A stretch of 64,000 nt of DNA from an uncultured Prevotellaceae bacterium (GTDB taxonomy: Bacteria > Bacteroidota > Bacteroidia > Bacteroidales > Muribaculaceae): NCBI GenBank assembly GCA_900317325.1, contig ONGE01000017.1, forward strand, positions 62,001 through 126,000, read 5' to 3'. Position numbers and translations under genes: made by a program. Below the pieces are notes generated by a model, which had not been told where the DNA came from, did no database searches, and worked only from the letters and a program-made list of their open reading frames with translations. Shown in pieces: positions 1 through 64,000 of the stretch; within the stretch, counting starts at the first letter, position 1; the number at the start of each line of letters is the position of its first letter.

Positions 1-1
1 C

Positions 2-760
2 TATATCGAGGCTCAAACGCGCCAGTGGAACGAGATTGCCGATATGCGCCTGTCGGAACTCGATGCCAACTTCCCCAAGTCGCAGAACACCCATCTACAC
101 ATCATCGAGCCTTACACCAACCTGTACCGCTGCCTCAAGGAATGCGGCGAAGCCTGCCCAGTGTCTAGCGACGTTGTGGAGCGTGTGGAGAAAGCCCTGC
201 GCAACCTCATCGACATTTTCACCGACAAGATTCTTAATCCCGAGACGCATCATCTGGACCTGTTCTTTGCCATGGACTGGACCCGCGAGGCCGGGGCTCT
301 CGAGAGTTACGGGCACGACATCGAGTGCTCATGGCTCATGCACGAGGCGGCACTGGTGCTGGGCGACCAGGCCGTGCTTGACAAGGTGGAACCCATCGTG
401 AAACTCGTGGCCAAAGCCAGCGAGAAAGGCTTGAATGCCGACGGGTCGATGGTACACGAGGCCAATCTCGACACCGGCTATGTCGATGACGACCGCCACT
501 GGTGGGTACAGGCCGAGACTGTGGTAGGATTCATCAACCTGTATCAGCACTTCGGCGACGAGAGCGCGCTGCTGAAGGCGCTGCACTGCTGGCAATACAT
601 CAAGGACAACCTCATCGACCGCGAGGGCGGCGAGTGGTTCTGGAGTCGCGATGCCCAGGGCAATATCAACCGCCGCGACGACAAGGCGGGCTTCTGGAAA
701 TGCCCTTATCACAACTCGCGCATGTGTCTTGAAATCATGGAACGCAATTTCGAACAATAA
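2..760 (+). CDS. Cellobiose 2-epimerase (AGE family), 5' end cut by window
   Basis: This is the C-terminal part of an N-acylglucosamine/cellobiose 2-epimerase family protein, which converts the reducing-end glucose of beta-1,4 disaccharides to mannose or the reverse. The frame is open from base 2, so the true start lies upstream of the window and the first internal Met at 44 is not the start. Visible family motifs are RHWWVQAE, followed by a VGFINLYQ helix, and near the end GFWKCPYHNSR; these carry the conserved His and Arg of the (alpha/alpha)6 barrel. No signal peptide can be assessed. It lies 9 bases upstream of a cellobiose phosphorylase gene, so the two are very likely cotranscribed and act in sequence on cytoplasmic disaccharides. 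A plain N-acylglucosamine epimerase is less likely given this neighbour. Confidence 0.88.
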   Translation, partial: YIEAQTRQWNEIADMRLSELDANFPKSQNTHLHIIEPYTNLYRCLKECGEACPVSSDVVERVEKALRNLIDIFTDKILNPETHHLDLFFAMDWTREAGALESYGHDIECSWLMHEAALVLGDQAVLDKVEPIVKLVAKASEKGLNADGSMVHEANLDTGYVDDDRHWWVQAETVVGFINLYQHFGDESALLKALHCWQYIKDNLIDREGGEWFWSRDAQGNINRRDDKAGFWKCPYHNSRMCLEIMERNFEQ

Positions 761-769
761 TTATAAGAT

Positions 770-3253
770 ATGGATAACAAAAGATACGGTCACTTTGACG
801 ACCAACACCGCGAATATGTCATCACCGACCCGCAGACGCCATGGCCCTGGATCAACTACCTGGGCAACGAGGATTTCTTCTCACTGATTTCCAACACGGC
901 CGGCGGCTACTGCTTCTACAAGGATGCCAAGTTCCGTCGCTTGACGCGCTACCGCTACAACGGCGTGCCTATGGACAACGGCGGCCGCTACTTCTACATC
1001 AACGATGGCGGCACCGTGTGGAATCCGGGATGGAAGCCCTGCAAGACGCCGCTCGACAGCTATGAGTGCCGTCACGGCATGAACTACACCCGCATCACGG
1101 GCAGCAAGAACGGTGTCGAGGCATCGGTGCTGTTCTTCGTGCCCCTGCACACCTGGGCCGAGGTGCAGAAGCTCACGCTCACCAACAACAGCAATGAGGT
1201 GAAGCGCCTCAAGTTGTTCTCCTTTGCCGAGTGGTGCCTGTGGAATGCGGCGACCGACATGGAGAACTTCCAGCGCAACTTCTCGACCGGTGAGGTCGAA
1301 ATCGAGGGCTCGGTCATTTACCACAAGACCGAATACCGCGAGCGCCGCAATCACTACGCATTCTACGGTGTGAACGTTCCTATCCAGGGCTTTGACACCG
1401 ACCGTGAGACGTTCATCGGCCTCTATAATGAGTTTGCCAATCCCGATGCCGTCATCGAAGGCCGTCCGCGCAACAGCCATGCCCACGGCTGGAGCCCCAT
1501 CGCTTCGCACTACATCGAGGTGGAGCTGCAGCCCGGCGAGAGCCGTGACTATATCTTCCTGCTAGGCTATGTCGAGAACAAGCAAGAAGAGAAATTCATC
1601 GCTCCGCAGGTCATCAACAAGACGCAGGCCAAGGGTATGATGGCACGCTTCGACACCAGCGAGAAGGTGGATGCCGCTTTTGCCGAACTGTGCAACTATT
1701 GGGACAACCTGCTCAACATCTACACGGCAAACACGGGGAACGACAAACTCGACCGCATGGTCAACATCTGGAACCAATATCAGTGCATGGTCACCTTCTG
1801 CATGTCACGCTCGGCCTCTTTCTTCGAGAGCGGCATCGGACGCGGCATGGGATTCCGCGACAGCAACCAGGACCTCGTGGGCTTTGTTCACCTCATCCCC
1901 GAGCGTGCCCGTGAGCGCATCATCGACATCGCCTCGACGCAGTTCCCCGACGGCGGCTGCTATCATCAGTATCAGCCATTGACCAAGCGCGGCAACAACG
2001 ACATCGGCGGCGGCTTCAATGATGACCCCTGCTGGCTCATCTTCGGCACCGTGGCCTATATCAAAGAAACTGGCGACTTCTCGATTCTCGACGAGCTGGT
2101 TCCGTTTGACAACCAGCCGGGCACCGAGGTCACGCTGTTTGAGCACCTGCAAGTGTCGTTCAACCACGTGGTCAATAACCTGGGGCCGCACAAGCTGCCT
2201 CTCATCGGCCGCGCCGACTGGAACGACTGCCTGAATCTGAACTGCTTCTCCTGGGACCCCAATGAGAGTTTCCAGACCACCGAGAACAAGACCGAGGGCT
2301 CACAAGCCGAGTCGCTGATGATTGCCGGTCTGTTTGTCGTGACAGGCAAGGACTACGTCGAACTCTGCAAGATTCTGCCTGACCACATCAAGACGATGCA
2401 GAATCTTAAAGCTATCGACTTCGCCGCCGAGGCCGACCGTGCTCAGCAGCATGTCGACGAGATGGTCAATGCCGTCAAGGTCCATGGCTGGGACGGAGAA
2501 TGGTATCTGCGTGCCTATGACTTCTACGGCAACAAAATCGGCAGCGACGAGTGCGAGGAAGGCAAAATCTTCATCGAGTCGCAGGGCTGGTGCACCATGG
2601 CGGGCATCGGTCTGGAAGAAGGTCTCGTAGAGCGTTCGCTCGACTCGGTAAAAGAACGCCTGGAATGCGAACACGGCATCGTGCTCAACAATCCCGCCTT
2701 CACCACCTATCATGTCGAGATGGGTGAAATCAGCTCCTATCCCGAGGGCTACAAGGAGAATGCGGGCATCTTCTGCCACAACAACCCTTGGGTCATCATC
2801 GGCGAGACGGTGGCTGCCCGCGGCGATGACGCTTGGAGCCACTACAAGAAGATTCTGCCCAGCTACGTCGAGGAGGACCGCCAGACGCTGCACAAGGTCG
2901 AGCCTTATGTCAACTGCCAGATGGTGGCAGGCAAGGACGCCTATCGTCCCGGCGAGGGCAAGAACTCATGGCTCACCGGCACCGCAGCGTGGATGTGGTA
3001 CACCGTGTCGGAATTCATTCTCGGCATCAAGCCGCACTATGACGGTCTGCTCATCGACCCGTGTCTGCCCAGGACAGCGCACGACTACACGGTGACCAGG
3101 CGCTTCCGCGGTGGGGAATATGAAATCCATGTGAGCAACCCCAAGGGCGTGAGCAAGGGCGTTGCCAGGATGACTGTTGACGGGATGCCGGTCGAGGGTG
3201 CTGTCGTGCCCGCACAACCCGGCAAGCACATTGTCGAGGTCGTCATGGGATAA
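770..3253 (+). CDS. GH94 cellobiose phosphorylase
   Basis: This 827-residue protein has the usual length of cellobiose phosphorylases, which split cellobiose with phosphate into glucose 1-phosphate and glucose in the cytoplasm. The N-terminal segment (residues about 1-60, with [19 protein letters not shown] and the TAGGY motif) is typical of GH94. The barrel contains [13 protein letters not shown] (about residues 479-491), holding the general-acid Asp region, and the C-terminal part has the [14 protein letters not shown] motif. No signal peptide is present, which fits a cytoplasmic enzyme. The start ATG follows the epimerase stop by 9 bases. A hairpin and T-rich tract follow the gene. Specificity for cellobiose rather than a longer cellodextrin is inferred from family resemblance. 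Mannosylglucose phosphorylase would be GH130, which this is not. Confidence 0.92.
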
Positions 3254-3266
3254 TCTCTTAATTCAA

Positions 3267-3291
3267 TTCTGAAGTGTTAAGCACTTCAGAA
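3267..3291 (+). terminator. Hairpin after the phosphorylase gene
   Basis: A perfect 10-bp stem with a 5-base loop (TTCTGAAGTG / CACTTCAGAA) begins 14 bases after the stop codon. The nearest T-rich run (3341-3366) is separated from it by heptad repeats, so it is either an imperfect terminator or a stabilising 3' hairpin. Confidence 0.5.
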
Positions 3292-3299
3292 CTTGAAGG

Positions 3300-3424
3300 T
3301 TAGAGGTTAAAGTTTAGAGTTTAGAGAAGAGAGAAGAAAAATTTTTCGATTTTTTTTATTTTTTTGCACGCATGCAGCTAATGTCAGATTTCTCTGAACT
3401 CTAACTAACTCTAAACCTCAAGGT
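3300..3424. repeat. YTAR heptad repeats facing each other
   Basis: The left arm (3300-3328) contains TTAG or TTAA units every seven bases, as in GTTTAGAGTTTAGAG. The right arm (about 3391-3424) carries the reverse-complement form CTAAC/CTAAAC. A T-rich tract and a CATGCAGC segment lie between them. The two arms can pair imperfectly. The first gene downstream starts at 3504. Confidence 0.7.
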
Positions 3425-3503
3425 TTTAAAGTAGCTTTGCCCCTTTAAAAACTTGAATCTTAATTAGATAGTTGAACAATATTAACCATAACATATCAAA
3501 ACG

Positions 3504-5658
3504 ATGAAAAGATTCTCTCTTATCCTTGCAGCGATGATGTTGCTGGGTTGCGGCACGATGAGTGCTTGGCAGGGTGACGTTACCGTGCAAACCCCTAACA
3601 CCCAGCTGGTGCTGCACGCCTATGAGGGCGGCGACCTGCGCATGGGCTACTACGGCAACAAGAGCGCCACACTGCAGCAACTGCGTGACGGTGGTGCCGA
3701 CCTTAACTTCTCGGCATTGCCCGCATTCGGCACCGTGGACGCCATCCAGCGACCTGAACCTTGAGCTCAAGGTCACCGACTACCAGACGAGCAGCGACGA
3801 CCGTTCGCAGCTTCACGTTTTCACGATGACCGACAAACTGCTGCCCGTCACAGTGAAAGTGTTCTATAAAGCCTACCGCAACGTGGACGTGATCGAGACT
3901 TGGACCGAAATCTCTCACAAGGAGAAACGTGCCATCACGCTCAAGCGCTTCGATTCGGGCCACCTGACACTGCGCCAGGGCGACGTGTGGATCAGCCACC
4001 TGCACGGCAACTGGGCCGCCGAGACCGAACCCACGACCGAGCCGCTCACCCAAGGCCTGAAGACCATCCGCAACACCGACGGCGCCCGCAACTCGCACCT
4101 GGACGCTCCCGAGCTGATGATTTCGCTCGACGGTGAGCCACAGGAGACCACGGGTCGCGTCATTGCTGCCATCCTGTGCTGGAGCGGCAACTACGAACTC
4201 CGCATCAACACCACAGGCCATCGTCAGCACCAGTTCTACGCCGGTATCGACCCGATGTCGTCGGAATATGTGCTCGAGCCCAACGAACTCTTTGAGACGC
4301 CGCATCTGGCTCTCGCCTACTCCGAGGACGGCCTGGGAGGTGCCAGCCGCACCATCCATCGCTGGGCACGCACCGAGGGCATGTTCCACCGTGGCATGAA
4401 CACGGGCGACATCCTGCTCAACTCGTGGGAAGGCGTCGTGTTTGACATCAAGGAGGAAACCATGATCAACATGATGGACGACATCGCCAAGTTCGGCGGC
4501 GAGCTGTTCGTGATGGACGATGGCTGGTTTGGCGACAAGTATCCCCGCAACAACGACTCCTCGTCGTTGGGCGACTGGGTGGTTGACAAGCGCAAACTGC
4601 CCGGCGGCATCAGCACGCTCACCCAGGCGGCCCGTCAGCGCGGCATCAAGTTCGGCATCTGGATTGAGCCCGAGATGTGCAACACCGTGAGTGAGCTCTA
4701 CGAGAAACACCCCGACTGGATGCTCCAGACCAAAGGTCGCGAACTCAAACAGGGGCGTGGCGGCACACAGGTGGTGCTCGACCTTACCAACCCCAAGGTG
4801 CAGGACTTCATCTTCGGCATCGTGGACAACCTGATGACGCAGAACCCCGACATCGCTTATATCAAGTGGGATGCCAATGCCTCGATTCAGAACTACGGCT
4901 CGTTATACCTGCCCAAGAACAAGCAGAACAACATCTCCATCCTGTGGCACCGCGGACTCCTCAACGTGCTCAAGCGCATCCGCGCCAAGTACCCTGACCT
5001 GGTGATTCAAGACTGTGCCTCGGGTGGTGGCCGTGCCAACTATGGCCTACTGCCCTACTTCGACGAGTTCTGGGTGAGCGACAACAACGATGCCCTGCAG
5101 CGCGTTTATATCCAGTACGGCACCTCCTACTTCTTCCCTGCCAACGCGATGGCACAGCACATCGGCGGCTCTCCTTACTGGAATACGGGCGGCCGTGTCA
5201 TCCCCATCAAGTTCCGCTGCGACGTGGCCATGAGCGGCCGTCTGGGCATGGAGCTGCAACCGCGGCACATGAGCCAGGAGGAACACGACCAGTGCACCCA
5301 GGCGTTTGCCGACTACAAGTTGCTGCGCCCCGTCGTGCAGACCGGCAACCTCTATCGTCTGATTTCGCCATACAACCGCAGGGGCGTCTCGTCCATCATG
5401 TTCAGCAACGATGCGATGGACCATGCCGTGTGGTTCGTCTACAAGGTTGACAACTATGTTGACCAGCCACTGCCGCGCATCCAGCTTGCGGGCCTTGACC
5501 CTGATCGCAGTTACACCCTCACCGAGCGCAACGTCAAGGTGGGCCAAAAGCCGTGCGAACTCAACGGCAAGACCTTCACCGGCCGCTTCCTGATGGACAT
5601 CGGTCTTGAAGTGCCCCTGGCTAGCGACTACGCCAGCCGCATCTTCGAACTGAGATAA
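3504..5658 (+). pseudogene. GH36 alpha-galactosidase, frameshifted near the N-terminus
   Basis: The first frame (3504-3766) starts with a signal peptide (MKRFSLILAAMMLLGCG) and runs 86 residues into the N-terminal beta-sandwich, ending shortly after PAFGTVDA. The second frame is open through the same area and carries the rest from about 3755 (SSDLNLELKVTDYQ) to 5658. It contains the GH36 core: DDGWFG, the nucleophile region IAYIKWDANASIQ and the acid/base region FWVSDNNDALQR. All catalytic elements survive. Related enzymes have extra residues between the AFG motif and the following strand, so the lesion looks like a short frameshifting deletion rather than a single-base slip, although a sequencing error remains possible. 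If intact, the enzyme would remove alpha-galactosyl branches from galactomannan. It lies between the phosphorylase and the GH26 mannanase. Confidence 0.75.
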
Positions 5659-6113
5659 AGAATTAGGAATTAGAAATTAGAAATTAGAAATTAGGAGTTA
5701 GGAATTAGGAATTAGGAATTAGGAGTTAGGAATTAGGAATTAGGAGTTAGGAATTAACTAGGGACTAAGGACTAAGGACTAGGGACTAGAAACTAGGGAC
5801 TAAGGACTAAGGACTAAGGACTAAGGACTAAGGACTAGGGACTAGGGACTAAGGACTAAGGACTAAGGACTAAGGACTAAGGACTAAGGACTAGGGACTA
5901 GGGACTAAGGACTAAGGACTAAGGACTAGGGACTAAGGACTAAGGACTAGGGACTAAGGACTAAGGACTAAGGACTAAGGACTAAGGACTAAGGACTAGG
6001 GACTAAGGACTAAGGACTAAGGACTAAGGACTAGGGACTAAGGACTAAGGACTAAGGACTAAGGACTAAGGACTAAGGACTAGAAACTAGGGACTAAGGA
6101 CTAGGGACTAAAA
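5659..6113. repeat. Long array of seven-base tandem repeats (about 65 units)
   Basis: The spacer between the alpha-galactosidase and mannanase genes is almost entirely tandem heptads. The first part (to about 5756) is GAATTAG/AAATTAG/GAGTTAG; the rest is GGACTAA, GGACTAG and a few GAAACTAG variants. All share the core YTAR, so each unit carries TAA or TAG on both strands. Because seven is not a multiple of three, all six frames are stopped within 21 bases. There are no spacers, so this is not CRISPR. Confidence 0.97.
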
Positions 6114-6125
6114 AACAACAAAAAA

Positions 6126-7283
6126 ATGAAAATGATGAAACCAAGACTGTTGCTCATCGCCCTGCTGTTTTTCTTTTGCGCATCACAAGCTGGAGCCCGT
6201 GTACCCAAAGTTGAGAAAACCCCGGCGCAAAAGCTGATTGAGCGCCTCGCCAAGCTGCAGAAGCGCGGCATCATGTACGGCCATCAGGACGACCCCTTCT
6301 ATGGCATCACCTGGGAGTGGGAGCAGGGCCGTTCGGACACCTATGACCTCGTGGGCGACTACCCTGGCGTGATGGGCTTTGACCTGGGCGGCATCGAGAT
6401 GGGCGACGACAAGAACCTGGATTCGGTACCGTTCAATTGGATTCGTGAAGAAATCATCAAGCACCACGAGCGTGGCGGTATCGTGACGCTGTCATGGCAT
6501 CCGCGCAATCCCATGCTGGGCACCACCGCCTGGATTGAGAGCGACATCAAGTCGTTTGAGGCAGCAAAGCCTTATCTCGAGAAGACCGGTCAGCTCGGTC
6601 TTGTCCTCGACCCCAAGAGCACGGTCAGGGAGATTCTGCCCGGCGGCAAGGGCCACAGCAAGTTCATGACTTGGCTCCAACGTGTCGAGGCGTTCATCCT
6701 CTCGCTCACCGACAAGGACGGCCGTCCCGTTCCTGTCATCTTCCGTCCCTGGCATGAGTACAACGGCGGATGGTTCTGGTGGGGCAAGGGCAATTGCACC
6801 GACGAGGAGTTCCTGCGCCTGTGGAATCTTACCCAAAACTACCTCAACAAGAGCCTGTCCTCGTCCATCGTGTGGAGTTGCTCGCCCAACTTGGGTGTCG
6901 ATCCGCAGGAATTCTATAACCGCTGGCCCGGTGACGAGCGTGTTGATTTGCTGGGTCTTGACGCCTATCAGTGGGGCACCGAAGAGGATTTTGTCAAGCA
7001 GTGTAATGCCGATATGGACTTCCTGGACGCCTATGCCCGGGAGCACGGCCTGCTGCTGGCATTCACCGAGTGCGGCTACAAGAATTCGCCCGATGCCACC
7101 TGGTGGAGCCGCGTGTTGCTGCCCATCATGGAGAAGCACCATCCCTGCTATTTCCTGCCGTGGCGCAACTTCAAGCGTGAGCACTTCGGCGCAGCGCCTG
7201 GCCTGGCCACAGCCGATGATTTCAAGCAGATGGCCAAGGCCAAGAAAATCCTCTTTGTCAAGGACATCAAGAAGGTGAAATAG
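6126..7283 (+). CDS. GH26 endo-beta-1,4-mannanase, secreted
   Basis: This 385-residue secreted glycoside hydrolase has a signal peptide (residues 1-24, hydrophobic LLLIALLFFFCASQAGA) followed by a single GH26 domain. The acid/base Glu is E211 in RPWHEYNGGWFWWG and the nucleophile is E315 in LAFTECGY, both classic GH26 motifs. It cleaves internal beta-1,4-mannosyl bonds. There is no lipobox, so it is periplasmic or released rather than a surface lipoprotein. It follows the heptad array, and the next gene starts more than 300 bases later. Its place beside an alpha-galactosidase, epimerase and disaccharide phosphorylase supports mannan breakdown. The stop codon is the first TAG of a heptad array. 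Confidence 0.93.
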   Translation: MKMMKPRLLLIALLFFFCASQAGARVPKVEKTPAQKLIERLAKLQKRGIMYGHQDDPFYGITWEWEQGRSDTYDLVGDYPGVMGFDLGGIEMGDDKNLDSVPFNWIREEIIKHHERGGIVTLSWHPRNPMLGTTAWIESDIKSFEAAKPYLEKTGQLGLVLDPKSTVREILPGGKGHSKFMTWLQRVEAFILSLTDKDGRPVPVIFRPWHEYNGGWFWWGKGNCTDEEFLRLWNLTQNYLNKSLSSSIVWSCSPNLGVDPQEFYNRWPGDERVDLLGLDAYQWGTEEDFVKQCNADMDFLDAYAREHGLLLAFTECGYKNSPDATWWSRVLLPIMEKHHPCYFLPWRNFKREHFGAAPGLATADDFKQMAKAKKILFVKDIKKVK

Positions 7284-7312
7284 TTAACAGATAACAGTTA
7301 ACAGTTATTCCA
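7281..7312. repeat. Short YTAR heptad array (GTTAACA family)
   Basis: Units GTTAACA, GATAACA, GTTAACA and GTTATTC follow each other every seven bases. The TAG stop of the mannanase gene starts the array. Confidence 0.8.
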
Positions 7313-7349
7313 CAACAACGGATAAAGCCGGCAGGACACCCGTCAAAAT

Positions 7350-7425
7350 CTGATTCTTCTGAAGGCATCCGCCCACATTAATCAAACAACTGATTCATCT
7401 GATTCTTCTGATGGCATCCGCCCAC
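7350..7425. repeat. 27-bp direct repeat, two copies, ending in GGCATCCGCCCAC
   Basis: Copies at 7350-7376 and 7399-7425 differ at one base and end in the 13-mer GGCATCCGCCCAC. The same 13-mer recurs exactly at 33596. Together with the heptads this fills the 334-base gap before the methyltransferase gene; nothing coding is seen in that gap. Confidence 0.9.
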
Positions 7426-7583
7426 CTTGAAAAAAGGAAAACAATAAATACAAACCGCCACCCGCCGCCCGACGAGGACTAAAAATTGAAACAAAAAAAT
7501 ACAATGGCATCTGCTCATAATATCAGGGTGTGGATGCTGTTGTATGTTTTATGTAACTATCTTTTTTTCTTGAGAATTATTAT

Positions 7584-7591
7584 TATCTTTG
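7584..7591 (+). promoter_or_regulatory. Bacteroidetes -7 element TATCTTTG
   Basis: This matches TAnnTTTG and lies 26 bases before the ATG at 7618. It shows that the in-frame Met at 7486 is upstream of transcription and not the start. Confidence 0.7.
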
Positions 7592-7617
7592 CAACAAAAA
7601 TCAAAAGAAAGCCCAAA

Positions 7618-10167
7618 ATGAAAAAGAAAAACCAGTTAAAGATGTTACCAGATTTCAATAAAGATGATTTTATTGCTCTTGGTGTCAAAACAAATGAAAT
7701 CAAGAGAATAAGAGACTTCTACAATGCTCTTTACAACTCGACTGAGGAATTAGAAGTGGTTATTGCCTATATTCGCTTCTTCAACCTGAAGGTTGACATG
7801 AAGGAAAGACATGACCTCTACACGCCCCAAATGCTATATGAATTCAAGAGGGACAGGAATTTCAAGTCAAGGCGGGTACGGGCAGAGGTGCTTGCACAAC
7901 TCATCTATTACTTGCATGGAATGAGATTCAACCCTACCGAAAAAGAGATACCAAAATACTTGTGCTTAGCAGACCGTAACGAAATCATCCTAACCGAGAC
8001 CGAATTATGGCTTAATTATTTTGAACAAGAACAAGGGAAATATGACTGGTCATACGCCGCCAGTAGTCCTGACTTACTGCTTGTTTCCGACCTTGAAAAA
8101 GATGAACAGATTGCTACAATGCAATATTTCAATCTCTTTATACCCTCTGAATTATTAAAGGTTGAGCAATTTTTTAAAACAATTTATTCCGACAATCCTG
8201 AAGTTTTCACTATCAAAAAAATCATAACTGAACGTAATTTCGAAGCAGTATTTGATGAGTGGAATGTGAAGTTTGGTGAGGATGTCCGTAATGGACGCAA
8301 GCCATCGGAGTACTTCTTGTGTGATATTCAACGCGGGCGGTCAATGGTTAATACCGAGACAATGCGCGTCATGTTCAATATTGCTCACGATCAGTGGATA
8401 GCAAAGAAACTTAATTTAAATCAGTATAACAGATTCTGGAACATCTTTGACCGCACGAGTGATAAAGACCTCATAGGTGGTATCTTAAGTAAGATTGATA
8501 GATTGAGTGATGATTTTCAACGTAGATTTGAAGGTGAGTTCTATACACCAATTCCTTACGCCAACATTGCTCATGACTACATTGCTGAGACCCTTGGGGA
8601 TGAGCAATGGTGGAGAACAGGCAAATACAGGCTTTGGGACATGGCAGCGGGAACAGGAAATCTCGAGTATCACCTGCCTGCCGAGGCCTATAAGTACATG
8701 TATCTTTCCACTTTGCTTGATGGCGATGTGCGCTTTTTGAGACGCACATTCAAAGGGGCAGTGTGCTTCCAGTATGATTATTTGAATGATGATATTGATT
8801 CACTTTTCAATAAGTTGTCTTTCAGTGCAACAAAGATGCCTGAACAGCTTGAAAATGATTTGAAGAATCCCGACATCACTTGGATAATATTGCTTAATCC
8901 TCCTTTTGCCACAGCACAAGACAAATCCACAGCATCTTCAGGGAAAGAAGGTGTTAGCGATACGCTTATTCGAAAAACGATGCACTCAAAAGAGTTCAAT
9001 TTGGGCGAGACTTCTCGAGAATTGTTTGCTCAGTTCCTTTTCCGCATCCACCATGAGTTCAAGCACAAGAAGGCATACCTGTGTTTGTTCTCAACATTGA
9101 AATACATCAATTCCAACAACGACCAGCGGCTTAGGGATAAGGTTTTTCACTATCATTTTGAAAGAGGATTCATGTTTGACTCTCGCGCTTTTAATGGCGT
9201 GAAAGGTAAATTCCCCGTTGGCTGCCTTGTTTGGAATCTGGCAGTGCAAGAGAAATTAAATGAGCAGAATATCATCCTTGACGTGTGGAATCGCTCGACG
9301 CCGCCTGTCAAGGTTGCTCATAAGCGGATTCCGTCAATAGAAAGGTCTGCTTTTCTCAATAAATGGGTGGAAAGGCCCGACACAGAAATTGTATTCCCGC
9401 CATTCTCCTCAGCCCTAAATGTCAATGCCGATAAAAAAGACATCCGCGACCGCATTGCCAAAGGTTTTATTTGTTCAATGTGTAATCCTGGAAATGATGT
9501 GCAACATATCAATTACATTGCATTGCTCTCAGGCCCTTACGGGAGTGCCGGGGCTTGGTCGGTGACACCTGATAATTTCGAACGGTCAATGGTCATTTTT
9601 GCTGTCAAGAAGACGACAAAACAGTATTGGTATAATGATCGTGACCAGTTCATGCAACCCAATTGTGAACTTCCACAAGACTTCATCAACGACTGCGTAG
9701 TTTACAGTCTTTTCCATAGTGCCAACCAAACCGTTAGCCTGCAGCACGTAATGTACAAGGGCAAGGAATATAATATACCAAATCATCTGTTCCCGTTCCT
9801 GATACAGGATGTCAAGAAATGGCCTTGCAGTGATCCCGATGTTACCAGTGGAATCAGTGCCGATAGTGACCGTTTTGCCGCCAGGTGGCTAGAAAGTCAC
9901 ACATTGACAAATGAAGCCCAGCTTGTTGTAGATGCCGCCCGCGACATGTATAAGAAGTTTTACAAGGAATCGGCCTTGTTGAATACCAACAAATATCGAA
10001 TAGGGGCTTGGGATGCTGGATTGTACCAAATCACTGCTTGCCTCAGTGATGAAGAATACAACCTCGGTAATGACTATTCCAGTTTCACAACGGCATTGAA
10101 AAATGCGATGAAGTTTTTAAATGAAAAAATCGATAAAGAAAAGAGACTCTATGGCTTCATGGGTTAG
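7618..10167 (+). CDS. Orphan N6-adenine DNA methyltransferase-like protein
   Basis: This protein of 849 residues has a SAM-binding motif I (LWDMAAGTGNLEYHL, about residue 340) preceded by EGEFYTPIPYANIA, and a catalytic motif IV (LLNPPFATA, about residue 425). That order is typical of N6-adenine methylases of the HsdM/type IIG kind. The N-terminal 300 residues match nothing I can name, and a fused nuclease there cannot be ruled out. The C-terminal part could hold a target-recognition domain. There is no adjacent restriction, specificity or helicase gene. The gene is visibly AT-richer than its neighbours, has its own promoter and is flanked by repeats and a MITE-like element, which suggests horizontal acquisition. 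It may be a solitary methylase, a single-protein type IIG enzyme, or a relic of a larger defence island. Confidence 0.75.
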   Translation: MKKKNQLKMLPDFNKDDFIALGVKTNEIKRIRDFYNALYNSTEELEVVIAYIRFFNLKVDMKERHDLYTPQMLYEFKRDRNFKSRRVRAEVLAQLIYYLHGMRFNPTEKEIPKYLCLADRNEIILTETELWLNYFEQEQGKYDWSYAASSPDLLLVSDLEKDEQIATMQYFNLFIPSELLKVEQFFKTIYSDNPEVFTIKKIITERNFEAVFDEWNVKFGEDVRNGRKPSEYFLCDIQRGRSMVNTETMRVMFNIAHDQWIAKKLNLNQYNRFWNIFDRTSDKDLIGGILSKIDRLSDDFQRRFEGEFYTPIPYANIAHDYIAETLGDEQWWRTGKYRLWDMAAGTGNLEYHLPAEAYKYMYLSTLLDGDVRFLRRTFKGAVCFQYDYLNDDIDSLFNKLSFSATKMPEQLENDLKNPDITWIILLNPPFATAQDKSTASSGKEGVSDTLIRKTMHSKEFNLGETSRELFAQFLFRIHHEFKHKKAYLCLFSTLKYINSNNDQRLRDKVFHYHFERGFMFDSRAFNGVKGKFPVGCLVWNLAVQEKLNEQNIILDVWNRSTPPVKVAHKRIPSIERSAFLNKWVERPDTEIVFPPFSSALNVNADKKDIRDRIAKGFICSMCNPGNDVQHINYIALLSGPYGSAGAWSVTPDNFERSMVIFAVKKTTKQYWYNDRDQFMQPNCELPQDFINDCVVYSLFHSANQTVSLQHVMYKGKEYNIPNHLFPFLIQDVKKWPCSDPDVTSGISADSDRFAARWLESHTLTNEAQLVVDAARDMYKKFYKESALLNTNKYRIGAWDAGLYQITACLSDEEYNLGNDYSSFTTALKNAMKFLNEKIDKEKRLYGFMG

Positions 10168-10261
10168 TTGAAGCTTAGTTGAGACTTATCCTAGTTTTGG
10201 CTAGAATAGGACTATTATGATTTTTCGCGTGCACGCAAAGAAAAAAAAAGAAAAAATGGAA

Positions 10262-10640
10262 AAATCAATATCAATGCCGTTAGGGCGCCTTAGCATGCAG
10301 GGGGCTGGCTGTAAAGCCCGTTAGGGCTGGTCAGGGCATAGGCAGGGGTTCCGCTTCGCTCCACCCCTGTGAACATGCATTAAAAGATAATAACCCCGCT
10401 AGGGGTGACAGATTGTGCAGCAACGACTTTCTGCCGCCCCGTTGGGGCTTGAATGGGTTTGTTCTATTGAGGGTGTGTCATAATTGCGACTCGGTAATAT
10501 AACCGTGCTATCGCACGGGAAATTAAACAAATTATTAAATTAAAATTGATACTATTATCATATTAATATAGTTCTAGCAGTTGAATTATGACACACCCTC
10601 ATGACCTAGTCGCCCCTATCGGGGCTCTAACCGGACACAT
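10262..10640. repeat. Clustered CCCGTTAGGG-type hairpin repeats
   Basis: The 490-base gap before the GH2 gene holds several short GC palindromes: CCCGTTAGGGC, CCCCGCTAGGGG, GCCCCGTTGGGGC and GCCCCTATCGGGGC. They are arranged as in dispersed repeat elements common in Bacteroidetes. The last two are separated by a MITE-like insert at 10468-10601. No coding sequence is seen. The final hairpin (10612-10626) could also terminate the reverse-strand GH2 gene. Confidence 0.65.
10468..10601. mobile_element. 134-bp MITE-like element with perfect 18-bp terminal inverted repeats
   Basis: The ends TGAGGGTGTGTCATAATT and its exact reverse complement (10468-10485 and 10584-10601) enclose an AT-rich interior with one internal hairpin (CCGTGC TATC GCACGG). 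GGGTGTGTCA-type ends resemble those of IS elements. There is no transposase reading frame, and no clear target duplication is visible. It lies inside the GC-hairpin repeat cluster. Confidence 0.75.
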
Positions 10641-10657
10641 TAATCATTCTTTCGGGT

Positions 10658-13111
10658 TTATTCGGCGGTGATCATTAGATTTCCTGACTTTAGACCGTTG
10701 CTGCTGCAAGTGAGTTGAAGGGCTGCGGGCGTGTGTCCGCTCTGGATGAGAATCTGGGCCAAGCCGTTGAATGCCGGTATTTGGAATGTGTGGCAGTCCA
10801 GTTCATCGGGATGGTCGGGACCACAGTAGGAGGGGTCGCCGTTGCCGACGCCCAAAATGCGGCCGTCCCCGTCGAGTGAGCAGGTGAGCATGGGGCAGGC
10901 ATCAGGAACGATACGTCCCTTGTTGTCCTGAATCTCAACGGTCACGACGGCTACATCGCGTCCATCGGCGGTGATGAGACGGCGGTCGGCTGTCAGCACG
11001 ATTCTTGCCGCAGGGTTGGTGGTCTCGATCGTTTGTTTCAAGATGCGCTTTCCGTTCTTGTATCCGGTGGCAACGATGCGGCCCGGTTGATAGACGGCTT
11101 TCCACTTCAGGTGTCCGTTCTTGGGCATCGCCTGTCGGCCCAGCCGCTTGCCGTTGACGGTCAGCTCCACTTCATCACAGTTGCTGTAGGCCCAGATCTC
11201 CACTTCCTCGCCCTCATGGCCTTGCAGGTTCCAGTGCGGGAAGATGTGCAGCACGGGCTCGCTGGTCCACCATGCCTTAAGGTAACTGGCCTCGTCTTTG
11301 GGAAATCCGCAATAGTCAAGAATGCCGAATTCCGAGTCATGGGCGGGATAAGACAGGGGGTTGGGCTCGCCACGGTAGTCAAAGCCCGTCCAATAGAAGA
11401 GACCTGCCGCCCAGGGACGCTCGTCGTAGAATTTCCATCCGCGCTCAATCACGTTTTCCACGCCTGGCGCGGTGCCCCGGTTGATGCTGACCATGTGGCC
11501 GGGTTGGTCGGGCGAGTCAAAATAGACGCCTCGCGTGCCGCAGCCGGTGGTTTCTTCGGTGCCCACGATTTTCCATGTGGGGTTGGCCGCCTTACGGTTA
11601 TCCACATCGTTTTGCGCGATATAGTTGAATCCCACCACATCGAGTCCCTTGATCATTTCGGACCCTCCGGCATTGGCTATTGTTGAGTGGCGGGTGGGAT
11701 CGAGCAGGCGGGTATATTCACGCATGGCGGCTGCAACGCGTGTGCCTTGAATGGTATTCTCCATGCCCCACTCCTCGTTGCCGTCGCTCCACAGGACAAT
11801 CGACGGGTGGTTGCGGTCGCGCTTGATCATGTTCTCGAGCAGCCTCAGGTGCTCGGTGTTGATGCCCGCAAGCCGGTTCTCGTCAATGACGAGGATGCCC
11901 TCGCGGTCGCAGATGTCGAGTTGGGCAGGCGTCATCGGGTTGTGGGACGCACGATAGGCATTGCAGCCCAATTTCTTGAGTTGCTTGATGCGCCACGCCA
12001 TGAGCGCCTCGGGGATAGCGGCACCCACGCCGGCATGGTCCTGATGCATGTTCACGCCCTTGAGTTCAACCTCTACTCCGTTGAGCAGAAATCCCCTGTC
12101 GGCGTCAAACTCCACATCACGGATGCCCGTGGTTGTCATGTACACGTCGGTCACCAGCCCGTTCACCTTGACGGTCGTTTCCACTTGATACAGATAGGGG
12201 TCGCCGGTGCTCCACAGATGCGGTCGGTCAAGTGTCAGCATCTGTTTGCAGCCGCTGGTCTGCTTGCCTTTCAGGTCAAGTGAGGCAGCGTTTGTCCTGC
12301 CCACTTCGTTGCCTTGAGCATCGAGCAGACGGTGCTCTACGGTACACACCTGCGGTTCCAACGAATGATTGTTGACCTCGGTATCCACATGAATGGTCGC
12401 CGAGGTGTAAGGGGCCTTGAGGTCGGCATAGACAAAGGTGCCGAACGGAGCCACACTGACAGCAGCCGACTTGATGAGCCATGCGTCACGGTAGATGCCG
12501 GCGCCCTCATAGAACCACCCCTCCTCGAGCGTGGCGTCGGCCCGCACACACACAAGGTTCTCACCGCCATAGTTCACATACTCGGTCACGTCATACACCT
12601 GCGTGGCATAGCCGCTGGGTTCGGTACCCATATAGAAGCCGTTGAACCACACGCGGGCATTGCGGAAGATGCCGTCAAACTGCAGGGCGATGTGCTTGCC
12701 CAGGTCCGACTCGGGGATGGTGATCACCTTGCGGTACCAGCCCACACTCGTTTCGGGATATTGATAACCCACAGTCTTGTAGCCGTGCGAGTGGCTGGCC
12801 TCACGGGCATAGGGCAAGATAGTCGCCCAATCGTGCGGAATGCGCACCTCCTGCCATGCAGAGTCGTTGAACTTGATGGCGTAAGGGCCCTCGTTGTGTA
12901 TTGAGTTGGCCTTGGTCAGATAGTTGAAATACTCAGTGCCGCAGCCATAGTCCTTGGCCGGGTCGGCAGCGTTGCCCAGCGAGAATTTCCAGCCCTCGTC
13001 CAATCGTATGGTCTCACGCACATTCTGCGCACAGACCGACAGCAATGCACAAAGCATCCAACCCAGCATGGCGAGCCTCATGCCCACATGGTTACCGTCG
13101 ATATTTTTCAT
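10658..13111 (-). CDS. GH2 family beta-glycosidase (beta-galactosidase/mannosidase-like), secreted
   Basis: This protein of 817 residues has a signal peptide (hydrophobic segment about residues 12-28, ending CALLSVCAQ). It has the GH2 layout: an N-terminal jelly-roll with RIPHDWAT, an Ig-like domain, the TIM barrel beginning near GVNMHQDHAGVG, and C-terminal Ig-like domains. The NAYRASHNP motif and the acid/base region LWSDGNEEWG are clear. The nucleophile is probably the Glu in VGTEETTG. Sugar specificity cannot be read from sequence; beta-galactosidase is the default for this layout, and beta-mannosidase is possible in this mannan locus. It has its own promoter at 13209-13216 with a leader of about 90 bases. 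Translation may start at Met1 or Met11. Confidence 0.88.
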   Translation of the reverse strand: MKNIDGNHVGMRLAMLGWMLCALLSVCAQNVRETIRLDEGWKFSLGNAADPAKDYGCGTEYFNYLTKANSIHNEGPYAIKFNDSAWQEVRIPHDWATILPYAREASHSHGYKTVGYQYPETSVGWYRKVITIPESDLGKHIALQFDGIFRNARVWFNGFYMGTEPSGYATQVYDVTEYVNYGGENLVCVRADATLEEGWFYEGAGIYRDAWLIKSAAVSVAPFGTFVYADLKAPYTSATIHVDTEVNNHSLEPQVCTVEHRLLDAQGNEVGRTNAASLDLKGKQTSGCKQMLTLDRPHLWSTGDPYLYQVETTVKVNGLVTDVYMTTTGIRDVEFDADRGFLLNGVEVELKGVNMHQDHAGVGAAIPEALMAWRIKQLKKLGCNAYRASHNPMTPAQLDICDREGILVIDENRLAGINTEHLRLLENMIKRDRNHPSIVLWSDGNEEWGMENTIQGTRVAAAMREYTRLLDPTRHSTIANAGGSEMIKGLDVVGFNYIAQNDVDNRKAANPTWKIVGTEETTGCGTRGVYFDSPDQPGHMVSINRGTAPGVENVIERGWKFYDERPWAAGLFYWTGFDYRGEPNPLSYPAHDSEFGILDYCGFPKDEASYLKAWWTSEPVLHIFPHWNLQGHEGEEVEIWAYSNCDEVELTVNGKRLGRQAMPKNGHLKWKAVYQPGRIVATGYKNGKRILKQTIETTNPAARIVLTADRRLITADGRDVAVVTVEIQDNKGRIVPDACPMLTCSLDGDGRILGVGNGDPSYCGPDHPDELDCHTFQIPAFNGLAQILIQSGHTPAALQLTCSSNGLKSGNLMITAE

Positions 13112-13208
13112 ATTACCTGAATTTGAAAATCATTCATTAGTCGTCAAGCGATGTTGCCCCCAGTCATCATTTGGCCACACTCTATCCACATTGCCGGCAA
13201 TGGTACCT

Positions 13209-13216
13209 CAAAGGTA
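13209..13216 (-). promoter_or_regulatory. TAnnTTTG element (TACCTTTG) for the GH2 gene
   Basis: On the reverse strand TACCTTTG lies about 98 bases upstream of the GH2 ATG. Confidence 0.55.
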
Positions 13217-13251
13217 AACCAACCGCGCATGCCTTGAAAAAAAATTTGAGG

Positions 13252-13794
13252 TTACTCTTCCCCGATGAGTTCTTGCAGACGACTGGTGATATCCCCATCA
13301 CCGATGCCTACAGGATATTTACCGCGTATTAATCTGTAAATACCCACTATAGCGGCGACTAAGACGACGATCCAGCCAATCACTTTCGTAATACCCGAAG
13401 CAAAGGAAAAATAACAGAAACAAGCAAACCACCCGCAAAATATCAATTGTCCTATCGTCCAGATGATACTTTTGTCTTTAACGTACTTTTTGAACTCGTT
13501 CAATAGCTGTTCTGGAGTGCCGAGACCGTCGATGGTTTTTAAGAAGCTGTGAGATTTCAGACCCCCCCAGCCAGACACAAGTGCATATAACAATAGCGTC
13601 ACGAAGTAAACAAAATCTTCTATTGTCCAAAGGCGAGAACGCTCGAGAGTTATTACCATTATCAAAAATATCAGGAAAACTATCAAGAGAACCGACCAAA
13701 CCCGGAAATAAGTTTTCGCACTATTCTTGCACTTGTCCTTGATGACATCCAGCCACTCTTCTTTGTTGACCAAGTATAAATCTTCCAGTTTCAT
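13252..13794 (-). CDS. Small membrane protein, paralogue of the 51.2 kb gene
   Basis: I do not recognise the family. This 180-residue protein has a short cytoplasmic N-terminus (LVNKEEWLDVIKDKCKNSAK), two hydrophobic segments (about 34-52 and 60-78), a central charged stretch with GLGTPEQLLNEFKKY, and two more hydrophobic segments (about 110-150). It shares this plan and motifs with the 177-residue protein at 51247-51780 (KEELFEQIKGKCKSRAKKEF and RLDTPDQLLYWYDK), so the two are diverged duplicates. A TATATTTG promoter lies upstream. The neighbouring gene upstream on the same strand also encodes a membrane protein, but each gene appears to have its own promoter. Confidence 0.7.
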   Translation of the reverse strand: MKLEDLYLVNKEEWLDVIKDKCKNSAKTYFRVWSVLLIVFLIFLIMVITLERSRLWTIEDFVYFVTLLLYALVSGWGGLKSHSFLKTIDGLGTPEQLLNEFKKYVKDKSIIWTIGQLIFCGWFACFCYFSFASGITKVIGWIVVLVAAIVGIYRLIRGKYPVGIGDGDITSRLQELIGEE

Positions 13795-13864
13795 AATGAT
13801 ATGTTGTTAAAAATGACTCGTGTAACAAACCGCTGTAATAATCAAACTGATTATTCTTTTCTCG

Positions 13865-13872
13865 CAAATATA
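13865..13872 (-). promoter_or_regulatory. TAnnTTTG element (TATATTTG)
   Basis: On the reverse strand it lies about 70 bases upstream of the ATG at 13794. Confidence 0.6.
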
Positions 13873-13999
13873 GCCACTTTTCTTCAAATGACAACTATAA
13901 AGAACCGAAATTGATTAAAAAACAGTAGATTTTGTATCAAGACAAGTTCACTTGAGCGATGCCGAGGCGAAGCCCTGAATGCCATGAAACGGAATTCAC

Positions 14000-14995
14000 T
14001 TATTTGCCAACTTCATGTTCGCGTTGACGCGATTTTTCACGTAGTCGATCTCGTGTTCCCTCATAATACACATGGTGCTTGTCTTGGCCATAGTCATCTT
14101 CCCCCTTCAATACAGCGAAAGACGCTGGGTCTGCTCCCTCTACTATGTTGTTTTTGTAATAGACACACTTGGAATCAACTGCATAGAATTCATTTAGAAC
14201 CTTAAACGTGCGGTAATCACCTGCAGACACAGCTCTATGATATGAATTGCCAACGATACCGAGATAATAGACCTGAAGGCTATCTAAAGCCCAATTACTG
14301 TCAATCAGTCTGAAACTTCCCATATTTGCCACATGGAGAGGCACTTTTCCCATGTAGTAATCGTGTGCGTCATGAGCAAGAGCAAAACCAAGAGATAAAA
14401 TATCGCCATCTGGTAAGACAAAAGTGGCAGGATCAGCTCCTTCTATCAAATTGTAATTAAACCACACATGGTGCATATCGGCTGCATAATCAACGCTCAG
14501 GGCTTTGAATGTACTTGGGTCTGCCCCTTCCAATATCTTATAGCTTGAATTAAACCTATAATAAACATGGTTAACATCGAATGTATACAATTCGTTTAGG
14601 CGTTTATAGGTCGAAGGATCATAACCTTCAGGTTTACTTTCGGAGGATGAAATTGATGCGAGTGTCAGAAACAGGAAGAAAACAGCCACAGGTATGAATG
14701 GGCACAGATTGAACAGCCATGCCCTTCCCAGTTTTTTGGAAAGTTTAAACCACAACCATATTAATGGGATCAGATAGATCGGGTAAAGCCAGATGGTGCA
14801 TGCTGCACCCAAACGGCAAAAATCGTCGATAGAGGATCGGGTTGGCGCATCCCAGAAAAATACGGACATATAGAAACCTATCGGCCAAAATAACAGCGCT
14901 AGAAACATCATCTGGACAACGGTTTTCTGGTCTGGTGTAGGCTGTTCTCCCAAAATACGAGCAATCAGTCCTTTTGACTTAGCTTTCTGTTCCAT
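14000..14995 (-). CDS. Membrane-anchored DKNYY-repeat protein
   Basis: This 331-residue protein has three hydrophobic segments in its first 125 residues, followed by an exported domain made of repeated units: a D-x-xHVYY or D-x-KCVYY strand, then EGADPSTF or EGADPATF and a following VDYAxD. This is the DKNYY repeat plan seen in many Gram-negative surface proteins of unknown role. At least five units are visible between residues about 130 and 315. The tail is basic (RDRLREKSRQREHEVGK). It has its own TACCTTTG promoter at 15022-15029. No function can be assigned. Confidence 0.75.
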   Translation of the reverse strand: MEQKAKSKGLIARILGEQPTPDQKTVVQMMFLALLFWPIGFYMSVFFWDAPTRSSIDDFCRLGAACTIWLYPIYLIPLIWLWFKLSKKLGRAWLFNLCPFIPVAVFFLFLTLASISSSESKPEGYDPSTYKRLNELYTFDVNHVYYRFNSSYKILEGADPSTFKALSVDYAADMHHVWFNYNLIEGADPATFVLPDGDILSLGFALAHDAHDYYMGKVPLHVANMGSFRLIDSNWALDSLQVYYLGIVGNSYHRAVSAGDYRTFKVLNEFYAVDSKCVYYKNNIVEGADPASFAVLKGEDDYGQDKHHVYYEGTRDRLREKSRQREHEVGK

Positions 14996-15021
14996 CTTGA
15001 TTCATCTTTCTCTCATTACGG

Positions 15022-15029
15022 CAAAGGTA
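15022..15029 (-). promoter_or_regulatory. TAnnTTTG element (TACCTTTG) for the DKNYY gene
   Basis: It lies 26 bases upstream of the ATG on the reverse strand. Confidence 0.65.
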
Positions 15030-15101
15030 GCGATTATTTCGATAAACACATCAGATTCATTGGGGCCAATTCATTATTTTTGGAATATTTTTGCGGATTG
15101 G

Positions 15102-15133
15102 TTGGTGGGTATGGGAAAAAAGTAGTACTTTTG
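15102..15133 (+). promoter_or_regulatory. Promoter of the riboswitch/btuB transcript
   Basis: TACTTTTG at 15126-15133 is preceded, after 20 bases, by TTGG at 15102-15105. This matches the Bacteroides -33/-7 spacing. Transcription would begin just before the riboswitch. Confidence 0.75.
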
Positions 15134-15141
15134 CGGCGCAA

Positions 15142-15316
15142 AGATGGTAATCGGGTGGCTCAGGGCCATCACGATGCAAGGGAATCCGGTGAGAGTCCGG
15201 AACTGTACCTGCAGCTGTAATCCCCTCAAACACAGGGTCTGCTTACTGAACGTCACTGGCCGACAACAAGGCTGGGAAGGCAAAGCAGACCGGGGAAAAG
15301 TCAGAAGACCTGCCAT
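15142..15316 (+). promoter_or_regulatory. Cobalamin riboswitch
   Basis: The conserved elements occur in order: a GATGCAAGGGAATCCGGTGAGAG-type core (about 15173-15195, GGTGAGAGTCCGG), CTGTACCTGCAGCTGTAA (about 15204-15221), GCCACTG-type and GGGAAGG segments (about 15255-15280), and the B12 box AGTCAGAAGACCTGCC at 15299-15314. It lies 125 bases upstream of the TonB receptor gene and after a good promoter. High cobalamin should reduce expression of the downstream genes. An open frame through it is not a gene. Confidence 0.96.
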
Positions 15317-15338
15317 AACAGTTAATAGCGAACTGTTA
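15316..15338 (+). promoter_or_regulatory. Heptad-derived hairpin just after the B12 box
   Basis: TAACAGTT and AACTGTTA pair around a 7-base loop two bases after the B12 box. The sequence is of the YTAR heptad type (GTTAACAG) found between genes here. It may form part of the expression platform. Confidence 0.45.
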
Positions 15339-15441
15339 ACAGTTAATCGTTGGTTTCGCATCAACTTCGACTGGAGACCAGTGGCTAGAGACTAAACTTA
15401 TTTTAGTACGTTCACTCAGGAACAGGTGTGACGGAAAGCAA

Positions 15442-17592
15442 ATGAAGAAAAGAAAAAGACTGACGGCAGCAGTGCTGGCTTTATGCACGTTTGCGGCTGT
15501 CAATGGACAGAATGACATCTGGCGGCAGGATAGCCTGCCCGAGGTGGTGGTAACGGGTACTGGCACTCAGCACCTGCTGAAGGATGCGCCCGTACAGACC
15601 GAGGTAATCACGAGCAAGATGCTACGCAACTATGCGGGCAAGAGCATCGAGGATATCCTGGGCGGCCTGACGGCATCGTTTGCCTTCAACCAGGACGACA
15701 TGGGTTCGCAGATGCAGCTCAACGGCTTGGGCAACAGCTATATCCTGATTTTGATTGACGGCAAGCGCATCCACGGCGACGTGGGTGGGCAAAATGACCT
15801 GTCGCTGATTGACCCGCAGAACATCGAGAAAATCGAGATCGTGAAGGGTGCCTCGAGCGCGCTCTACGGCTCGGATGCCATTGCCGGTGTGGTCAACATC
15901 ATCACCAAGAAGCACCGCGAGGAAGGTCTGCTGATCGAGAACACGACCCGCGTGGGCAGCTATGGCGACGTGCGCCAGCACAATGGCTTGGCGCTGAATT
16001 ACGGCAAGTTCAGCAGTTACACCAACTTCCAGCTGCAACACAGCGACGGCTGGCAGAACACCTCGATCGAGCATACCGAGGGTTCGGAAGAGCCCATCAC
16101 CGACTCCCGCAACAAGACGGTGAACCGCCACACCAACTGGCAGATTGCCGAACGGTTGACCTATCAGCCGACCAAGAACTTGGAACTCTATGCCGACGGC
16201 AGCACCTACTGGAAGCGCATCTACCGCGTGAGCGGCCGCCATCCGCACTACGACGTGAAGACCTGGGACATGGAGTACCACAACGGCTCGGCATCCATCG
16301 GCGGCAAGTGGAGCCGTTCAAAGACCGACTACATCACGCTGGATGTGGACTGGCACCGCCATGCATACTATTACTATTACACCGCCACGACACTTGTCGA
16401 GGACTACGAGAAGAGCGCGGGCACACCTTATTACCCTTACTTCCCGTATCTTCCTGACCAGAAAGAGTTGCAGAGTGACCAACAACGCACAATGGCGGCG
16501 TTGAAGGGCGTGTTCACCCTACCCTACGAGAACATCCTGAGCGCCGGTGCTGAATTCCGCTATGACTGGCTCCATGCCCCCACCCGCGTCAAGGGCGGCA
16601 AGGCCAGCGACTGGACCGCAGCAGTGTATGTGCAGGACGAGTTCAACCTCATCCACAACGTGAACATCACCGCCGGATTGCGCTTGAATCAGAATGAGCA
16701 GTTCGGCACCAAACTGACGCCTAAGGTATCGGCCATGTGGAAACCCGCTAACGCCTGGCGATTGCGTGCCACCTGGAGCCAGGGCTTCAAGACGCCCGCC
16801 ATACGCGAACTGTTCTACCGCTATGTGCGCCAGATGAGCGGCACCTACCTGTACCTGGGCAACACCGACCTCAAGCCGCAGTCGAGCAATTATTTCTCGT
16901 TGAGCGGCGAGTATGGCTGGCGCGGCCTGAACGTTACCGTCACGGGTTATTATAATAAGGTCAAGGACATGATAGCCCTGGTGACCATCCCCAACTATCA
17001 GGCCCCCGACGAGTACATCATCCAATATGACCCCGTCAAGACCCGACAGTACCAGAACATCGAGGATGCCAAGACCTATGGCGTTGACGTGAATGTCAAT
17101 TACCAGTGGCGCGAGTTTGCCTTCGGTCTGGGCTACAGCTACCTGGACACCGACGCCAACCAGTATGACACCAACCACGACAAGATGCACAAGGTCACCA
17201 TCGACGGCACGGCCCACCACAAGGGCAACTGGTTCGCCACATGGGGTCACCGTTTCTCGAACGACTACCGTTTGGGCGTGGGCATCTACGGCCGCATGTC
17301 GAGCACACGCTACTATCAAGACGACGGCAACGGCAAGGGCTATCAGACGTGGCGCCTGTCCACCACCCATGACCTGGGTCACTTCAAGGCGACCACCTGG
17401 CGCATCGAGGCCGGTGTTGACAACATCTTCAACTACTGCGACCGCACCCCTCACGGGCTACACCTGGGTACGACCACCCCGGGACGCACATGCTATGTGT
17501 CGCTGACCATCCGCTTCAACCAAGGAAAGAAACTCTCAAACAAGTATAAGTCTAACTTTAATTCAAAACAACAAAACAATGATGAAGATTAA
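15442..17592 (+). CDS. btuB: TonB-dependent receptor, BtuB-like corrinoid transporter
   Basis: This outer-membrane receptor has 716 residues. A signal peptide (residues 1-23, ending AVNGQ) is followed by a TonB-box-like segment and plug (LPEVVVTGTG, then GLGNSYILILIDGKR and ALYGSDAIAGVVNIIT, to about residue 155) and a beta-barrel. Placement directly behind a cobalamin riboswitch argues for cobalamin or corrinoid uptake. The last barrel strand ends in YVSLTIRF at residue 692, where such proteins normally stop. Here 24 hydrophilic residues follow, and the gene overlaps the start of cbiK by 14 bases, so the original stop may have been lost. The sister receptor is at 18748. Confidence 0.93.
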   Translation: MKKRKRLTAAVLALCTFAAVNGQNDIWRQDSLPEVVVTGTGTQHLLKDAPVQTEVITSKMLRNYAGKSIEDILGGLTASFAFNQDDMGSQMQLNGLGNSYILILIDGKRIHGDVGGQNDLSLIDPQNIEKIEIVKGASSALYGSDAIAGVVNIITKKHREEGLLIENTTRVGSYGDVRQHNGLALNYGKFSSYTNFQLQHSDGWQNTSIEHTEGSEEPITDSRNKTVNRHTNWQIAERLTYQPTKNLELYADGSTYWKRIYRVSGRHPHYDVKTWDMEYHNGSASIGGKWSRSKTDYITLDVDWHRHAYYYYYTATTLVEDYEKSAGTPYYPYFPYLPDQKELQSDQQRTMAALKGVFTLPYENILSAGAEFRYDWLHAPTRVKGGKASDWTAAVYVQDEFNLIHNVNITAGLRLNQNEQFGTKLTPKVSAMWKPANAWRLRATWSQGFKTPAIRELFYRYVRQMSGTYLYLGNTDLKPQSSNYFSLSGEYGWRGLNVTVTGYYNKVKDMIALVTIPNYQAPDEYIIQYDPVKTRQYQNIEDAKTYGVDVNVNYQWREFAFGLGYSYLDTDANQYDTNHDKMHKVTIDGTAHHKGNWFATWGHRFSNDYRLGVGIYGRMSSTRYYQDDGNGKGYQTWRLSTTHDLGHFKATTWRIEAGVDNIFNYCDRTPHGLHLGTTTPGRTCYVSLTIRFNQGKKLSNKYKSNFNSKQQNNDED

Positions 17593-18673
17593 ATCATTAT
17601 TGATTGCCATGCTGGCAATCTGCCTGACGATGGGCATCACTTCTTGCAAAGACGACAAAGACGATCCCATCGAGAACAACTACACCATTTACCAGAAAGC
17701 CGTTACACAGACCGTTAAGTCGCAGAAGAAGAGCGACAAGGTTATCCTGCTGGTGGCCTTCGGTTCGACTTGGGAGCAGGCTTACAACGCATTTGATGCC
17801 ACTGTAGCCGCTTACAAGCAGGCCTTCCCCGGTTATGACGTGTTCCTGTCATTCTCGTCGGCCATCTGCATCAACCGCGCAGCTGCCGGTGAGAACGTTG
17901 ACCCCCGCAACTTCTATGCTCCTCCCTTCTGGCTCAACGCCTTTGCCGAGGTTGAGTACATGGAAATCGTAGTACAATCGCTGCAGGTGATCCCCGGTGA
18001 GGAATACACCCGCGTGATCAACTACATCAAGGACTTTGCCAACAACGCCAACGGTGACATCAGCGACAAGTACCTGTCGATTGTTGACCTCAAGCTGGGT
18101 GTGCCCCTGTTGCAGGATGCCGAGAGTGATATCAACCTCGTTGCCAGCGAGTTGAACAAGCTGTACAACAAGCAAGCCAATGAGGGTGTCGTTGCCTTTA
18201 TGGGCCACGGTAACCCCGACAGCTATGACACCTACAAGGCCAACGTGCGCTATACCCAGCTCGAGGAGGCCCTCCAGCAGTTCAACAGCCACTACTTTGT
18301 GGGCACCGTTGACATGATGGACAACTTCAAGACCGACGTTTATGAGCGCATGCAGGCTGCTGGCTTCACCAGCGGTAAGGTATATTGCCATCCCCTGATG
18401 TCGATCGACGGTGACCACGGTCACAACGACATGGCCGGTGACGATGACGACAACTGGGACGGTGTGAAGTTCACCCCCAACGACGAGGGCGAGGTTGAGG
18501 ACACCTCCTGGAAGATGTACTTCCAGCACCTGGGCTATGAGTGCAACAACTCGACCATGATCGAGAAGGGTCTGCTGGAGCTTCCCACCATCCGTCAAGT
18601 GTGGATGAACCACACCCGTGACGCCATCAACGGTGAGCCTCTTGACTTCTATCACAGCAAGAATCCCGAGTAA
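17579..18673 (+). CDS. cbiK: CbiK-like cobaltochelatase as an exported, probably surface, lipoprotein
   Basis: This protein of 364 residues belongs to the CbiK family of class II chelatases that insert cobalt into sirohydrochlorin. The core starts at KVILLVAFGSTWEQA; the metal-site His residues would be H210 in AFMGHGNPDSY and H280/H282 in IDGDHGHNDM. Unlike cytoplasmic CbiK it has a lipoprotein signal with lipidated C23 (GITSC), followed by KDDKDD, which resembles the surface lipoprotein export signal of Bacteroidetes. An acidic insert follows the second His site. It lies between two TonB receptors, downstream of a B12 riboswitch. It may bind or metallate tetrapyrroles outside the cytoplasm, so how it would serve cytoplasmic cobalt insertion is unclear. 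An exported CbiK is known in Desulfovibrio. Confidence 0.85.
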   Translation: MMKIKSLLIAMLAICLTMGITSCKDDKDDPIENNYTIYQKAVTQTVKSQKKSDKVILLVAFGSTWEQAYNAFDATVAAYKQAFPGYDVFLSFSSAICINRAAAGENVDPRNFYAPPFWLNAFAEVEYMEIVVQSLQVIPGEEYTRVINYIKDFANNANGDISDKYLSIVDLKLGVPLLQDAESDINLVASELNKLYNKQANEGVVAFMGHGNPDSYDTYKANVRYTQLEEALQQFNSHYFVGTVDMMDNFKTDVYERMQAAGFTSGKVYCHPLMSIDGDHGHNDMAGDDDDNWDGVKFTPNDEGEVEDTSWKMYFQHLGYECNNSTMIEKGLLELPTIRQVWMNHTRDAINGEPLDFYHSKNPE

Positions 18674-18682
18674 TTTTGCTGA

Positions 18683-18732
18683 TAAGGGTCCTTAAGGACC
18701 TTAAAGACCTTAAGGACCTTAAAGACCCTAAA
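18683..18732 (+). repeat. Nine-base tandem repeat forming a hairpin
   Basis: GGACCTTAA/AGACCTTAA alternate in tandem, flanked by GGGTCC and GACCCT, so the segment can fold on itself. It ends in an A-rich run just before the next start. It may attenuate read-through from cbiK into the second receptor gene. Confidence 0.7.
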
Positions 18733-18747
18733 AAAAAGAATTAAAAA

Positions 18748-20814
18748 TTGATTAAGAGAATTCTATTGATTACAGTAGCGCTCCTCACGGGGAGTGCTGC
18801 TGTTTGTCAGATCCATAAGATGGAACGCAGCGACTCGTCGACGATGGGCCGCTCTTATACCTTAAATCCCGTGGTCGTGACCGGTTCAGGTCACCACCAG
18901 CGCCTGAAATCCACCGCGACTCCCGTCCATGTGCTCAGCCGCCAGGAAATCAAGGAGCAGGGCATCACCACGTTTGACGGTGCCTTGACCCGCATGATGC
19001 CGCAAGTGTCGATGGCGCCCAACTCGATGGGTACGTTCTTGAGGCTCAACGGACTGGGAAACAAATACATCCTGATACTGATTAACGGTCAGAAACTGAC
19101 GGGTGACATCTCCAATAATGTGGACTTGAACCGCATCAACATGGCGCGCGTGAAGCGCATCGAGGTGCTGGACGGCGCTGCATCGTCGCTCTACGGCTCG
19201 GATGCCATTGCGGGTGTCATCAACATCATTACCGACCAGCCCACGCAGCAACTGGTGTCCCTCACCAGCGACACGCGCGTGTCGGGCCATGGCCAGCTGA
19301 CCGAGAACATCGCCCTGGACGTCTTCAAGAACGGTTTTGGCTCCTACACCTCGTTCTCGCGTGACCAAGCCGACAGCTACCGCATCAACGACGTGGAGTA
19401 TGTCAAGGACTCGGACACCGAGACCCAGCCTACCATTGCCCCGTTCTTCACCGGCTACCGCTCCAACCTCGTGGGGCAGAAGTTCACCTATACCCCCAAT
19501 GAGCATCTGGCGCTGAATGCCGGCATTGACTACTCCTACAAGATTACCGACCGCCCCAACACCCGCAAGGACATCACCGGCGGCACCGACTACGAGATGC
19601 GCTACAAAGGTCTGCGCTGGAACGTGGGCGGTATCTACAAGTTCACGAGCCGCAACTCGTTGCAGGCCGACTTCACCGTTGACCGTTTCCGCTACGGCAA
19701 GCAGTATGACGTGGCCACCAAGACCTATGCCATCGACGATTATGTGCAGTCCAAGAAACAACGCTCGATGGAGGGCCAGCTGAAAGCCATTCTGGGCTTG
19801 ATGAAGAACTCAACCACCATCCTTGGTGCTGACTGGCGTAAGGATTACCTGACCGCCACTTCGGGCAACATCAACCAGAACGCCTATACGGCAGCCGCCT
19901 TTGCCCAGCACGAGATGTTGTTCTTTGACCGATTGACCGCCACCGTGGGCTTGCGACTGACCTATCACGAGACCTTCAACTGGCACCTCACGCCCAAGGC
20001 CACGCTGATGTATGCCCCGGGCAACTTCCGCCTGCGCGCCACCTATTCGGCGGGCTTCCGCGCACCGGGCCTTGACGAGTTGTATTACCACTACTTCTCG
20101 GTTAACCGCGGCAAGGCTCAGATCATCTTCGGCAATAAGGACCTCAAACCCGAGAAGAGCAACTATTTCTCGCTCAATGCCGAGTACCGCAGCTATTTCC
20201 TTGCCGTGAGTGTGACGGGATTCATGAACCGCATCAACGACATGGTCATCAGGGAGAACATCGACGTGGATGCCGCCTCGCTGGCGATGCTCCAGGCTGA
20301 ATTCCCCGAGATGACCGATGACCAAGCTCACAACCTCGAGCGCTACTCGCTGTACAAGAACAGCGACAAGGGCGACGTGAAAGGTGTGCAAGTCAACGTC
20401 TCGGCCAACCTGTTCAGAGGCTTCAACCTGTCGGCCAACTACGTTTACACCTATGCCCGCACCTGCAGTGGCGACCAGTGGTCACCACTTGAGCGCAGCA
20501 TCCGCCATGCCGCCACCGTTGCCGCCAACTATTACCACAGTTGGGGCAATTACGGCCTTAACGTGAACATCAACGGCCGTCTGCAGTCCAAGACCTACTA
20601 TCCTGACTACGAGGACGCTCCGGGTTATGGCATCTGGAACCTGAACACGACCCACTCGTTCGACGGGTTGAAACATTTATACCTGGAGCCGAGCATCGGC
20701 ATCGACAACATCTTTGACAAGGTGGATCGCCGCATCGACTCCACCAACCGCAAGTATGCACTTTACTCACCGGGACGCATGCTCGTGATTGGCCTGAAAT
20801 TGAAAATCAAGTAA
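18748..20814 (+). CDS. Second TonB-dependent receptor, BtuB-like, TTG start
   Basis: This 688-residue receptor is related to the one at 15442. It has a signal peptide (IKRILLITVALLTGSAAVCQ), a plug (NPVVVTGSG, GLGNKYILILINGQK, LYGSDAIAGVINIIT) and a barrel ending GRMLVIGLKLKIK. The in-frame stop TAA at 18742-18744 leaves only TTG at 18748 (or ATT just before it) as a start that keeps the whole signal peptide, so initiation is at a rare codon. It follows cbiK by 74 bases containing a nine-base repeat hairpin, and a strong terminator follows. It probably takes up a corrinoid or related tetrapyrrole; the actual ligand is unknown. Confidence 0.88.
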   Translation: MIKRILLITVALLTGSAAVCQIHKMERSDSSTMGRSYTLNPVVVTGSGHHQRLKSTATPVHVLSRQEIKEQGITTFDGALTRMMPQVSMAPNSMGTFLRLNGLGNKYILILINGQKLTGDISNNVDLNRINMARVKRIEVLDGAASSLYGSDAIAGVINIITDQPTQQLVSLTSDTRVSGHGQLTENIALDVFKNGFGSYTSFSRDQADSYRINDVEYVKDSDTETQPTIAPFFTGYRSNLVGQKFTYTPNEHLALNAGIDYSYKITDRPNTRKDITGGTDYEMRYKGLRWNVGGIYKFTSRNSLQADFTVDRFRYGKQYDVATKTYAIDDYVQSKKQRSMEGQLKAILGLMKNSTTILGADWRKDYLTATSGNINQNAYTAAAFAQHEMLFFDRLTATVGLRLTYHETFNWHLTPKATLMYAPGNFRLRATYSAGFRAPGLDELYYHYFSVNRGKAQIIFGNKDLKPEKSNYFSLNAEYRSYFLAVSVTGFMNRINDMVIRENIDVDAASLAMLQAEFPEMTDDQAHNLERYSLYKNSDKGDVKGVQVNVSANLFRGFNLSANYVYTYARTCSGDQWSPLERSIRHAATVAANYYHSWGNYGLNVNINGRLQSKTYYPDYEDAPGYGIWNLNTTHSFDGLKHLYLEPSIGIDNIFDKVDRRIDSTNRKYALYSPGRMLVIGLKLKIK

Positions 20815-20827
20815 CCTTATATTGCAT

Positions 20828-20868
20828 AATGGAGGATTGTCGGGAGACAGTGCCTCCATTTTTTATTT
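20828..20868 (+). terminator. Rho-independent terminator of the receptor operon
   Basis: AATGGAGG pairs with CCTCCATT, with an inner ATTGTC/GACAGT stem, followed by TTTTTATTTTTTT. It separates the uptake genes from the biosynthetic operon. Confidence 0.85.
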
Positions 20869-20874
20869 TTTTGC

Positions 20875-20882
20875 TAAATTTG
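20875..20882 (+). promoter_or_regulatory. TAAATTTG promoter element, 8 bases before the cbiHC start
   Basis: TAnnTTTG ends at 20882 and the ATG is at 20891, so the expected transcription start falls on or next to the start codon. The reverse-strand cbiA gene has the same arrangement (37845). Confidence 0.65.
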
Positions 20883-20890
20883 CAACTGAT

Positions 20891-22339
20891 ATGAGTAAGA
20901 TTATAGTAGCAGGCATCGGGCCTGGCAGTAAAACAGACATCACGCCCGCCGTACTCGAAGCAGTGCGTGCGGCCGACGCCATTGTGGGTTATAAATACTA
21001 TTTCCAGTTCATCGATTCTTACGTATCTCCTGAATGCGAGTGCATCGACACAGGAATGAAGAAGGAACGAGAACGTGCCGAGCAGGCCTTTGAACTGGCT
21101 GAGCAGGGCAAGAGCGTCGTAGTCATTTCTTCGGGCGACGCTGGCATCTACGGCATGACCCCGCTCATCTATGAGATGAAACGTGAGCGTGGCTCTGATG
21201 TAGAGATTGAATCATTGCCTGGCATCTCGGCCTTCCAGAAAGCCGCTTCATTGTTGGGTGCTCCCATCGGTCATGACCTGTGCATCATCTCGCTGAGCGA
21301 CCTGATGACGCCGTGGGAGGTGATTGAGCGCCGCATCAAGGCCGCCGCAGTGGGCGACTTCGTCACTGCCATCTATAACCCCAAGTCCAATGGCCGCTAT
21401 TGGCAACTGTACCGCTTGGTGGAACTGTTCCTGCAACAACGCTCTGCCGATACGCCCGTGGGCTATGTCCGTCAGGCAGGACGAGATGAACAAGAAATCA
21501 AAGTGACCACACTTGGTGAATTTGACCCCGAGGAGGTGGATATGTTCACCGTCATCCTCATCGGCAACTCACAGTCCTATATCTACTCCCCCTCCTCCGC
21601 CCTCGCGGGCACCTCCACCCAGGCGGGAGAGGAGTCGAGGCGCATCATCACCCCTCGCGGCTATTACCGCGAACGTGGTGACGACGGCATCAAGCCCGGA
21701 CAGCAGATCATGATTGAATCGTTCCGCACCATCGAGAGCGAACTGCACAACAAGGACATTCCGCATGACCACAAGTGGGCACTGCTTCATGCCATCCACA
21801 CGACGGCCGACTTTGAGATGGAGCGCATCCTTTACACCGACGACCATGCGGTTGAAACACTTTATAACAAGGTCGCCAAGGGCGAAATCAAGACCATTGT
21901 GACCGATGTGACAATGGTGACCAGCGGCATCCGCAAGGGCGCGCTGTCACGACTGGGCATGGAGGCCAAGTGTTACTTGAGCGATCAGCGTGTTGCCGAA
22001 ATGGCTGCAACCCAAGGCATCACCCGCACCCAGGCAGGTATCCGTCTGGCTGTCGAGGAGCACCCCGATGCCCTGTTTGCCTTCGGCAACGCCCCGACGG
22101 CGCTGATGGAACTGTGTGACCTCATCCGTAAGGGCAAGGCCCATCCCGCCGGCATCATTGCAGCACCTGTGGGCTTCGTGCATGTGCGCGAGTCCAAACA
22201 CATGGTCAAGCCTTTCAAGGACATTCCCAAAATCATCGTTGAGGGCCGTAAGGGAGGCAGCAACCTGGCTGCAACCCTGTGCAACGCCATCTTGACCTTT
22301 GACGATGCCGAACAACTAAAACCAGGTCGCGACCTTTAA
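20891..22339 (+). CDS. cbiHC: CbiH-CbiC fusion: precorrin-3B C17-methyltransferase and precorrin-8X methylmutase
   Basis: This protein of 482 residues fuses two cobalamin enzymes. Residues 1-260 are the CobJ/CbiH methyltransferase (SKIIVAGIGPGS, ISSGDAGIYGM, then ITPRGYYRE), which contracts the ring. Residues about 275-482 are the CobH/CbiC methylmutase (HTTADFEM, DVTMVTSGI, FAFGNAPTAL, GFVHVRESK). Between GNSQSYIY and IITPRGY, normally only a few residues apart, are about 18 extra residues (SPSSALAGTSTQAGEESR) encoded by a palindromic repeat-like insert. ATG 20891 is preferred over the upstream in-frame start at 20822, which lies in the terminator. It is the first gene of the corrin-ring cluster. 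Confidence 0.95.
   Translation: MSKIIVAGIGPGSKTDITPAVLEAVRAADAIVGYKYYFQFIDSYVSPECECIDTGMKKERERAEQAFELAEQGKSVVVISSGDAGIYGMTPLIYEMKRERGSDVEIESLPGISAFQKAASLLGAPIGHDLCIISLSDLMTPWEVIERRIKAAAVGDFVTAIYNPKSNGRYWQLYRLVELFLQQRSADTPVGYVRQAGRDEQEIKVTTLGEFDPEEVDMFTVILIGNSQSYIYSPSSALAGTSTQAGEESRRIITPRGYYRERGDDGIKPGQQIMIESFRTIESELHNKDIPHDHKWALLHAIHTTADFEMERILYTDDHAVETLYNKVAKGEIKTIVTDVTMVTSGIRKGALSRLGMEAKCYLSDQRVAEMAATQGITRTQAGIRLAVEEHPDALFAFGNAPTALMELCDLIRKGKAHPAGIIAAPVGFVHVRESKHMVKPFKDIPKIIVEGRKGGSNLAATLCNAILTFDDAEQLKPGRDL
21587..21640 (+). repeat. Palindromic repeat-like insert inside the CbiH domain
   Basis: The segment begins CTCCCCCTCCTCCGCC and ends GGCGGGAGAGGAG, a near-inverted pair around CTCGCGGGCACCTCCACCCA. 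Its length (about 54 bases) keeps the frame. It looks like a dispersed CTCCCC/GGGGAG palindromic element that has become coding. Confidence 0.6.
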
Positions 22340-22396
22340 AAACTACGAATTACGCGAATTTAACTAATTGGCATCCGCATTCAATGATTACGAATT
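22340..22396. repeat. ACGAATT repeat with GGCATCCGC core
   Basis: ACTACGAATTACGCGAATT lies on one side of GGCATCCGC (22370-22378) and GATTACGAATTATG on the other. The final ATG is the start of cbiET. Confidence 0.6.
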
Positions 22397-23584
22397 ATGA
22401 AATTTTATGTGATAGGAATCAGTGACGCGCCTCGGCCTTATCTGCCGCCGGAGGTAATCAGTATTATTTGCAAGGGGCGCATTTTCTCGGGCGGCAAGCG
22501 CCACTATGGACTTGTCGCACCTTATTTGCCGGAAGGCTCACAGTGGATAGACATCACCACGCCGCTGGACGCTGTCTTCGAGCAATATCATGACGAGGTG
22601 ATTGTGTTTGCCAGCGGTGATCCCTTGTTTTTCGGGTATGCCAACACCATCAAGCGCAAGATGCCTGATGCCGAGATTGTGATATTTCCGTCCTTCAACT
22701 CGCTGCAGTTGTTGGCCCATCGCCTGGTGATGCCCTATCACGATATGCGCATCGTCTCGTTGACAGGCCGTCCCTGGCCCGAATTTGACCGGGCATTGAT
22801 TGAACGGGCCTGCAAGATCGGCGTTTTGACCGACCACGAACACACACCGGCTGCCATCGCCCGCAGGATGCTGGAATATGGCTACAACGGTTACCAGATG
22901 CATGTGGGCGAACATTTGGGCAATCCCAAAGAGGAACGCATCACGACACTGTCGCTTGAAGAGGCCGCCGAGCAGGATTTCAGCTATCCTAATTGCTTGA
23001 TTCTGTGCGGCCACACCAAGGCAAGGCCCTACGGCATCCCTGAGAGCGAATTCGCTTTGCTCGATGGACGGGAAAAGATGATTACCAAGGCCCCCATCCG
23101 CCTGTTGACCATGCAAGCGTTGGAATTGCCGCAGAAACATGTCCTTTGGGACATCGGTTTCTGCACCGGCAGCGTGTCCATCGAGGCGCGGCTGCAGTTC
23201 CCGCACCTGCACGTCGAGGCCTTCGAAATCAGGCCCGAGTGCGAGGCGTTGCTACAGGAAAACAGCCGACGTTTTGGTGTGCCAGGCATTAATTACCACA
23301 TAGGGGATTTCCTTGAGGCTGATCTTGAAAACCTGCCGCGTCCCGATGCCGTTTTCATCGGCGGTCATGGCGGCCAACTTAAGGAAATCATGGCACGTGT
23401 GCTGACCGTCCTGACCGATGACGGCTGCATTGTGATGAACAGCGTCACATCGCCCATGGTACAGACCGACAGTCACCAGATGTTTAACGAGGCGTGCGCC
23501 GAACTGGGCTTGACACAAGAACCGTCCACACGCATCATCCTTAACGACAACAACCCGATAGAGATATTGAAATGCAAAAGATAG
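22397..23584 (+). CDS. cbiET: CbiE-CbiT fusion: precorrin-6Y C5,15-methyltransferase (decarboxylating)
   Basis: This 395-residue protein matches CobL in layout. Residues 1-200 are the CbiE tetrapyrrole methylase domain (FYVIGISD, FSGGKRHY, VIVFASGDPLFFGY). Residues about 210-395 are the CbiT SAM-dependent methyltransferase domain (LWDIGFCTGSVSIEA as motif I, FIGGHGGQLKEI, then CIVMNSVT). It methylates C5 and C15 and removes the acetate carboxyl of ring C. It overlaps the following cbiGF gene by 13 bases, so the two are translationally coupled. The upstream spacer carries a dispersed repeat. Confidence 0.95.
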   Translation: MKFYVIGISDAPRPYLPPEVISIICKGRIFSGGKRHYGLVAPYLPEGSQWIDITTPLDAVFEQYHDEVIVFASGDPLFFGYANTIKRKMPDAEIVIFPSFNSLQLLAHRLVMPYHDMRIVSLTGRPWPEFDRALIERACKIGVLTDHEHTPAAIARRMLEYGYNGYQMHVGEHLGNPKEERITTLSLEEAAEQDFSYPNCLILCGHTKARPYGIPESEFALLDGREKMITKAPIRLLTMQALELPQKHVLWDIGFCTGSVSIEARLQFPHLHVEAFEIRPECEALLQENSRRFGVPGINYHIGDFLEADLENLPRPDAVFIGGHGGQLKEIMARVLTVLTDDGCIVMNSVTSPMVQTDSHQMFNEACAELGLTQEPSTRIILNDNNPIEILKCKR

Positions 23585-25347
23585 CCGTCATCAACATCAG
23601 CGAGGAGAGCCGAAAATTGGCTGAAACCCTCCAACAAGAGTTCCAAGCCTTGGTCATCAAACGTGCCGAGGTCGCCAACCGATGGAAAGACTTTGATGCC
23701 TTCATCTTTATCGGAGCAATGGGCATCTGTGTGCGCACAATAGCGCCATTGATTACCGACAAGCACGAGGACCCGGCCGTCATCTGTGTGGACAGCATGG
23801 GGCTGCATGCAGTGTCGGTTTTGTCGGGTCATGTGGGCGGTGCCAATGACTTGACGCACAATGTGGCGGCAGTCTTGGGTGCCGATCCCGTGATTACCAC
23901 CCAGAGCGATAATGCCGGGCTGTGGGCGCTTGACACGCTGGAAAAACGCTTCAACTGGCCTATCGCCAGCGAGGACGACATGAACGCGTGCATCTTCGCT
24001 TTTGTCAACCGCAAGCCTACGGCTTTGTTCATGGAGGTGCGTGACAAGGGCACCGATTATCTGGAAAAGACCCTACCCGACCACGTCACCATCATCGACG
24101 ACCTCAGCGAGGCCGATCCCAAGAAATACAGTTTGCTCATCATGGTCACGCCTTTCCGCCGCTACGCTCCGGATGGGATGTTGTCGTTGCACTTTGTGCC
24201 CATGGTGGGCACCATCGGCTTTGGCTTGGCTCATCACCCCGACGACTACAAGTTCATCTATGACCAGATGGACGAGGTCCTTGCAGAATGGGGCATCCTG
24301 CCGTGTGCTTGCCGTTACTGCACGATTGATGTCAAGGCCGACGAGCCGTTTGTGCATCTGTTGAAAGACGGCTATGACGAGGAAGTTGAATTCTTTACAG
24401 CCGAGCAATTGGCAACCGTTGAGGTGCCCAATCCCAGCGACACCGTAGCCAAGCATGTGGGAACTCCCAGCGTGTGCGAGGCAGCAGCTATCTTGGGCTC
24501 CAATCACGGCAAATTGATAGTTCCCAAAATCAAAGGCAAGAATTTTACCGTTGCGCTGGCCATTGACCACAGGCATCTGCGTGACCAGCAAGGTCACATC
24601 GAGATTGTGGGTGCTGGCCCCGGTGACCCGGACCTGGTGTCGGTGCGAGGCCGCAAGATGCTGGAACGGGCCGACCTCATCCTCTATGCGGGTTCGCTTG
24701 TTCCGCGTGAATTGACCTTGTGTGCCAAGCCCGGTGCTGTTGTTCGCAGTTCGGCGGGCATGAATCTTGAAGAGCAATGCGCGTTGATGAAGGAGTTCTA
24801 TGACCAGGGTAAATTCATCGTGCGCCTGCACACGGGCGACCCATGCATCTTCGGAGCCATACAGGAGCAGATGGCCTTCTTTGACCAGCACGACATGCAC
24901 TATCACATCACGCCGGGCATCTCGTCGTTCCTGGCCGCAGCAGCCGAGTTGCGCAGCCAGTTCACCATCCCCGAGCGCACCCAGACCATCATCCTGACCC
25001 GTGGCGAGGGCCGCACGCCCATGCCCGAGAAGGAGCAGTTGCACTTGCTGGCCCGCAGCCAGAGCACGATGTGCATCTTCCTGAGTGCCGCCATCGTGGA
25101 TGACGTTCAGCGCGAATTGCTCACGGAATACCCCGAGGACACGCCCGTCGCCGCCTGTTACCACCTCACCTGGCCTGACCAGCGCATCTACCGCGGCGTG
25201 CTCAAAGACCTTGCCAAGATTGTCCACGACAACAACCTCACGTTGACCACGATGCTCGTTGTGGGCGAGGCCATCGACAACCGCAAGGGCTTGTCGGAAC
25301 TATATAACAAACATTTCACACATCTTTTCCGTAAAGGGGAGGAATAG
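23572..25347 (+). CDS. cbiGF: CbiG-CbiF fusion: cobalt-precorrin-5A hydrolase and precorrin-4 C11-methyltransferase
   Basis: This protein has 591 residues. Residues 1-340 are CbiG (FIFIGAMGICVRTIAPLI, SVLSGHVGGANDL, IGFGLAHHPDD, then CEAAAILGSNHG), which opens the delta-lactone in the oxygen-independent route. Residues about 345-590 are CobM/CbiF (IEIVGAGPGDPDLVSVRG, LYAGSLVPRELT, RLHTGDPCIFGA, ITPGISSFLAAAA), which methylates C11. The presence of CbiG together with CbiD marks the anaerobic pathway. The gene starts inside cbiET. Its TAG stop is the first unit of a heptad array. Confidence 0.95.
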   Translation: MQKIAVINISEESRKLAETLQQEFQALVIKRAEVANRWKDFDAFIFIGAMGICVRTIAPLITDKHEDPAVICVDSMGLHAVSVLSGHVGGANDLTHNVAAVLGADPVITTQSDNAGLWALDTLEKRFNWPIASEDDMNACIFAFVNRKPTALFMEVRDKGTDYLEKTLPDHVTIIDDLSEADPKKYSLLIMVTPFRRYAPDGMLSLHFVPMVGTIGFGLAHHPDDYKFIYDQMDEVLAEWGILPCACRYCTIDVKADEPFVHLLKDGYDEEVEFFTAEQLATVEVPNPSDTVAKHVGTPSVCEAAAILGSNHGKLIVPKIKGKNFTVALAIDHRHLRDQQGHIEIVGAGPGDPDLVSVRGRKMLERADLILYAGSLVPRELTLCAKPGAVVRSSAGMNLEEQCALMKEFYDQGKFIVRLHTGDPCIFGAIQEQMAFFDQHDMHYHITPGISSFLAAAAELRSQFTIPERTQTIILTRGEGRTPMPEKEQLHLLARSQSTMCIFLSAAIVDDVQRELLTEYPEDTPVAACYHLTWPDQRIYRGVLKDLAKIVHDNNLTLTTMLVVGEAIDNRKGLSELYNKHFTHLFRKGEE

Positions 25348-25508
25348 TCCCTAGTCCTTAGTCCCTAGTTTCTAGTTGCCATCCGGACAGTAAAAACTAA
25401 GGACTAAAGACCAAAAACTAGGGACTAGGGACTAGAAACTAAGGACTAAAGACCAAAAACTAGGGACTAGGGACTAGAAACTAAGGACTAAGGACTAGAA
25501 ACTAAGAC
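25345..25508. repeat. YTAR heptad array with 42-bp higher-order repeat and GCCATCCGG core
   Basis: The left arm TAGTCCCTAGTCCTTAG reads towards GCCATCCGG (25378-25386). The right arm is in the opposite sense (ACTAAGG, ACTAAAG, ACCAAAA, ACTAGGG, ACTAGGG, ACTAGAA). That run of six heptads, 42 bases, is repeated exactly once. The array starts with the cbiGF stop codon and ends at the cbiJD ATG. Confidence 0.92.
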
Positions 25509-27263
25509 ATGATTCTGGTATTCGGTGGAACGACTGAGGGCCGCATGGCGGCTAAGGTGCTCGAGGAGTCGGGCGCCACTTACTGCTATTCCACCCGTAG
25601 CGATACGCAGGACATCCAACTCGTGCATGGCCACCATGTCACCGGAGCGATGGAAGTGTCCGAGATGGTCGCTTTCTGCCATGAGCATGACATTCGCCTG
25701 ATTGTTGACGCCGCCCATCCGTTTGCTGTCAATCTGCACCGCAACGTCGTCAATCTTGCAGAGCGAATCAGCATTCCCGTCGTCCGCTATGACCGCATCT
25801 TTCCGCCCCATGACAAGAATCTGGTCTGGTGTAAGGACTATGATGATGCCATCAGCCGATTAGAGGAGTATGGCATCACCAAGTTACTTGCATTAACAGG
25901 AGTCAACACCATCAACCGATTGAGGCTCTACTGGCAGGGCCATGAATGCTGGTTCCGTATCCTTAAACGCGAGGAGTCGCAGTCCGAAGCACAGAAAGCA
26001 GGGTTTCCAGCTGACCACCTCGTTTATTACGAACAAGACGACACGGCATCGCTGATTGAACGACTGCAACCCCAGGCCATTCTCACCAAGGAGAGCGGCA
26101 TGAGCGGCGGCTTTGATGAGAAAGTCGAGGCGGCTCGTCAAGCTGGAGTCAAGGTCTTTGTTGTTGAGCGCCCTGAATACCCAACTGCCGATGGCGTGAC
26201 CGTCAAGCACGTCAATGGCCCTCACGGCCTGCGACGCATGGTGGAGAAACTGCTGCCTGAGTTTTACCCCTTGCATAGCGGCTTAACCACAGGAACCTGC
26301 GCCACGGCAGCTGCCATTGCTGCGACGAGGCGGCTGTTGACAGGAGAGACACCTGGCACAGTGCCCGTCATCTTGCCCAATGGCGAGACGATTGATGTCG
26401 ATGTCACCTATGGAGACGGCTATGCTGCCGTGTTCAAGCAGGCTGGCGATGACCCCGATGTGACCAACGGCATTGAGATCAGGGCCAGCGTTGAGCCGAG
26501 CGACCATTTCGAGATACTCGGTGGTGAAGGCGTCGGCAGGTTTACAGTGCCTGGGTTTGACTACCCGCCGGGTGAACCCGCCATCAACAAGGCGCCACGC
26601 CAAATGATGCGCGACAACATCAAGGAAAACGTCAGCATCACCATCAGTGTGCCGCAAGGGGCCGAAATTGCCCGCCGCACCTTTAACCCACGACTGGGCA
26701 TCGAGGGCGGCATCAGCATCATCGGCGTTTCGGGCATCGTCAAGCCTTTCAGCGAGGAGGCTTTCATCGAGAGCATCCGCAAGTGCATGCAGGTGGCTAA
26801 GGCATCGGGCAGCGACCGCGTGGTCATCAACAGCGGCGGCAAGAGTGAGCGCTTTGTAAAAGCGCAATACCCTGACCTGCCACAGCAGGCCTTTGTGGAA
26901 TATGGTAATTACATCGGCGAGACCCTGGCTATCGCCAACGAACTCGACATCAAAAACGTCACGATGGGCGTGATGTTGGGCAAGGCGGTGAAACTCGCCG
27001 ACGGCAACCTCGACACCCACAGTCGCCGCACCACGATGGATAAGGACTTCGTCATGAGCATGCTCCACGAGGCTGTCATTGACATCGACATCAGCGACCT
27101 CACCCTTGCCCGCGAACTGTGGGAACGCATTCCCCAAAATAAACTACAAGATTTTGCCACAATCGTCATCAACCATTGCGCCCGCTACTGCGCTCCCCTA
27201 CTCCCCAACGGCAATCTCACTATCCTCTTAATAGATGATAACGGGAAGATTTATCACTCGTAG
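25509..27263 (+). CDS. cbiJD: CbiJ-CbiD fusion: precorrin-6A reductase and cobalt-precorrin-5B C1-methyltransferase
   Basis: This protein has 584 residues. Residues 1-245 are CbiJ/CobK (MILVFGGTTEGRMAA, VDAAHPFAVNLHRN, ILTKESGMSGGFDEKVEAA). Residues 250-584 are CbiD (SGLTTGTCATAAAIAA, YPPGEPAINKAPRQMM, GISIIGVSGIVKPFSEEA, then VMLGKAVKLADG). The pair performs C1 methylation and ring reduction in the anaerobic pathway. The ATG follows directly after the heptad array. The 3' end overlaps the 3' end of the convergent btuC gene by 10 bases, leaving no room for a terminator between them. Confidence 0.95.
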   Translation: MILVFGGTTEGRMAAKVLEESGATYCYSTRSDTQDIQLVHGHHVTGAMEVSEMVAFCHEHDIRLIVDAAHPFAVNLHRNVVNLAERISIPVVRYDRIFPPHDKNLVWCKDYDDAISRLEEYGITKLLALTGVNTINRLRLYWQGHECWFRILKREESQSEAQKAGFPADHLVYYEQDDTASLIERLQPQAILTKESGMSGGFDEKVEAARQAGVKVFVVERPEYPTADGVTVKHVNGPHGLRRMVEKLLPEFYPLHSGLTTGTCATAAAIAATRRLLTGETPGTVPVILPNGETIDVDVTYGDGYAAVFKQAGDDPDVTNGIEIRASVEPSDHFEILGGEGVGRFTVPGFDYPPGEPAINKAPRQMMRDNIKENVSITISVPQGAEIARRTFNPRLGIEGGISIIGVSGIVKPFSEEAFIESIRKCMQVAKASGSDRVVINSGGKSERFVKAQYPDLPQQAFVEYGNYIGETLAIANELDIKNVTMGVMLGKAVKLADGNLDTHSRRTTMDKDFVMSMLHEAVIDIDISDLTLARELWERIPQNKLQDFATIVINHCARYCAPLLPNGNLTILLIDDNGKIYHS

Positions 27264-28285
27264 GAGGTTTTGCGGCGGCGGTAGAGGACGTAGATAATGA
27301 TAGGGGCGCCGATGAGGGCGGTGACGCTGTTGACAGGCATGGCTCCCTCAAAGCCGGGAGCACGGGCAATCAGGTTACAGATTAAGGCCAAGGCTGCGCC
27401 GCACAGGGCGGTGGCGGGCATCAACTTCCAGTGGTCGCTGGTGCGGAAGATACCGCGAGCCAGATGGGGCACGGCCATACCAATGAACATGATGGGGCCG
27501 CAATAGGCGGTTACGATGGCGACCAGCGTTCCCGAGCAGATGATGATCCAAGTGCGGGCCCGCTTGACGTTCACACCCAGATTGGCAGCATAGCGGTCGC
27601 CGAGCAGCATGGCATTCAGGGGCTTCACCAGCAGGAAACTCAGGGGCAGCAGGATGCACATGAGCACAACAAAAAGAATCATCTGGTCACCCGACACGCG
27701 GGAGAACGAGCCGAGTCCCCAAACCACGAAGGCCTTGACATCTTCCTCGGGACTGAGGAACTTCAAAACGCCGATGATGGCGGTGGCAAGGTAGCCGATC
27801 ATCACACCGATAATCAGCAAGGTGACGTTACCGCGCACCTTGCCCGAAATCCACACAATCAGCATCATCACAGCGATGGCACCGATGATGGCGGCAATCG
27901 AGACCGCCGCGTCACCCAGGTAGCCCAAGGAACTCAAGGCCACGCCTCCCAGCTGTCCCGACAGCAACACGACGAAAGCCACACCCAGGCTGGCACCATT
28001 GGAGATACCCAAGATGGACGGGCCCGCCAAGGGGTTGTGGAAGATGGTCTGCATCATCAGGCCGCTCACGGCAAGTCCCGCTCCCGCCACGATGGCGGTG
28101 AGCACCTGAGGCAGACGCGAACTGAGGATAATATTCGTCCAAATCTCGGACTCGCTGCCCTGCCCTATCAAGATACGACAGATGTCGCCCACCGGAATCT
28201 CAATCGAACCGATGAACAGGTTGACAATCACCATCACGGCGATGACTACCACAAGGGCCAACATCAAAGGCAGCGTTCGTCTCAT
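27254..28285 (-). CDS. btuC: FecCD/BtuC-type ABC transporter permease
   Basis: This 343-residue inner-membrane permease has about ten hydrophobic segments. Family hallmarks are the SRLPQVLTAIVAGAGLAVSGLMMQ motif region (ILSSRLPQVLTA), NPLAGPSILGISNGASLG and, near the C-terminus, FIGMAVPHLARGIF with the coupling-helix Gly and His. It would move corrinoid or siderophore across the inner membrane. It sits 119 bases downstream of the binding-protein gene on the same strand, and the cobalamin setting favours BtuC. No ATPase (BtuD) gene follows; its 3' end instead overlaps cbiJD. Confidence 0.9.
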   Translation of the reverse strand: MRRTLPLMLALVVVIAVMVIVNLFIGSIEIPVGDICRILIGQGSESEIWTNIILSSRLPQVLTAIVAGAGLAVSGLMMQTIFHNPLAGPSILGISNGASLGVAFVVLLSGQLGGVALSSLGYLGDAAVSIAAIIGAIAVMMLIVWISGKVRGNVTLLIIGVMIGYLATAIIGVLKFLSPEEDVKAFVVWGLGSFSRVSGDQMILFVVLMCILLPLSFLLVKPLNAMLLGDRYAANLGVNVKRARTWIIICSGTLVAIVTAYCGPIMFIGMAVPHLARGIFRTSDHWKLMPATALCGAALALICNLIARAPGFEGAMPVNSVTALIGAPIIIYVLYRRRKTSYE

Positions 28286-28289
28286 ACTC

Positions 28290-28396
28290 TTTTTAGTTTC
28301 TAGTCCTTAGTCCTTAGTCCTTAGTCCTTAGTCCTTAGTCCCTAGTTTCTAGATATTCTAGATTTTCTAGAACTCCTAACTTCTAACTCCTAACTA
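28290..28396. repeat. YTAR heptad array (TTAGTCC and TAACTTC families)
   Basis: Tandem TTAGTCC units pass through TTTCTAGA-like bases into CTAACTTCTAACTCCTAAC units, all with a seven-base period. It fills the spacer between btuF and btuC. Confidence 0.9.
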
Positions 28397-28404
28397 TTAT
28401 TCTA

Positions 28405-29505
28405 TTATTGTAGTAAGCGATAAAAAGTGGGCTGGTAGTCTTTCTCGACCAGTTCGGGATGGAAAATGGCGACAAAGTCCTTGAGCAGCACGTCGGGCTT
28501 GACGGGAGCGATTTCGTAGTAGGGCGTCTGCTTCATGTTGCAGTAGATGACTTTTTTCTCCTTGAAGGCCTTGAACATCTCGTTGCGGGGCTCACTGGCC
28601 TTCAGCGCCTCGTAGGAGAAATCGCCCTGATAGCTGTTGAGGATGCGCCAGTAGTCGGCATTGGCCGACAGGGCATACATCTTCTCGAACTCCAGGTCTT
28701 CGCCCGAGGTCTCGTCATCCTTGATGACATAGTCGGCGCCGGCGTCGCGGAAGATCTGCGCCAGGTAGTTCTTGCCGCCCACCGCATGCCAGTTACCGTA
28801 GTGCATCTCGCCACTGGTGACAGTGGGGCGTTGCTCAACCTTGGCGGCCTTCTCTTTCAGTTCGTTGTAACGGCTCTCGATACCAGCGAATATCTCGACA
28901 GCCTCTTTTTCCTTGCCGATGAACATACCGATGAATTTGATCCACTCAGCCTGACCCAGCGGGTCAAGCTCCTTGTAGCCCAGATGGGGCACCAGCGTGA
29001 TGCCGATTTCCTTGATGGCATCATAGCCGCCGCGCTTGGACGGCGAAATGAAGATGACATCGGGATCGGCGGCCATGACCACCTCGGGGTCGAACTCGCC
29101 CTCCATGCCGATTTTGACGATGCGCCCGTCCTTGACGCGCGCCTTGATGTCCTCGTTAAAGAGGTTCTTCGTGCTCGTGATGCCCTTAACGAAGTCGTGG
29201 GCATCAAGAATGGAGAAATTGGACAGTTGCAGCGAGGTCATGCAGATGGTGCTCTTGATGGGCACTTTGACCTTGACATAACCCTCGGGAACCGTCACAT
29301 CGGCATCATGCACAAGGGCAAAATGGTCTTTCTTGCCCACGTCAACCAGCCGGATGTCGGCCGAGTCCCTGACACTGAATCCTGTGGCATACTTCACGGT
29401 CACTTTTTCCATTGAATCGGTGCCCGATTTCGACTGCTTATCGCCCTGTGAAGAACAGGCGCAAAGCAGCACCAAAACTGCAATTAATCCTAAAAATTTC
29501 TTCAT
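28405..29505 (-). CDS. btuF: Periplasmic corrinoid/iron-type ABC binding lipoprotein (BtuF-like)
   Basis: This protein of about 366 residues has a lipoprotein signal (MKKFLGLIAVLVLLCAC, lipidated C17). The next residues are SSQGDKQS, which lack the acidic surface-export signal, so it should stay on the periplasmic side. The domain is of the TroA/BtuF helical-backbone type (KGITSTKNLFNEDIKARVKDGRI, PDVIFISPSKRGG, VGGKNYLAQIFRDAGADY). It pairs with the downstream permease. An in-frame start four codons earlier (29517) is possible. A TACCTTTG promoter lies at 29531-29538, divergent from the cobS promoter. The ligand is inferred from context; a siderophore is the alternative. Confidence 0.85.
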   Translation of the reverse strand: MKKFLGLIAVLVLLCACSSQGDKQSKSGTDSMEKVTVKYATGFSVRDSADIRLVDVGKKDHFALVHDADVTVPEGYVKVKVPIKSTICMTSLQLSNFSILDAHDFVKGITSTKNLFNEDIKARVKDGRIVKIGMEGEFDPEVVMAADPDVIFISPSKRGGYDAIKEIGITLVPHLGYKELDPLGQAEWIKFIGMFIGKEKEAVEIFAGIESRYNELKEKAAKVEQRPTVTSGEMHYGNWHAVGGKNYLAQIFRDAGADYVIKDDETSGEDLEFEKMYALSANADYWRILNSYQGDFSYEALKASEPRNEMFKAFKEKKVIYCNMKQTPYYEIAPVKPDVLLKDFVAIFHPELVEKDYQPTFYRLLQ

Positions 29506-29530
29506 TTCTCTATTCATGTGTAATATGCGA

Positions 29531-29538
29531 CAAAGGTA
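29531..29538 (-). promoter_or_regulatory. TAnnTTTG element for btuF-btuC
   Basis: TACCTTTG on the reverse strand lies about 25 bases upstream of the preferred ATG. Confidence 0.65.
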
Positions 29539-29616
29539 CTACTTTTTAATGAGCAAGCCGCACGAAAACTACCAAAAAATCTAGGTGCTAGAGGCCAAAA
29601 ACCAGAAACTTCTTTG

Positions 29617-29624
29617 TACCTTTG
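29617..29624 (+). promoter_or_regulatory. TACCTTTG element only 4 bases before the cobS ATG
   Basis: The element ends at 29624 and the ATG is at 29629, so the transcript should begin at or inside the start codon. Confidence 0.6.
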
Positions 29625-29628
29625 CACT

Positions 29629-30411
29629 ATGGAAGAAACAGCAGTAAAAACAAGGTGGTATGACAACATTTGGGCAGCGTTGATTTTCTTCACGCGGCTG
29701 CCTTTCTGGCGTGTCTATCAACCCCCACAATCAAGTTATAAAGCAGTTGTTGAGTTCTGGCCCTTGACAGGCTGGCTAACAGGTGGCGCGATGGCTGCGA
29801 CACTCTACTTCGGCAGCATGGTGTTCCCGTGGGCCGTTACTGTTATCGCCGCGATAGTCGTGCGCTTGCTGATTACCGGAGCGTTGCATGAAGACGGACT
29901 TGCCGACTTCTTGGATGGCTTCGGTGGCGGTGGTGATCGCAACCGCATCCTGGCCATCATGAAGGATTCGCACATCGGCACCTATGGCGTGCTGGGCCTT
30001 ATCCTCTACCTGTTGTTACTGGGAGCGGCACTCTATAGCATGCCACCGATGATTGCTGCACTCACTGTCTGTGCCGCCGACCCGTTCTCCAAAATGGTTT
30101 CCAGCCAGCTGGTGAATATGCTGCCCTATGCCCGTCGTGAGGAAGAAGCCAAGAACAAGGCCATTTATCGCAAACCCAGCCTGGCAGCCGGACTGTGCCT
30201 GACTGTCCAAGGATTACTGCCAATGGCATTGTTGATTTGGCTGACGAGCATCAACTGGCTTTACTTAATCGCTATACCTCCCCTGGTAATGTATTTCCTG
30301 TACTTGCTCATGCTGCGCAAGATTAAGGGGTACACCGGCGACTGCTGCGGCGCCGTGTGCCTGCTGGTGGAACTCTCGGTATATCTCATCACCTGCTCGC
30401 AACAGCTATAA
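29629..30411 (+). CDS. cobS: Adenosylcobinamide-GDP ribazoletransferase
   Basis: This 260-residue integral membrane enzyme joins alpha-ribazole to adenosylcobinamide-GDP, the last step of the nucleotide-loop assembly. Signature segments are LIFFTRLPFWR near the N-terminus, GALHEDGLADFLDGFGGGGDRNRILAIMKDS (acidic metal-binding motif around residues 85-110) and IGTYG. Several hydrophobic helices follow. The ATG at 29629 is chosen because the upstream in-frame codons overlap the promoter element. It heads the set cobS, cobC, cobU, cobT. A heptad array directly follows the stop. Confidence 0.94.
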   Translation: MEETAVKTRWYDNIWAALIFFTRLPFWRVYQPPQSSYKAVVEFWPLTGWLTGGAMAATLYFGSMVFPWAVTVIAAIVVRLLITGALHEDGLADFLDGFGGGGDRNRILAIMKDSHIGTYGVLGLILYLLLLGAALYSMPPMIAALTVCAADPFSKMVSSQLVNMLPYARREEEAKNKAIYRKPSLAAGLCLTVQGLLPMALLIWLTSINWLYLIAIPPLVMYFLYLLMLRKIKGYTGDCCGAVCLLVELSVYLITCSQQL

Positions 30412-30464
30412 TAGTTAACAGTTAACAGAGAACAGTGAACAGTTAATAGAGAACAGTTAAGGGA
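30409..30464. repeat. YTAR heptad array (AGTTAAC family)
   Basis: AGTTAAC, AGTTAAC, AGAGAAC, AGTGAAC, AGTTAAT, AGAGAAC and AGTTAAG follow each other every seven bases between cobS and cobC. Confidence 0.9.
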
Positions 30465-30469
30465 CTGAC

Positions 30470-31015
30470 ATGGAAGTTATTTTGGTGAGACATACGAGTG
30501 TTGATGTGCCACGGGGAACGTGCTATGGTCAGACCGATGTGCCCGTGCGTGACACCTTTGAGCAAGAGGCCGAGTTGACACGCCAGTCGCTTGAGCAGTT
30601 CCTGCCGTTTGATAAGGTCTTCTCGTCGCCGCTGACACGTGCCCGCAAGTTGGCAGCCTATTGTGGCTACCCCGATGCCGAGACCGATGACCGCCTGCTG
30701 GAGATGAACATGGGTGAATGGGAGATGCAGTTGTATGACGAAATCCAGGATCCGCACCTACAGGAGTGGTATGACGATTACATCAACCAGCCCACGACGG
30801 GTGGCGAGAGTTTCCTGCAACAGTACCAGCGTGTGGCAGCCTTCCTTGACGAACTCAAGGGCAAGCCCTACCAGCGAGTAGCCATCTTTGCCCATGCCGG
30901 TGTGCTCATCAGCGCAGGGCTCTATGGTGGGCTGTATGCTTGGAAGAATGCTTGGGAAAATCTGCCCGACTACGGAGATTATATTGTAATTAGAGTAGAT
31001 ACACTGAATGAGTAA
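30470..31015 (+). CDS. cobC: Alpha-ribazole phosphatase, histidine phosphatase family
   Basis: This 181-residue protein of the phosphoglycerate-mutase-like family removes the phosphate from alpha-ribazole phosphate or adenosylcobalamin phosphate. The catalytic His motif is LVRHTSVDVPRGTCYGQTDV (His8), followed by SSPLTRAR, the acidic LLEMNMGEWE and the second His in FAHAGVL. The Thr after RH and the CYGQTD stretch are typical of CobC. It overlaps cobU by 8 bases (ATGAGTAA), so the two are translationally coupled. Confidence 0.9.
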   Translation: MEVILVRHTSVDVPRGTCYGQTDVPVRDTFEQEAELTRQSLEQFLPFDKVFSSPLTRARKLAAYCGYPDAETDDRLLEMNMGEWEMQLYDEIQDPHLQEWYDDYINQPTTGGESFLQQYQRVAAFLDELKGKPYQRVAIFAHAGVLISAGLYGGLYAWKNAWENLPDYGDYIVIRVDTLNE

Positions 31016-31529
31016 AATCATACTAATCACTGGCGGGCAACGCTCGGGCAAGAGCAGCTATGCCGAGCAAATGGCCTTGAGCCTTGCCGAGAAACCCGTG
31101 TATGTGGCAACAGCCCATGTGTGGGACGAGGAATTCCGTGAGCGCGTGCGCCGTCATCAGGAGCGCCGAGGCCCGCAGTGGACCAACATCGAGGAGGAGA
31201 AATACCTGAGCCGCCATGACCTGACGGGGCGTGTGGCCGTCATCGACTGCGTGACGTTGTGGCTCACCAATTTCTTTTTCGAGAATCAGAATCAAGACAC
31301 ACAGCAGACCTTAGCGACTGCAAAAGAGGAATTTGACCGCTTTACGGCCCAAGATGCCACCTTTATCTTCGTGACCAACGAAATCGGTAGCGGCGGTGTG
31401 AGCGTGGATGCTGTGCAGCGCCGATTCACCGACCTGCAAGGCTGGATGAACCAGTACATCGCCAGCCGTGCCGACGAAGTCATCCTCATGGTCTCGGGAA
31501 TCCCAGTGACAATTAAAAGTAAACAGTGA
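31008..31529 (+). CDS. cobU: Adenosylcobinamide kinase/guanylyltransferase
   Basis: This bifunctional enzyme of 173 residues phosphorylates adenosylcobinamide and transfers GMP to it. The P-loop is GGQRSGKS (residues 9-16); the guanylylated His is expected in RVRRHQERRG; VIDCVTLWLTN and FVTNEIGSGGVS are family motifs. The protein ends SGIPVTIKSKQ, where the last residues and stop run into a heptad-like AACAGTGAACAG sequence. It lies between cobC (overlapping) and cobT. Confidence 0.93.
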   Translation: MSKIILITGGQRSGKSSYAEQMALSLAEKPVYVATAHVWDEEFRERVRRHQERRGPQWTNIEEEKYLSRHDLTGRVAVIDCVTLWLTNFFFENQNQDTQQTLATAKEEFDRFTAQDATFIFVTNEIGSGGVSVDAVQRRFTDLQGWMNQYIASRADEVILMVSGIPVTIKSKQ

Positions 31530-31592
31530 ACAGTTCTAGAACATCTAGGGACTAAGGACTAAGGACTAGGGACTAGGGACTAAAGACTAAGA
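31526..31592. repeat. YTAR heptad array
   Basis: AACAGTGAACAG passes into CTAGAACATCTAGGGACTAAGG and further GGACTAA/GGACTAG units, up to 4 bases before the cobT start. Confidence 0.88.
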
Positions 31593-31595
31593 AAA

Positions 31596-32639
31596 ATGAG
31601 AGAATTCAAAATACAACACACCGACAAGTCGATGGCTGATGCCATCCAACAGAAAATCGACCACCTGAACAAACCCAAAGGCTCGCTGGGCCGCCTCGAG
31701 GAGCTGGCCTTGCAGATCTGCCTCATCCAGCAGACCTTGACACCCAGCCTCAACCACCCCTGCCACCTGCTGCTGGGCGGTGATCACGGCATTGAACGCG
31801 AGGGCGTGAGCGTGTCGCCACGCGAGGTCACATGGCAACAGATGATCAATTTCACCCATGGCGGTGGCGGTGTGAACATGTTCTGCCGCCAACACGGCTT
31901 CAAGTTGCGCATCGTGGACACGGGCGTGGATTATGACCTGAGCCATGTCGATGGCATCATCGACCGCAAAATCGCCCGCGGCACCCGCAATTTCCTGCAT
32001 GAGCCCGCCATGAGTGAGGAGGAGTTTGACCGCGCCATCCAAACTGGCTGCGACCTGGCCGATGACTGCATCGCCGAGGGCTGCCAGGTGTTGTGCGTCG
32101 GCGAAATGGGCATCGCCAACACCTCGCCGTCAAGCATCTGGATGAGCCTGTTCGGTAACATCCCGCTTGACGAGTGCATCGGCGCCGGGGCAGGTCTTGA
32201 CCATCCAGGCATCCAACACAAGCGCGAAATCCTCACCCAGGCCTTGAAGCATTTCAATGAAACGATGGAGAACACGACCGAGAACGCCATCCGCTACTTC
32301 GGCGGCTTCGAGATGGTGACAGCCATCGGAGCAATGCTGCGAGGGGCCGAAAAACACCTTGTTGTGCTGGTTGACGGCTTTATCATGACCGCTTGTGCCA
32401 TCGCCGCCATCCAACTCTACCCTGCGGCACAGGACTACATGATTTTCACCCATTGCGGTGACGAGAGTGGCCACCGCCGCATGCTAGACATCGTCCACGC
32501 CAAGCCCATCCTCAACCTGGGCCTACGCCTCGGTGAGGGCACTGGAGCCTTGTGCGCCTACCCCATCATTGATTCGGCAGTGAGGATGATCAACGAAATG
32601 AACAACTTCGACACCGCCCACATCACTAAATACTTCTAA
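31596..32639 (+). CDS. cobT: Nicotinate-nucleotide-dimethylbenzimidazole phosphoribosyltransferase
   Basis: This 347-residue enzyme makes alpha-ribazole phosphate from a lower-ligand base and nicotinate mononucleotide. Motifs are LNKPKGSLGRLEELA, LGGDHGIEREGVS, GEMGIANTSPSS, GAGAGLDHPGI and, at the C-terminus, LRLGEGTGALCAYP with the catalytic Glu. The length is normal. No bluB or bza genes for ligand synthesis are present, so the base may be salvaged. Its stop overlaps the stop of the convergent cbiB gene by 4 bases. Confidence 0.95.
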   Translation: MREFKIQHTDKSMADAIQQKIDHLNKPKGSLGRLEELALQICLIQQTLTPSLNHPCHLLLGGDHGIEREGVSVSPREVTWQQMINFTHGGGGVNMFCRQHGFKLRIVDTGVDYDLSHVDGIIDRKIARGTRNFLHEPAMSEEEFDRAIQTGCDLADDCIAEGCQVLCVGEMGIANTSPSSIWMSLFGNIPLDECIGAGAGLDHPGIQHKREILTQALKHFNETMENTTENAIRYFGGFEMVTAIGAMLRGAEKHLVVLVDGFIMTACAIAAIQLYPAAQDYMIFTHCGDESGHRRMLDIVHAKPILNLGLRLGEGTGALCAYPIIDSAVRMINEMNNFDTAHITKYF

Positions 32640-33562
32640 AGAGATATCACCACGAGGGACGTCAAGACGAGCATAAGGAGTTCAGTCGTTCGGTTGATGC
32701 GGACGGCGGTTTGCATATCCTTGGTGTTGAGTTCACGGTCGTTCTCGCCGATGTAGGGTTTGTCGAAGAGTTCGCCGAAGTAGTAGTGAGGACCGCCGAA
32801 TCGGCAATCTAGGGCGCCGGCGAGGGCTGCCTCGGGGTAGCCGCTGTTGGGGCTGGCATGACGTCGTCCGTTTTTCCAAACGAACTTCAGGAGCGATAAT
32901 TTACCTGATGCGATGACCATCAGCAGGGCGGTCAGGCGAGCGGGGAGATAATTGGCCACGTCATCGATGCGGGCGGCCCAGCAGCCGAAATCCTTATAGC
33001 GCTCGGTGCGGTAGCCTATCATCGAGTCGAGGGTGTTGACCATCTTGTAGGCCAGCATGCCGGGCGTGCCCAACAATGCGAACCAAAACAGCGGTGCTAT
33101 TACGCCGTCGCTCAGGTTCTCGGCAAGGGTCTCGAGGGCGGCGGTGCGCACTTCTTGGGCCGTCAGTTGGGAGGTGTCGCGGCCGACGATACGGGCGACC
33201 TGCTTGCGTCCCTCGTCCAGCGAACGGTCCAGCGCCAGAAAAACCTCACGCACCTCGCGGATGAGCGTCGTTCCAGCCAAACAGTAGAAAATGATGACCG
33301 TGTCCAGAACTAACCACAAGATCATGCTGGGTACCAGCCGTTTCAGCCCCCACACGATAAAAAACACCATCAGAATCAAGACAATGGCCATCATAGCACC
33401 TTTGGCCATGCGATGGTTGCCCTTGTTGAGACGGTGCTCACCCCATGAAATCATCTTACCGAACCATACGACAGGATGAGGCAAACGTGACGGGTCACCG
33501 AACACAAAATCCAGCAACCAACCCAGTAACAACGGCAATATGAATATCGAAAACTCGTTCAT
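32636..33562 (-). CDS. cbiB: Adenosylcobinamide-phosphate synthase
   Basis: This 308-residue membrane protein attaches aminopropanol phosphate to adenosylcobyric acid. Motifs are LLGWLLDFVFGDPSRLPHPVVWFG at the N-terminus (DFVFGDPSRLPHP), ENLSDGVIAPLFWFALLGTPG, AYKMVNTLDSMIGY and ASPNSGYPEAALAGAL. It has four to five hydrophobic segments. It is the last gene of the reverse-strand operon cbiA, pduO-type gene, cbiP, cobD, cbiB, and a heptad array separates it from cobD. Confidence 0.94.
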   Translation of the reverse strand: MNEFSIFILPLLLGWLLDFVFGDPSRLPHPVVWFGKMISWGEHRLNKGNHRMAKGAMMAIVLILMVFFIVWGLKRLVPSMILWLVLDTVIIFYCLAGTTLIREVREVFLALDRSLDEGRKQVARIVGRDTSQLTAQEVRTAALETLAENLSDGVIAPLFWFALLGTPGMLAYKMVNTLDSMIGYRTERYKDFGCWAARIDDVANYLPARLTALLMVIASGKLSLLKFVWKNGRRHASPNSGYPEAALAGALDCRFGGPHYYFGELFDKPYIGENDRELNTKDMQTAVRINRTTELLMLVLTSLVVISL

Positions 33563-33564
33563 TA

Positions 33565-33668
33565 GTTTATTGTTTTTAGTTTCTAGTCCTTAGTTGGCAT
33601 CCGCCCACTTCTAACTCATAACTCCTGACTTCTAACTCCTAACTTCTAATAGTTTTTAGTTTAATTAG
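33565..33668. repeat. YTAR heptad array around an exact GGCATCCGCCCAC core
   Basis: TTTCTAGTCCTTAG lies on one side of the 13-mer at 33596-33608, and TTCTAACTCATAACTCC, TAACTCC and TAACTTC units lie on the other. The array reaches the cobD stop codon, which is itself a TAA of the repeat. Confidence 0.9.
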
Positions 33669-34645
33669 TGAAATTCGTAGTTCCTTATTGCGGCGACAAG
33701 GGCATCGTTCTCGGCAGGCGACTGGGTGGCGATGCGGAAGTGGTGTGGCGTGAGGCCCGTGAAATTGGAGGCGTCGCGGATGAGGATGCCGTGTTCGCGT
33801 GCCAAGTATTCCTTCAGTTCGGCTGCCGTTGTTTGACGAATGGTGCACAGGAAGAAATTGGTCTGTGTCTGTTGGGCTTCTATGCCCTCAATCTCGTTCA
33901 GCAGGGCGCGCAGACGTTGGGTCTCGGCCAGGTAAGATGGCAGGTCCGGAATAGCGGTTTTACCTCGTTGTACTAGCCATTTGCCGGCCTCAAGCGACAG
34001 GGCGTTGATGGCCCAAGGGCGGTATTGCTCACGCAAGCGGCTAATAATCGCTGAAGATGCCGTCACATAGCCCAAGCGCAGTCCCGGCACAGCATAGCGT
34101 TTGGTCATCGAGTGCAGCAATATGATGTCGTCACGGCCAACCACATCGGCAGGCTGCAGCAAGGAGGCCATCGTATAGTCCTCGTAGGACTGGTCCACGA
34201 TGAGCAGACGGTGTTGCCCGGCAAGCGCCGACACCTCGTCAACGGGCATCACATTGCCCGTGGGATTGTTGGGGTTGCACAGCCAGCACAGGGCGCCGTC
34301 CTCACGCTCCTCGTAGCCGAACACGCGGCAGGCATCCTCATATTCCCTGAACGTGGGTTGCGTCACATGGCAGGTACCCTCGTGGCGATAGGCTTGAGCA
34401 ATCAGGTAGATGGCATCGACTGCGCCGCTGGTCACCAACACCTCATCGGGGCGGATGCCACACTCACGGGCAATCATCTGCTCCAGCGAGGCCGCCGAAG
34501 GCTCAGGATAGGAACGCATGACGTCCAAGCGGGAACCCAGGTAGTCCTTAAGCGCACTCAGGTCAGTCCCGTTGTAGATGTTGGAACTGAAGTTCATCTC
34601 GATATTGTCGTAACGATACAGGTCGTCGCCGTGTCCTTCAATCAT
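33665..34645 (-). CDS. cobD: Threonine-phosphate decarboxylase, PLP-dependent
   Basis: This protein of 326 residues has the aminotransferase class I/II fold. It makes (R)-1-amino-2-propanol phosphate for CbiB. The PLP Lys is K182 in LLHSMTKRYAVPGLRLGY; NPNNPTGN and the substrate-binding segment MNFSSNIYNG are clear. It is slightly shorter than the Salmonella enzyme. It overlaps the end of cbiP by 8 bases. Its stop codon lies inside the heptad array. Confidence 0.92.
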   Translation of the reverse strand: MIEGHGDDLYRYDNIEMNFSSNIYNGTDLSALKDYLGSRLDVMRSYPEPSAASLEQMIARECGIRPDEVLVTSGAVDAIYLIAQAYRHEGTCHVTQPTFREYEDACRVFGYEEREDGALCWLCNPNNPTGNVMPVDEVSALAGQHRLLIVDQSYEDYTMASLLQPADVVGRDDIILLHSMTKRYAVPGLRLGYVTASSAIISRLREQYRPWAINALSLEAGKWLVQRGKTAIPDLPSYLAETQRLRALLNEIEGIEAQQTQTNFFLCTIRQTTAAELKEYLAREHGILIRDASNFTGLTPHHFRIATQSPAENDALVAAIRNYEFH

Positions 34646-36119
34646 GGTCAGTCAAGATTTGGTAGATTTTTTCCATATCGACATACCGGCGCACATGGGC
34701 TGCCAGCTTGTCGTATTGTTCTTCTTTGAAAACTGTGTAGTCAAACGGCTTGTCGCCCTCGTTGATTTTGTCCTTGAAAGGCTCCAACAGGAAATCGACA
34801 AACGCCGCATTATCAAGGATGCCGTGGACATAGGTGCCCATGCACTTGCCGTCAACGATGTAGCCGTCTTCGCGTCCGTCATCGAGGTGCAGCAGGGGGG
34901 ATGATTTGGCGTCACCCACAGGGTGCGTCTCGCCCTGATGAATCTCGTAGCCTTGGCCATATTGACAAGTGACTTGGCGCGTCTGCTTGTCACCGTTCAT
35001 CGTAGTGGTCGTGGGCAGCAACCCCAAGCCTGGCAAACGCTCGATATCGCCTTCCACATGGTCGGGGTCCAGCACTTCCATGCCCATCATCTGATAACCG
35101 CCACAGATGCCCAGCACTGCCGCTCCCTCGCGATGGGCTCGGACGATGGCTTGGGCACAGCCGTTGCGACGCAGTTCATACAGATCGTGCAGCGTGGACT
35201 TGGTGCCCGGCAGAATGATGATATCGGCTTTCTTGATGTCCTCGGTATTGTTGGTGTAGAACAGGTGAACTCGCGGGTCGCGCTCCAGCGCGTCAAAGTC
35301 GGTGTAATTGGACAAGTGCCGCAGCATGACAACGGCCACATTGACCTTGCCACGCTCGGCCTGCATCGACTTTTGCGCCAGCGCCACGCTGTCCTCCTCC
35401 TCGATATAAATGTCTTTGTAGTAAGGGATAACACCCAGCACCGGAACACCACAGATGTCTTCCAGCATCTTGCGGCCCTCGTCAAACAGGCGCATATCGC
35501 CACGGAACTTGTTGATAATGATACCCTTGATGAGGCGGCGGTCTTCGGGCGTCTGCAAGGCGATGCTGCCATAGACCGAGGCAAACACCCCACCCCGGTC
35601 GATGTCGCCCACAAGAATCACATCGGCATGGGCATGACGTGCCATGGGCAGATTCACCAAATCGGTATCACGCAGGTTAATCTCCGAAATGCTGCCTGCA
35701 CCCTCCATCACGATGGGATTATAACGCGAAGCCAATCGGTCAAAGGCAGTGCTCACCTCACGGCGATAGTCGATGTCGGACGTGCCGCGACGCCAGTAGT
35801 CGTAGGCGTTCTTGTTGCCGATGGGCTTGCCGTGCAGGATGACTTGCGAGGTGTGGTCACTTTGGGGCTTCAGCAGCAGCGGATTCATGTCGGTGTGGCA
35901 AGGAATGCCGGCCGCCTCGGCTTGTACGGCTTGAGCTCGCCCGATTTCAAAGCCCTCGGGCGTAGCAAAGGAGTTCAACGCCATATTTTGGGCTTTGAAC
36001 GGGGCCGGACTGTAGCCGTCTTGCTTGAAAATGCGGCAAAAGGCAGCGGCGACGATGCTCTTGCCCACGTCGCTGCCCGTGCCGGCAAACATTACTGGAT
36101 GCAATCGCTTGTTACTCAT
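34638..36119 (-). CDS. cbiP: Cobyric acid synthase
   Basis: This 493-residue glutamine amidotransferase amidates four side chains of adenosylcobyrinic diamide. It begins with the dethiobiotin-synthetase-like P-loop GTGSDVGKS (residues 13-21) and KAQNMALNSF. The C-terminal GATase domain has the nucleophile Cys in AVLGICGGYQMMG and the His of YVHGILDN. DIDRGGVFASVYG and PGTKSTLHDL are family motifs. It overlaps the adenosyltransferase gene by 4 bases and cobD by 8. Confidence 0.96.
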   Translation of the reverse strand: MSNKRLHPVMFAGTGSDVGKSIVAAAFCRIFKQDGYSPAPFKAQNMALNSFATPEGFEIGRAQAVQAEAAGIPCHTDMNPLLLKPQSDHTSQVILHGKPIGNKNAYDYWRRGTSDIDYRREVSTAFDRLASRYNPIVMEGAGSISEINLRDTDLVNLPMARHAHADVILVGDIDRGGVFASVYGSIALQTPEDRRLIKGIIINKFRGDMRLFDEGRKMLEDICGVPVLGVIPYYKDIYIEEEDSVALAQKSMQAERGKVNVAVVMLRHLSNYTDFDALERDPRVHLFYTNNTEDIKKADIIILPGTKSTLHDLYELRRNGCAQAIVRAHREGAAVLGICGGYQMMGMEVLDPDHVEGDIERLPGLGLLPTTTTMNGDKQTRQVTCQYGQGYEIHQGETHPVGDAKSSPLLHLDDGREDGYIVDGKCMGTYVHGILDNAAFVDFLLEPFKDKINEGDKPFDYTVFKEEQYDKLAAHVRRYVDMEKIYQILTDHD

Positions 36120-36622
36120 TCTTTCTCGTTGGCTAAGACAAACAGATAATCGGACAGTCGGTTCATCATCACCAGAATCGAACTGTCAACAGGATGTTCC
36201 CGATGCAGCGACCACAGGCGGCGTTCTACAGTACGAACCTGCGTGCGCGCCAAGTGGATGAATGCCGCCAATTGTGAGCCCCCTCCGGGTACGACGAAAC
36301 CACCCTGATAATCGGCATTGTCGATGGCTCGCTCCAATTGAGCGGTGATTTCGGCCGCATGGAGTTCACGCGGATTGATGCTGCCATCGGGCGTGGCGAT
36401 GTGACTCATTACCGTCATCAGTTCGCGCTGAACGGCATGGATGATTTGTAGAGCCACAGCATCATGCGTCTCGTCAAGCATCGACCGCACAACACCCAGG
36501 TGGGCGTTCAATTGGTCAATCTGCCCGTTGGTCTCGATGCGAGGATTATCCTTTGCGACCCTCACGCCGTCGCGCAGGCTGGTCATGCCCTCATCGCCTG
36601 TTTTGGTATATATCTGTTTCAT
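36116..36622 (-). CDS. PduO-type ATP:cob(I)alamin adenosyltransferase
   Basis: This 168-residue protein transfers the adenosyl group from ATP to the corrinoid cobalt. The N-terminal YTKTGDEGMTSLRDGVRV carries the ATP-binding signature, and ARTQVRTVERRLW near the C-terminus holds the conserved Arg residues. It is the PduO type, not CobA/BtuR. It overlaps cbiP by 4 bases. Between it and the upstream cbiA part lies a short heptad array. Confidence 0.93.
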   Translation of the reverse strand: MKQIYTKTGDEGMTSLRDGVRVAKDNPRIETNGQIDQLNAHLGVVRSMLDETHDAVALQIIHAVQRELMTVMSHIATPDGSINPRELHAAEITAQLERAIDNADYQGGFVVPGGGSQLAAFIHLARTQVRTVERRLWSLHREHPVDSSILVMMNRLSDYLFVLANEKE

Positions 36623-36655
36623 ATTAGTTTCTAGTCCTTAGTTTCTAGTTGGTAA
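36623..36655. repeat. Short YTAR heptad array that encodes the end of cbiA
   Basis: The heptads TTAGTTTCTAGTCCTTAG run into the gene at 36638. Read on the reverse strand, the bases CCAACTAGAAACTAA give the last codons P-T-R-N and the TAA stop of the cbiA C-terminal part. Confidence 0.85.
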
Positions 36656-37207
36656 TAGATATAAATGGGTGTAACTTGCCAGCACATTCTTGTAGCGAAG
36701 GACGGGTGTGGGCACGGGTTCGCCCTTGGCATTATAGACCTGAGTCACTGATGGCGGCACCTCGCCCAAGAATTGCGTGTAGTGGAACTCATGCCCGCGA
36801 AATTCCTGGCCATCGAGCACGAAACGGCGATAACCCAGCGAGAGTTTGCGGTCTTCTTTACGCGCCGTGACGCTATAGGGCAACACGCCGCACATGTGGA
36901 ACTCGCCCTCGTCGGTAACGATTTTTTCACACAGGTACATCATACCGCCACACTCGGCGATGATGTGTCCGCCTCGCTCGGCATACTCCTTGATGGCTCG
37001 CCTTGTCGCCTCGGCAGCCACCAGCGCCTCCAAATGTTTCTCGGGATAACCGCCCGGCAGGTAGAGCAATGCCACATCGTCAAGACAAGGGACATCGGTC
37101 TCGGGATTGAAGAAAGAGACATTCTCCAACCTGTCGATATTCTCCTGATAAATAAAGGAGAATGACTCGTCGTTACGGGCGATTAAAGTTCTAAGAGCCG
37201 TTGCCAT
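36638..37207 (-). CDS. cbiA: Cobyrinate a,c-diamide synthase, C-terminal glutaminase part (split CbiA)
   Basis: This 189-residue frame encodes the class I glutamine amidotransferase half of CbiA: LIARNDESFSFIYQENIDRL, LLYLPGGYPEKHLEAL, the nucleophile Cys in GGHIIAECGGMMYL, and the terminal GHEFHYTQF with the catalytic His. It lies one frame away from the P-loop half and overlaps it by 25 bases. An ATG (37205-37207) inside the overlap, with GAAAAG a few bases upstream, could allow separate translation by coupling. Otherwise a frameshift has broken a normally single gene. The last residues and stop come from a heptad repeat. Confidence 0.9.
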   Translation of the reverse strand: MATALRTLIARNDESFSFIYQENIDRLENVSFFNPETDVPCLDDVALLYLPGGYPEKHLEALVAAEATRRAIKEYAERGGHIIAECGGMMYLCEKIVTDEGEFHMCGVLPYSVTARKEDRKLSLGYRRFVLDGQEFRGHEFHYTQFLGEVPPSVTQVYNAKGEPVPTPVLRYKNVLASYTHLYLLPTRN

Positions 37208-37836
37208 GCCACATTCTTTTCTAACAGTTCAACCAAAAGTTGGCTTTCGGGTTTCTCACTGAAATCCAACCCCAAGTAGCGTGAACCTTGCTCGAGTTCG
37301 GCTTTCTTGGGCAGGTAACCATAGCAATCCACGCCCAAATCGTCACACACCTGCTGCAGCATGACGAAATGCCTTGCCGACCCCACACGATTGAAAATCA
37401 CGCCGCTGATGTGCACGTCCTTGCGGAAATTGATGAAGCCCGACAGGAGTGCCGCCATTGAGTAAGCCGCCGACTTGGCATCAACCACCAGCACGACAGG
37501 CAAGTCCAGCACGCGGGCTATTTCGGCCGAAGAACCCTTGTCGCGGTCATAGCCGTCGAACAGGCCCATCATGCTCTCGACAACGCACACATCGGCATCC
37601 TTGCCATAGTGGTCGTACAATTCCCGCACATGCTCAGGCGTAGCCATGAACGTATCAAGATTTATACTCGGCCGGCCACACACCGCCGCATGAAACTTCG
37701 TGTCGATATAATCAGGTCCACACTTAAACGGCTGAACCCTATACCCCTTAAGGGTAAACAATGCCATCAGCCCCCGAGCAACAGTCGTCTTGCCCGAGCC
37801 ACTGTTAGGCGCCGCTATCACAAATCCACGTCCCAT
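37183..37836 (-). CDS. cbiA: Cobyrinate a,c-diamide synthase, N-terminal ATPase part (split CbiA)
   Basis: This 217-residue frame holds the dethiobiotin-synthetase-like half of CbiA: P-loop APNSGSGKTT (residues 9-18), FKCGPDYIDTKFHA, INLDTFM, VVESMMGLFDGYD and LGYLPKKAEL-type DCYGYLPKKAELEQGSR. It ends in WQRLLEL just where the linker to the glutaminase domain should begin. Orthologues are one protein of roughly 430-460 residues; the two halves add up to slightly less, so a few linker residues may be missing. It is the first gene of the operon, with a TAAATTTG promoter 8 bases before its ATG. Confidence 0.9.
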   Translation of the reverse strand: MGRGFVIAAPNSGSGKTTVARGLMALFTLKGYRVQPFKCGPDYIDTKFHAAVCGRPSINLDTFMATPEHVRELYDHYGKDADVCVVESMMGLFDGYDRDKGSSAEIARVLDLPVVLVVDAKSAAYSMAALLSGFINFRKDVHISGVIFNRVGSARHFVMLQQVCDDLGVDCYGYLPKKAELEQGSRYLGLDFSEKPESQLLVELLEKNVAWQRLLEL

Positions 37837-37844
37837 ATAACCTG

Positions 37845-37852
37845 CAAATTTA
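37845..37852 (-). promoter_or_regulatory. TAAATTTG element 8 bases before the cbiA ATG
   Basis: It has the same sequence and the same spacing to the ATG as the cbiHC promoter at 20875, which points to a near-leaderless transcript. Confidence 0.65.
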
Positions 37853-37985
37853 CAAAAAAATACCGAAAACCAATAGTGTTGGAACAGTTAATTCCGCTTG
37901 ACAAGCAACGGATTTTTTGTGGGGGCATAACGTGCCCCCACTTTCTCGGGCAAACATACCGAAGATGGTGAAGTTTTGCGGGCAA

Positions 37986-38155
37986 TCAACCAAGGGGAAG
38001 TATTATCTCCATGCCGTGGTCATCGACGTTGCACTGCTGGATGTCATAGAGGAAACGGTACTGCCTTTCGTCTCCTTCCAGAAGCGGATGATGTTGTACT
38101 CGATCTCGAGGCGGAATGCGGAGATCAATGATGTCAATTGTTGGATGTCAATCAT
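37986..38155 (-). pseudogene. Possible gene remnant with an internal frameshift
   Basis: Most of the 477-base gap between cbiA and the AAA gene holds nothing clear. One reverse-strand frame starts MIDIQQLTSLISAFRLEIEY and continues NIIRFWKETK. The neighbouring frame then continues as RQYRFLYDIQQCNVDDHG and MEIILPLG to a stop. Read together they look like the end of a real protein, but I cannot name it. The amino-acid pattern is the only evidence. Confidence 0.25.
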
Positions 38156-38313
38156 AGATCAAAATACATGGTTTTGGGCATGAAAATGTCCACCCGAAGG
38201 AAAAAATTAATAAATATTAACAGATTTCCGTTGAATTCTTTCTTTCAATGTTACCATAAAGAAAGTGGGTTGGTTGGCCCATCGAAACTTTTATTCATCA
38301 TTAATTATAAAAT

Positions 38314-39929
38314 TATGGGAAGAAAACGAGTTCACATCGCTCCTAGTTTGAAAATTGATTTGGACGGAAATCTGATTTCCGAGAAGAAAGAGAAAGACGT
38401 CAATGAGTTGACGCTGTTGCAAACCATTGAGCGCGTGGTGGAATTGTCATTGTCTTCACGACTTGGCGTGACCCCTGTGCAGGCTGTGCTGTTTTCTATC
38501 TGCCTGAACTGCGGTCCCTACCGCATCAATTATGACGACCTGGCTTCTCATCTCGATATAGGCAATGTGCGGGTGCTGAGTTACGGAAAGGACCTTGACG
38601 CGCTGGTGCGACGCCGCCTGCTCCGCTACCGCGATGTAATGGACGGGGATAGTGTCGGCGTCCCCCGTGATGTGCTCAAGGCCTTGAAAAATGACGAGGT
38701 TCCCGAGTTGCCCAGGATCAAGGGGCTCGATGTGTTTGATTTCTTCGAGGCGGTGAACCGCATTTTCAACGACCTGATTGATGATGCCGCCACCTTCTAT
38801 GAGGTGCGTCAGGAACTCGAGGACCTTGTCGCCGCCAATCCCAAGTTGGAGTTTGTCAAGCGCCTTCGCGCACTCAAGCTCAGAGGAGAAAACTGGATGA
38901 TTCTTTTCTTCTTCATCCACCTCTGTGTCAATAAGGACTATAACCGCATCCGCTGCGGCGAATTGAGCCAGCTCTTCACCCGCCAGAGCCGTTTCAGCGA
39001 GGCGCGCAGTGCGCTGCAGAGTGGTAAGCATCCATTGATGGAGAAGAAACTCATTGAACACTTTTGTGAAGACGGCATCGCCGACCCCACGACCTACTGC
39101 CTCACCAGTTCGGCCAAGAGTAACCTGTTGTGCGAGCTCAATCTCAAGACCAGCGATGTCAGAATCTCCGATTTGCGCAATCCTGCCGACCTCACCCCCA
39201 AGGAGATGTTCTATCCCGCCGAAGTCGGGAAGCAGGTGGTGGAACTGTCAGGGTTTCCGCCAGGGCTTTGCGTGCCTGTTCTACGGCGGCCCTGGCACGG
39301 GCAAGACCGAGACCGTCTATCAGTTGGCGCGCCGCACGGGTCGCCCCATTATGACGGTCGATGTGCCGCAAATCAAGAGCAAATGGGTGGGCGAAAGCGA
39401 AAAGAACCTCAAGGCGCTGTTTGAACGCTACCGTGAAGCGGTGAACCGCTGCGAGGTGGCGCCCATCCTGTTCTTCAACGAGGCCGATGCCATCATCGGC
39501 AAGCGCAAGAGCGGTGCCGAGTATGCAGTGGACAAGATGGAGAACACCCTCCAGAACATCCTGCTGCAGGAGATGGAGAACCTTGACGGCATCCTCATCG
39601 CCACGACCAACCTCGAGGGTAATCTTGACAGCGCATTCGAACGCCGCTTCCTCTACAAAATCAAGTTCGAGACGCCCGATGCCACAGTCCGTGCCAAGAT
39701 TTGGCAAGAGATGATTAAAGACCTTACCGAGGCCGAGGCCGGGCATCTGGCCAAAATCTTCGACTTCAGCGGAGGGCAAATCGAGAACGTCGCCCGTAAG
39801 TATGCCATCAGCGGCATCCTCTATGGTGCTGGTGCCAAGCCTCGTCTGGAGCAGTTGGTGGACTACTGCAAGAGCGAGCAGTTGGCGAGCAAGACGGTTG
39901 CCAAGTCAGTCGGTTTTCACACCGCCTGA
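38314..39929 (+). pseudogene. AAA-type ATPase, frameshifted before Walker A
   Basis: The first frame (ATG 38314, MGRKRVHIAPSLKIDLDGN) encodes a roughly 310-residue N-terminal domain with a winged-helix-like stretch (RINYDDLASHLDIGNVRVLSYG). It should continue into the ATPase but shifts frame near 39245-39270. The second frame carries ACLFYGGPGTGKTETVYQLA (Walker A), KSKWVGESEKNLKALF, PILFFNEADAIIGKR (Walker B with Asn-Glu) and ATTNLEGNLDSAFERRF, to 39929. In relatives, about 15-20 residues lie between the two parts, so a short deletion is likely. A sequencing error is possible. It is followed by cassette-like small genes. Its role is unknown. Confidence 0.7.
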
Positions 39930-39982
39930 TACGCAAATCAAGTGAATGTTCAACCCTTAAAACGGAGCTCATATCTTGAGAT
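39926..39982 (+). repeat. 57-bp spacer repeat, copy 1
   Basis: It begins at the TGA stop of the AAA gene and is 52/57 identical to 40702-40758. It contains AAATCAAGTGAATGTTCAAC and TTAAAACGGA. Where copy 2 has the ATG of the next gene, this copy has ATC. Confidence 0.92.
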
Positions 39983-39988
39983 TTGATT

Positions 39989-40705
39989 ATGGAACGAAAT
40001 TATAAATACAAACAAGAGAACATTGTCGTTGACGGGATGCTGCCGTTTGAGGACTTTTCGTCAACATTTACAGAAAGCTACTCCGAAAAATACGGGTGTA
40101 TAGTAAAGGTATATGCTGACTCTGCAAACAACAACATCATTTTGGAGGGGTCGTTCAATCGCCTGCTCCAACAGATGGACAGCACGGATTTCGCAATCAT
40201 CTCCGCTTACCGCAAAGAGAAAACCAAGAAAGAGAACATCTTGCGCAACCGCAAACTGCGTGGGATTCTCAACGATAAGAAGATGGGTGTTCATCAGTTG
40301 GTCGGTCATTGGCAGGAAGCACCCGAAGGGGGCAACCACAAGGACGCAAAGAAAAGTGTACTCACGGACATTGTTGAGCGTTCTTATTTCATTGCCCGCC
40401 CCGCAGATATGTCATACAGTGAATTCAGGCACATCATCATTGACCTGCTTACCATTGACGGCTTGGCGCAGGACTGCGGCATCATTCACAACAATGGTGG
40501 CGACTACAATGTGATCTACCCAAGCGGAACGGTTGAGAAAATCGGCGGCAACATCACTATGGACAAGGTGGGGCAAGCTTATTCCCATTATGTGAAGAAA
40601 AGCGATAGACCATTTGTGTTTGAGGGTGTTGAGTCCCCTTCTTCAATCAGCGGTATGCGAATGTTTGCCGACAACGGGTTGGAATACCCCCGCATTAACG
40701 ACTGA
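39989..40705 (+). CDS. Hypothetical protein, weakly DUF3293-like
   Basis: This 238-residue protein begins MERNYKYKQENIVVDG. A central stretch (FAIISAYRKEKTKKENILRN followed by RKLRGILNDKKMG) has the spacing of conserved Asn and Leu residues seen in DUF3293-type proteins, which is only a weak hint. The second half (EFRHIIIDLLTIDGLAQDCG and IIHNNGGDYNVIYPSG) is unrecognised. There is no signal peptide or membrane segment. The ATG at 39989 is preferred to TTG at 39983. The gene sits between two copies of a 57-base spacer, as if it were a movable cassette. Confidence 0.7.
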   Translation: MERNYKYKQENIVVDGMLPFEDFSSTFTESYSEKYGCIVKVYADSANNNIILEGSFNRLLQQMDSTDFAIISAYRKEKTKKENILRNRKLRGILNDKKMGVHQLVGHWQEAPEGGNHKDAKKSVLTDIVERSYFIARPADMSYSEFRHIIIDLLTIDGLAQDCGIIHNNGGDYNVIYPSGTVEKIGGNITMDKVGQAYSHYVKKSDRPFVFEGVESPSSISGMRMFADNGLEYPRIND

Positions 40706-40758
40706 TACGTAAATCAAGTGAATGTTCAACCTTTAAAACGGAATTCATATGTTGAGAT
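40702..40758 (+). repeat. 57-bp spacer repeat, copy 2
   Basis: It begins at the TGA stop of the 39989 gene and ends 10 bases into the next gene, whose ATG (40749) lies in it. Differences from copy 1 are five single bases. Confidence 0.92.
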
Positions 40759-41078
40759 TAATTGCGCCAAGCAAGGCCGAAAACCTGTTGCTGAAAGCCA
40801 AACTGCGTGACGATGCCTATGCCAAGTGGCTCAATAGCGATGCCGGGCAGGAAATGCAGGGCCGAGTGGCACGCTGGTTTGAAAGCAATATGTGCGGGTG
40901 TACCAGTAACCAAGGAGCCAGATACTCCTATGGCGAAATGCTCGATGTGCAGTTGGGCGGGCGGTTCGACATCGTGTATGTAATGCTCAAAGAGACGGAC
41001 ATCGCCGATCCGTATGACCGGCTGTTTGCCGCCCACAGGCTGCTTGAAATAATCAAACTGTATGATGAATCACATTAA
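40749..41078 (+). CDS. Hypothetical protein, first of a tandem pair
   Basis: This 109-residue cytoplasmic protein is of unknown function. It shares with the next gene the pattern LRDDAYAKWLNSDAGQEMQG, a WFESNMCGC segment, YSYGEMLD, RFDIVYVMLKET and DPYDRLF. The pair is therefore a tandem duplication. The start codon lies inside a duplicated spacer. The next start is 17 bases downstream. Confidence 0.7.
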   Translation: MLRLIAPSKAENLLLKAKLRDDAYAKWLNSDAGQEMQGRVARWFESNMCGCTSNQGARYSYGEMLDVQLGGRFDIVYVMLKETDIADPYDRLFAAHRLLEIIKLYDESH

Positions 41079-41094
41079 CGGAAGGAGGCCAATT

Positions 41095-41412
41095 ATGGAA
41101 ACAATAGGAAGCGTTTGGAACAGTTATCTGGAAAAGAAACTGTGGGATGATGCCTATGCCCAGTGGTTCGCAAGCGAGTCCGGGCAGGAGATGGAAGGTC
41201 GCGTGAGGCGTTGGTGCCGTGACAATCTGGAGGGTTGTTGCTTCGATGATACAAGAATCTCCTATGGCGAAATGATTGACACCCATTCTGGCAACCGCTA
41301 TGACATCGTTTATCTGTTCCTGAACGAGACAGGCATCACCGATCCCTATGACCGATGTTTCGTTGTGCGCACACTTTTGGAAGAAATGGAAAAATACGAC
41401 ACCATTGATTGA
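41095..41412 (+). CDS. Hypothetical protein, second of a tandem pair
   Basis: This 105-residue protein starts METIGSVWNSYLEKK at an ATG preceded by GGAAGGAGG, one of the few Shine-Dalgarno-like sequences in the window; an upstream in-frame start at 41062 would overlap the previous gene. It matches the previous protein in LWDDAYAQWFASESGQEMEG, RISYGEMID, YDIVYLFLNETG and DPYDRCF. Function unknown; the paired copies could be immunity- or adaptor-like, but nothing in the sequence shows this. Confidence 0.7.
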   Translation: METIGSVWNSYLEKKLWDDAYAQWFASESGQEMEGRVRRWCRDNLEGCCFDDTRISYGEMIDTHSGNRYDIVYLFLNETGITDPYDRCFVVRTLLEEMEKYDTID

Positions 41413-41469
41413 TGCATTGGAGAATCTTCTCTATAGTGTTATTCTCTGAGGAACAAGTATTTTAAAAAA

Positions 41470-41493
41470 GCAGGCGGCGCTGGCGACGCTTGC
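41470..41493. terminator. Weak hairpin GCAGGCG/CGCTTGC
   Basis: It is a seven-pair stem with one G-T pair and A-runs on both sides. It could terminate the cassette genes but lacks a good T-tract on the plus strand. Confidence 0.3.
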
Positions 41494-41588
41494 CTTCTCA
41501 AAAAAATCTTGTGGCGCTTTTGCCATGAACACGGTCATACAAAGATTGAAAGAATTGTCTAAAAACGTGCTGAAGGTGAAAAAATGCT

Positions 41589-41596
41589 TATCTTTG
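41589..41596 (+). promoter_or_regulatory. TATCTTTG element
   Basis: It matches TAnnTTTG and lies 51 bases before the ATG at 41648. Confidence 0.6.
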
Positions 41597-41647
41597 CAAT
41601 CTCGTTAGATAGATAAACATATTTTATCCACTTTAATACGATTTATT

Positions 41648-42058
41648 ATGAAAAAACTGACATTCTTATTGGTCGCGTTATTGACTGTCTTGGCTGTCAA
41701 TGCACAGGATAAAGGCTACGTGTGCACCGGCGATCATGTGAACATCCGCACTGGAGCGGGAGTCAAATACCGCGTCATGGATGAGGAAACCGGCCACAAG
41801 CGCCAGTTGTCAAAAGGCGACGTTGTGTTAGATTGTGGACAAAAGAAAAATGGCTATTGCCTTGTCAACGGGCCATTAGCATGGGGCGGTGACGAAAGAG
41901 ACGGTTGGGTCTCGCAAAAATATCTGCGCCCGGTCACGTTATGCCCCACGTGTGGAGGAACAAAACTTGAAAACATAGCGAAGGAAGAAATCGACCTTGT
42001 CACTTGCCGCAAGTGCAAAGGCAAAGGTTATATAGAAGCACATCATAAAGGTAAATGA
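41648..42058 (+). CDS. Secreted SH3-like protein with a DnaJ-type CxxC pair
   Basis: This 136-residue protein has a signal peptide (MKKLTFLLVALLTVLAVNAQ). An SH3b-like domain follows (YVCTGDHVNIRTGAGVKYRV, residues about 24-95, ending DGWVSQKYLRPV). The C-terminal part holds CPTCGG and CRKCKGKGY, about 20 residues apart, like a half zinc-binding repeat of DnaJ. A zinc ribbon on an exported SH3b domain is unusual. It has its own promoter and terminator, so it is a single-gene unit. A role at the cell wall is possible but not shown. Confidence 0.75.
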   Translation: MKKLTFLLVALLTVLAVNAQDKGYVCTGDHVNIRTGAGVKYRVMDEETGHKRQLSKGDVVLDCGQKKNGYCLVNGPLAWGGDERDGWVSQKYLRPVTLCPTCGGTKLENIAKEEIDLVTCRKCKGKGYIEAHHKGK

Positions 42059-42070
42059 CGAAAAAAAGAA

Positions 42071-42098
42071 AGCGAGGCCCTAACGGCTTCGCTTTTTT
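42071..42098 (+). terminator. Rho-independent terminator
   Basis: AGCGAGGCC pairs with GGCTTCGCT around CTAAC, followed by TTTTTT, 12 bases after the stop. Confidence 0.8.
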
Positions 42099-42109
42099 AA
42101 TGCTCGTGT

Positions 42110-42201
42110 CCAAAACCCGTTGATCTTGTTCACGCCGGCGATGTTGACCTCAGGGCCGCCATTCACATCGGCATTATTGACCACGATGTCACCGTTGATA
42201 T
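42110..42201 (-). pseudogene. Dockerin-like gene remnant
   Basis: One reverse-strand frame reads DINGDIVVNNADVNGGPEVN then IAGVNKING, resembling the DVNGDGxVNxADVN calcium-binding loops at the ends of Bacteroidales surface proteins. There is no start codon and no upstream body, so it is a fragment. The remainder of the 290-base gap holds the terminator and the next promoter. Confidence 0.4.
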
Positions 42202-42322
42202 CGCATTATCAACACATCGTGAAAAAATGATGTGAGTGGCAGGGTGTCGTTGAGGTGTGAAGTTTTTCATTCGAAAATTATAGAAAACAGTTATTATATT
42301 CGTTTAATTACAGAAAAAAATG

Positions 42323-42330
42323 TATTTTTG
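42323..42330 (+). promoter_or_regulatory. TATTTTTG element for the C10 protease gene
   Basis: It lies 22 bases before the ATG at 42353, so an in-frame Met at 42320 cannot be the start. Confidence 0.65.
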
Positions 42331-42352
42331 CGCTACTAAACTTAATAATCAT

Positions 42353-45300
42353 ATGAAAAGAACATCTCTACTATTCATCGCCATGCTGGCTGCATTGATG
42401 ATGACAGCCACGCAGTTCACACAGGAGCAGGCAAAACATGCTGCAGAACAGTTTGTGAAACAAAAGGTTGGCAAAAATGCCTCAATCAGTGAAATCAAAT
42501 CGCTGCCCATCAATCAAGCAAGGTTATCGGCAACGAGCAACGACGGCGAGGTGACGGCCTATGCCGTAAACCTGGACAACAATGACGGCTTTGTGTTGGT
42601 TATTGGTAATGACCAGAGCCATGACATCCTGGGTTATTGTGACCACGGCACTTTCAACGAGCAGCAGATGCCGCCCAACATGCGCTTGTGGCTTGAAAAA
42701 TACCTGTCATGCGCCAGGGGCGTCAAGGACATGAATACCGCTCGCTCACTTCGCTCGGCACCGGGTGTTCCCACCAAGACTCCCATTGCTCCATTGCTCA
42801 AGAGCAAGTGGAACCAAGACTCTCCTTACAATGACCAGTGCCCAGAGTTAAATGAAGGCCAGCATTGTGCTACCGGTTGCACCAACACGGCAATGGCCCA
42901 GGTGATGTTCTATCACAAGTGGCCCACGGGTGCTACAGCTGCAATCCCCGGCTATACCCCCGACAACAGTGGAGGCACCCACTTCCCCACGCTGCCGGCC
43001 CTTGAGCCCACAACCTTTGACTGGAGCAAGATGCTTCCCACCTACGAACATGGCGGAGACGGCACCGAGGTTGCCCGTTTCTTTAAATATCTAGGCACGG
43101 CATCACTCACCGATTATGGTAAAGAAAGCAGCGCAACAGGCTATAATGCCCTGCAAGCCATTATCAAGTATTTTGATTACGATGCCAGTGCAAGCACCGT
43201 GTGGCGCTGCCAGCGCTCCTACCAAGAGTGGATCGATATGCTCTATGCCGAGCTCAAGGCTAAGCGCCCGGTAATGTTCAGCGGCACCGCGACAGATGGA
43301 GCACACTCGTTTGTCGTTGATGGATATCTCGAAGATGACTACTTCCATGTGAACTGGGGATGGGGCGGCTTTAGCGACGGCTTTTACAGAGTGCTGCTCA
43401 TGGATCCAAATGAGCAGGGCATCGGTGGCAGCCCGAACAATGATAAATACTCCATCGACCAGGTCGCATTCTTTGGAGTAAAACCCAATGGGGGTGGTGC
43501 AGCAACGCCTCCCAGGCTGGCTGTGCTGAAAAACTGGCTGTACTATGATGCTCAGGGCAATAGCTCCTTTGACGGTCAATGTCAGGAAAGCACCAGTCCC
43601 TACTTCGATAATTCAGGCTATCTTGTCTATGTCGGTATGCAGAGTCATTATTTTAATACAGTAACCGGCGACTTTGAGCTTGGATGCAGGCTTGTAAAAG
43701 ATGACGGAAGTGTGACAAAGGATTATCCTTGGGAGCAATCTGCCAAATTCATTCCAAACTCTGGTTATTATGACCATAAAAAGGACCTGTACATCGATCC
43801 CGTTGCCGATCCCCAATTAACCGATGGAGACTACAAGATGTATTTCATCAGCAAGCTGAAGACCTCCGATACATGGCAGCTGAATGAAGGCAGTGAGAAT
43901 CATTACATGCTGATCCATCTGGACCATGCCCATAATTCACTCACAGCCAAGGCCGTGTCGAACGAGGCAGAACTGAGTGTGGAGGAAGTGAAATTCGAGA
44001 CCCCTACTCCCACGGTGGGAAAACTTTGCGAACTGACGGTTACAATTAAGAACGATGGTCCAATTGCCTATCATGGTGACTTGGGTATAAGCAAAAAAGA
44101 GGGCGGATGGCTTGATGCCAAAGGCTGTGACGTGGAACCAGGGCAAAGCATTTCACTCAGTCTGTCATTCAAGCCCCAAAAAGCGGGTGAATTAAACTAC
44201 ACTATAAAAGAGGAAATCAATGTTCTGTACACTGGAACCTTGAATGTTGCCGAGAACAACTCGGATAGCAACTGCGACCTCACTATCACTCACCAAGTCA
44301 CAAATGCCGAAGGCACCGAGATTGCCGCTCCTAGGGCAAAGCTTGACCTCACTGTCACCAACAACAGCGACAATGATTACTATGGGGCAATCTACGTCTA
44401 CTGCTTCAGTTACACAGGTGACGAGGCCGAAATAGAACATACATCCTCTCCTGAGACAATCCCGGCTCACCAAACCGTGGTTCTGCACCGCGAGTCGCCC
44501 GACCTCGCTGAAGGCGTACAATACCGCTTCTCTACCATGTACATCAAAAATGGAGCCCAGATAGAACAAGACATACCAGAGACTTTCTACACAACAGTTC
44601 CGTTCTACTATACCTACGATGCCGAGGGCAAGGAAAGCTCCAAACGCGCAACTGCTACTTTGCAGCCCGACGCAACGGAGTGTGCAATCGACGTGACGGT
44701 AGCTCCCGTGGTGACAAGCGTCATCACAAGCGCCAATCCCAACCTGATCATCTTTGCGTCGGACGACAGCCCCCTCACGGGCGACAACATCGTCAAGAGC
44801 CTGCAGGCCCAGAACGTCAAGCTCGTCGACGGATATCCATTCTATACGCCAATTGATTTCAAGGCTCAGCACATCAGCTACACGCGTACTCCCGAGCGAT
44901 ACTATGACATTAAGAACGACAAGGGATTGACCACGTTGACCCTCCCGTTTGCAGCGACAAGTTGCCATGCAATAATCAACGGAGTTGAAACGCCGCTCAG
45001 ATGGTACACCGACAACACCGATGGCGAGTTGATGGTCGTTACTTTCAAGTATGAAAACGGCAGCGAGCTGTTCTTTGGCTTTCCTGAAACCACATTGAAC
45101 GCTTTCTATCCCTATCTGCTGGGCGTTCCGTCAACATTGAATGAAAGCACGTCGCTCTTGAATGTGCCCATAACATTCAGCGCCGACAATGTAGACATGA
45201 CTTTCAACAGTGCGGCCATTACCGGACTGGAATATAAGATGAAAGGCACCTTGATGCCCATGAAAAACGAGAAAGAGATCTATGTCCTCAATGCCGATGG

Positions 45301-45544
45301 TTCAGCCTTCGAATACGGCACCCACTCGGTGAACCCGTTCCGCGCCTACTGTGTGCCCATAGGCTTCCAGAATCCTGCCGACCTGCTGACGATTAAACTC
45401 ACCTTTGAAACAGGCATCAGCGAGATTTTTGACAATGAGGTCATCGACCTGCAAGGTCCCTACTACAACATCAACGGACAGCGCGTGTCGAAGCCTGATA
45501 AGGGCATCTACATTGTCAACGGAAAGAAGATTTTATTTAAGTAA
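42353..45544 (+). CDS. Secreted C10 (streptopain-type) cysteine protease, multidomain
   Basis: This protein of about 1063 residues has a signal peptide (MKRTSLLFIAMLAALMMTA). A propeptide follows (QEQAKHAAEQFVKQKVG to about residue 120). The C10 catalytic domain has nucleophile C176 in HCATGCTNTAMAQVM and H318 in DGAHSFVVDGY, followed by HVNWGWGG. The remaining 700 residues are beta-rich Ig-like domains. The C-terminus, YNINGQRVSKPDKGIYIVNG followed by KKILFK, resembles sorting tails of Prevotella-type secreted proteins. It is likely a secreted or surface protease that degrades host or dietary proteins. It forms its own unit with promoter and terminator. Confidence 0.9.
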   Translation: MKRTSLLFIAMLAALMMTATQFTQEQAKHAAEQFVKQKVGKNASISEIKSLPINQARLSATSNDGEVTAYAVNLDNNDGFVLVIGNDQSHDILGYCDHGTFNEQQMPPNMRLWLEKYLSCARGVKDMNTARSLRSAPGVPTKTPIAPLLKSKWNQDSPYNDQCPELNEGQHCATGCTNTAMAQVMFYHKWPTGATAAIPGYTPDNSGGTHFPTLPALEPTTFDWSKMLPTYEHGGDGTEVARFFKYLGTASLTDYGKESSATGYNALQAIIKYFDYDASASTVWRCQRSYQEWIDMLYAELKAKRPVMFSGTATDGAHSFVVDGYLEDDYFHVNWGWGGFSDGFYRVLLMDPNEQGIGGSPNNDKYSIDQVAFFGVKPNGGGAATPPRLAVLKNWLYYDAQGNSSFDGQCQESTSPYFDNSGYLVYVGMQSHYFNTVTGDFELGCRLVKDDGSVTKDYPWEQSAKFIPNSGYYDHKKDLYIDPVADPQLTDGDYKMYFISKLKTSDTWQLNEGSENHYMLIHLDHAHNSLTAKAVSNEAELSVEEVKFETPTPTVGKLCELTVTIKNDGPIAYHGDLGISKKEGGWLDAKGCDVEPGQSISLSLSFKPQKAGELNYTIKEEINVLYTGTLNVAENNSDSNCDLTITHQVTNAEGTEIAAPRAKLDLTVTNNSDNDYYGAIYVYCFSYTGDEAEIEHTSSPETIPAHQTVVLHRESPDLAEGVQYRFSTMYIKNGAQIEQDIPETFYTTVPFYYTYDAEGKESSKRATATLQPDATECAIDVTVAPVVTSVITSANPNLIIFASDDSPLTGDNIVKSLQAQNVKLVDGYPFYTPIDFKAQHISYTRTPERYYDIKNDKGLTTLTLPFAATSCHAIINGVETPLRWYTDNTDGELMVVTFKYENGSELFFGFPETTLNAFYPYLLGVPSTLNESTSLLNVPITFSADNVDMTFNSAAITGLEYKMKGTLMPMKNEKEIYVLNADGSAFEYGTHSVNPFRAYCVPIGFQNPADLLTIKLTFETGISEIFDNEVIDLQGPYYNINGQRVSKPDKGIYIVNGKKILFK

Positions 45545-45573
45545 TCAACAGGCATAGCCAAATGCCATTATGG

Positions 45574-45607
45574 AGTGCGCTGCGTTTTTCGTGGCGCACT
45601 TCTTTTA
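45574..45607 (+). terminator. Terminator of the C10 protease gene
   Basis: AGTGCGC pairs with GCGCACT, followed by TCTTTTAT. A smaller hairpin GGCAT/ATGCC lies just before it (45551-45566). Confidence 0.65.
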
Positions 45608-45666
45608 TAACCAGAACCTGGGCTCAACGGATTAAAGGTGAGGGCCGCAGTTCATATCACCAAAGA

Positions 45667-45706
45667 GCAGAAAAGGCAGGATCGTGCGACCCTGCCTTTG
45701 TTCTGC
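45667..45706 (-). terminator. Terminator of the C69 peptidase gene
   Basis: AAAGGCAGG pairs with CCTGCCTTT, extended by GCAGAA/TTCTGC, 17 bases beyond the reverse-strand stop codon. Confidence 0.7.
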
Positions 45707-45722
45707 TAAAAAACTCCCGCGT

Positions 45723-47375
45723 TTACAGCGACTTGATGTCTCCGGAGCTTTCGGGCATCAGGTAGCGGGTGCCGGTGTCCTTGCTGATTTGTTCACGGTA
45801 CTGCTGGTCATAGCCCGGTGTGGTATAGCGCCCGGGAACGACGACACCGTTCTCTGACGGTTTCATGATCTGGTCGTTGTGCTTCACGGCTATGAGACGG
45901 AAGAGTTTGTCCCAACGCTGCATCATCCGGGCGGTGTAGGCAGCACTCTTGCTGGTGAGGTAGCTGACGCGCTCACGCTTGGTGAGGGGCTCAATGTCTT
46001 TCAATACCTGTGCCTGGTCGGCAGCGTAAAAGTCCTCCAACTCCTGCTGCGCCTCACGCAGGTCGCCTATCATGACACTGTAGCGCGGATAAATCATGTT
46101 GGCCACCAGATTGTTCAGCCAGAAGGCGCTGTGCTCGCTGAACTCGTTATTCACGTTGTTCTCACGGCGGAAAGCCTCGGGCACCTCATTCACGCAGCAA
46201 TACACGGGCACATAGGCTATCATGTTAGCATCGTCACAGTTGAAGTACATGATGCCTCCCACCTCGTCGGGGAGCCAGTTGCGAAGCTGTGATACCAAGG
46301 TGAAGCCCGACTGGGGGGTGCCGATGGCACGCTCACGGAAGTAGTTTTTTCCATCGACTTCCCAGTTCATGGGCATCGGGCGGTATGGTGAACTCCAGGG
46401 CCCTGCACTCATGTCGGCTGTCATGTCGAGCGGAGTGCCCTCGTAATGGTCGCGCATGTCGTTCATGATGTCACGCACCGACACCTTCTTGTCGGGCTTG
46501 ATGTAGAGCGGCAGATGGTCGCAAACGTCGTGCTGGCCGTTGATGTAGGGCAGGTACTTGTCCATCTCGGCCTGGTCGTAGTGGTGGCGGAAGAAACTCC
46601 ACACGCGGGCGTCGGCATAGCGCACTTTGGGAAAGGAGATTGGGCAATAGGCATCGCGGAAGCTGAAGTCCGCATCCTTGCCGTTAAAATAGCCTTTCTC
46701 GCGTGCAAAGGAAATCACGTCCCTTGAATAGAGGCAGTTCTTGGGATCCTTCAACGGGAACTGGCGTATGCGGGAGAGATTGGCATGGGCACAGATGCAG
46801 TCATCAGGGATACGGACGGCAACCCACACGGCACCTTTCACGCCCGGCCCTTTGCCCACGATTTCGAGAATCCATGCCTCGTTCTTGTCGCACACGGTGA
46901 TGGTCTCGCCCGTGCTATTGTAACCATACTCCTGCACGAGGTCGGTCATGATGATGATGGCCTCGCGTGCCGTGGCAGCGCGCTCCAGTCCCAGGTGCAT
47001 CATGGTGAAATAATCGAGCAGTCCATCAGGATTCTGCAACTCCAGGCGGCCGTCGAAGGTGGTTTCCACGATGCTCACCTGCTTCTCGTTAATAAAGCCG
47101 ATGACGTCGTAGGTGTATTCCACCTGAGGGATATAGCCCCTCACGGATCCCCTGCCCCACTCACGGACGGCAATCTTCTCGTCCTTCTCATGCCTGCCGC
47201 CCGGAGTGCGCGACAGGGAACCGGCGAAGCCATAGCCATCACAATTATAGGTACAAATCACCGAGCCGTCGGCCGAGGCTGCCTTGCCGACGATAAGGTT
47301 GGTACATGCCCATGACGGAGCGACGGCCAGCGCCAGCATCGCTACGAGGGAAAAAAGAAATCGTTTCGTTTTCAT
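45723..47375 (-). CDS. Secreted C69 family dipeptidase
   Basis: This 550-residue protein has a signal peptide (MKTKRFLFSLVAMLALAVAPSWA). Cleavage exposes Cys24 in ACTNLIVGKAASADGS, the N-terminal nucleophile of C69 (U34) peptidases. Other family segments are YNCDGYGF, YTYDVIGFINEKQVSIVETT, and DKNEAWILEIVGKGPG. It hydrolyses dipeptides or short peptides in the periplasm. It has its own TATCTTTG promoter and a terminator. The length is normal for the longer Bacteroidales members. Confidence 0.9.
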   Translation of the reverse strand: MKTKRFLFSLVAMLALAVAPSWACTNLIVGKAASADGSVICTYNCDGYGFAGSLSRTPGGRHEKDEKIAVREWGRGSVRGYIPQVEYTYDVIGFINEKQVSIVETTFDGRLELQNPDGLLDYFTMMHLGLERAATAREAIIIMTDLVQEYGYNSTGETITVCDKNEAWILEIVGKGPGVKGAVWVAVRIPDDCICAHANLSRIRQFPLKDPKNCLYSRDVISFAREKGYFNGKDADFSFRDAYCPISFPKVRYADARVWSFFRHHYDQAEMDKYLPYINGQHDVCDHLPLYIKPDKKVSVRDIMNDMRDHYEGTPLDMTADMSAGPWSSPYRPMPMNWEVDGKNYFRERAIGTPQSGFTLVSQLRNWLPDEVGGIMYFNCDDANMIAYVPVYCCVNEVPEAFRRENNVNNEFSEHSAFWLNNLVANMIYPRYSVMIGDLREAQQELEDFYAADQAQVLKDIEPLTKRERVSYLTSKSAAYTARMMQRWDKLFRLIAVKHNDQIMKPSENGVVVPGRYTTPGYDQQYREQISKDTGTRYLMPESSGDIKSL

Positions 47376-47399
47376 ATCATGTCGTTTTTTCTATTGGGA

Positions 47400-47407
47400 C
47401 AAAGATA
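47400..47407 (-). promoter_or_regulatory. TATCTTTG element for the C69 gene
   Basis: It lies 24 bases upstream of the ATG on the reverse strand. Confidence 0.65.
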
Positions 47408-47567
47408 GTGCAAGCCAAATATAACGGCAAATATATTTGCCAATTGTTGAGGTGAAGCCTATCTTTGACGCAAGGCAATACTACCCATTTTACAAAAAGC
47501 ACACGAAATACAGGTATCAGACTGTCGGTCAATCTGATGAGACAAGAATTCTGTATTGTATCCTTTG

Positions 47568-48050
47568 TTATTTCTGGGAGAGGGTACCGAGCATTTCTAC
47601 CAGTATGTCGATAGCCTCGTTGGCACGGCTTATCGGGCTCTGGATGGACCCTGAGAAACCTTCCGGCTCCTTGGTAATCATCAGGAACCACACGACTACG
47701 GTTTGCGTTCCGTCGTCCTCATCGGTTTCGATCGACCGCACGAGCGCATAGTCGTCTTTGACCAGTTTCTGGTCCACTTTGTGGCCGTTGCTCGTTTTCA
47801 TATACTCCCAATTGTCGGCGGCCTCTTTCAGCTGACTCTTTGTTGGGCCATAATCATTGTAAGTGACATCAAAACGGATCTCATCATCAGGCGAAGCCAC
47901 GTTCATCCACTCATCACCATAAAAAGTCACTTCCCAGTCGGCAGGATAGTTGATCTTGAGTTTCTCGTTCTCGAAGGTTTTGAAGTCGGTTGCCGTCGTG
48001 ACGAGGTTCACCATCAAAGCCATCAGTAAAATCATCAATTCTTTCTTCAT
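47568..48050 (-). CDS. Small exported protein of unknown function
   Basis: This 160-residue protein has a hydrophobic N-terminus (MKKELMILLMALMVNLVTTA). The mature part begins KTFENEKLKINYPADWEVTF, the pattern of PsbP-like or DUF1795-type single-domain proteins. The rest (WMNVASPDDEIRFDVTYNDYG and a C-terminal helix) fits a small alpha/beta domain. Its role is unknown. It has its own TATCTTTG promoter, 23 bases before the ATG. Confidence 0.65.
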   Translation of the reverse strand: MKKELMILLMALMVNLVTTATDFKTFENEKLKINYPADWEVTFYGDEWMNVASPDDEIRFDVTYNDYGPTKSQLKEAADNWEYMKTSNGHKVDQKLVKDDYALVRSIETDEDDGTQTVVVWFLMITKEPEGFSGSIQSPISRANEAIDILVEMLGTLSQK

Positions 48051-48073
48051 AATAAACAGTATTTAGGTGGTTA

Positions 48074-48081
48074 CAAAGATA
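48074..48081 (-). promoter_or_regulatory. TATCTTTG element
   Basis: It lies upstream of the ATG at 48050 on the reverse strand. Confidence 0.65.
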
Positions 48082-48121
48082 GCTGTTTTTTCGCTAAACA
48101 CAAACTTTCTTTAAGATTAGT

Positions 48122-48760
48122 TTACTCCAGATTGTTGCAGCGGGCAATGAGGCTCTCGAGCATCCCGTGCCAGTCACCACCATTATCAGGCTGTAACACA
48201 TGTATGCCCAACGCGGCGGCCGCCTGGGTGTTGTGGGCGCTATCATCTATGAAAACCGTCTCGTCAGGCTTTGCCTGTTCTCCTTGAAGCATCATCTCGA
48301 AGATACGGCGTTCGGGCTTCATGATACCCATTTCATAGCTGAGATAGAGCGCATCAAAGTAGTGGTCTAAACCATGTCCCCGGCCATCGAAGGCGCTGCT
48401 GAGCGCCCACTGCATCATGAACGGGTTCGTGTTGCTGAGCAAGCTGACCCTGAAGCCCCGCTGGCGCAACTCGGTGAGTTTGTCCAGGTTGCGCTGCGGC
48501 AGGTCCACTGCATAGCCCTGCCATCCATAGGCGCATTCCTCAAGCGTCAGTTCCGTTCCCGCCAGTTCACTCAACTGGCAGCGGAACTGCTCGGCAGTAA
48601 TCTTACCGCTCTCGAGATCCCCAAAGATTCCTATCTGGGCAAAAGCATCGAGATAGGATGCGGCATCGTGAAACCCCACCTCATCAAAACGCCTGATGGC
48701 TTGGTTCTTATCTATCTTGAAGATAACGCCACCTAAATCAAAGACAATGTTCTTTATCAT
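48122..48760 (-). CDS. HAD superfamily hydrolase, subfamily IA
   Basis: This 212-residue cytoplasmic phosphatase-like protein has motif I FDLGGVIF (nucleophile Asp in IVFDLGG), motif II LLSNTNP, the Lys motif GIMKPERRIFE and motif IV VFIDDSAHN. The second Asp of motif I is Gly-replaced, as in YihX-like members, so the substrate is probably a sugar phosphate or nucleotide; it cannot be read from sequence. ATG 48760 is preferred over an upstream TTG because a TACCTTTG promoter lies at 48782-48789. Confidence 0.85.
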   Translation of the reverse strand: MIKNIVFDLGGVIFKIDKNQAIRRFDEVGFHDAASYLDAFAQIGIFGDLESGKITAEQFRCQLSELAGTELTLEECAYGWQGYAVDLPQRNLDKLTELRQRGFRVSLLSNTNPFMMQWALSSAFDGRGHGLDHYFDALYLSYEMGIMKPERRIFEMMLQGEQAKPDETVFIDDSAHNTQAAAALGIHVLQPDNGGDWHGMLESLIARCNNLE

Positions 48761-48781
48761 AAACCATTTTAAATATCCATG

Positions 48782-48789
48782 CAAAGGTA
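48782..48789 (-). promoter_or_regulatory. TACCTTTG element for the HAD gene
   Basis: It lies 21 bases upstream of the chosen ATG. Confidence 0.65.
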
Positions 48790-49130
48790 GCGAATTTTCT
48801 TTATTATCTGTTGTTCATTTGGGGGGATTTAAATGCGGGAGACTGAGAGGACTGAGATAATGAAGATAATGGAGGGGACGGAGGAGTGGCCACTCCAAGG
48901 CGAGGCCCTACAGGACGATAGAGCGGTCATGTCATCGAAGTTGATTGTAAAGGTTGCTGCAAGGTTCATTTTGGTTAATCAACGTTAAATAATTGGTTAG
49001 CAAATGGGTATTTGAGTGAATAGCAGTAAATTTGGATGACCTAATTAGCCTCTATTGATGGGATAACGGGTTCTGCCCACATTATTATGGCTATCATCTA
49101 ATTTTATAGAACCCCCAAAATTCTTGTTAT
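48790..49130. other. Intergenic region, mostly empty
   Basis: The 340 bases between the divergent HAD and anchor-J genes show no coding sequence. A TAAATTTG element at 49027-49034 may start the transcript of the downstream gene, with a leader of about 90 bases. A purine-rich stretch (48835-48890) has no clear structure. Confidence 0.5.
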
Positions 49131-51032
49131 ATGATGAAACAATTCTTCATTACAGGTGCAGCGTTGTTGCTGGCAATCGGCATTGGTTCAGCTCAACAGA
49201 TAGACATGAATGCGCCCAAAGTCGATGTAGGCAAGATGTTGCCGCAAGTTGAACAGATGAGTGTCCAGCCTAAGACAATCTACCGTGCTCCTCACAGGGC
49301 TATTGGTGACGAGATTGCTCACTGGACGCTGAACACCTTCGAAGAGTTCCAGGTGCTCATGACGATGACGATGATCAATGCCAATGACGATGACTATGGC
49401 TGGAGCGCAAGCTCAACAGGTACTAACCTGAACGTCTTCTGTAACTCCAATCCTGACCAAAGCAATGACGACTGGTTGATTACAGCCCCCATCACCCTTG
49501 AGGCCGGAAAGAATTATCAGGTGAGTGTACAACTGCGCGGTCGCAATGCAGAGCGTCAAATTGAGATCATGGCGGGTCAGGAAGCTACTGTCGAGGGAAT
49601 GACTATCCGCTTGACCGGTGTGGAGAACGTCACGACCGATGCCTATCACATGCACAAAGGCTCCTTCATTGCCGAGGCCGATGGCGAGTACATGATCGGC
49701 TTCCATGATGTGAGTGCACCTGCTGATATGGCCTACCTGTATCTGGCCGATATCATCGTCAGTGAGGCTGCTCCCGCCGGTGCTCCCGCGGCAGCAACCG
49801 ACTTCACCGTCACACCTGGCGAGAATGCCGCTCTGACGGCCGACATTCAATTCACGCTTCCCACTGTCACTGTAGCAGGTGATGCGTTGGCCACTATTGA
49901 CTGTGTTGAACTGTTGTGCAACGGCGAGGTTGTGTACACATGGATTGATGTAACCCCCGGACAGGAAATCGCCTATGTTGATCATCCCGCCAATGGCGGT
50001 TCCAAGACCTATAGTGTTATTGCCTATAATGCCGCAGGACAAGGCGCTGCCACCGAACAGACCGTTTGGGTGGGATATGACATCCCAGACGCGCCGACCA
50101 ATGTAGTGCTCTCGGCCGATAACCCTGACGACATGTTGCTCACATGGAACGGTCCCACTACAGGCCATAATGGCTATCTCTTTGACCCTGAGAATGTCTG
50201 GTACAATGTATACTCAGTCACCACCACGATGCAGGGCTCAACGCTGGGCGATGTCATCTTCACTACCGAGAAGGGCGTGACCTCGCAGCAGCTGGGTAGA
50301 GGCATCGATGAGGGTGAAGAACGCGGCATGAACTGCTATGCAGTCGCTGCTGTCAACGAGTCGGGAGAGGGCCCGTTCCAGGGTTCTAACTATCTGTTGA
50401 TCGGTGCTCCTTTCGAACTGCCGTTCGAGGAACACTTCACCGATGGCGTGGCAAGCACTTTCTGGTATGGCTCAGGCTCGGGACTCGGCTACGACTATGG
50501 TTTAGCCGGCTCCGGAGTCCGACAGATCTCGACAACCGAGTCGGGTGGCGCGATGTTCATGCAGACATTCTTCAACGACACCATCCAAGGCCATAGCTTC
50601 AAGGTGAGCATGGCGGGAGCCCGAGCTCCGAGATTGTCATTCAAGCGCTCGACCGAGTCGGGACACATGATCTTGCAGGTTATCGTGTACAATGCCGACC
50701 GCACTCACATCGAGACCGTCTATGAGGAGGACATTCCTAATGCATCCGAATGGGAAGAGGTGGAGGTATCTCTCGATGCATTCGTTGGCGAGCCCCGATA
50801 CATCTGTGTAGCTTTCACGGCTATTGACCCCGAGATGTCCAATCGATACAAGTATATGAATGTGACCGATATCTGCATCTATGATTCAGCCCCGACAACC
50901 ATCAACGAGGTTGTCAGCGAGAGTGATGTTGACAACAGGGTTTACTCCATCGATGGACGCGTGATGGGTACCAGCCTCGATAACCTGCCTCAAGGCATTT
51001 ACATCCAGGGCGGTAAAAAAATCCTGAAGTAA
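49131..51032 (+). CDS. Secreted choice-of-anchor-J / fibronectin-type protein
   Basis: This 633-residue protein has a signal peptide (MMKQFFITGAALLLAIGIGSAQQ). Residues about 60-210 form a jelly-roll of the choice-of-anchor-J type (SNDDWLITAPITLEAGKNYQ). Two fibronectin-III-like domains follow (DFTVTPGENAALTADIQFTL; PDAPTNVVLSADNPDDMLLT), then a second anchor-J-like domain. The C-terminal tail VYSIDGRVMGTSLDNLPQGI then YIQGGKKILK is a Prevotella-type sorting tail like that of the C10 protease. No catalytic residues are evident; adhesion or binding is plausible. A terminator follows. Confidence 0.75.
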   Translation: MMKQFFITGAALLLAIGIGSAQQIDMNAPKVDVGKMLPQVEQMSVQPKTIYRAPHRAIGDEIAHWTLNTFEEFQVLMTMTMINANDDDYGWSASSTGTNLNVFCNSNPDQSNDDWLITAPITLEAGKNYQVSVQLRGRNAERQIEIMAGQEATVEGMTIRLTGVENVTTDAYHMHKGSFIAEADGEYMIGFHDVSAPADMAYLYLADIIVSEAAPAGAPAAATDFTVTPGENAALTADIQFTLPTVTVAGDALATIDCVELLCNGEVVYTWIDVTPGQEIAYVDHPANGGSKTYSVIAYNAAGQGAATEQTVWVGYDIPDAPTNVVLSADNPDDMLLTWNGPTTGHNGYLFDPENVWYNVYSVTTTMQGSTLGDVIFTTEKGVTSQQLGRGIDEGEERGMNCYAVAAVNESGEGPFQGSNYLLIGAPFELPFEEHFTDGVASTFWYGSGSGLGYDYGLAGSGVRQISTTESGGAMFMQTFFNDTIQGHSFKVSMAGARAPRLSFKRSTESGHMILQVIVYNADRTHIETVYEEDIPNASEWEEVEVSLDAFVGEPRYICVAFTAIDPEMSNRYKYMNVTDICIYDSAPTTINEVVSESDVDNRVYSIDGRVMGTSLDNLPQGIYIQGGKKILK

Positions 51033-51057
51033 ACGAGGATTGCCCCTTCAATCTATC

Positions 51058-51095
51058 AAGGCTCCAAGCTCACAACGGCCTGGGGCCTTGTTCTT
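51058..51095 (+). terminator. Terminator of the anchor-J gene
   Basis: AAGGCTCCA pairs with TGGGGCCTT (one G-T pair), followed by GTTCTTT, 26 bases after the stop. Confidence 0.6.
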
Positions 51096-51246
51096 TACTT
51101 ATTGCCTTTTCATTATTAGAAAATATGCTTTCGCCAGGCAAATGTCAGACAATGCCAGCATAATATTCGCGAGATGCTTATAAACTACGCCATGAAAAAA
51201 GAGGTGTATGAAGCAATCCAAGCGCGGGATGAGTGAAAAGGCAGTG

Positions 51247-51780
51247 TTATTCCTTGTCAATGAGTTGTCGCAGTTGCTCTATGGTCTTCATATCTCGGCC
51301 CAAAACCACTCCTCCACTCACAAGGATGGGAACCAATATAACGAGTACTGCGAGCAACACAAGCAATCTGATCAATGAATCTGAGTTGAGATTCTCTCCG
51401 ATATATTCCCGGAGAATTATAGCGGCATAAAACACTATAAAGAAAACAATGGTAAAAATTCGGCCTTTTCGCATTCTCTTATCATACCAGTACAATAACT
51501 GATCTGGAGTGTCAAGACGTTCAAACATCTTTTTATACCGATAACTGTACAGAACTAGCCATCCCACCAGACAAGCAATAACTGCATTTTCTATTAAGAA
51601 AATACTATCCTTAACTTCATACGGATATTTTGTTATCGCTTTCCAAACCAAAAGCACTATTATTAACAGCAACCAAAACAATCCGATATAGAATTCTTTT
51701 TTTGCTCTTGATTTACACTTGCCCTTGATTTGCTCGAACAACTCCTCTTTGGTAAGGTTTTCTGATTCCTCATGCTTCAT
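51247..51780 (-). CDS. Small membrane protein, paralogue of the 13.3 kb gene
   Basis: This protein has 177 residues. The N-terminal cytoplasmic segment (LTKEELFEQIKGKCKSRAKK) is followed by two hydrophobic helices (about 33-50 and 60-80), a charged linker with ERLDTPDQLLYWYDKRMRKG and two further helices, ending in RDMKTIEQLRQLIDKE. Its order of helices and the K-C-K and L-x-TP-(D/E)-QLL motifs match the protein at 13252-13794. The role is unknown. It has its own TACCTTTG promoter at 51847-51854. Confidence 0.7.
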   Translation of the reverse strand: MKHEESENLTKEELFEQIKGKCKSRAKKEFYIGLFWLLLIIVLLVWKAITKYPYEVKDSIFLIENAVIACLVGWLVLYSYRYKKMFERLDTPDQLLYWYDKRMRKGRIFTIVFFIVFYAAIILREYIGENLNSDSLIRLLVLLAVLVILVPILVSGGVVLGRDMKTIEQLRQLIDKE

Positions 51781-51846
51781 AATATCTCGTATTTATCTGG
51801 TTATTATTTTCACTCTCAAAAAATACATGAGTAGCAAAGAACTACG

Positions 51847-51854
51847 CAAAGGTA
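51847..51854 (-). promoter_or_regulatory. TACCTTTG element
   Basis: It lies about 66 bases upstream of the ATG at 51780 on the reverse strand. Confidence 0.6.
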
Positions 51855-52064
51855 GCTAATATTTCGCTATTATCTTCTCTTATTCCAATTATTCATATAT
51901 ATCGATGCTTGTCCTGTACCAGCAGGGATAAACTCAATGGCCATCCCAGCAAATTAAGTAGGCCCATCAGCGAACAAGTTTCAGTTCACCATGAGCATCA
52001 AAAGAAAACCGGCTGGCTTACCTATGTGGTAAACCAACCGATTAAATCCTAAAAAGCATCTGTG

Positions 52065-52811
52065 CTATTTGTGACGGGCACGCACGGCACGGACAGTGTT
52101 GCCATTGTACCGGGAATCGAACCAGATCTCGCTGTCCCTGTCATCAAGGAAAAGCAGATAGGCATCATGCTGGTCAGCCGCTTGGATTCTGAGCTTTTCG
52201 GGGGAGCAAAGCGTGCGTGACCAATAGTAGGCGCACACGCCATCATTAAATTGATATTCAACGCGTCCGCCCGCTGCAGGCAAGAAGATGGAGTTACCAT
52301 TGGGACCTGTTACCAGTTGACCTTTCACGCCTTTCACTCGAGTCCATTCCCATTCGCATTTGTCCACCAGTTCTTGCACCTGTTCCAGGGTCGGCATGCG
52401 CCATCGTGAGCCCCAGTTCACGTATGCAGCATCGTCTTCAGGTTCCAGTTCCATCTTGCCATCTCCCATGACATAACCAGTGCCTGTCCAACTCCTGACA
52501 TAGTACTTGAACCATGTCTCTTCAAGAACCTTATAATAGTGATCACTAATGGTATCATAAACCCAGTGTGCCCACTTATAGTTACTCCAGACATATTCTT
52601 CCTTAGGCACGACTTCGCCCCAAGCAAAGTAGTCGCCGTATTCCTCGGGGCTCTCGGCACCGACGTTACACGTTGCCCACAGCGTGCCGCTGGGCAGGCC
52701 CAGGTCAACATACTCGTGAGTGTCGGGAATGTCAGGTTCATCTTTATCGTCGTTGCATGAAATGAAGACAAACGGCAATGCAACAGCCATTAACAAAAGA
52801 ATCTTTTTCAT
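52065..52811 (-). CDS. Surface lipoprotein with a FISUMP/DUF1566-like domain
   Basis: This 248-residue lipoprotein has signal MKKILLLMAVALPFVFISC with lipidated C19 followed by NDDKDEPD, an acidic surface-export-like signal. The domain begins EYVDLGLPSGTLWATCNVGA, then YGDYFAWGE, RWRMPTLEQVQELVDKCEW and YWSRTLCSP, ending NTVRAVRARHK. This is the pattern of the Fibrobacter major paralogous domain, abundant in Bacteroidales surface proteins of unknown function. ATG 52811 is chosen over an earlier in-frame start because the signal peptide begins there. Confidence 0.8.
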   Translation of the reverse strand: MKKILLLMAVALPFVFISCNDDKDEPDIPDTHEYVDLGLPSGTLWATCNVGAESPEEYGDYFAWGEVVPKEEYVWSNYKWAHWVYDTISDHYYKVLEETWFKYYVRSWTGTGYVMGDGKMELEPEDDAAYVNWGSRWRMPTLEQVQELVDKCEWEWTRVKGVKGQLVTGPNGNSIFLPAAGGRVEYQFNDGVCAYYWSRTLCSPEKLRIQAADQHDAYLLFLDDRDSEIWFDSRYNGNTVRAVRARHK

Positions 52812-52994
52812 TTTGATAACCATTTTATAGTTTATGTTTATTCTATGATACTTCTCCCAGAATTTCAAGTTATACAATATAGTAACGAACAGAATCTGGA
52901 ATTATTACCTGAAAATACCCCAAAAGGAGCGTTAAGCCGCAAATAATTGAGCTTAACGTTTTATTGTATTCTAAGACAACAAACAGGCGATGAT

Positions 52995-53147
52995 TCAATC
53001 CTCGGGGGTATCTTTTTTCTGCTTGTTGCGTTTGCGCACATTGAGCTCATGGATCAAGGCGAGGAATGCGACCAGCACACCGATCAGCCCCACAAGCAGG
53101 CTGATAAGTTGATAGTTCTCTTTGGCAAAACTGAACAGGGTATCCAT
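52995..53147 (-). CDS. 50-residue single-pass membrane protein
   Basis: Too short to be noticed as a long reading frame, this gene reads MDTLFSFAKENYQ, a hydrophobic helix (about residues 14-33, LISLLVGLIGVLVAFLALI), then HELNVRKRNKQKKDTPED. The basic residues after the helix put the C-terminus in the cytoplasm. A TACCTTTG promoter lies at 53170-53177, divergent from the promoter of the C1B peptidase gene. An ATG two codons upstream (53153) is an alternative start. No family is recognised. Confidence 0.65.
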   Translation of the reverse strand: MDTLFSFAKENYQLISLLVGLIGVLVAFLALIHELNVRKRNKQKKDTPED

Positions 53148-53169
53148 ATGCATATCTATGTTTAGATGA

Positions 53170-53177
53170 CAAAGGTA
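53170..53177 (-). promoter_or_regulatory. TACCTTTG element for the small membrane protein
   Basis: It lies 22 bases upstream of the chosen ATG, back to back with 53201-53208. Confidence 0.6.
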
Positions 53178-53200
53178 ATGCTTTTTTGGGTGGAATGTAG

Positions 53201-53208
53201 TATTTTTG
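53201..53208 (+). promoter_or_regulatory. TATTTTTG element for the C1B peptidase
   Basis: It lies 27 bases before the ATG at 53236. Confidence 0.65.
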
Positions 53209-53235
53209 CCGAGAAATAACTAAAGCGACCATAAC

Positions 53236-54417
53236 ATGAAAAAGAGTATTATTGCATTGATGATGAGCTTGGCGTGTGCATTTTGCGTGCAGGCGGGTGA
53301 TGAGATTGTTTTCACGACGGTGCTTGAGAATCCCATCACACCAGTGAAGAACCAGAACCGCAGCGGCACGTGCTGGGCCTATGCGACAATCGGCTATATC
53401 GAGGCCGAGTTGCTGCGCACGACAGGCAAGGTGTATGACCTGAGCGAGATGTTCGTGGCCAGCAAGGACTATGTGGACTGTGCCGAGTATCACGTGAGGA
53501 TGCACGGTAACAGCCGCTTCTCGGAGGGCGGTTCGGCCGACGATGTGCTGGAGGTCATCAACCGCCACGGCATCTGTCCCGAGGAGGCGATGGCACGTCC
53601 CGGCTCGATGATCGGCGACACGCTGGCCAACTTCACCGAGTTCTTCACCACACTGGAGCCATACGTCGAGTCCATCGCCAAGGGCACAAGCACCAAGCTG
53701 ACCACGCAGTGGAAGGTGGGCCTGCAGGGCATCCTCGATGCCTACCTGGGCGAGTGTCCCGAGACTTTCACCTATGCAGGCAAGCAATACACCCCCAAGT
53801 CGTTCGCCCAGGCACTGGGCATCAACAAGAATGACTATGTGAGCATTACGAGCTTCACCCATCACCCATTCTATGAGCAGTTTGTCATCGAGGCGCCCTA
53901 CAAGTGGCGTCCGCGTCCCAGCTGGAACGTAACCCTTGACGAGATGATGACGACCATCGACCAGGCTTTGAAAGACGGCTACACGGTGTGCTGGGGTGGT
54001 GACGTGAGCGAGGACGGTTTCACCCGCACTGGCTTGGGCATCGCTGCCGACATCGAGCACGCGCCCGACCTGACGGGCAGTGACGCCGCTCGCTGGCTCA
54101 AGCTTACCAAGGCCGAGAAAGCCGAGTCGCTCAAGAAGCTGGGGGCACAGACGCCCGAACTCGTTCCCACCCAGGCGTTGCGCCAAGAACGCTTCGACAA
54201 CTGGCAGTCCACCTACGACCACGTAATGCTCATCTACGGAATCGCGCGTGACCAGAACGGCCGCGAGTATTATATGGTCAAGAACTCGTGGGGCAAGACA
54301 GGCGACTACAACGGCATCTGGTACATGTCGAAGGCCTACATCGCCCTGAACACGACCTATATCTTCCTGAACAAGGCCGCCGTGAAGAAAGACCTGCGCA
54401 AGAAACTGGGATTCTAA
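53236..54417 (+). CDS. Exported C1B (bleomycin-hydrolase-like) cysteine peptidase
   Basis: This 393-residue protein has a signal peptide (MKKSIIALMMSLACAFCVQA). The catalytic triad is visible: C46 in QNRSGTCWAYATIGY, H329 in YDHVMLIYG and N350 in VKNSWGKTGDYNG. It corresponds to the aminopeptidase C/bleomycin hydrolase family but is exported, so it probably trims peptides in the periplasm. It has its own promoter and a long terminator hairpin. Confidence 0.92.
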   Translation: MKKSIIALMMSLACAFCVQAGDEIVFTTVLENPITPVKNQNRSGTCWAYATIGYIEAELLRTTGKVYDLSEMFVASKDYVDCAEYHVRMHGNSRFSEGGSADDVLEVINRHGICPEEAMARPGSMIGDTLANFTEFFTTLEPYVESIAKGTSTKLTTQWKVGLQGILDAYLGECPETFTYAGKQYTPKSFAQALGINKNDYVSITSFTHHPFYEQFVIEAPYKWRPRPSWNVTLDEMMTTIDQALKDGYTVCWGGDVSEDGFTRTGLGIAADIEHAPDLTGSDAARWLKLTKAEKAESLKKLGAQTPELVPTQALRQERFDNWQSTYDHVMLIYGIARDQNGREYYMVKNSWGKTGDYNGIWYMSKAYIALNTTYIFLNKAAVKKDLRKKLGF

Positions 54418-54438
54418 TCCCTCAACCAGAAGACGACC

Positions 54439-54482
54439 AAAAGTCCTGCAAGGATGCTATCGCCGCACCTTGCAGGACTTTT
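54439..54482 (+). terminator. Strong terminator, 15-bp perfect stem
   Basis: AAAAGTCCTGCAAGG pairs exactly with CCTTGCAGGACTTTT around a 14-base loop. Confidence 0.9.
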
Positions 54483-54503
54483 CATTGAATGTTGGCATGA
54501 TAA

Positions 54504-54535
54504 TTTGTTATAATGAGAAAATATTGCTACCTTTG
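54504..54535 (+). promoter_or_regulatory. Promoter with -33 TTTG and -7 TACCTTTG
   Basis: TTTG (54504-54507) and TACCTTTG (54528-54535) are 20 bases apart; the ATG at 54566 follows 30 bases later. It drives patatin, recX and comF. Confidence 0.7.
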
Positions 54536-54565
54536 CCATAGAAAACCATTATAAAACTATTATCA

Positions 54566-55465
54566 ATGAATACTGTCAAGACAGGTATCGTACTGGAAGG
54601 CGGTGGCATGCGCGGCATGTACACCTGCGGCATCCTTGACGTTCTCATGGAAAACCACATCTATGTTGACGGCATGGTCGGCGTGTCGGCAGGCATTGCC
54701 TTCGGCTGCAATTACAAGTCCAGGCAAGCCGGTCGCGCACTGCGCTACAACGTGCGTTTTGCCAAAGACCGCCGTTACAGCGGCATGATGTCGCTGCTCA
54801 AGACCGGCAACTACTATAATGCACACTTCGCCTACAATCTGGTGCCGAGGCACTACGATATATTTGACTACAACGTGTTTGAGGACACGGCGATGGAATG
54901 CTATGCCGTGTGCTTTGACGTGAAAACCGGCAATGGTGTATATCAACGCCTGGACCGGGTGAACGACGATTTCTTTGAATGGATACGGGCCTCGGCATCG
55001 ATGCCCGTGGTGGCCCAGCCCGTCGAGGTGGGTGGCCGTCTGCTGCTCGACGGCGGACTGGCCGACTCCATCCCCCTGGAATTCATGATGAGCAAGGGTT
55101 ACGAGCGTAACATCGTGGTCTTGACCCGCGAAGACGGCTTCCGCAAGACCGCCGAACACGGCATGTGGCTGATCAAGCCGCTGCTGCGCAAGTGGCCCAA
55201 GGTCATCGAGGCCCTGAAGAAGCGCCCTGCGCATTACAACATGCAGTTGCAACAAGTGCGCGAACAGGAGCGCAAGGGCACGGCCTTTGTATTCCGCCCG
55301 CTCAAGCCGCTCAACGTGAGCCGCACGACGCACGATGCCGCCGAGATGAACCGCGTGTATCAACAAGGCCGCGAGGAGGCCTTGCAACGCCTCGATGAAC
55401 TGAAGCGATTCCTCGCTGGCGAGAAAGAGACCGCACCCTCTCCCACCCCCGATGAACAATCCTAA
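54566..55465 (+). CDS. Patatin-like phospholipase
   Basis: This 299-residue protein has the patatin catalytic dyad S41 in GVSAG and D162 in DGGLAD. The oxyanion motif GGGMRGMY lies at the N-terminus (residues about 12-19). There is no signal peptide or membrane helix, so it is a cytoplasmic lipid acyl hydrolase, similar to YjjU-like proteins. Its last 14 bases overlap recX, and recX overlaps comF, so the three form one operon. Confidence 0.9.
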   Translation: MNTVKTGIVLEGGGMRGMYTCGILDVLMENHIYVDGMVGVSAGIAFGCNYKSRQAGRALRYNVRFAKDRRYSGMMSLLKTGNYYNAHFAYNLVPRHYDIFDYNVFEDTAMECYAVCFDVKTGNGVYQRLDRVNDDFFEWIRASASMPVVAQPVEVGGRLLLDGGLADSIPLEFMMSKGYERNIVVLTREDGFRKTAEHGMWLIKPLLRKWPKVIEALKKRPAHYNMQLQQVREQERKGTAFVFRPLKPLNVSRTTHDAAEMNRVYQQGREEALQRLDELKRFLAGEKETAPSPTPDEQS

Positions 55466-55946
55466 GCGACCTCTCACCCCAGCCCAGGCTGCGAATCGCG
55501 CCGCCGCCCTGTGTGCCCGCTGCGAGCAGGCACCCGGCGACATCCGCGAGAAGCTGCTCAAGTGGGGCCTGTCGGTGGGCGATGCCAGCCAAGTGCTTTG
55601 CCAGCTCACCGAGCAGGGATTCATCGACGAGCGACGGTTCGCCAGAGCGTTCGTCAAGGACAAATTCATGTTCAATGGCTGGGGGCGCATCAAGATTGCC
55701 CACCAGCTGCGCCAAAAAGGCATCACCGCCGAGGTCATCGACGAAGCGACAGGCACCCTGGATGAAGACAATTACCGCGATCGCCTTGTTGAACTGCTGC
55801 GCGCCAAATGGCGCACCGTGAAAACCCGTGAGCCGCGTGCGGCATGGGCTGCGATGATGCGGTTTGCCGTTTCACGGGGTTTCGAGACATCGATTGCCGC
55901 CGAGTGTGTCAAGCAAGTAACCCGAATCGATGCTCAAGACGATTAA
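55452..55946 (+). CDS. recX: RecX family regulatory protein
   Basis: This 164-residue protein has three RecX-type helical repeats: IREKLLKWGLSVGDASQVLC, then QLTEQGFIDERRFARAFVKD (the D-E-R-x-F-A motif) and GRIKIAHQLRQKGITAEVID. RecX binds RecA and limits its filament activity. The gene starts within patatin and ends within comF (17-base overlap). No recA lies nearby. Confidence 0.9.
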   Translation: MNNPKRPLTPAQAANRAAALCARCEQAPGDIREKLLKWGLSVGDASQVLCQLTEQGFIDERRFARAFVKDKFMFNGWGRIKIAHQLRQKGITAEVIDEATGTLDEDNYRDRLVELLRAKWRTVKTREPRAAWAAMMRFAVSRGFETSIAAECVKQVTRIDAQDD

Positions 55947-56637
55947 ACAATGGCTTGCAGCCGCTGCCGACGTGGCCTTGCCTCGCTTGTGCCCGGTGTG
56001 CGGAAAAGCGCTCGACAGCGACGAGCAGTGGCTGTGCCGCAAGTGCCTTGCCGCCCTGCCCCGCACCCGCTACGAGGAGACAGATTTCAACACCATGGAG
56101 CAACACTTTGCCGGCAAGGTGCCCATCGAACGAGCCACCGCCTATTTCTTCTACGAGAAAGGGGCGCCCTATGCAAGCATCCTGCACGACATCAAATACC
56201 ATTCCACTCCACGCATGGGACGATGGCTGACCTCACGCGCCGTGCGTGACATGCAGGCAAGCCATTTCTTTGAGGGAATCGATGTGGTGACCGCCGTACC
56301 GCTTCATCGCAGCAAGTTGGCCAAGCGCGGTTACAACCAGAGTGAATACCTCGCACTCGGCATCGCCGATGAACTGGGCATCCCATACGTCGAGATCTTG
56401 ACAGCCGTTCGTCCCCACTCCACCCAAACCCACAAGGGTGCCCTTGAGCGCTGGCAGAACATCCAAGACAACTATGCCTTAAAAAAAGATGCCGACCGCT
56501 TTGCCGGCCAGCACATCCTGCTCGTTGACGACGTCATCACAACGGGTTCTACCCTCACCGTGTGCGCAGCCCTGCTGAAAAACATCCCCGGCACTCGCGT
56601 CTCGTTGTTTACCCTCGCCGCCGCCCGCCTAGAGTAA
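55930..56637 (+). CDS. ComF-like phosphoribosyltransferase family protein
   Basis: This protein of 235 residues has an N-terminal zinc-ribbon (CPVCGKALDSDEQWLCRKC) and a phosphoribosyltransferase fold. The domain carries VTAVPLHRSKLAKRGYNQSE and the PRPP-binding motif HILLVDDVITTGSTL. Such proteins are linked to DNA uptake or nucleotide salvage, but the reaction is unknown. It ends the patatin-recX-comF operon, and a hairpin starts exactly at its stop. Confidence 0.9.
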   Translation: MLKTIKQWLAAAADVALPRLCPVCGKALDSDEQWLCRKCLAALPRTRYEETDFNTMEQHFAGKVPIERATAYFFYEKGAPYASILHDIKYHSTPRMGRWLTSRAVRDMQASHFFEGIDVVTAVPLHRSKLAKRGYNQSEYLALGIADELGIPYVEILTAVRPHSTQTHKGALERWQNIQDNYALKKDADRFAGQHILLVDDVITTGSTLTVCAALLKNIPGTRVSLFTLAAARLE

Positions 56638-56738
56638 TCTTCCATCACTTGAGCGATGGAAGATAGTGTATCTCACGGGCGATCGTCATCGCCCGTGGTG
56701 TAGAGTGGAGTTAGTCCATGTGCCATTGCACATGGACT
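56637..56738. repeat. Three successive perfect hairpins
   Basis: Stems of 10, 10 and 11 bp occur at 56637-56664 (ATCTTCCATC), 56674-56697 (CACGGGCGAT) and 56713-56738 (AGTCCATGTGC), each with a 4- to 8-base loop. Their sequences differ. No T-tract follows any of them, so they are not ordinary terminators. The first may help end the comF operon. Confidence 0.85.
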
Positions 56739-56763
56739 GTGTATGGGATACAATGCTGATATA

Positions 56764-57132
56764 TCAGGATTGATTCTGTTTGGCTTTGTGCAAGCCGTTC
56801 AGCAGCTTTGATGTTGTAAAAAAGAGTGGTCTTATCTGATTGAAATCATCTTCTGAAATGTAGCCCAAGTCAACGGATAACTGAAGTTGGCTGTAAAGTT
56901 CCATAAGTGAGCCATAAGCAATTTCCAGAAAATGAGTTGTCTCTTTGGCTGCAAGCCTTCCTATGCCTTCTGCAATGTTCGACGGAACAGAAATGGCCGA
57001 TCGTTGCAACTGATTGCACAAGGCGATTCTCTCTTAGAGCGGGAACTTCTTGAGTAGCTGATAGACTTTGACAGTCAATTGTCGCGCCAATTGATAGGCT
57101 TCAAGCTTCTCGAAATGATAAATATAATCCAT
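56764..57132 (-). pseudogene. Four-helix-bundle (23S rRNA intervening-sequence type) protein with a nonsense codon
   Basis: The frame starts MDYIYHFEKLEAYQLARQLT, continues VKVYQLLKKFPL, then has TAA followed by ERIALCNQLQRSAISVPSNI and AEGIGRLAAKETTHFLEIAYG. Joined, it is a normal 122-residue four-helix-bundle protein of the S23/Avd-like family. The TAA sits where relatives have Glu or a similar residue (FPxEE), so a single G-to-T change could explain it. The part after the stop contains internal Mets but loses helix 1. It is probably inactive. The function of the family is unclear. Confidence 0.75.
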
Positions 57133-57184
57133 GATGATGACTGTTTAAAAGATAATCCTGATAGCACCATACACCATACACAAG

Positions 57185-57210
57185 TAACGGCGCCTTGTGG
57201 GGCGCCGTTA
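57185..57210 (-). terminator. Hairpin after rpoZ
   Basis: TAACGGCGCC pairs exactly with GGCGCCGTTA around a 6-base loop, 7 bases beyond the rpoZ stop. No T-tract is present on the reverse strand. Confidence 0.6.
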
Positions 57211-57216
57211 ACTTTA

Positions 57217-57549
57217 TCAAAATTCCTCTTTTTCCTTGGCTAGGTTGCGGTAAGCAAGTTTGTCCTCCAGGTATTCCTGGGTAGCAATGAGTGTGGGCTT
57301 GGGAAGTTTCTCGTAGTACTTCGAGATCTCAATCTGCTCACGATTCTCACTGATTTCCTCGAGGTTGTCGTTCAGGGTAGCAAATTCCTGAAGCTTTCTT
57401 TCAAGGTCGGACTTCATTTCGGCGGCAATCTGGTTGGCACGCTTGCTGATGATGCAAACGGTCTCATAGATGTTGCCCGTGGGCTCAGCCATCTCGATGA
57501 TGTCATGCACAGTTGTGGTGAGTGGCGCGTTAGTCTTCTTGTAATCCAT
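57217..57549 (-). CDS. rpoZ: RNA polymerase omega subunit, Rpb6 type
   Basis: This 110-residue protein begins MDYKKTNAPLTTTVHDIIEM and has the Rpb6/omega core NIYETVCIISKRANQIAAEM, followed by a coiled region and PKPTLIATQEYLEDKLAYRN. It assists RNA polymerase assembly and is the omega form typical of Bacteroidetes. The ATG at 57549 is chosen; longer readings upstream run back into bamD in another frame. It lies 46 bases downstream of bamD, as in many Bacteroidales. Confidence 0.9.
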   Translation of the reverse strand: MDYKKTNAPLTTTVHDIIEMAEPTGNIYETVCIISKRANQIAAEMKSDLERKLQEFATLNDNLEEISENREQIEISKYYEKLPKPTLIATQEYLEDKLAYRNLAKEKEEF

Positions 57550-57595
57550 ATTACTGCTATTAATATTATAATGTGTTGTTAATATCGGTTGATGA

Positions 57596-58402
57596 TCAAT
57601 TGCCGTTGACACGCTTGTTGGCAACTTTGAAAATGTTGTCGGCTTCCTTGCGCATCTTGCTGTCGGGGTAATCGTTGATGAACGAGTAGTACTCGTCGAT
57701 GACGGTGCGGAAACGTTCCTCCTTCTTCTCCTCGACGCTCTCGACTGCCTCGCGGTAACGGGCACGCAACACGAGCATCTCGAGCTCCTCCTTATACTTG
57801 CTGTAAGGATAGGCCTTGATGGCGTTCTGGGCAGTGATCACTGCACTCTCGTAGTTGTTGCCCATATAGTTGCCCAGGTTGTAGTAGAGCGTCGTGTTTT
57901 GCAGTTCCTTGAGCACCAGCTTGTCCTGCAGCTCAAAGACGGCGCTCTGGGCGATAGACACCTTGTCGCTCTTGGGGAAGTAATCGAGGAAGGCCTGCAA
58001 CTCCTCCATGGCGCGGATGGTCTCGGTCTGATCGAGCTGAGCATCAGGCGAATCGAGGTAGAAGCCATAGCCGGCGTAGAAACGGGCCAACTCGGCATAC
58101 TGGCCACGCGGATAGCGCTGGTAGTACTGCTTGAAGTAGGAACCTGCGCTGACGTAGTCCTTGTTCTCGTAGTAACTTAACGCTAACAGATAGAGCGATT
58201 CCTCGGCATGCGGCGTGCCACGGAAGATGGGCACCAGCTCGGTGAGGATGGTGTAGGCCTGAGCATAGCGCTTGTTTTCGAACGCCTTTTTGGCATAGGC
58301 ATACTTGTACTCAAGGTCAGAGCTTTTCATCACCTTGTTGTACTCGCCACAGCTCACCAGCATACAAGCAAGGGCTACTATTATCGTCAGTTTCTTGATC
58401 AT
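57596..58402 (-). CDS. bamD: Outer membrane assembly lipoprotein BamD
   Basis: This 268-residue lipoprotein has signal MIKKLTIIVALACMLVSC with lipidated C18 followed by GEYN, which lacks an acidic export signal and so keeps it facing the periplasm. Five TPR-like repeats follow (AKKAFENKRYAQAYTILTEL, YFKQYYQRYPRGQYAELARF, LDYFPKSDKV). It is part of the BAM complex that inserts beta-barrels such as the TonB receptors. A TAATTTTG promoter lies at 58433-58440. It is followed by rpoZ. Confidence 0.92.
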   Translation of the reverse strand: MIKKLTIIVALACMLVSCGEYNKVMKSSDLEYKYAYAKKAFENKRYAQAYTILTELVPIFRGTPHAEESLYLLALSYYENKDYVSAGSYFKQYYQRYPRGQYAELARFYAGYGFYLDSPDAQLDQTETIRAMEELQAFLDYFPKSDKVSIAQSAVFELQDKLVLKELQNTTLYYNLGNYMGNNYESAVITAQNAIKAYPYSKYKEELEMLVLRARYREAVESVEEKKEERFRTVIDEYYSFINDYPDSKMRKEADNIFKVANKRVNGN

Positions 58403-58432
58403 TGAAAAGTCGTTTTTGCGCATTTAGCCTGC

Positions 58433-58440
58433 AAAATTAC
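58433..58440 (-). promoter_or_regulatory. TAATTTTG element for bamD-rpoZ
   Basis: It lies 30 bases upstream of the bamD ATG on the reverse strand. Confidence 0.65.
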
Positions 58441-58538
58441 TACTTTTTTATAAGATGTGCAACAACCGAGGCCAAATCCGAGTAATATTTCGCAAAATTT
58501 AACGGAAAGAGGCGACAATGCGACTATCCGTTGGACCC

Positions 58539-58726
58539 CACGCGAAGCCGCAAAGACGCTATGTTTTTTTAAAACAACTTAAATATGGCATCCACGAACA
58601 TGGTGCGCATTCTTCCATCCGGCCGCAATTCGTGAAATTCGACATTAATTGTGTGCAGATGCCCATTTGTTCAATTGGCGTAATTCGTAGTTTTTTAATA
58701 TCTTAGCGCCTTGGCGACTTAGCGTG
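58539..58726. mobile_element. 188-bp repeat element with imperfect 23-bp inverted ends
   Basis: The ends (CACGCGAAGCCGCAAAGACG + CTA and its partner at 58704-58726) match at 19 of 23 positions as inverted repeats. Inside are GGCATCCAC (58587) and CAATTCGTGAAATTCG/GTAATTCGTAG segments shared with other spacers. There is no coding sequence. It looks like a non-autonomous dispersed element between bamD and bcp. Confidence 0.6.
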
Positions 58727-58813
58727 AGGCATTTCAGAAGGCATTTCTCTGAATAGTGACGCGATGGGTAGCGAAAAAGCAGAAATGTTGGAGGCAATAC
58801 GAGAAAAAGGTTG

Positions 58814-58821
58814 TATATTTG
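58814..58821 (+). promoter_or_regulatory. TATATTTG element for bcp
   Basis: It lies 30 bases before the ATG at 58852 and excludes an in-frame upstream start at 58756. Confidence 0.65.
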
Positions 58822-58851
58822 TCGGTTATAACCACTAAATTACACGAGATT

Positions 58852-59307
58852 ATGAAAATTGGAGATAAGATTCCTGAGTTTCTGGGACTTGACCAGAATG
58901 GCAACGAAGTGAAAGCCAGCGACTTTGCCGGCAGAAAGCTCATCATTTACTTCTACCCGAAGGACAATACCCCCGGCTGCACAGCCGAGGCTTGCAGCCT
59001 TTCGACCGGTTACGGCGCACTCAAGCGCGCAGGCTATGCCCTGCTTGGCGTGAGCAAGGACAGCGCTGCCAGCCATCAGAAGTTTGCCGATAAATACAGC
59101 CTGCCTTTCCCGTTGATTGCCGACGTGGACACGACGCTGAACCAGGCCTTCGGCGTGTGGCGCGAGAAGAAGATGGCCGGTCGCACCTACATGGGCACCG
59201 TGCGCACCACCTTCATCATCGATGAACAGGGCGTAGTCACGCACATCATCGAGAAAGTGAACACCAAGGACAGCGCTAACCAGATACTTGAGTTAGTTAA
59301 CAAATAA
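58852..59307 (+). CDS. bcp: Thiol peroxidase Bcp (PrxQ)
   Basis: This 151-residue peroxiredoxin reduces hydroperoxides with electrons from thioredoxin. The peroxidatic Cys is C43 in YPKDNTPGCTAEAC and the resolving Cys is C48, five residues later as in classical Bcp. The length is normal. It has its own promoter. The last codons (GAGTTAGTTAAC) and the following bases have heptad-like sequence. Confidence 0.94.
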   Translation: MKIGDKIPEFLGLDQNGNEVKASDFAGRKLIIYFYPKDNTPGCTAEACSLSTGYGALKRAGYALLGVSKDSAASHQKFADKYSLPFPLIADVDTTLNQAFGVWREKKMAGRTYMGTVRTTFIIDEQGVVTHIIEKVNTKDSANQILELVNK

Positions 59308-59340
59308 GAGTTTAGAGTTTAGAGACAGGAGATAGGAGAT
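59308..59340. repeat. Short YTAR heptad array (GTTTAGA family)
   Basis: AGAGTTT, AGAGTTT, AGAGACA, GGAGATA and GGAGATG are spaced every seven bases between bcp and the peptidase gene. Confidence 0.75.
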
Positions 59341-59345
59341 GCGTT

Positions 59346-61514
59346 ATGAATAAGATATTTTTGACACTTGCAATGCTGGTGTTGGCCATCGGAGCCGACG
59401 CTTTGACGCTTGAAGAATGTGTGTTGCGTGGCAATTCACCCCGTGGCATCGGAGCGATGCAGCCCGCCAAGAACGACGGCCGCTACTTTTACCGCCTGAG
59501 CGATGACGGCAACGCCATCATGCGCATCGGCTATGTCAAGGGCGACGAGAGCGTGCTGGTTGATACACGCAACGAGACTGTGACCGGCTGGGACGACTTT
59601 GAGGTGACCGCCGACGGTGCCTACGTCCTGCTGTGGAACAACTCGCAAGAGATTTACCGCTACAGCTTCAGCGCCGACTACTATGTCTATGACCTGAAGA
59701 ACAAAACGTTAAAAGCCCTGAGCGACGGCGGCGGTGAGGAGATTGCTACCCTGTCGCCCGACGGCAAGCGCGTCGCCTATGTCAAAGGCAACAACGTGTT
59801 TGTGCGCAACCTTGTTGACGGCACGACCGTGCAGGTCACCCGCGACGGTGAGAAGAACAAAATCATCTACGGTGTGCCCGACTGGGTGTATCAAGAGGAA
59901 TTGGGAATGCTCAACACCCTCAACTGGTCGAGCGACAGCCGTTCGCTGGCGTTCCTGCGCTGGGACGAGAGCCAGGTGAAGATGGCGTCGATGGTCATCT
60001 ATCAGGGCACTTGCAACCCCAAGGACGAATATGCGCTCTACCCAGGCCGCTACGACTTCAAGTATCCCGTTGCCGGCGAAAAAAACTCCATCGTGACTGT
60101 ACACTGCTATGACGTCATCGACGGCACCTTCAAGCAGCTCAACGTGCCTCTTGACGAGGAGGACTACGTGTGCCACATCACCTTCAGCCCCGATCCTCAG
60201 CGATTGATGGTTCAGCGTTTGAACCGTCACCAGAACGACCTGCGCATCTATGCCGTGAACCCCATGACGGGTGAGTCCAAGCAGGTCTATCACGAGACAT
60301 CTGACACCTGGGTGGACGCCGAGACCTCGCAGCAAGTGCAATACGAGGACAATTTCTTTGTCATCCCCAGCGAGCGGTCGGGCTACATGCAGCTCTACCA
60401 GTATGACCTGGAGGGCAACTTGATGCGCCAGCTCACCAACGACAACAACCGCATCATCTCACAGTTCTACGGCTATGACAAGAAAACCAAGCGCTTCTAC
60501 TACCAAGCCTCGTGTGGCCCGCTGAACCGCGTGGTGGAGTTTGTGGATGCCAAGGGCAAGGTGACACGTCTCGCACCGTCAACAGTTGACGGTCAGGGAA
60601 CTGCATCGGCAATCTTCAACGGAGACTTTAGCTATTACTTGGGTCGTTACAGCGATGCCACCACGCCCGACCAGTACCGCATCTATGACCGCAAGGGCAA
60701 ACGCGTGCGCGACCTGCAACTCAACGAGGAATATGCCCGCCGCTACACTGCAGTGGATGTTCCCAAGAAGGAATTCTTCACAATGGAGCACGATGGCTAT
60801 ACCCTTAACGGATACATGATTAAACCCACAGACTTCGACCAAAACAAGAAGTATCCAGTCATCATGGAGCATTATAACGGTCCCGGCTCGCAGGAGGTGC
60901 TCAACAAGTGGCGCATGGGCTGGGAGCAGTACTTTGCCACTCAGGGCTATATCGTGGTTGAGGTGGATAGCCGCGGCACGGGTTTCCGTGGCAAGGATTT
61001 CGAGTCGATTACCTATCTGAACCTGGGCAAGTACGAGACCGAGGATGCCGTTGCCGCTGCCAAGTACATGGCCGGGCAACCCTGGGTAGATGCCGACCAC
61101 ATCGGCATCATGGGTTGGAGCTACGGAGGTTTCCAGACCCTCATGGCGATGAGCGAACCGGGCAGCAACTATGCCTGCGGTGTGAGCATCGCCCCCGTAA
61201 CGACATGGCGTTTCTATGACAGCATCTACACCGAGCGCTACATGCGCACACCCCAGGAGAACCCCGAGGGCTACAGCAACTTCCCGCTGAACCGCGCCGA
61301 GAACCTGAACGGCCGTGTGCTCATCATGTTCGGCAGCGCCGACGATAACGTGCACATTGTCAACTCGATGCAGTATGTCTCCAAACTGGTGGACATGAAC
61401 CGCACGTGCGACATGATGGTGTTCCCCAACATGAACCACAGCATCCGCGACTGCTCGGCCCGCTATGTGGTCTATCAGCGCGCCCTCGAGTTCTACAACC
61501 AGTACCTGAAGTAA
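59346..61514 (+). CDS. Dipeptidyl peptidase IV (S9B)
   Basis: This 722-residue exported protease has a signal peptide (MNKIFLTLAMLVLAIGADA). A beta-propeller follows, carrying the Glu pair motif DWVYQEELGML that anchors the substrate N-terminus. The C-terminal alpha/beta hydrolase has S592 in MGWSYGGFQ, Asp666/667 in GSADDNVH and H698 in NMNHSI. It removes X-Pro dipeptides in the periplasm. The length fits the bacterial family. It is flanked by heptad arrays and has no close partner. Confidence 0.94.
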   Translation: MNKIFLTLAMLVLAIGADALTLEECVLRGNSPRGIGAMQPAKNDGRYFYRLSDDGNAIMRIGYVKGDESVLVDTRNETVTGWDDFEVTADGAYVLLWNNSQEIYRYSFSADYYVYDLKNKTLKALSDGGGEEIATLSPDGKRVAYVKGNNVFVRNLVDGTTVQVTRDGEKNKIIYGVPDWVYQEELGMLNTLNWSSDSRSLAFLRWDESQVKMASMVIYQGTCNPKDEYALYPGRYDFKYPVAGEKNSIVTVHCYDVIDGTFKQLNVPLDEEDYVCHITFSPDPQRLMVQRLNRHQNDLRIYAVNPMTGESKQVYHETSDTWVDAETSQQVQYEDNFFVIPSERSGYMQLYQYDLEGNLMRQLTNDNNRIISQFYGYDKKTKRFYYQASCGPLNRVVEFVDAKGKVTRLAPSTVDGQGTASAIFNGDFSYYLGRYSDATTPDQYRIYDRKGKRVRDLQLNEEYARRYTAVDVPKKEFFTMEHDGYTLNGYMIKPTDFDQNKKYPVIMEHYNGPGSQEVLNKWRMGWEQYFATQGYIVVEVDSRGTGFRGKDFESITYLNLGKYETEDAVAAAKYMAGQPWVDADHIGIMGWSYGGFQTLMAMSEPGSNYACGVSIAPVTTWRFYDSIYTERYMRTPQENPEGYSNFPLNRAENLNGRVLIMFGSADDNVHIVNSMQYVSKLVDMNRTCDMMVFPNMNHSIRDCSARYVVYQRALEFYNQYLK

Positions 61515-61632
61515 TGAGTTCCCAGTCCCTAGTCCTTAGTTTCTAGTTGGCATCGGCTGCGTTAGCAACTAAGGACTAGGGACCAGAAACTAGGGACCAG
61601 AAACTAGGGACCAGAAACTAAAAACTAAACAA
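61515..61632. repeat. YTAR heptad array around a GGCATCGGC core
   Basis: AGTCCCTAGTCCTTAGTTTCTAG leads to GGCATCGGC (61549-61557). Inverted units ACTAAGG, ACTAGGG, ACCAGAA and ACTAGGG follow up to the miaA start. Confidence 0.9.
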
Positions 61633-62565
61633 ATGGATTATAGGGAGGTTTTCTTTGTCATTACGGGGCCGACAGCGACAGGCAAGACGGCGCGTGCTGT
61701 GCATCTGGCCAAGGCTATTGACGGCGAAATCATCAGTGCCGACTCTCGCCAGATCTACCGTGGCATGGACATCGGCACGGGCAAGGACCTGGCCGAGTAT
61801 GACGGCGTGCCCTATCACCTCATCGACATACGCCCTGCGGGTTACCGCTATAGCCTATACGAGTTCCTGGAGGATTTTGAGCGGACCTATGACGACATCC
61901 GCCGCCGCGGCAAGCCCGTCATCATGTGCGGCGGCACGGGAATGTATGTCGAGACGGTGGTCAAGGGCATCAAGTTGCCGCCGGTGCCGCGCAACGAGGA
62001 ACTGCGGGCCGAACTGGCTGGCAAGTCACTCGAGGAGCTGACCGCTCTGCTCAAGACGATGAAGACCCTGCGCAACAACAGCGATATCGATACCGTGGCA
62101 CGGGCTACACGCGCTATCGAAATCTGCCGCTATTACGAAGCTCACCCCGAGTTGAAAGCCCTCACCGAGCCCCACCCCATGGAGAACGCCCTGGTCATCG
62201 GTGTGGAGGTGGACCGCGACACGCGACGAGAGCGCATCAGCCGCCGCTTGCGCGCCCGCCTCGACGAGGGCATGATTGACGAGGTGCGGCGCCTCATCAA
62301 CGAAGGCATCGACCCCGAAGACCTGATTTACTACGGACTGGAGTACAAGTTCGTCACCCAGCACGTCATCGGCCAGTTAAGTGAGGAGGAAATGTTCCGC
62401 CAGCTGGAAATCGCCATCCATCAGTTCGCCAAGCGCCAGATGACCTGGTTCCGCGGCATGGAAAAGCGCGGCACCCCCATCCACTGGCTCTCCAGCACCC
62501 TGCCGCCCGACGACTTCACCGCCCAAGTCCTCGCCCTCGCCACCACCCTCTCAGACAACCATTAA
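61633..62565 (+). CDS. miaA: tRNA dimethylallyltransferase
   Basis: This 310-residue enzyme adds a dimethylallyl group to A37 of tRNAs that read UNN codons. The P-loop is GPTATGKT (residues 12-19), followed by ISADSRQIYRGMDIGTGKD, the VPYHLIDI motif and IMCGGTGMYVETVVKG. The length is normal. The start follows a heptad array, and a long hairpin terminator follows the gene. Confidence 0.95.
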   Translation: MDYREVFFVITGPTATGKTARAVHLAKAIDGEIISADSRQIYRGMDIGTGKDLAEYDGVPYHLIDIRPAGYRYSLYEFLEDFERTYDDIRRRGKPVIMCGGTGMYVETVVKGIKLPPVPRNEELRAELAGKSLEELTALLKTMKTLRNNSDIDTVARATRAIEICRYYEAHPELKALTEPHPMENALVIGVEVDRDTRRERISRRLRARLDEGMIDEVRRLINEGIDPEDLIYYGLEYKFVTQHVIGQLSEEEMFRQLEIAIHQFAKRQMTWFRGMEKRGTPIHWLSSTLPPDDFTAQVLALATTLSDNH

Positions 62566-62583
62566 ACAACCTGACAACAGAGA

Positions 62584-62637
62584 TTTTGTTTCCGAAATGC
62601 GGCATTTTTGCATCATTTCGGAAACAAAACTATTTTT
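62584..62637. terminator. Bidirectional terminator with a 16-bp perfect stem
   Basis: TTTTGTTTCCGAAATG pairs exactly with CATTTCGGAAACAAAA around a 14-base loop, followed by CTATTTTTATA. It lies between the convergent miaA and small basic gene. Confidence 0.85.
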
Positions 62638-62683
62638 ATATATGAGTTGATTGCTTGCTATTGTGCCAATCGTGGAGGGATTG

Positions 62684-62815
62684 TCACTTAGATTGGTTTT
62701 TCTTTTTGAGGTATTCTTCGCGGGCGTGGCGGAGGCGGCGCTGACGCTCGGCCTCGCGGCGGCGACGGCGCTTCTCGGCGTCCTCTTGGCGGTATGCAAA
62801 ATCGTTGTCGGCCAT
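62684..62815 (-). CDS. 43-residue highly basic protein
   Basis: It is a short gene directly downstream of recR on the same strand, reading MADNDFAYRQEDAEKRRRRR then EAERQRRLRHAREEYLKKKN and QSK. It is almost entirely a charged helix with runs of Arg. Such Arg/Lys/Glu-rich small proteins could bind RNA or ribosomes, but no family is recognised. It is separated from recR by an ACGAATT repeat hairpin. The evidence is the complete frame and its place ahead of a terminator. Confidence 0.55.
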   Translation of the reverse strand: MADNDFAYRQEDAEKRRRRREAERQRRLRHAREEYLKKKNQSK

Positions 62816-62825
62816 AATCTTTAAC

Positions 62826-62897
62826 TACTAATTTCGCGAATACAACGAATTGATTAACAAAAGAATAATTAGCACAATTCGTGTAATTCGTGGTTTT
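62826..62897. repeat. ACGAATT inverted repeat after recR
   Basis: CGCGAATACAACGAATTG and CAATTCGTGTAATTCGTGG face each other and can pair imperfectly. The same units occur at 22345-22360 and 58622-58690. Confidence 0.65.
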
Positions 62898-62899
62898 TC

Positions 62900-63529
62900 T
62901 TACCCTTTGTGGAAGGTGTCGCTGAAGAGGGTGCGGTTCATAATGGAGCGACCCAGGGTGAGCTCGTCGGTGTACTCGATCTCGTTGCCAACGCTCACAC
63001 CACGGGCGAGGATGGTGATCTTCACGTCGGGGTATGGTGCCAGGCGACGGAAAATGTAGAAGTTGGTCGTGTCGCCCTCCATGGTGGCGCTGAGGGCGAG
63101 TATGACTTCCTTGATGCCACCTGCCTTGACACGCTCCTCCAGGCTGTCCACCTCGATGTCGCCGGGGCCGATGCCGTCCATCGGCGAGATGAGTCCGCCC
63201 AACACATGATAGAGCCCATGATGCTGATTGGTGTTCTCGATGCTCATCACGTCCTTGACATTCTCGACCACACAGATGGTTGAGGCATCGCGCGACGGGT
63301 TGCTGCAGATGGGGCACACCTCGGTCTCGCTGATGTTGTGGCACACCTTGCAGTAACGGATCTCGCGGCGCAGCCTGATGATGGCCTCGCCAAAGTTGAC
63401 GGCCTCCTGCTCGTCCTGCTTGAGCAGGTGCAGCACGAGGCGTAGCGCCGTCTTGCGTCCGATGCCGGGCAACTTGGCGAACTCAGCAACAGCCGATTCC
63501 AGCAAACGTGAAGCAAATTCCTGTTCCAT
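62900..63529 (-). CDS. recR: Recombination protein RecR
   Basis: This 209-residue protein acts with RecF/RecO in loading RecA at gaps. It has the helix-hairpin-helix [18 protein letters not shown], the zinc finger [16 protein letters not shown] (residues about 60-75) and the Toprim domain ([15 protein letters not shown], then [15 protein letters not shown]). The length is normal. A TAATTTTG promoter lies at 63555-63562, and a GGAG sequence precedes the ATG. Confidence 0.96.
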
Positions 63530-63554
63530 CTCCTATTGTCATATAAAACAGCGA

Positions 63555-63562
63555 CAAAATTA
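63555..63562 (-). promoter_or_regulatory. TAATTTTG element for recR
   Basis: It lies 25 bases upstream of the recR ATG on the reverse strand. Confidence 0.6.
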
Positions 63563-63656
63563 ATGCATTTCCCCGACAGCGGCAAACATCACCGATAACA
63601 AAGCTGGCAAAAGAGCACAAAAAGAATCCGATTTTGGTAATTACACGATTTTTTAT

Positions 63657-63664
63657 TATCTTTG
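63657..63664 (+). promoter_or_regulatory. TATCTTTG element for the acyl-CoA synthetase gene
   Basis: It lies 29 bases before the ATG at 63694. Confidence 0.65.
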
Positions 63665-63693
63665 CCGATTAGTAACAAAATCATCAAGGCGAT

Positions 63694-64000
63694 ATGAATA
63701 AATTTGTCGAACTAATACCCACGCAGCGAGCCAAGTACGGCGAACGTGAAGCGTTGCGATTCCGTGACTACAAGACCCAGGTGTGGTCCTCCATCACATG
63801 GGTGGGTTTCAGCGACCTGATTGATCGAGCTGCCGGAGCTATGCTTGTCAACGGCGTTGAAGAGCATGGCCGAGTGTGTCTTTTCACTCAGAATTGCCCT
63901 GAGATATTGATCACTCACTTCGGTGCCTTCTATAACCGTGCCATCCCCGTTCCCATCTATGCCACAAGCAGCAAGGACGAGGTGGCTTACATCGTCAACG
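63694..64000 (+). CDS. AMP-binding acyl-CoA synthetase, 3' end beyond window
   Basis: The first 102 residues of an adenylate-forming enzyme are visible: MNKFVELIPTQRAKYGEREA, RFRDYKTQVWSSITWVGFSD and FTQNCPEILITHFGAFYNRA, then IPVPIYATSSKDEVAYIVN. The order (a SWxE/F-like loading segment, then the N-terminal AMP-binding fold with IPVPIYATSS) is that of long-chain fatty acid-CoA ligases. It has a clear promoter. The catalytic core lies outside the window. Confidence 0.88.
   Translation, partial: MNKFVELIPTQRAKYGEREALRFRDYKTQVWSSITWVGFSDLIDRAAGAMLVNGVEEHGRVCLFTQNCPEILITHFGAFYNRAIPVPIYATSSKDEVAYIVN

Follow-up and report, generated by a model that had tools for sequence, protein, structure and literature searches.

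The spacer between a gene stop at 5658 and a gene start at 6126 of the window (the whole 64-kb stretch of DNA that was analyzed) is filled by tandem seven-base repeats, with a GAATTAG array followed by an ACTAAGG array. Heptad arrays had been predicted for eleven spacers of the window, and heptad sequence is present at or beside all 11 of them, the runs at 3300, 36623, and 59308 being short (Table 1). Eight lag-7 runs were detected in the window, with none or one for each other period from 4 to 13. The original prediction described units that all contain the motif YTAR. This holds for most of the arrays, but YTAR is found in only one half of six units at 30409 and one third of six at 59298. 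The statement that the arrays lie directly behind stop codons is true but gives half of the picture, because CTAAGGA-type arrays in the window also end near the next start (array end/ATG 6111/6126, 25506/25509, 31591/31596, and 61629/61633; minus-strand starts at 28285, 33562, and 36622 are close to such arrays).

Table 1. Repeat features, with positions in the window unless another locus is named
Feature	Position	Strand	Relation to genes
TTAGAGT array, short, degenerate	3297..3337	+	43 nt past a stop
GAATTAG (TTAGGAA) array, 13.9 copies	5660..5756	+	first base 2 nt past gene stop at 5658
ACTAAGG (CTAAGGA) array, 50.7 copies	5757..6111	+	14 nt upstream of ATG 6126
TTAACAG array	7279..7307	+	stop codon 7281-7283 inside overlap
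TAGTCCC units, left arm	25345..25377	+	first TAG is stop codon of gene ending at 25347
ACTAAGG units, right arm	25391..25506	+	end 2 nt ahead of ATG 25509
CTAAGGA array (plus strand: TTAGTCC)	28290..28352	-	adjoins minus-strand start 28285
TTAGGAG-type array	28371..28395	-	9 nt past minus-strand stop 28405
TTAACAG/TGAACAG array	30409..30456	+	opens with stop codon TAA 30409-30411
CTAAGGA array	31545..31591	+	directly upstream of ATG 31596
CTAAGGA-type arm, short	33573..33596	-	near minus-strand start 33562
TTAGGAG-type array	33607..33649	-	past minus-strand stop 33665
CTAGAAA/CTAAGGA run, short	36624..36651	-	spans 15-nt spacer and minus-strand stop 36638-36640
TTAGAGT run, short, degenerate	59298..59340	+	overlaps stop of gene ending at 59307
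TAGTCC-type units, left arm	61517..61548	+	2 nt past stop 61514
CTAGGGA-type units, right arm	61568..61629	+	directly upstream of ATG 61633
Nine-base arrays	28347-28371; 18690-18732; L113, E-D junction		
GGCATCCGC hinge	7364; 7413; 22370; 33596		
AACAATAAATACAA ... TTGTATTTATTGTT-like inverted repeat	E-D: L073, L074, L078, L110; F-G: L062, L090; M-J: L060, L062, L074		
Heptads of cobK-like gene	L109 10619-10661; L118 11664-11699; L116 10945-11002		within the gene

Genes were called with a purpose-written ORF and codon-score script, which gives reliable stops wherever the frame is right and less reliable starts. The array thresholds were set for this analysis at a score of at least 16 for runs and at least 13 for arrays. 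The window's own genome (3.47 Mb in 44 contigs) was sampled over 853 kb, comprising the window and stretches of five other contigs, and another member of the genus, G033, was sampled over 400 kb. Related loci were taken from uncultured MAGs with a cobK-like protein 75-88% identical; these are labeled Muribaculaceae, Prevotellaceae, Porphyromonadaceae, or Bacteroidales, and several are from ruminants, to judge by their titles. The own genome, G033, and 29 related loci make up the three pooled genus samples, from which L068 was left out because it duplicates the start of G033:C10. Shared descent among the related loci makes the pooled counts non-independent; the own genome and G033 are cleaner in this respect.

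Period 7 is the commonest short period in the 853 kb of the own genome, with 49 runs scoring at least 16; there were 19 runs of period 9, 12 of period 12, and at most 5 of any other period from 4 to 13. The corresponding counts in 30 related loci (585 kb) were 88 for period 7, 29 for period 9, and one or none for the others. Four tandem copies of CTAANNN are present in 40 of 61 genomes: 30 of the 37 in the genus, counting the own genome, and 10 of the 24 others. The number of matches in a genome ranges from 0 to 412. The heptad observation is real and far above chance. Heptad arrays are mostly intergenic: the 70 arrays of the own genome (score at least 13) comprise 48 in co-directional, 11 in convergent, and 6 in divergent spacers, 3 at stretch edges, and 2 called genic, and the 37 arrays of G033 comprise 31, 4, 0, and 2 genic. 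Per kb of spacer, the density in the own genome is 0.57 for co-directional, 0.39 for convergent, and 0.19 for divergent spacers. Of the 10 arrays that were called genic in the pooled samples, 7 carry stops in all sense frames, suggesting that some of these calls are probably wrong or lie at ORF ends.

The position of the arrays is tied to gene stops, as had been predicted, and a random distribution was not seen. In the pooled, non-independent count, 98 of 171 co-directional heptads overlap the upstream stop or start no more than 3 nt from it, compared with 35.4 expected for random placement within the same spacers. This attachment was found for 26 of 48 arrays in the own genome (random 11.3), 23 of 31 in G033 (9.8), and 49 of 92 in the related loci (14.3). 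Nine-base arrays (nonads) provide a contrast, since only 7 of 62 start within 3 nt of or over the upstream stop (random 6.0), made up of 3 of 18 in the own genome (1.2), 0 of 3 in G033 (0.1), and 4 of 41 in the related loci (4.7). Of the 98 arrays that have a repeated stop core no more than 10 nt from the gene stop, 51 are in phase with that stop, where 14 are expected (own genome 13 of 28, G033 9 of 25, related loci 29 of 45); 17 stop-proximal arrays without such a core were excluded. In 20 of the 51 in-phase cases the array enters the coding sequence, one or two units deep and never more. Growth of a 3'-end element by slippage, one of the origins suggested at the outset, fits the position of the arrays, the slippage itself being presumed.

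The consensus unit contains YTAR in 62 of 68 intergenic arrays of the own genome (13.5 with shuffled units) and in 23 of 35 of G033 (7.1), and all three sense frames are closed by stops in 67 of 68 and 31 of 35, respectively. The 210 non-genic arrays pooled from the three genus samples include 169 with YTAR, 200 with all-frame sense stops, and 180 with antisense stops. The baseline given by random intergenic 7-mers made circular is 17% for YTAR and 41% for a stop on one given strand. YTAR had been put forward as the defining form, with units of the same period lacking it named as the contrary result. Such units make up 41 of the 210 genus arrays, and YTAR is found in 6 of the 29 heptad arrays of Prevotellaceae and other outgroup loci (24 loci, 450 kb) and is absent from the other 23. 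Among the 41 genus arrays without YTAR, 31 have another sense stop. Because the non-YTAR arrays are mostly sense-closed and the outgroup arrays are mostly non-YTAR, YTAR is a habit of the lineage and no requirement, and the sense stop is the firmer rule within the lineage.

Variation among the 319 units of 42 right arrays is 1.6% at A7, 2.5% at C1, 3.4% at A3, 8.5% at T2, and 22-28% at positions 4-6. In 49 left arrays (235 units) A3 is the least variable position, at 3.0%. The stop is kept in most units, yet other positions are constant too. CTAAGGA and CTAGGGA are each found in 19 of the 68 own arrays, whereas CTAAGGA is found in only 2 of 35 in G033, where CTAAAGC, CTAAAAC, and CTAATGC lead. 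Sharing of unit sets is greater inside a genome than across genomes, and 0 of 2000 permutations reached the within-genome excess. These genome-specific units indirectly support a spread of arrays within the genome, but a genome-specific mutational bias could also explain them.

Arrays of the outgroup loci differ in placement as well as in unit, 14 of the 29 lying inside called genes. Three of these lie in the cobK-like gene, in the Prevotellaceae loci L109, L118, and L116, at variable parts of the alignment, and two of the three encode QLSIVNC-like peptides. The orientation of the genic Prevotellaceae heptads keeps the reading frame open. For outgroup arrays in spacers the stop rule holds only weakly: the consensus has all-frame sense stops in 5 of 10 co-directional arrays and none in an array at position 5401 of the Prevotellaceae locus L096, although that array begins at a gene stop. 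Heptads of other forms are present in other Bacteroidales families, on contigs chosen for a listed array; 181 kb from 11 families, chosen without regard to arrays, contained one heptad array. In a locus of another family (L188, G041:C158, 11082-14844) eleven heptad runs lie within 4 kb and have mixed units, including GTTCAGC, CTAAACG, and GAACCAA.

Our main reading, to which we give a probability of about one half, is that the arrays are genome-specific heptad satellites that lie where genes end, particularly at operon junctions, and that are filtered so that the upstream gene stays terminated at any copy number. It draws on observed features of the arrays: position, sense stops, stop overlap, genome-specific unit vocabulary, and spacer-free junctions in relatives. 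Heptad satellites would grow and spread inside each genome and settle at gene ends, chiefly operon junctions; we infer growth by slippage, spread by copying, and filtering by selection. As the unit is 7 nt long, each copy gained or lost shifts the frame of a gene entering the array. With a stop in the unit, every frame is closed within three copies, and so termination of the upstream gene does not depend on copy number. If every copy has a stop, gain or loss of copies cannot lengthen the protein, and a frame-shifting repeat can live at a gene end. The array would often become the upstream gene's own stop. YTAR may be commonest in the genus because it puts TAA or TAG on both strands, making the unit harmless in either orientation. 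Arrays ahead of the next gene, being A-rich and weakly structured, would suit translation starts in Bacteroidia. Natural contrasts are provided by the frame-neutral nine-base arrays off stops and the Prevotellaceae heptads inside genes. Heptad repeats recur in unrelated bacteria with no accepted reason, and the proposed filter offers a testable one for both unit and position.

Several observations argue against the filter. All-frame sense stops are equally frequent away from gene ends, in 16 of 17 interior and 14 of 15 divergent arrays. The filter would not act on stop-bearing arrays at such sites; if it is real, one has to assume that they spread from gene ends. The open co-directional outgroup arrays, the L096 one among them, also count against it, as does the greater variability of T2 of YTAR than of A7, C1, and A3 in right arrays. 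In the accessible text of PMC4692102, GGGAATC heptads of Xanthomonas are likewise near or over stop codons, although the unit, as we read it, contains no stop. Any period not divisible by 3 would serve, and period 7 itself is thus unexplained by the filter. Of the suggested selection for translation stops, the importance of stops in the arrays themselves is supported by their sense-closed units and in-phase gene stops, but a general selection in the DNA behind genes is not supported. Spacers of 60-400 nt without arrays have no excess of stops in their first 40 nt relative to dinucleotide shuffles, all frames being closed in 25 of 194 in the own genome (shuffles 22.6) and in 7 of 81 in G033 (8.9). 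On this basis we rejected the idea that closure of every frame behind genes is selected for at large.

Neutral slippage alone would have heptads growing in non-coding DNA, with a unit that mirrors AT-rich, stop-rich spacers and with no filter. This would be in keeping with the rarity of genic arrays, with the drift of units between species, with the stop found on a given strand in 41% of circularized random intergenic 7-mers, and with the heptad bias known from other genomes (accessible text of PMC4679880). We consider it distinctly unlikely in view of the sense stops in 200 of 210 arrays and of the attachment to stop codons, which is absent from nonads of the same spacers.

The original prediction knew of no such consensus, and no YTAR-type heptad family was found among the papers listed by our searches of the openly licensed literature for Bacteroidales heptads, but the kind itself is known. 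The nearest known relative of the window heptads is the TAACTGA repeats of Beggiatoaceae. According to the accessible text of MacGregor 2015 (PMC4679880), these direct repeats occur in marine Beggiatoaceae, some cyanobacteria, and five Bacteroidetes, with copy numbers that reach 43 in some Bacteroidetes and cyanobacteria. As described there, they resemble the arrays here in being intergenic heptad arrays with the three forward frames closed, some lying over the upstream stop. Forward TAACTGA arrays overlap the gene end by at most 18 nt in that text, and MacGregor's argument equals the stop-limited overlap here. The TAACTGA repeats, in the same account, are mostly near start codons and consist of a single unit without YTAR and with an open reverse strand, whereas the heptads here are tied more to stops than to starts and have many units per genome, stops usually on both strands, and inverted arms. 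TAACTGA is absent among the consensus units listed and the leading units of the arrays here. Beyond the TAACTGA-like kind, the arrays draw on a larger set of genome-specific units and are clearly attached to stop codons.

The STRR heptanucleotide repeats of cyanobacteria have several heptad units per genome, as do the arrays here, a likeness by description. Three heptanucleotides are mentioned for Calothrix in the accessible text of PMC4692102. The same text (Rehm et al. 2015) reports GGGAATC and GGGGA(T/C)T heptamers in Xanthomonas and Nostoc that are similar to the arrays here in period, in lying mostly between co-directional genes, in being rare in coding and divergent regions, and in being often near or over stop codons; those of Xanthomonas are often inverted pairs. 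Unlike the arrays here, they are described as G-rich and quadruplex-forming, and the unit reads without a stop codon. The leading units here contain at most a single GGG (CTAGGGA) and, judged by sequence, would not count as G-quadruplex-type units. A minisatellite inside a MITE of Porphyromonas gingivalis (accessible text of PMC4596501) is comparable by description, in that tandem repeats of a member of the Bacteroidales are tied to an inverted-repeat element. The arrays of the window showed no MITE ends.

On the start side, the 59 array-preceded starts are A-enriched in the last 20 nt compared with 693 others, with A at -3 in 66% versus 38%, and the median MFE of the 33-nt start region is 0.0 versus -1.5 kcal/mol. 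The accessible text of PMC6847099 reports that adenines at -3, -6, -12, and -13 together with low structure favor initiation in Flavobacterium johnsoniae, and states that Shine-Dalgarno sequences are missing from Bacteroidetes. For this reason, and as relatives have CTAACAA or CTAAAAA at the same place, a Shine-Dalgarno role for the AAGGA of CTAAGGA was set aside. A phase lock to the start codon was rejected: A peaks at -3, -10, and -17 were seen over the 59 starts, but the profile was flat in the own genome (21 starts) and G033 (12 starts), and the peaks probably come from orthologous spacers. By analogy with a proposal made for the TAACTGA repeats, the arrays might contain a putative site for a translational or RNA-binding regulator ahead of starts. 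Arrays do adjoin starts, A7-C1-T2-A3 are most constant there, and 33 of 92 arrays in the related loci end within 3 nt of a start (random 14.3). However, the same closeness is hardly above random in the own genome (15 of 48 arrays, random 11.3) and not above it in G033 (10 of 31, 9.8), sister species differ in unit at the same junction, and the phase to ATG is flat, making a regulator site very unlikely. The passages of PMC11697453 on RbpB yielded no short motif for comparison with the heptads.

The RNA of positions 5650-6140 folds with a z-score of -12.6, and the cores of its two arrays pair. A z-score below -2 was obtained for 70 of 116 orthologous spacers, a set that includes other palindromic classes, versus 5 of 100 coding controls. 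These values are consistent with an RNA fold-back, a possible form of the RNA signal suggested at the outset, in which left TTAG and right CTAA arrays pair and a hairpin reaching from stop to start protects or separates parts of the transcript, a role that palindromes between genes are able to play. Heptads would then be one interchangeable type of palindromic spacer, and the other spacer classes at the same junctions are indeed inverted repeats. Single-armed arrays are nevertheless unstructured (for example, 0.0 kcal/mol at the B-K junction of L113), and arms from the same spacer pair only slightly better than swapped arms overall (57 of 5000) and not significantly so in the own genome alone (515 of 5000). 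The fold-back is therefore possible but unlikely. A self-complementary core (4+3, 6+3) looked attractive as a general rule because periods 7 and 9 stand out. It was rejected, since heptad units are no more self-complementary than shuffled ones and arm pairing is only slight. The rule may hold for nonads, whose units are more self-complementary than shuffled ones, with 3 or 4 pairs in 47 of 62 (33 expected).

The history of the spacers can be followed at junctions around the cobK-like gene. B-K, E-D, H-I, and P-O are 4-nt ATGA overlaps in the distant Muribaculaceae loci L082, L084, and L086, and the overlap at B-K and E-D is also common among Prevotellaceae. The window's clade has mostly spacers of up to 240 nt, with the overlap kept by some members at B-K and by L113 at P-O; one-to-eight-nt spacers are also found at F-G. 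The stop of gene B is the TGA within ATGA in overlapping relatives and is a TAG, the first array unit, in the window and ten related loci. Spacer content changes quickly, with minima of 18, 17, 14, 15, 11, and 6 class changes at six junctions on a 35-row tree without L061, L076, L083, and L085 and with L063 set by hand to 'overlap' at B-K. The classes are coarse and follow our own pattern rules: heptads, TCTAGA nonads, CTTAAG nonads, GAGACGCAAAATTTTGCGTCTC palindromes, and other inverted repeats. Recombination between species likely contributes, so not every spacer change is a new insertion. Gene pairs that overlap in relatives may be translationally coupled there (overlapping genes are the subject of PMC6728339, to judge from its accessible text). 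Fast-changing spacers that part such pairs matter for the reading of operons in uncultured gut Bacteroidales.

We tentatively raise a wider reading, which we think is probably not correct as a whole, in which the operon junction acts as a slot. In the window's clade, pairs joined by an ATGA overlap in distant relatives would have moved apart, and the gap would be filled anew in each species from a few interchangeable parts, namely stop-bearing heptads in either orientation, TCTAGA and CTTAAG nonads, the GGCATCCGC hinge, and other palindromes. Coupling would give way to a modular linker that closes every frame on its left side and offers an A-rich, mostly open leader on its right.

The inverted heptad arms on either side of a hinge could also be short palindromes mobilized by a transposase. 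The inverted arms with their recurring GGCATCCGC hinge (26 TTGGCATCCG sites), the spacer-free junctions in relatives, and a single match to a Y1 transposase (PF01797) in the own genome (G000:C29:78390-78728, L121) would be compatible with this. However, neither fixed ends nor a target-site duplication was seen on reading the junctions, and the hinge joins unrelated arms; a transposon-borne origin is hardly credible.

The GGCATCCGC hinge lies mid-spacer in many spacers and joins arms of different repeat classes, the 26 TTGGCATCCG sites being those of the own genome. The nonads have units made of a six-base palindrome and three further bases (TCTAGA+3, CTTAAG+3); they occur in the spacers that also hold heptads, but lie off stops. 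Palindromes of the GAGACGCAAAATTTTGCGTCTC type fill heptad junctions in relatives, B-K in L059, L071, and L078 and M-J in L071 and L072. The AACAATAAATACAA ... TTGTATTTATTGTT-like inverted repeat has a similar form at several junctions, as if copied between them.
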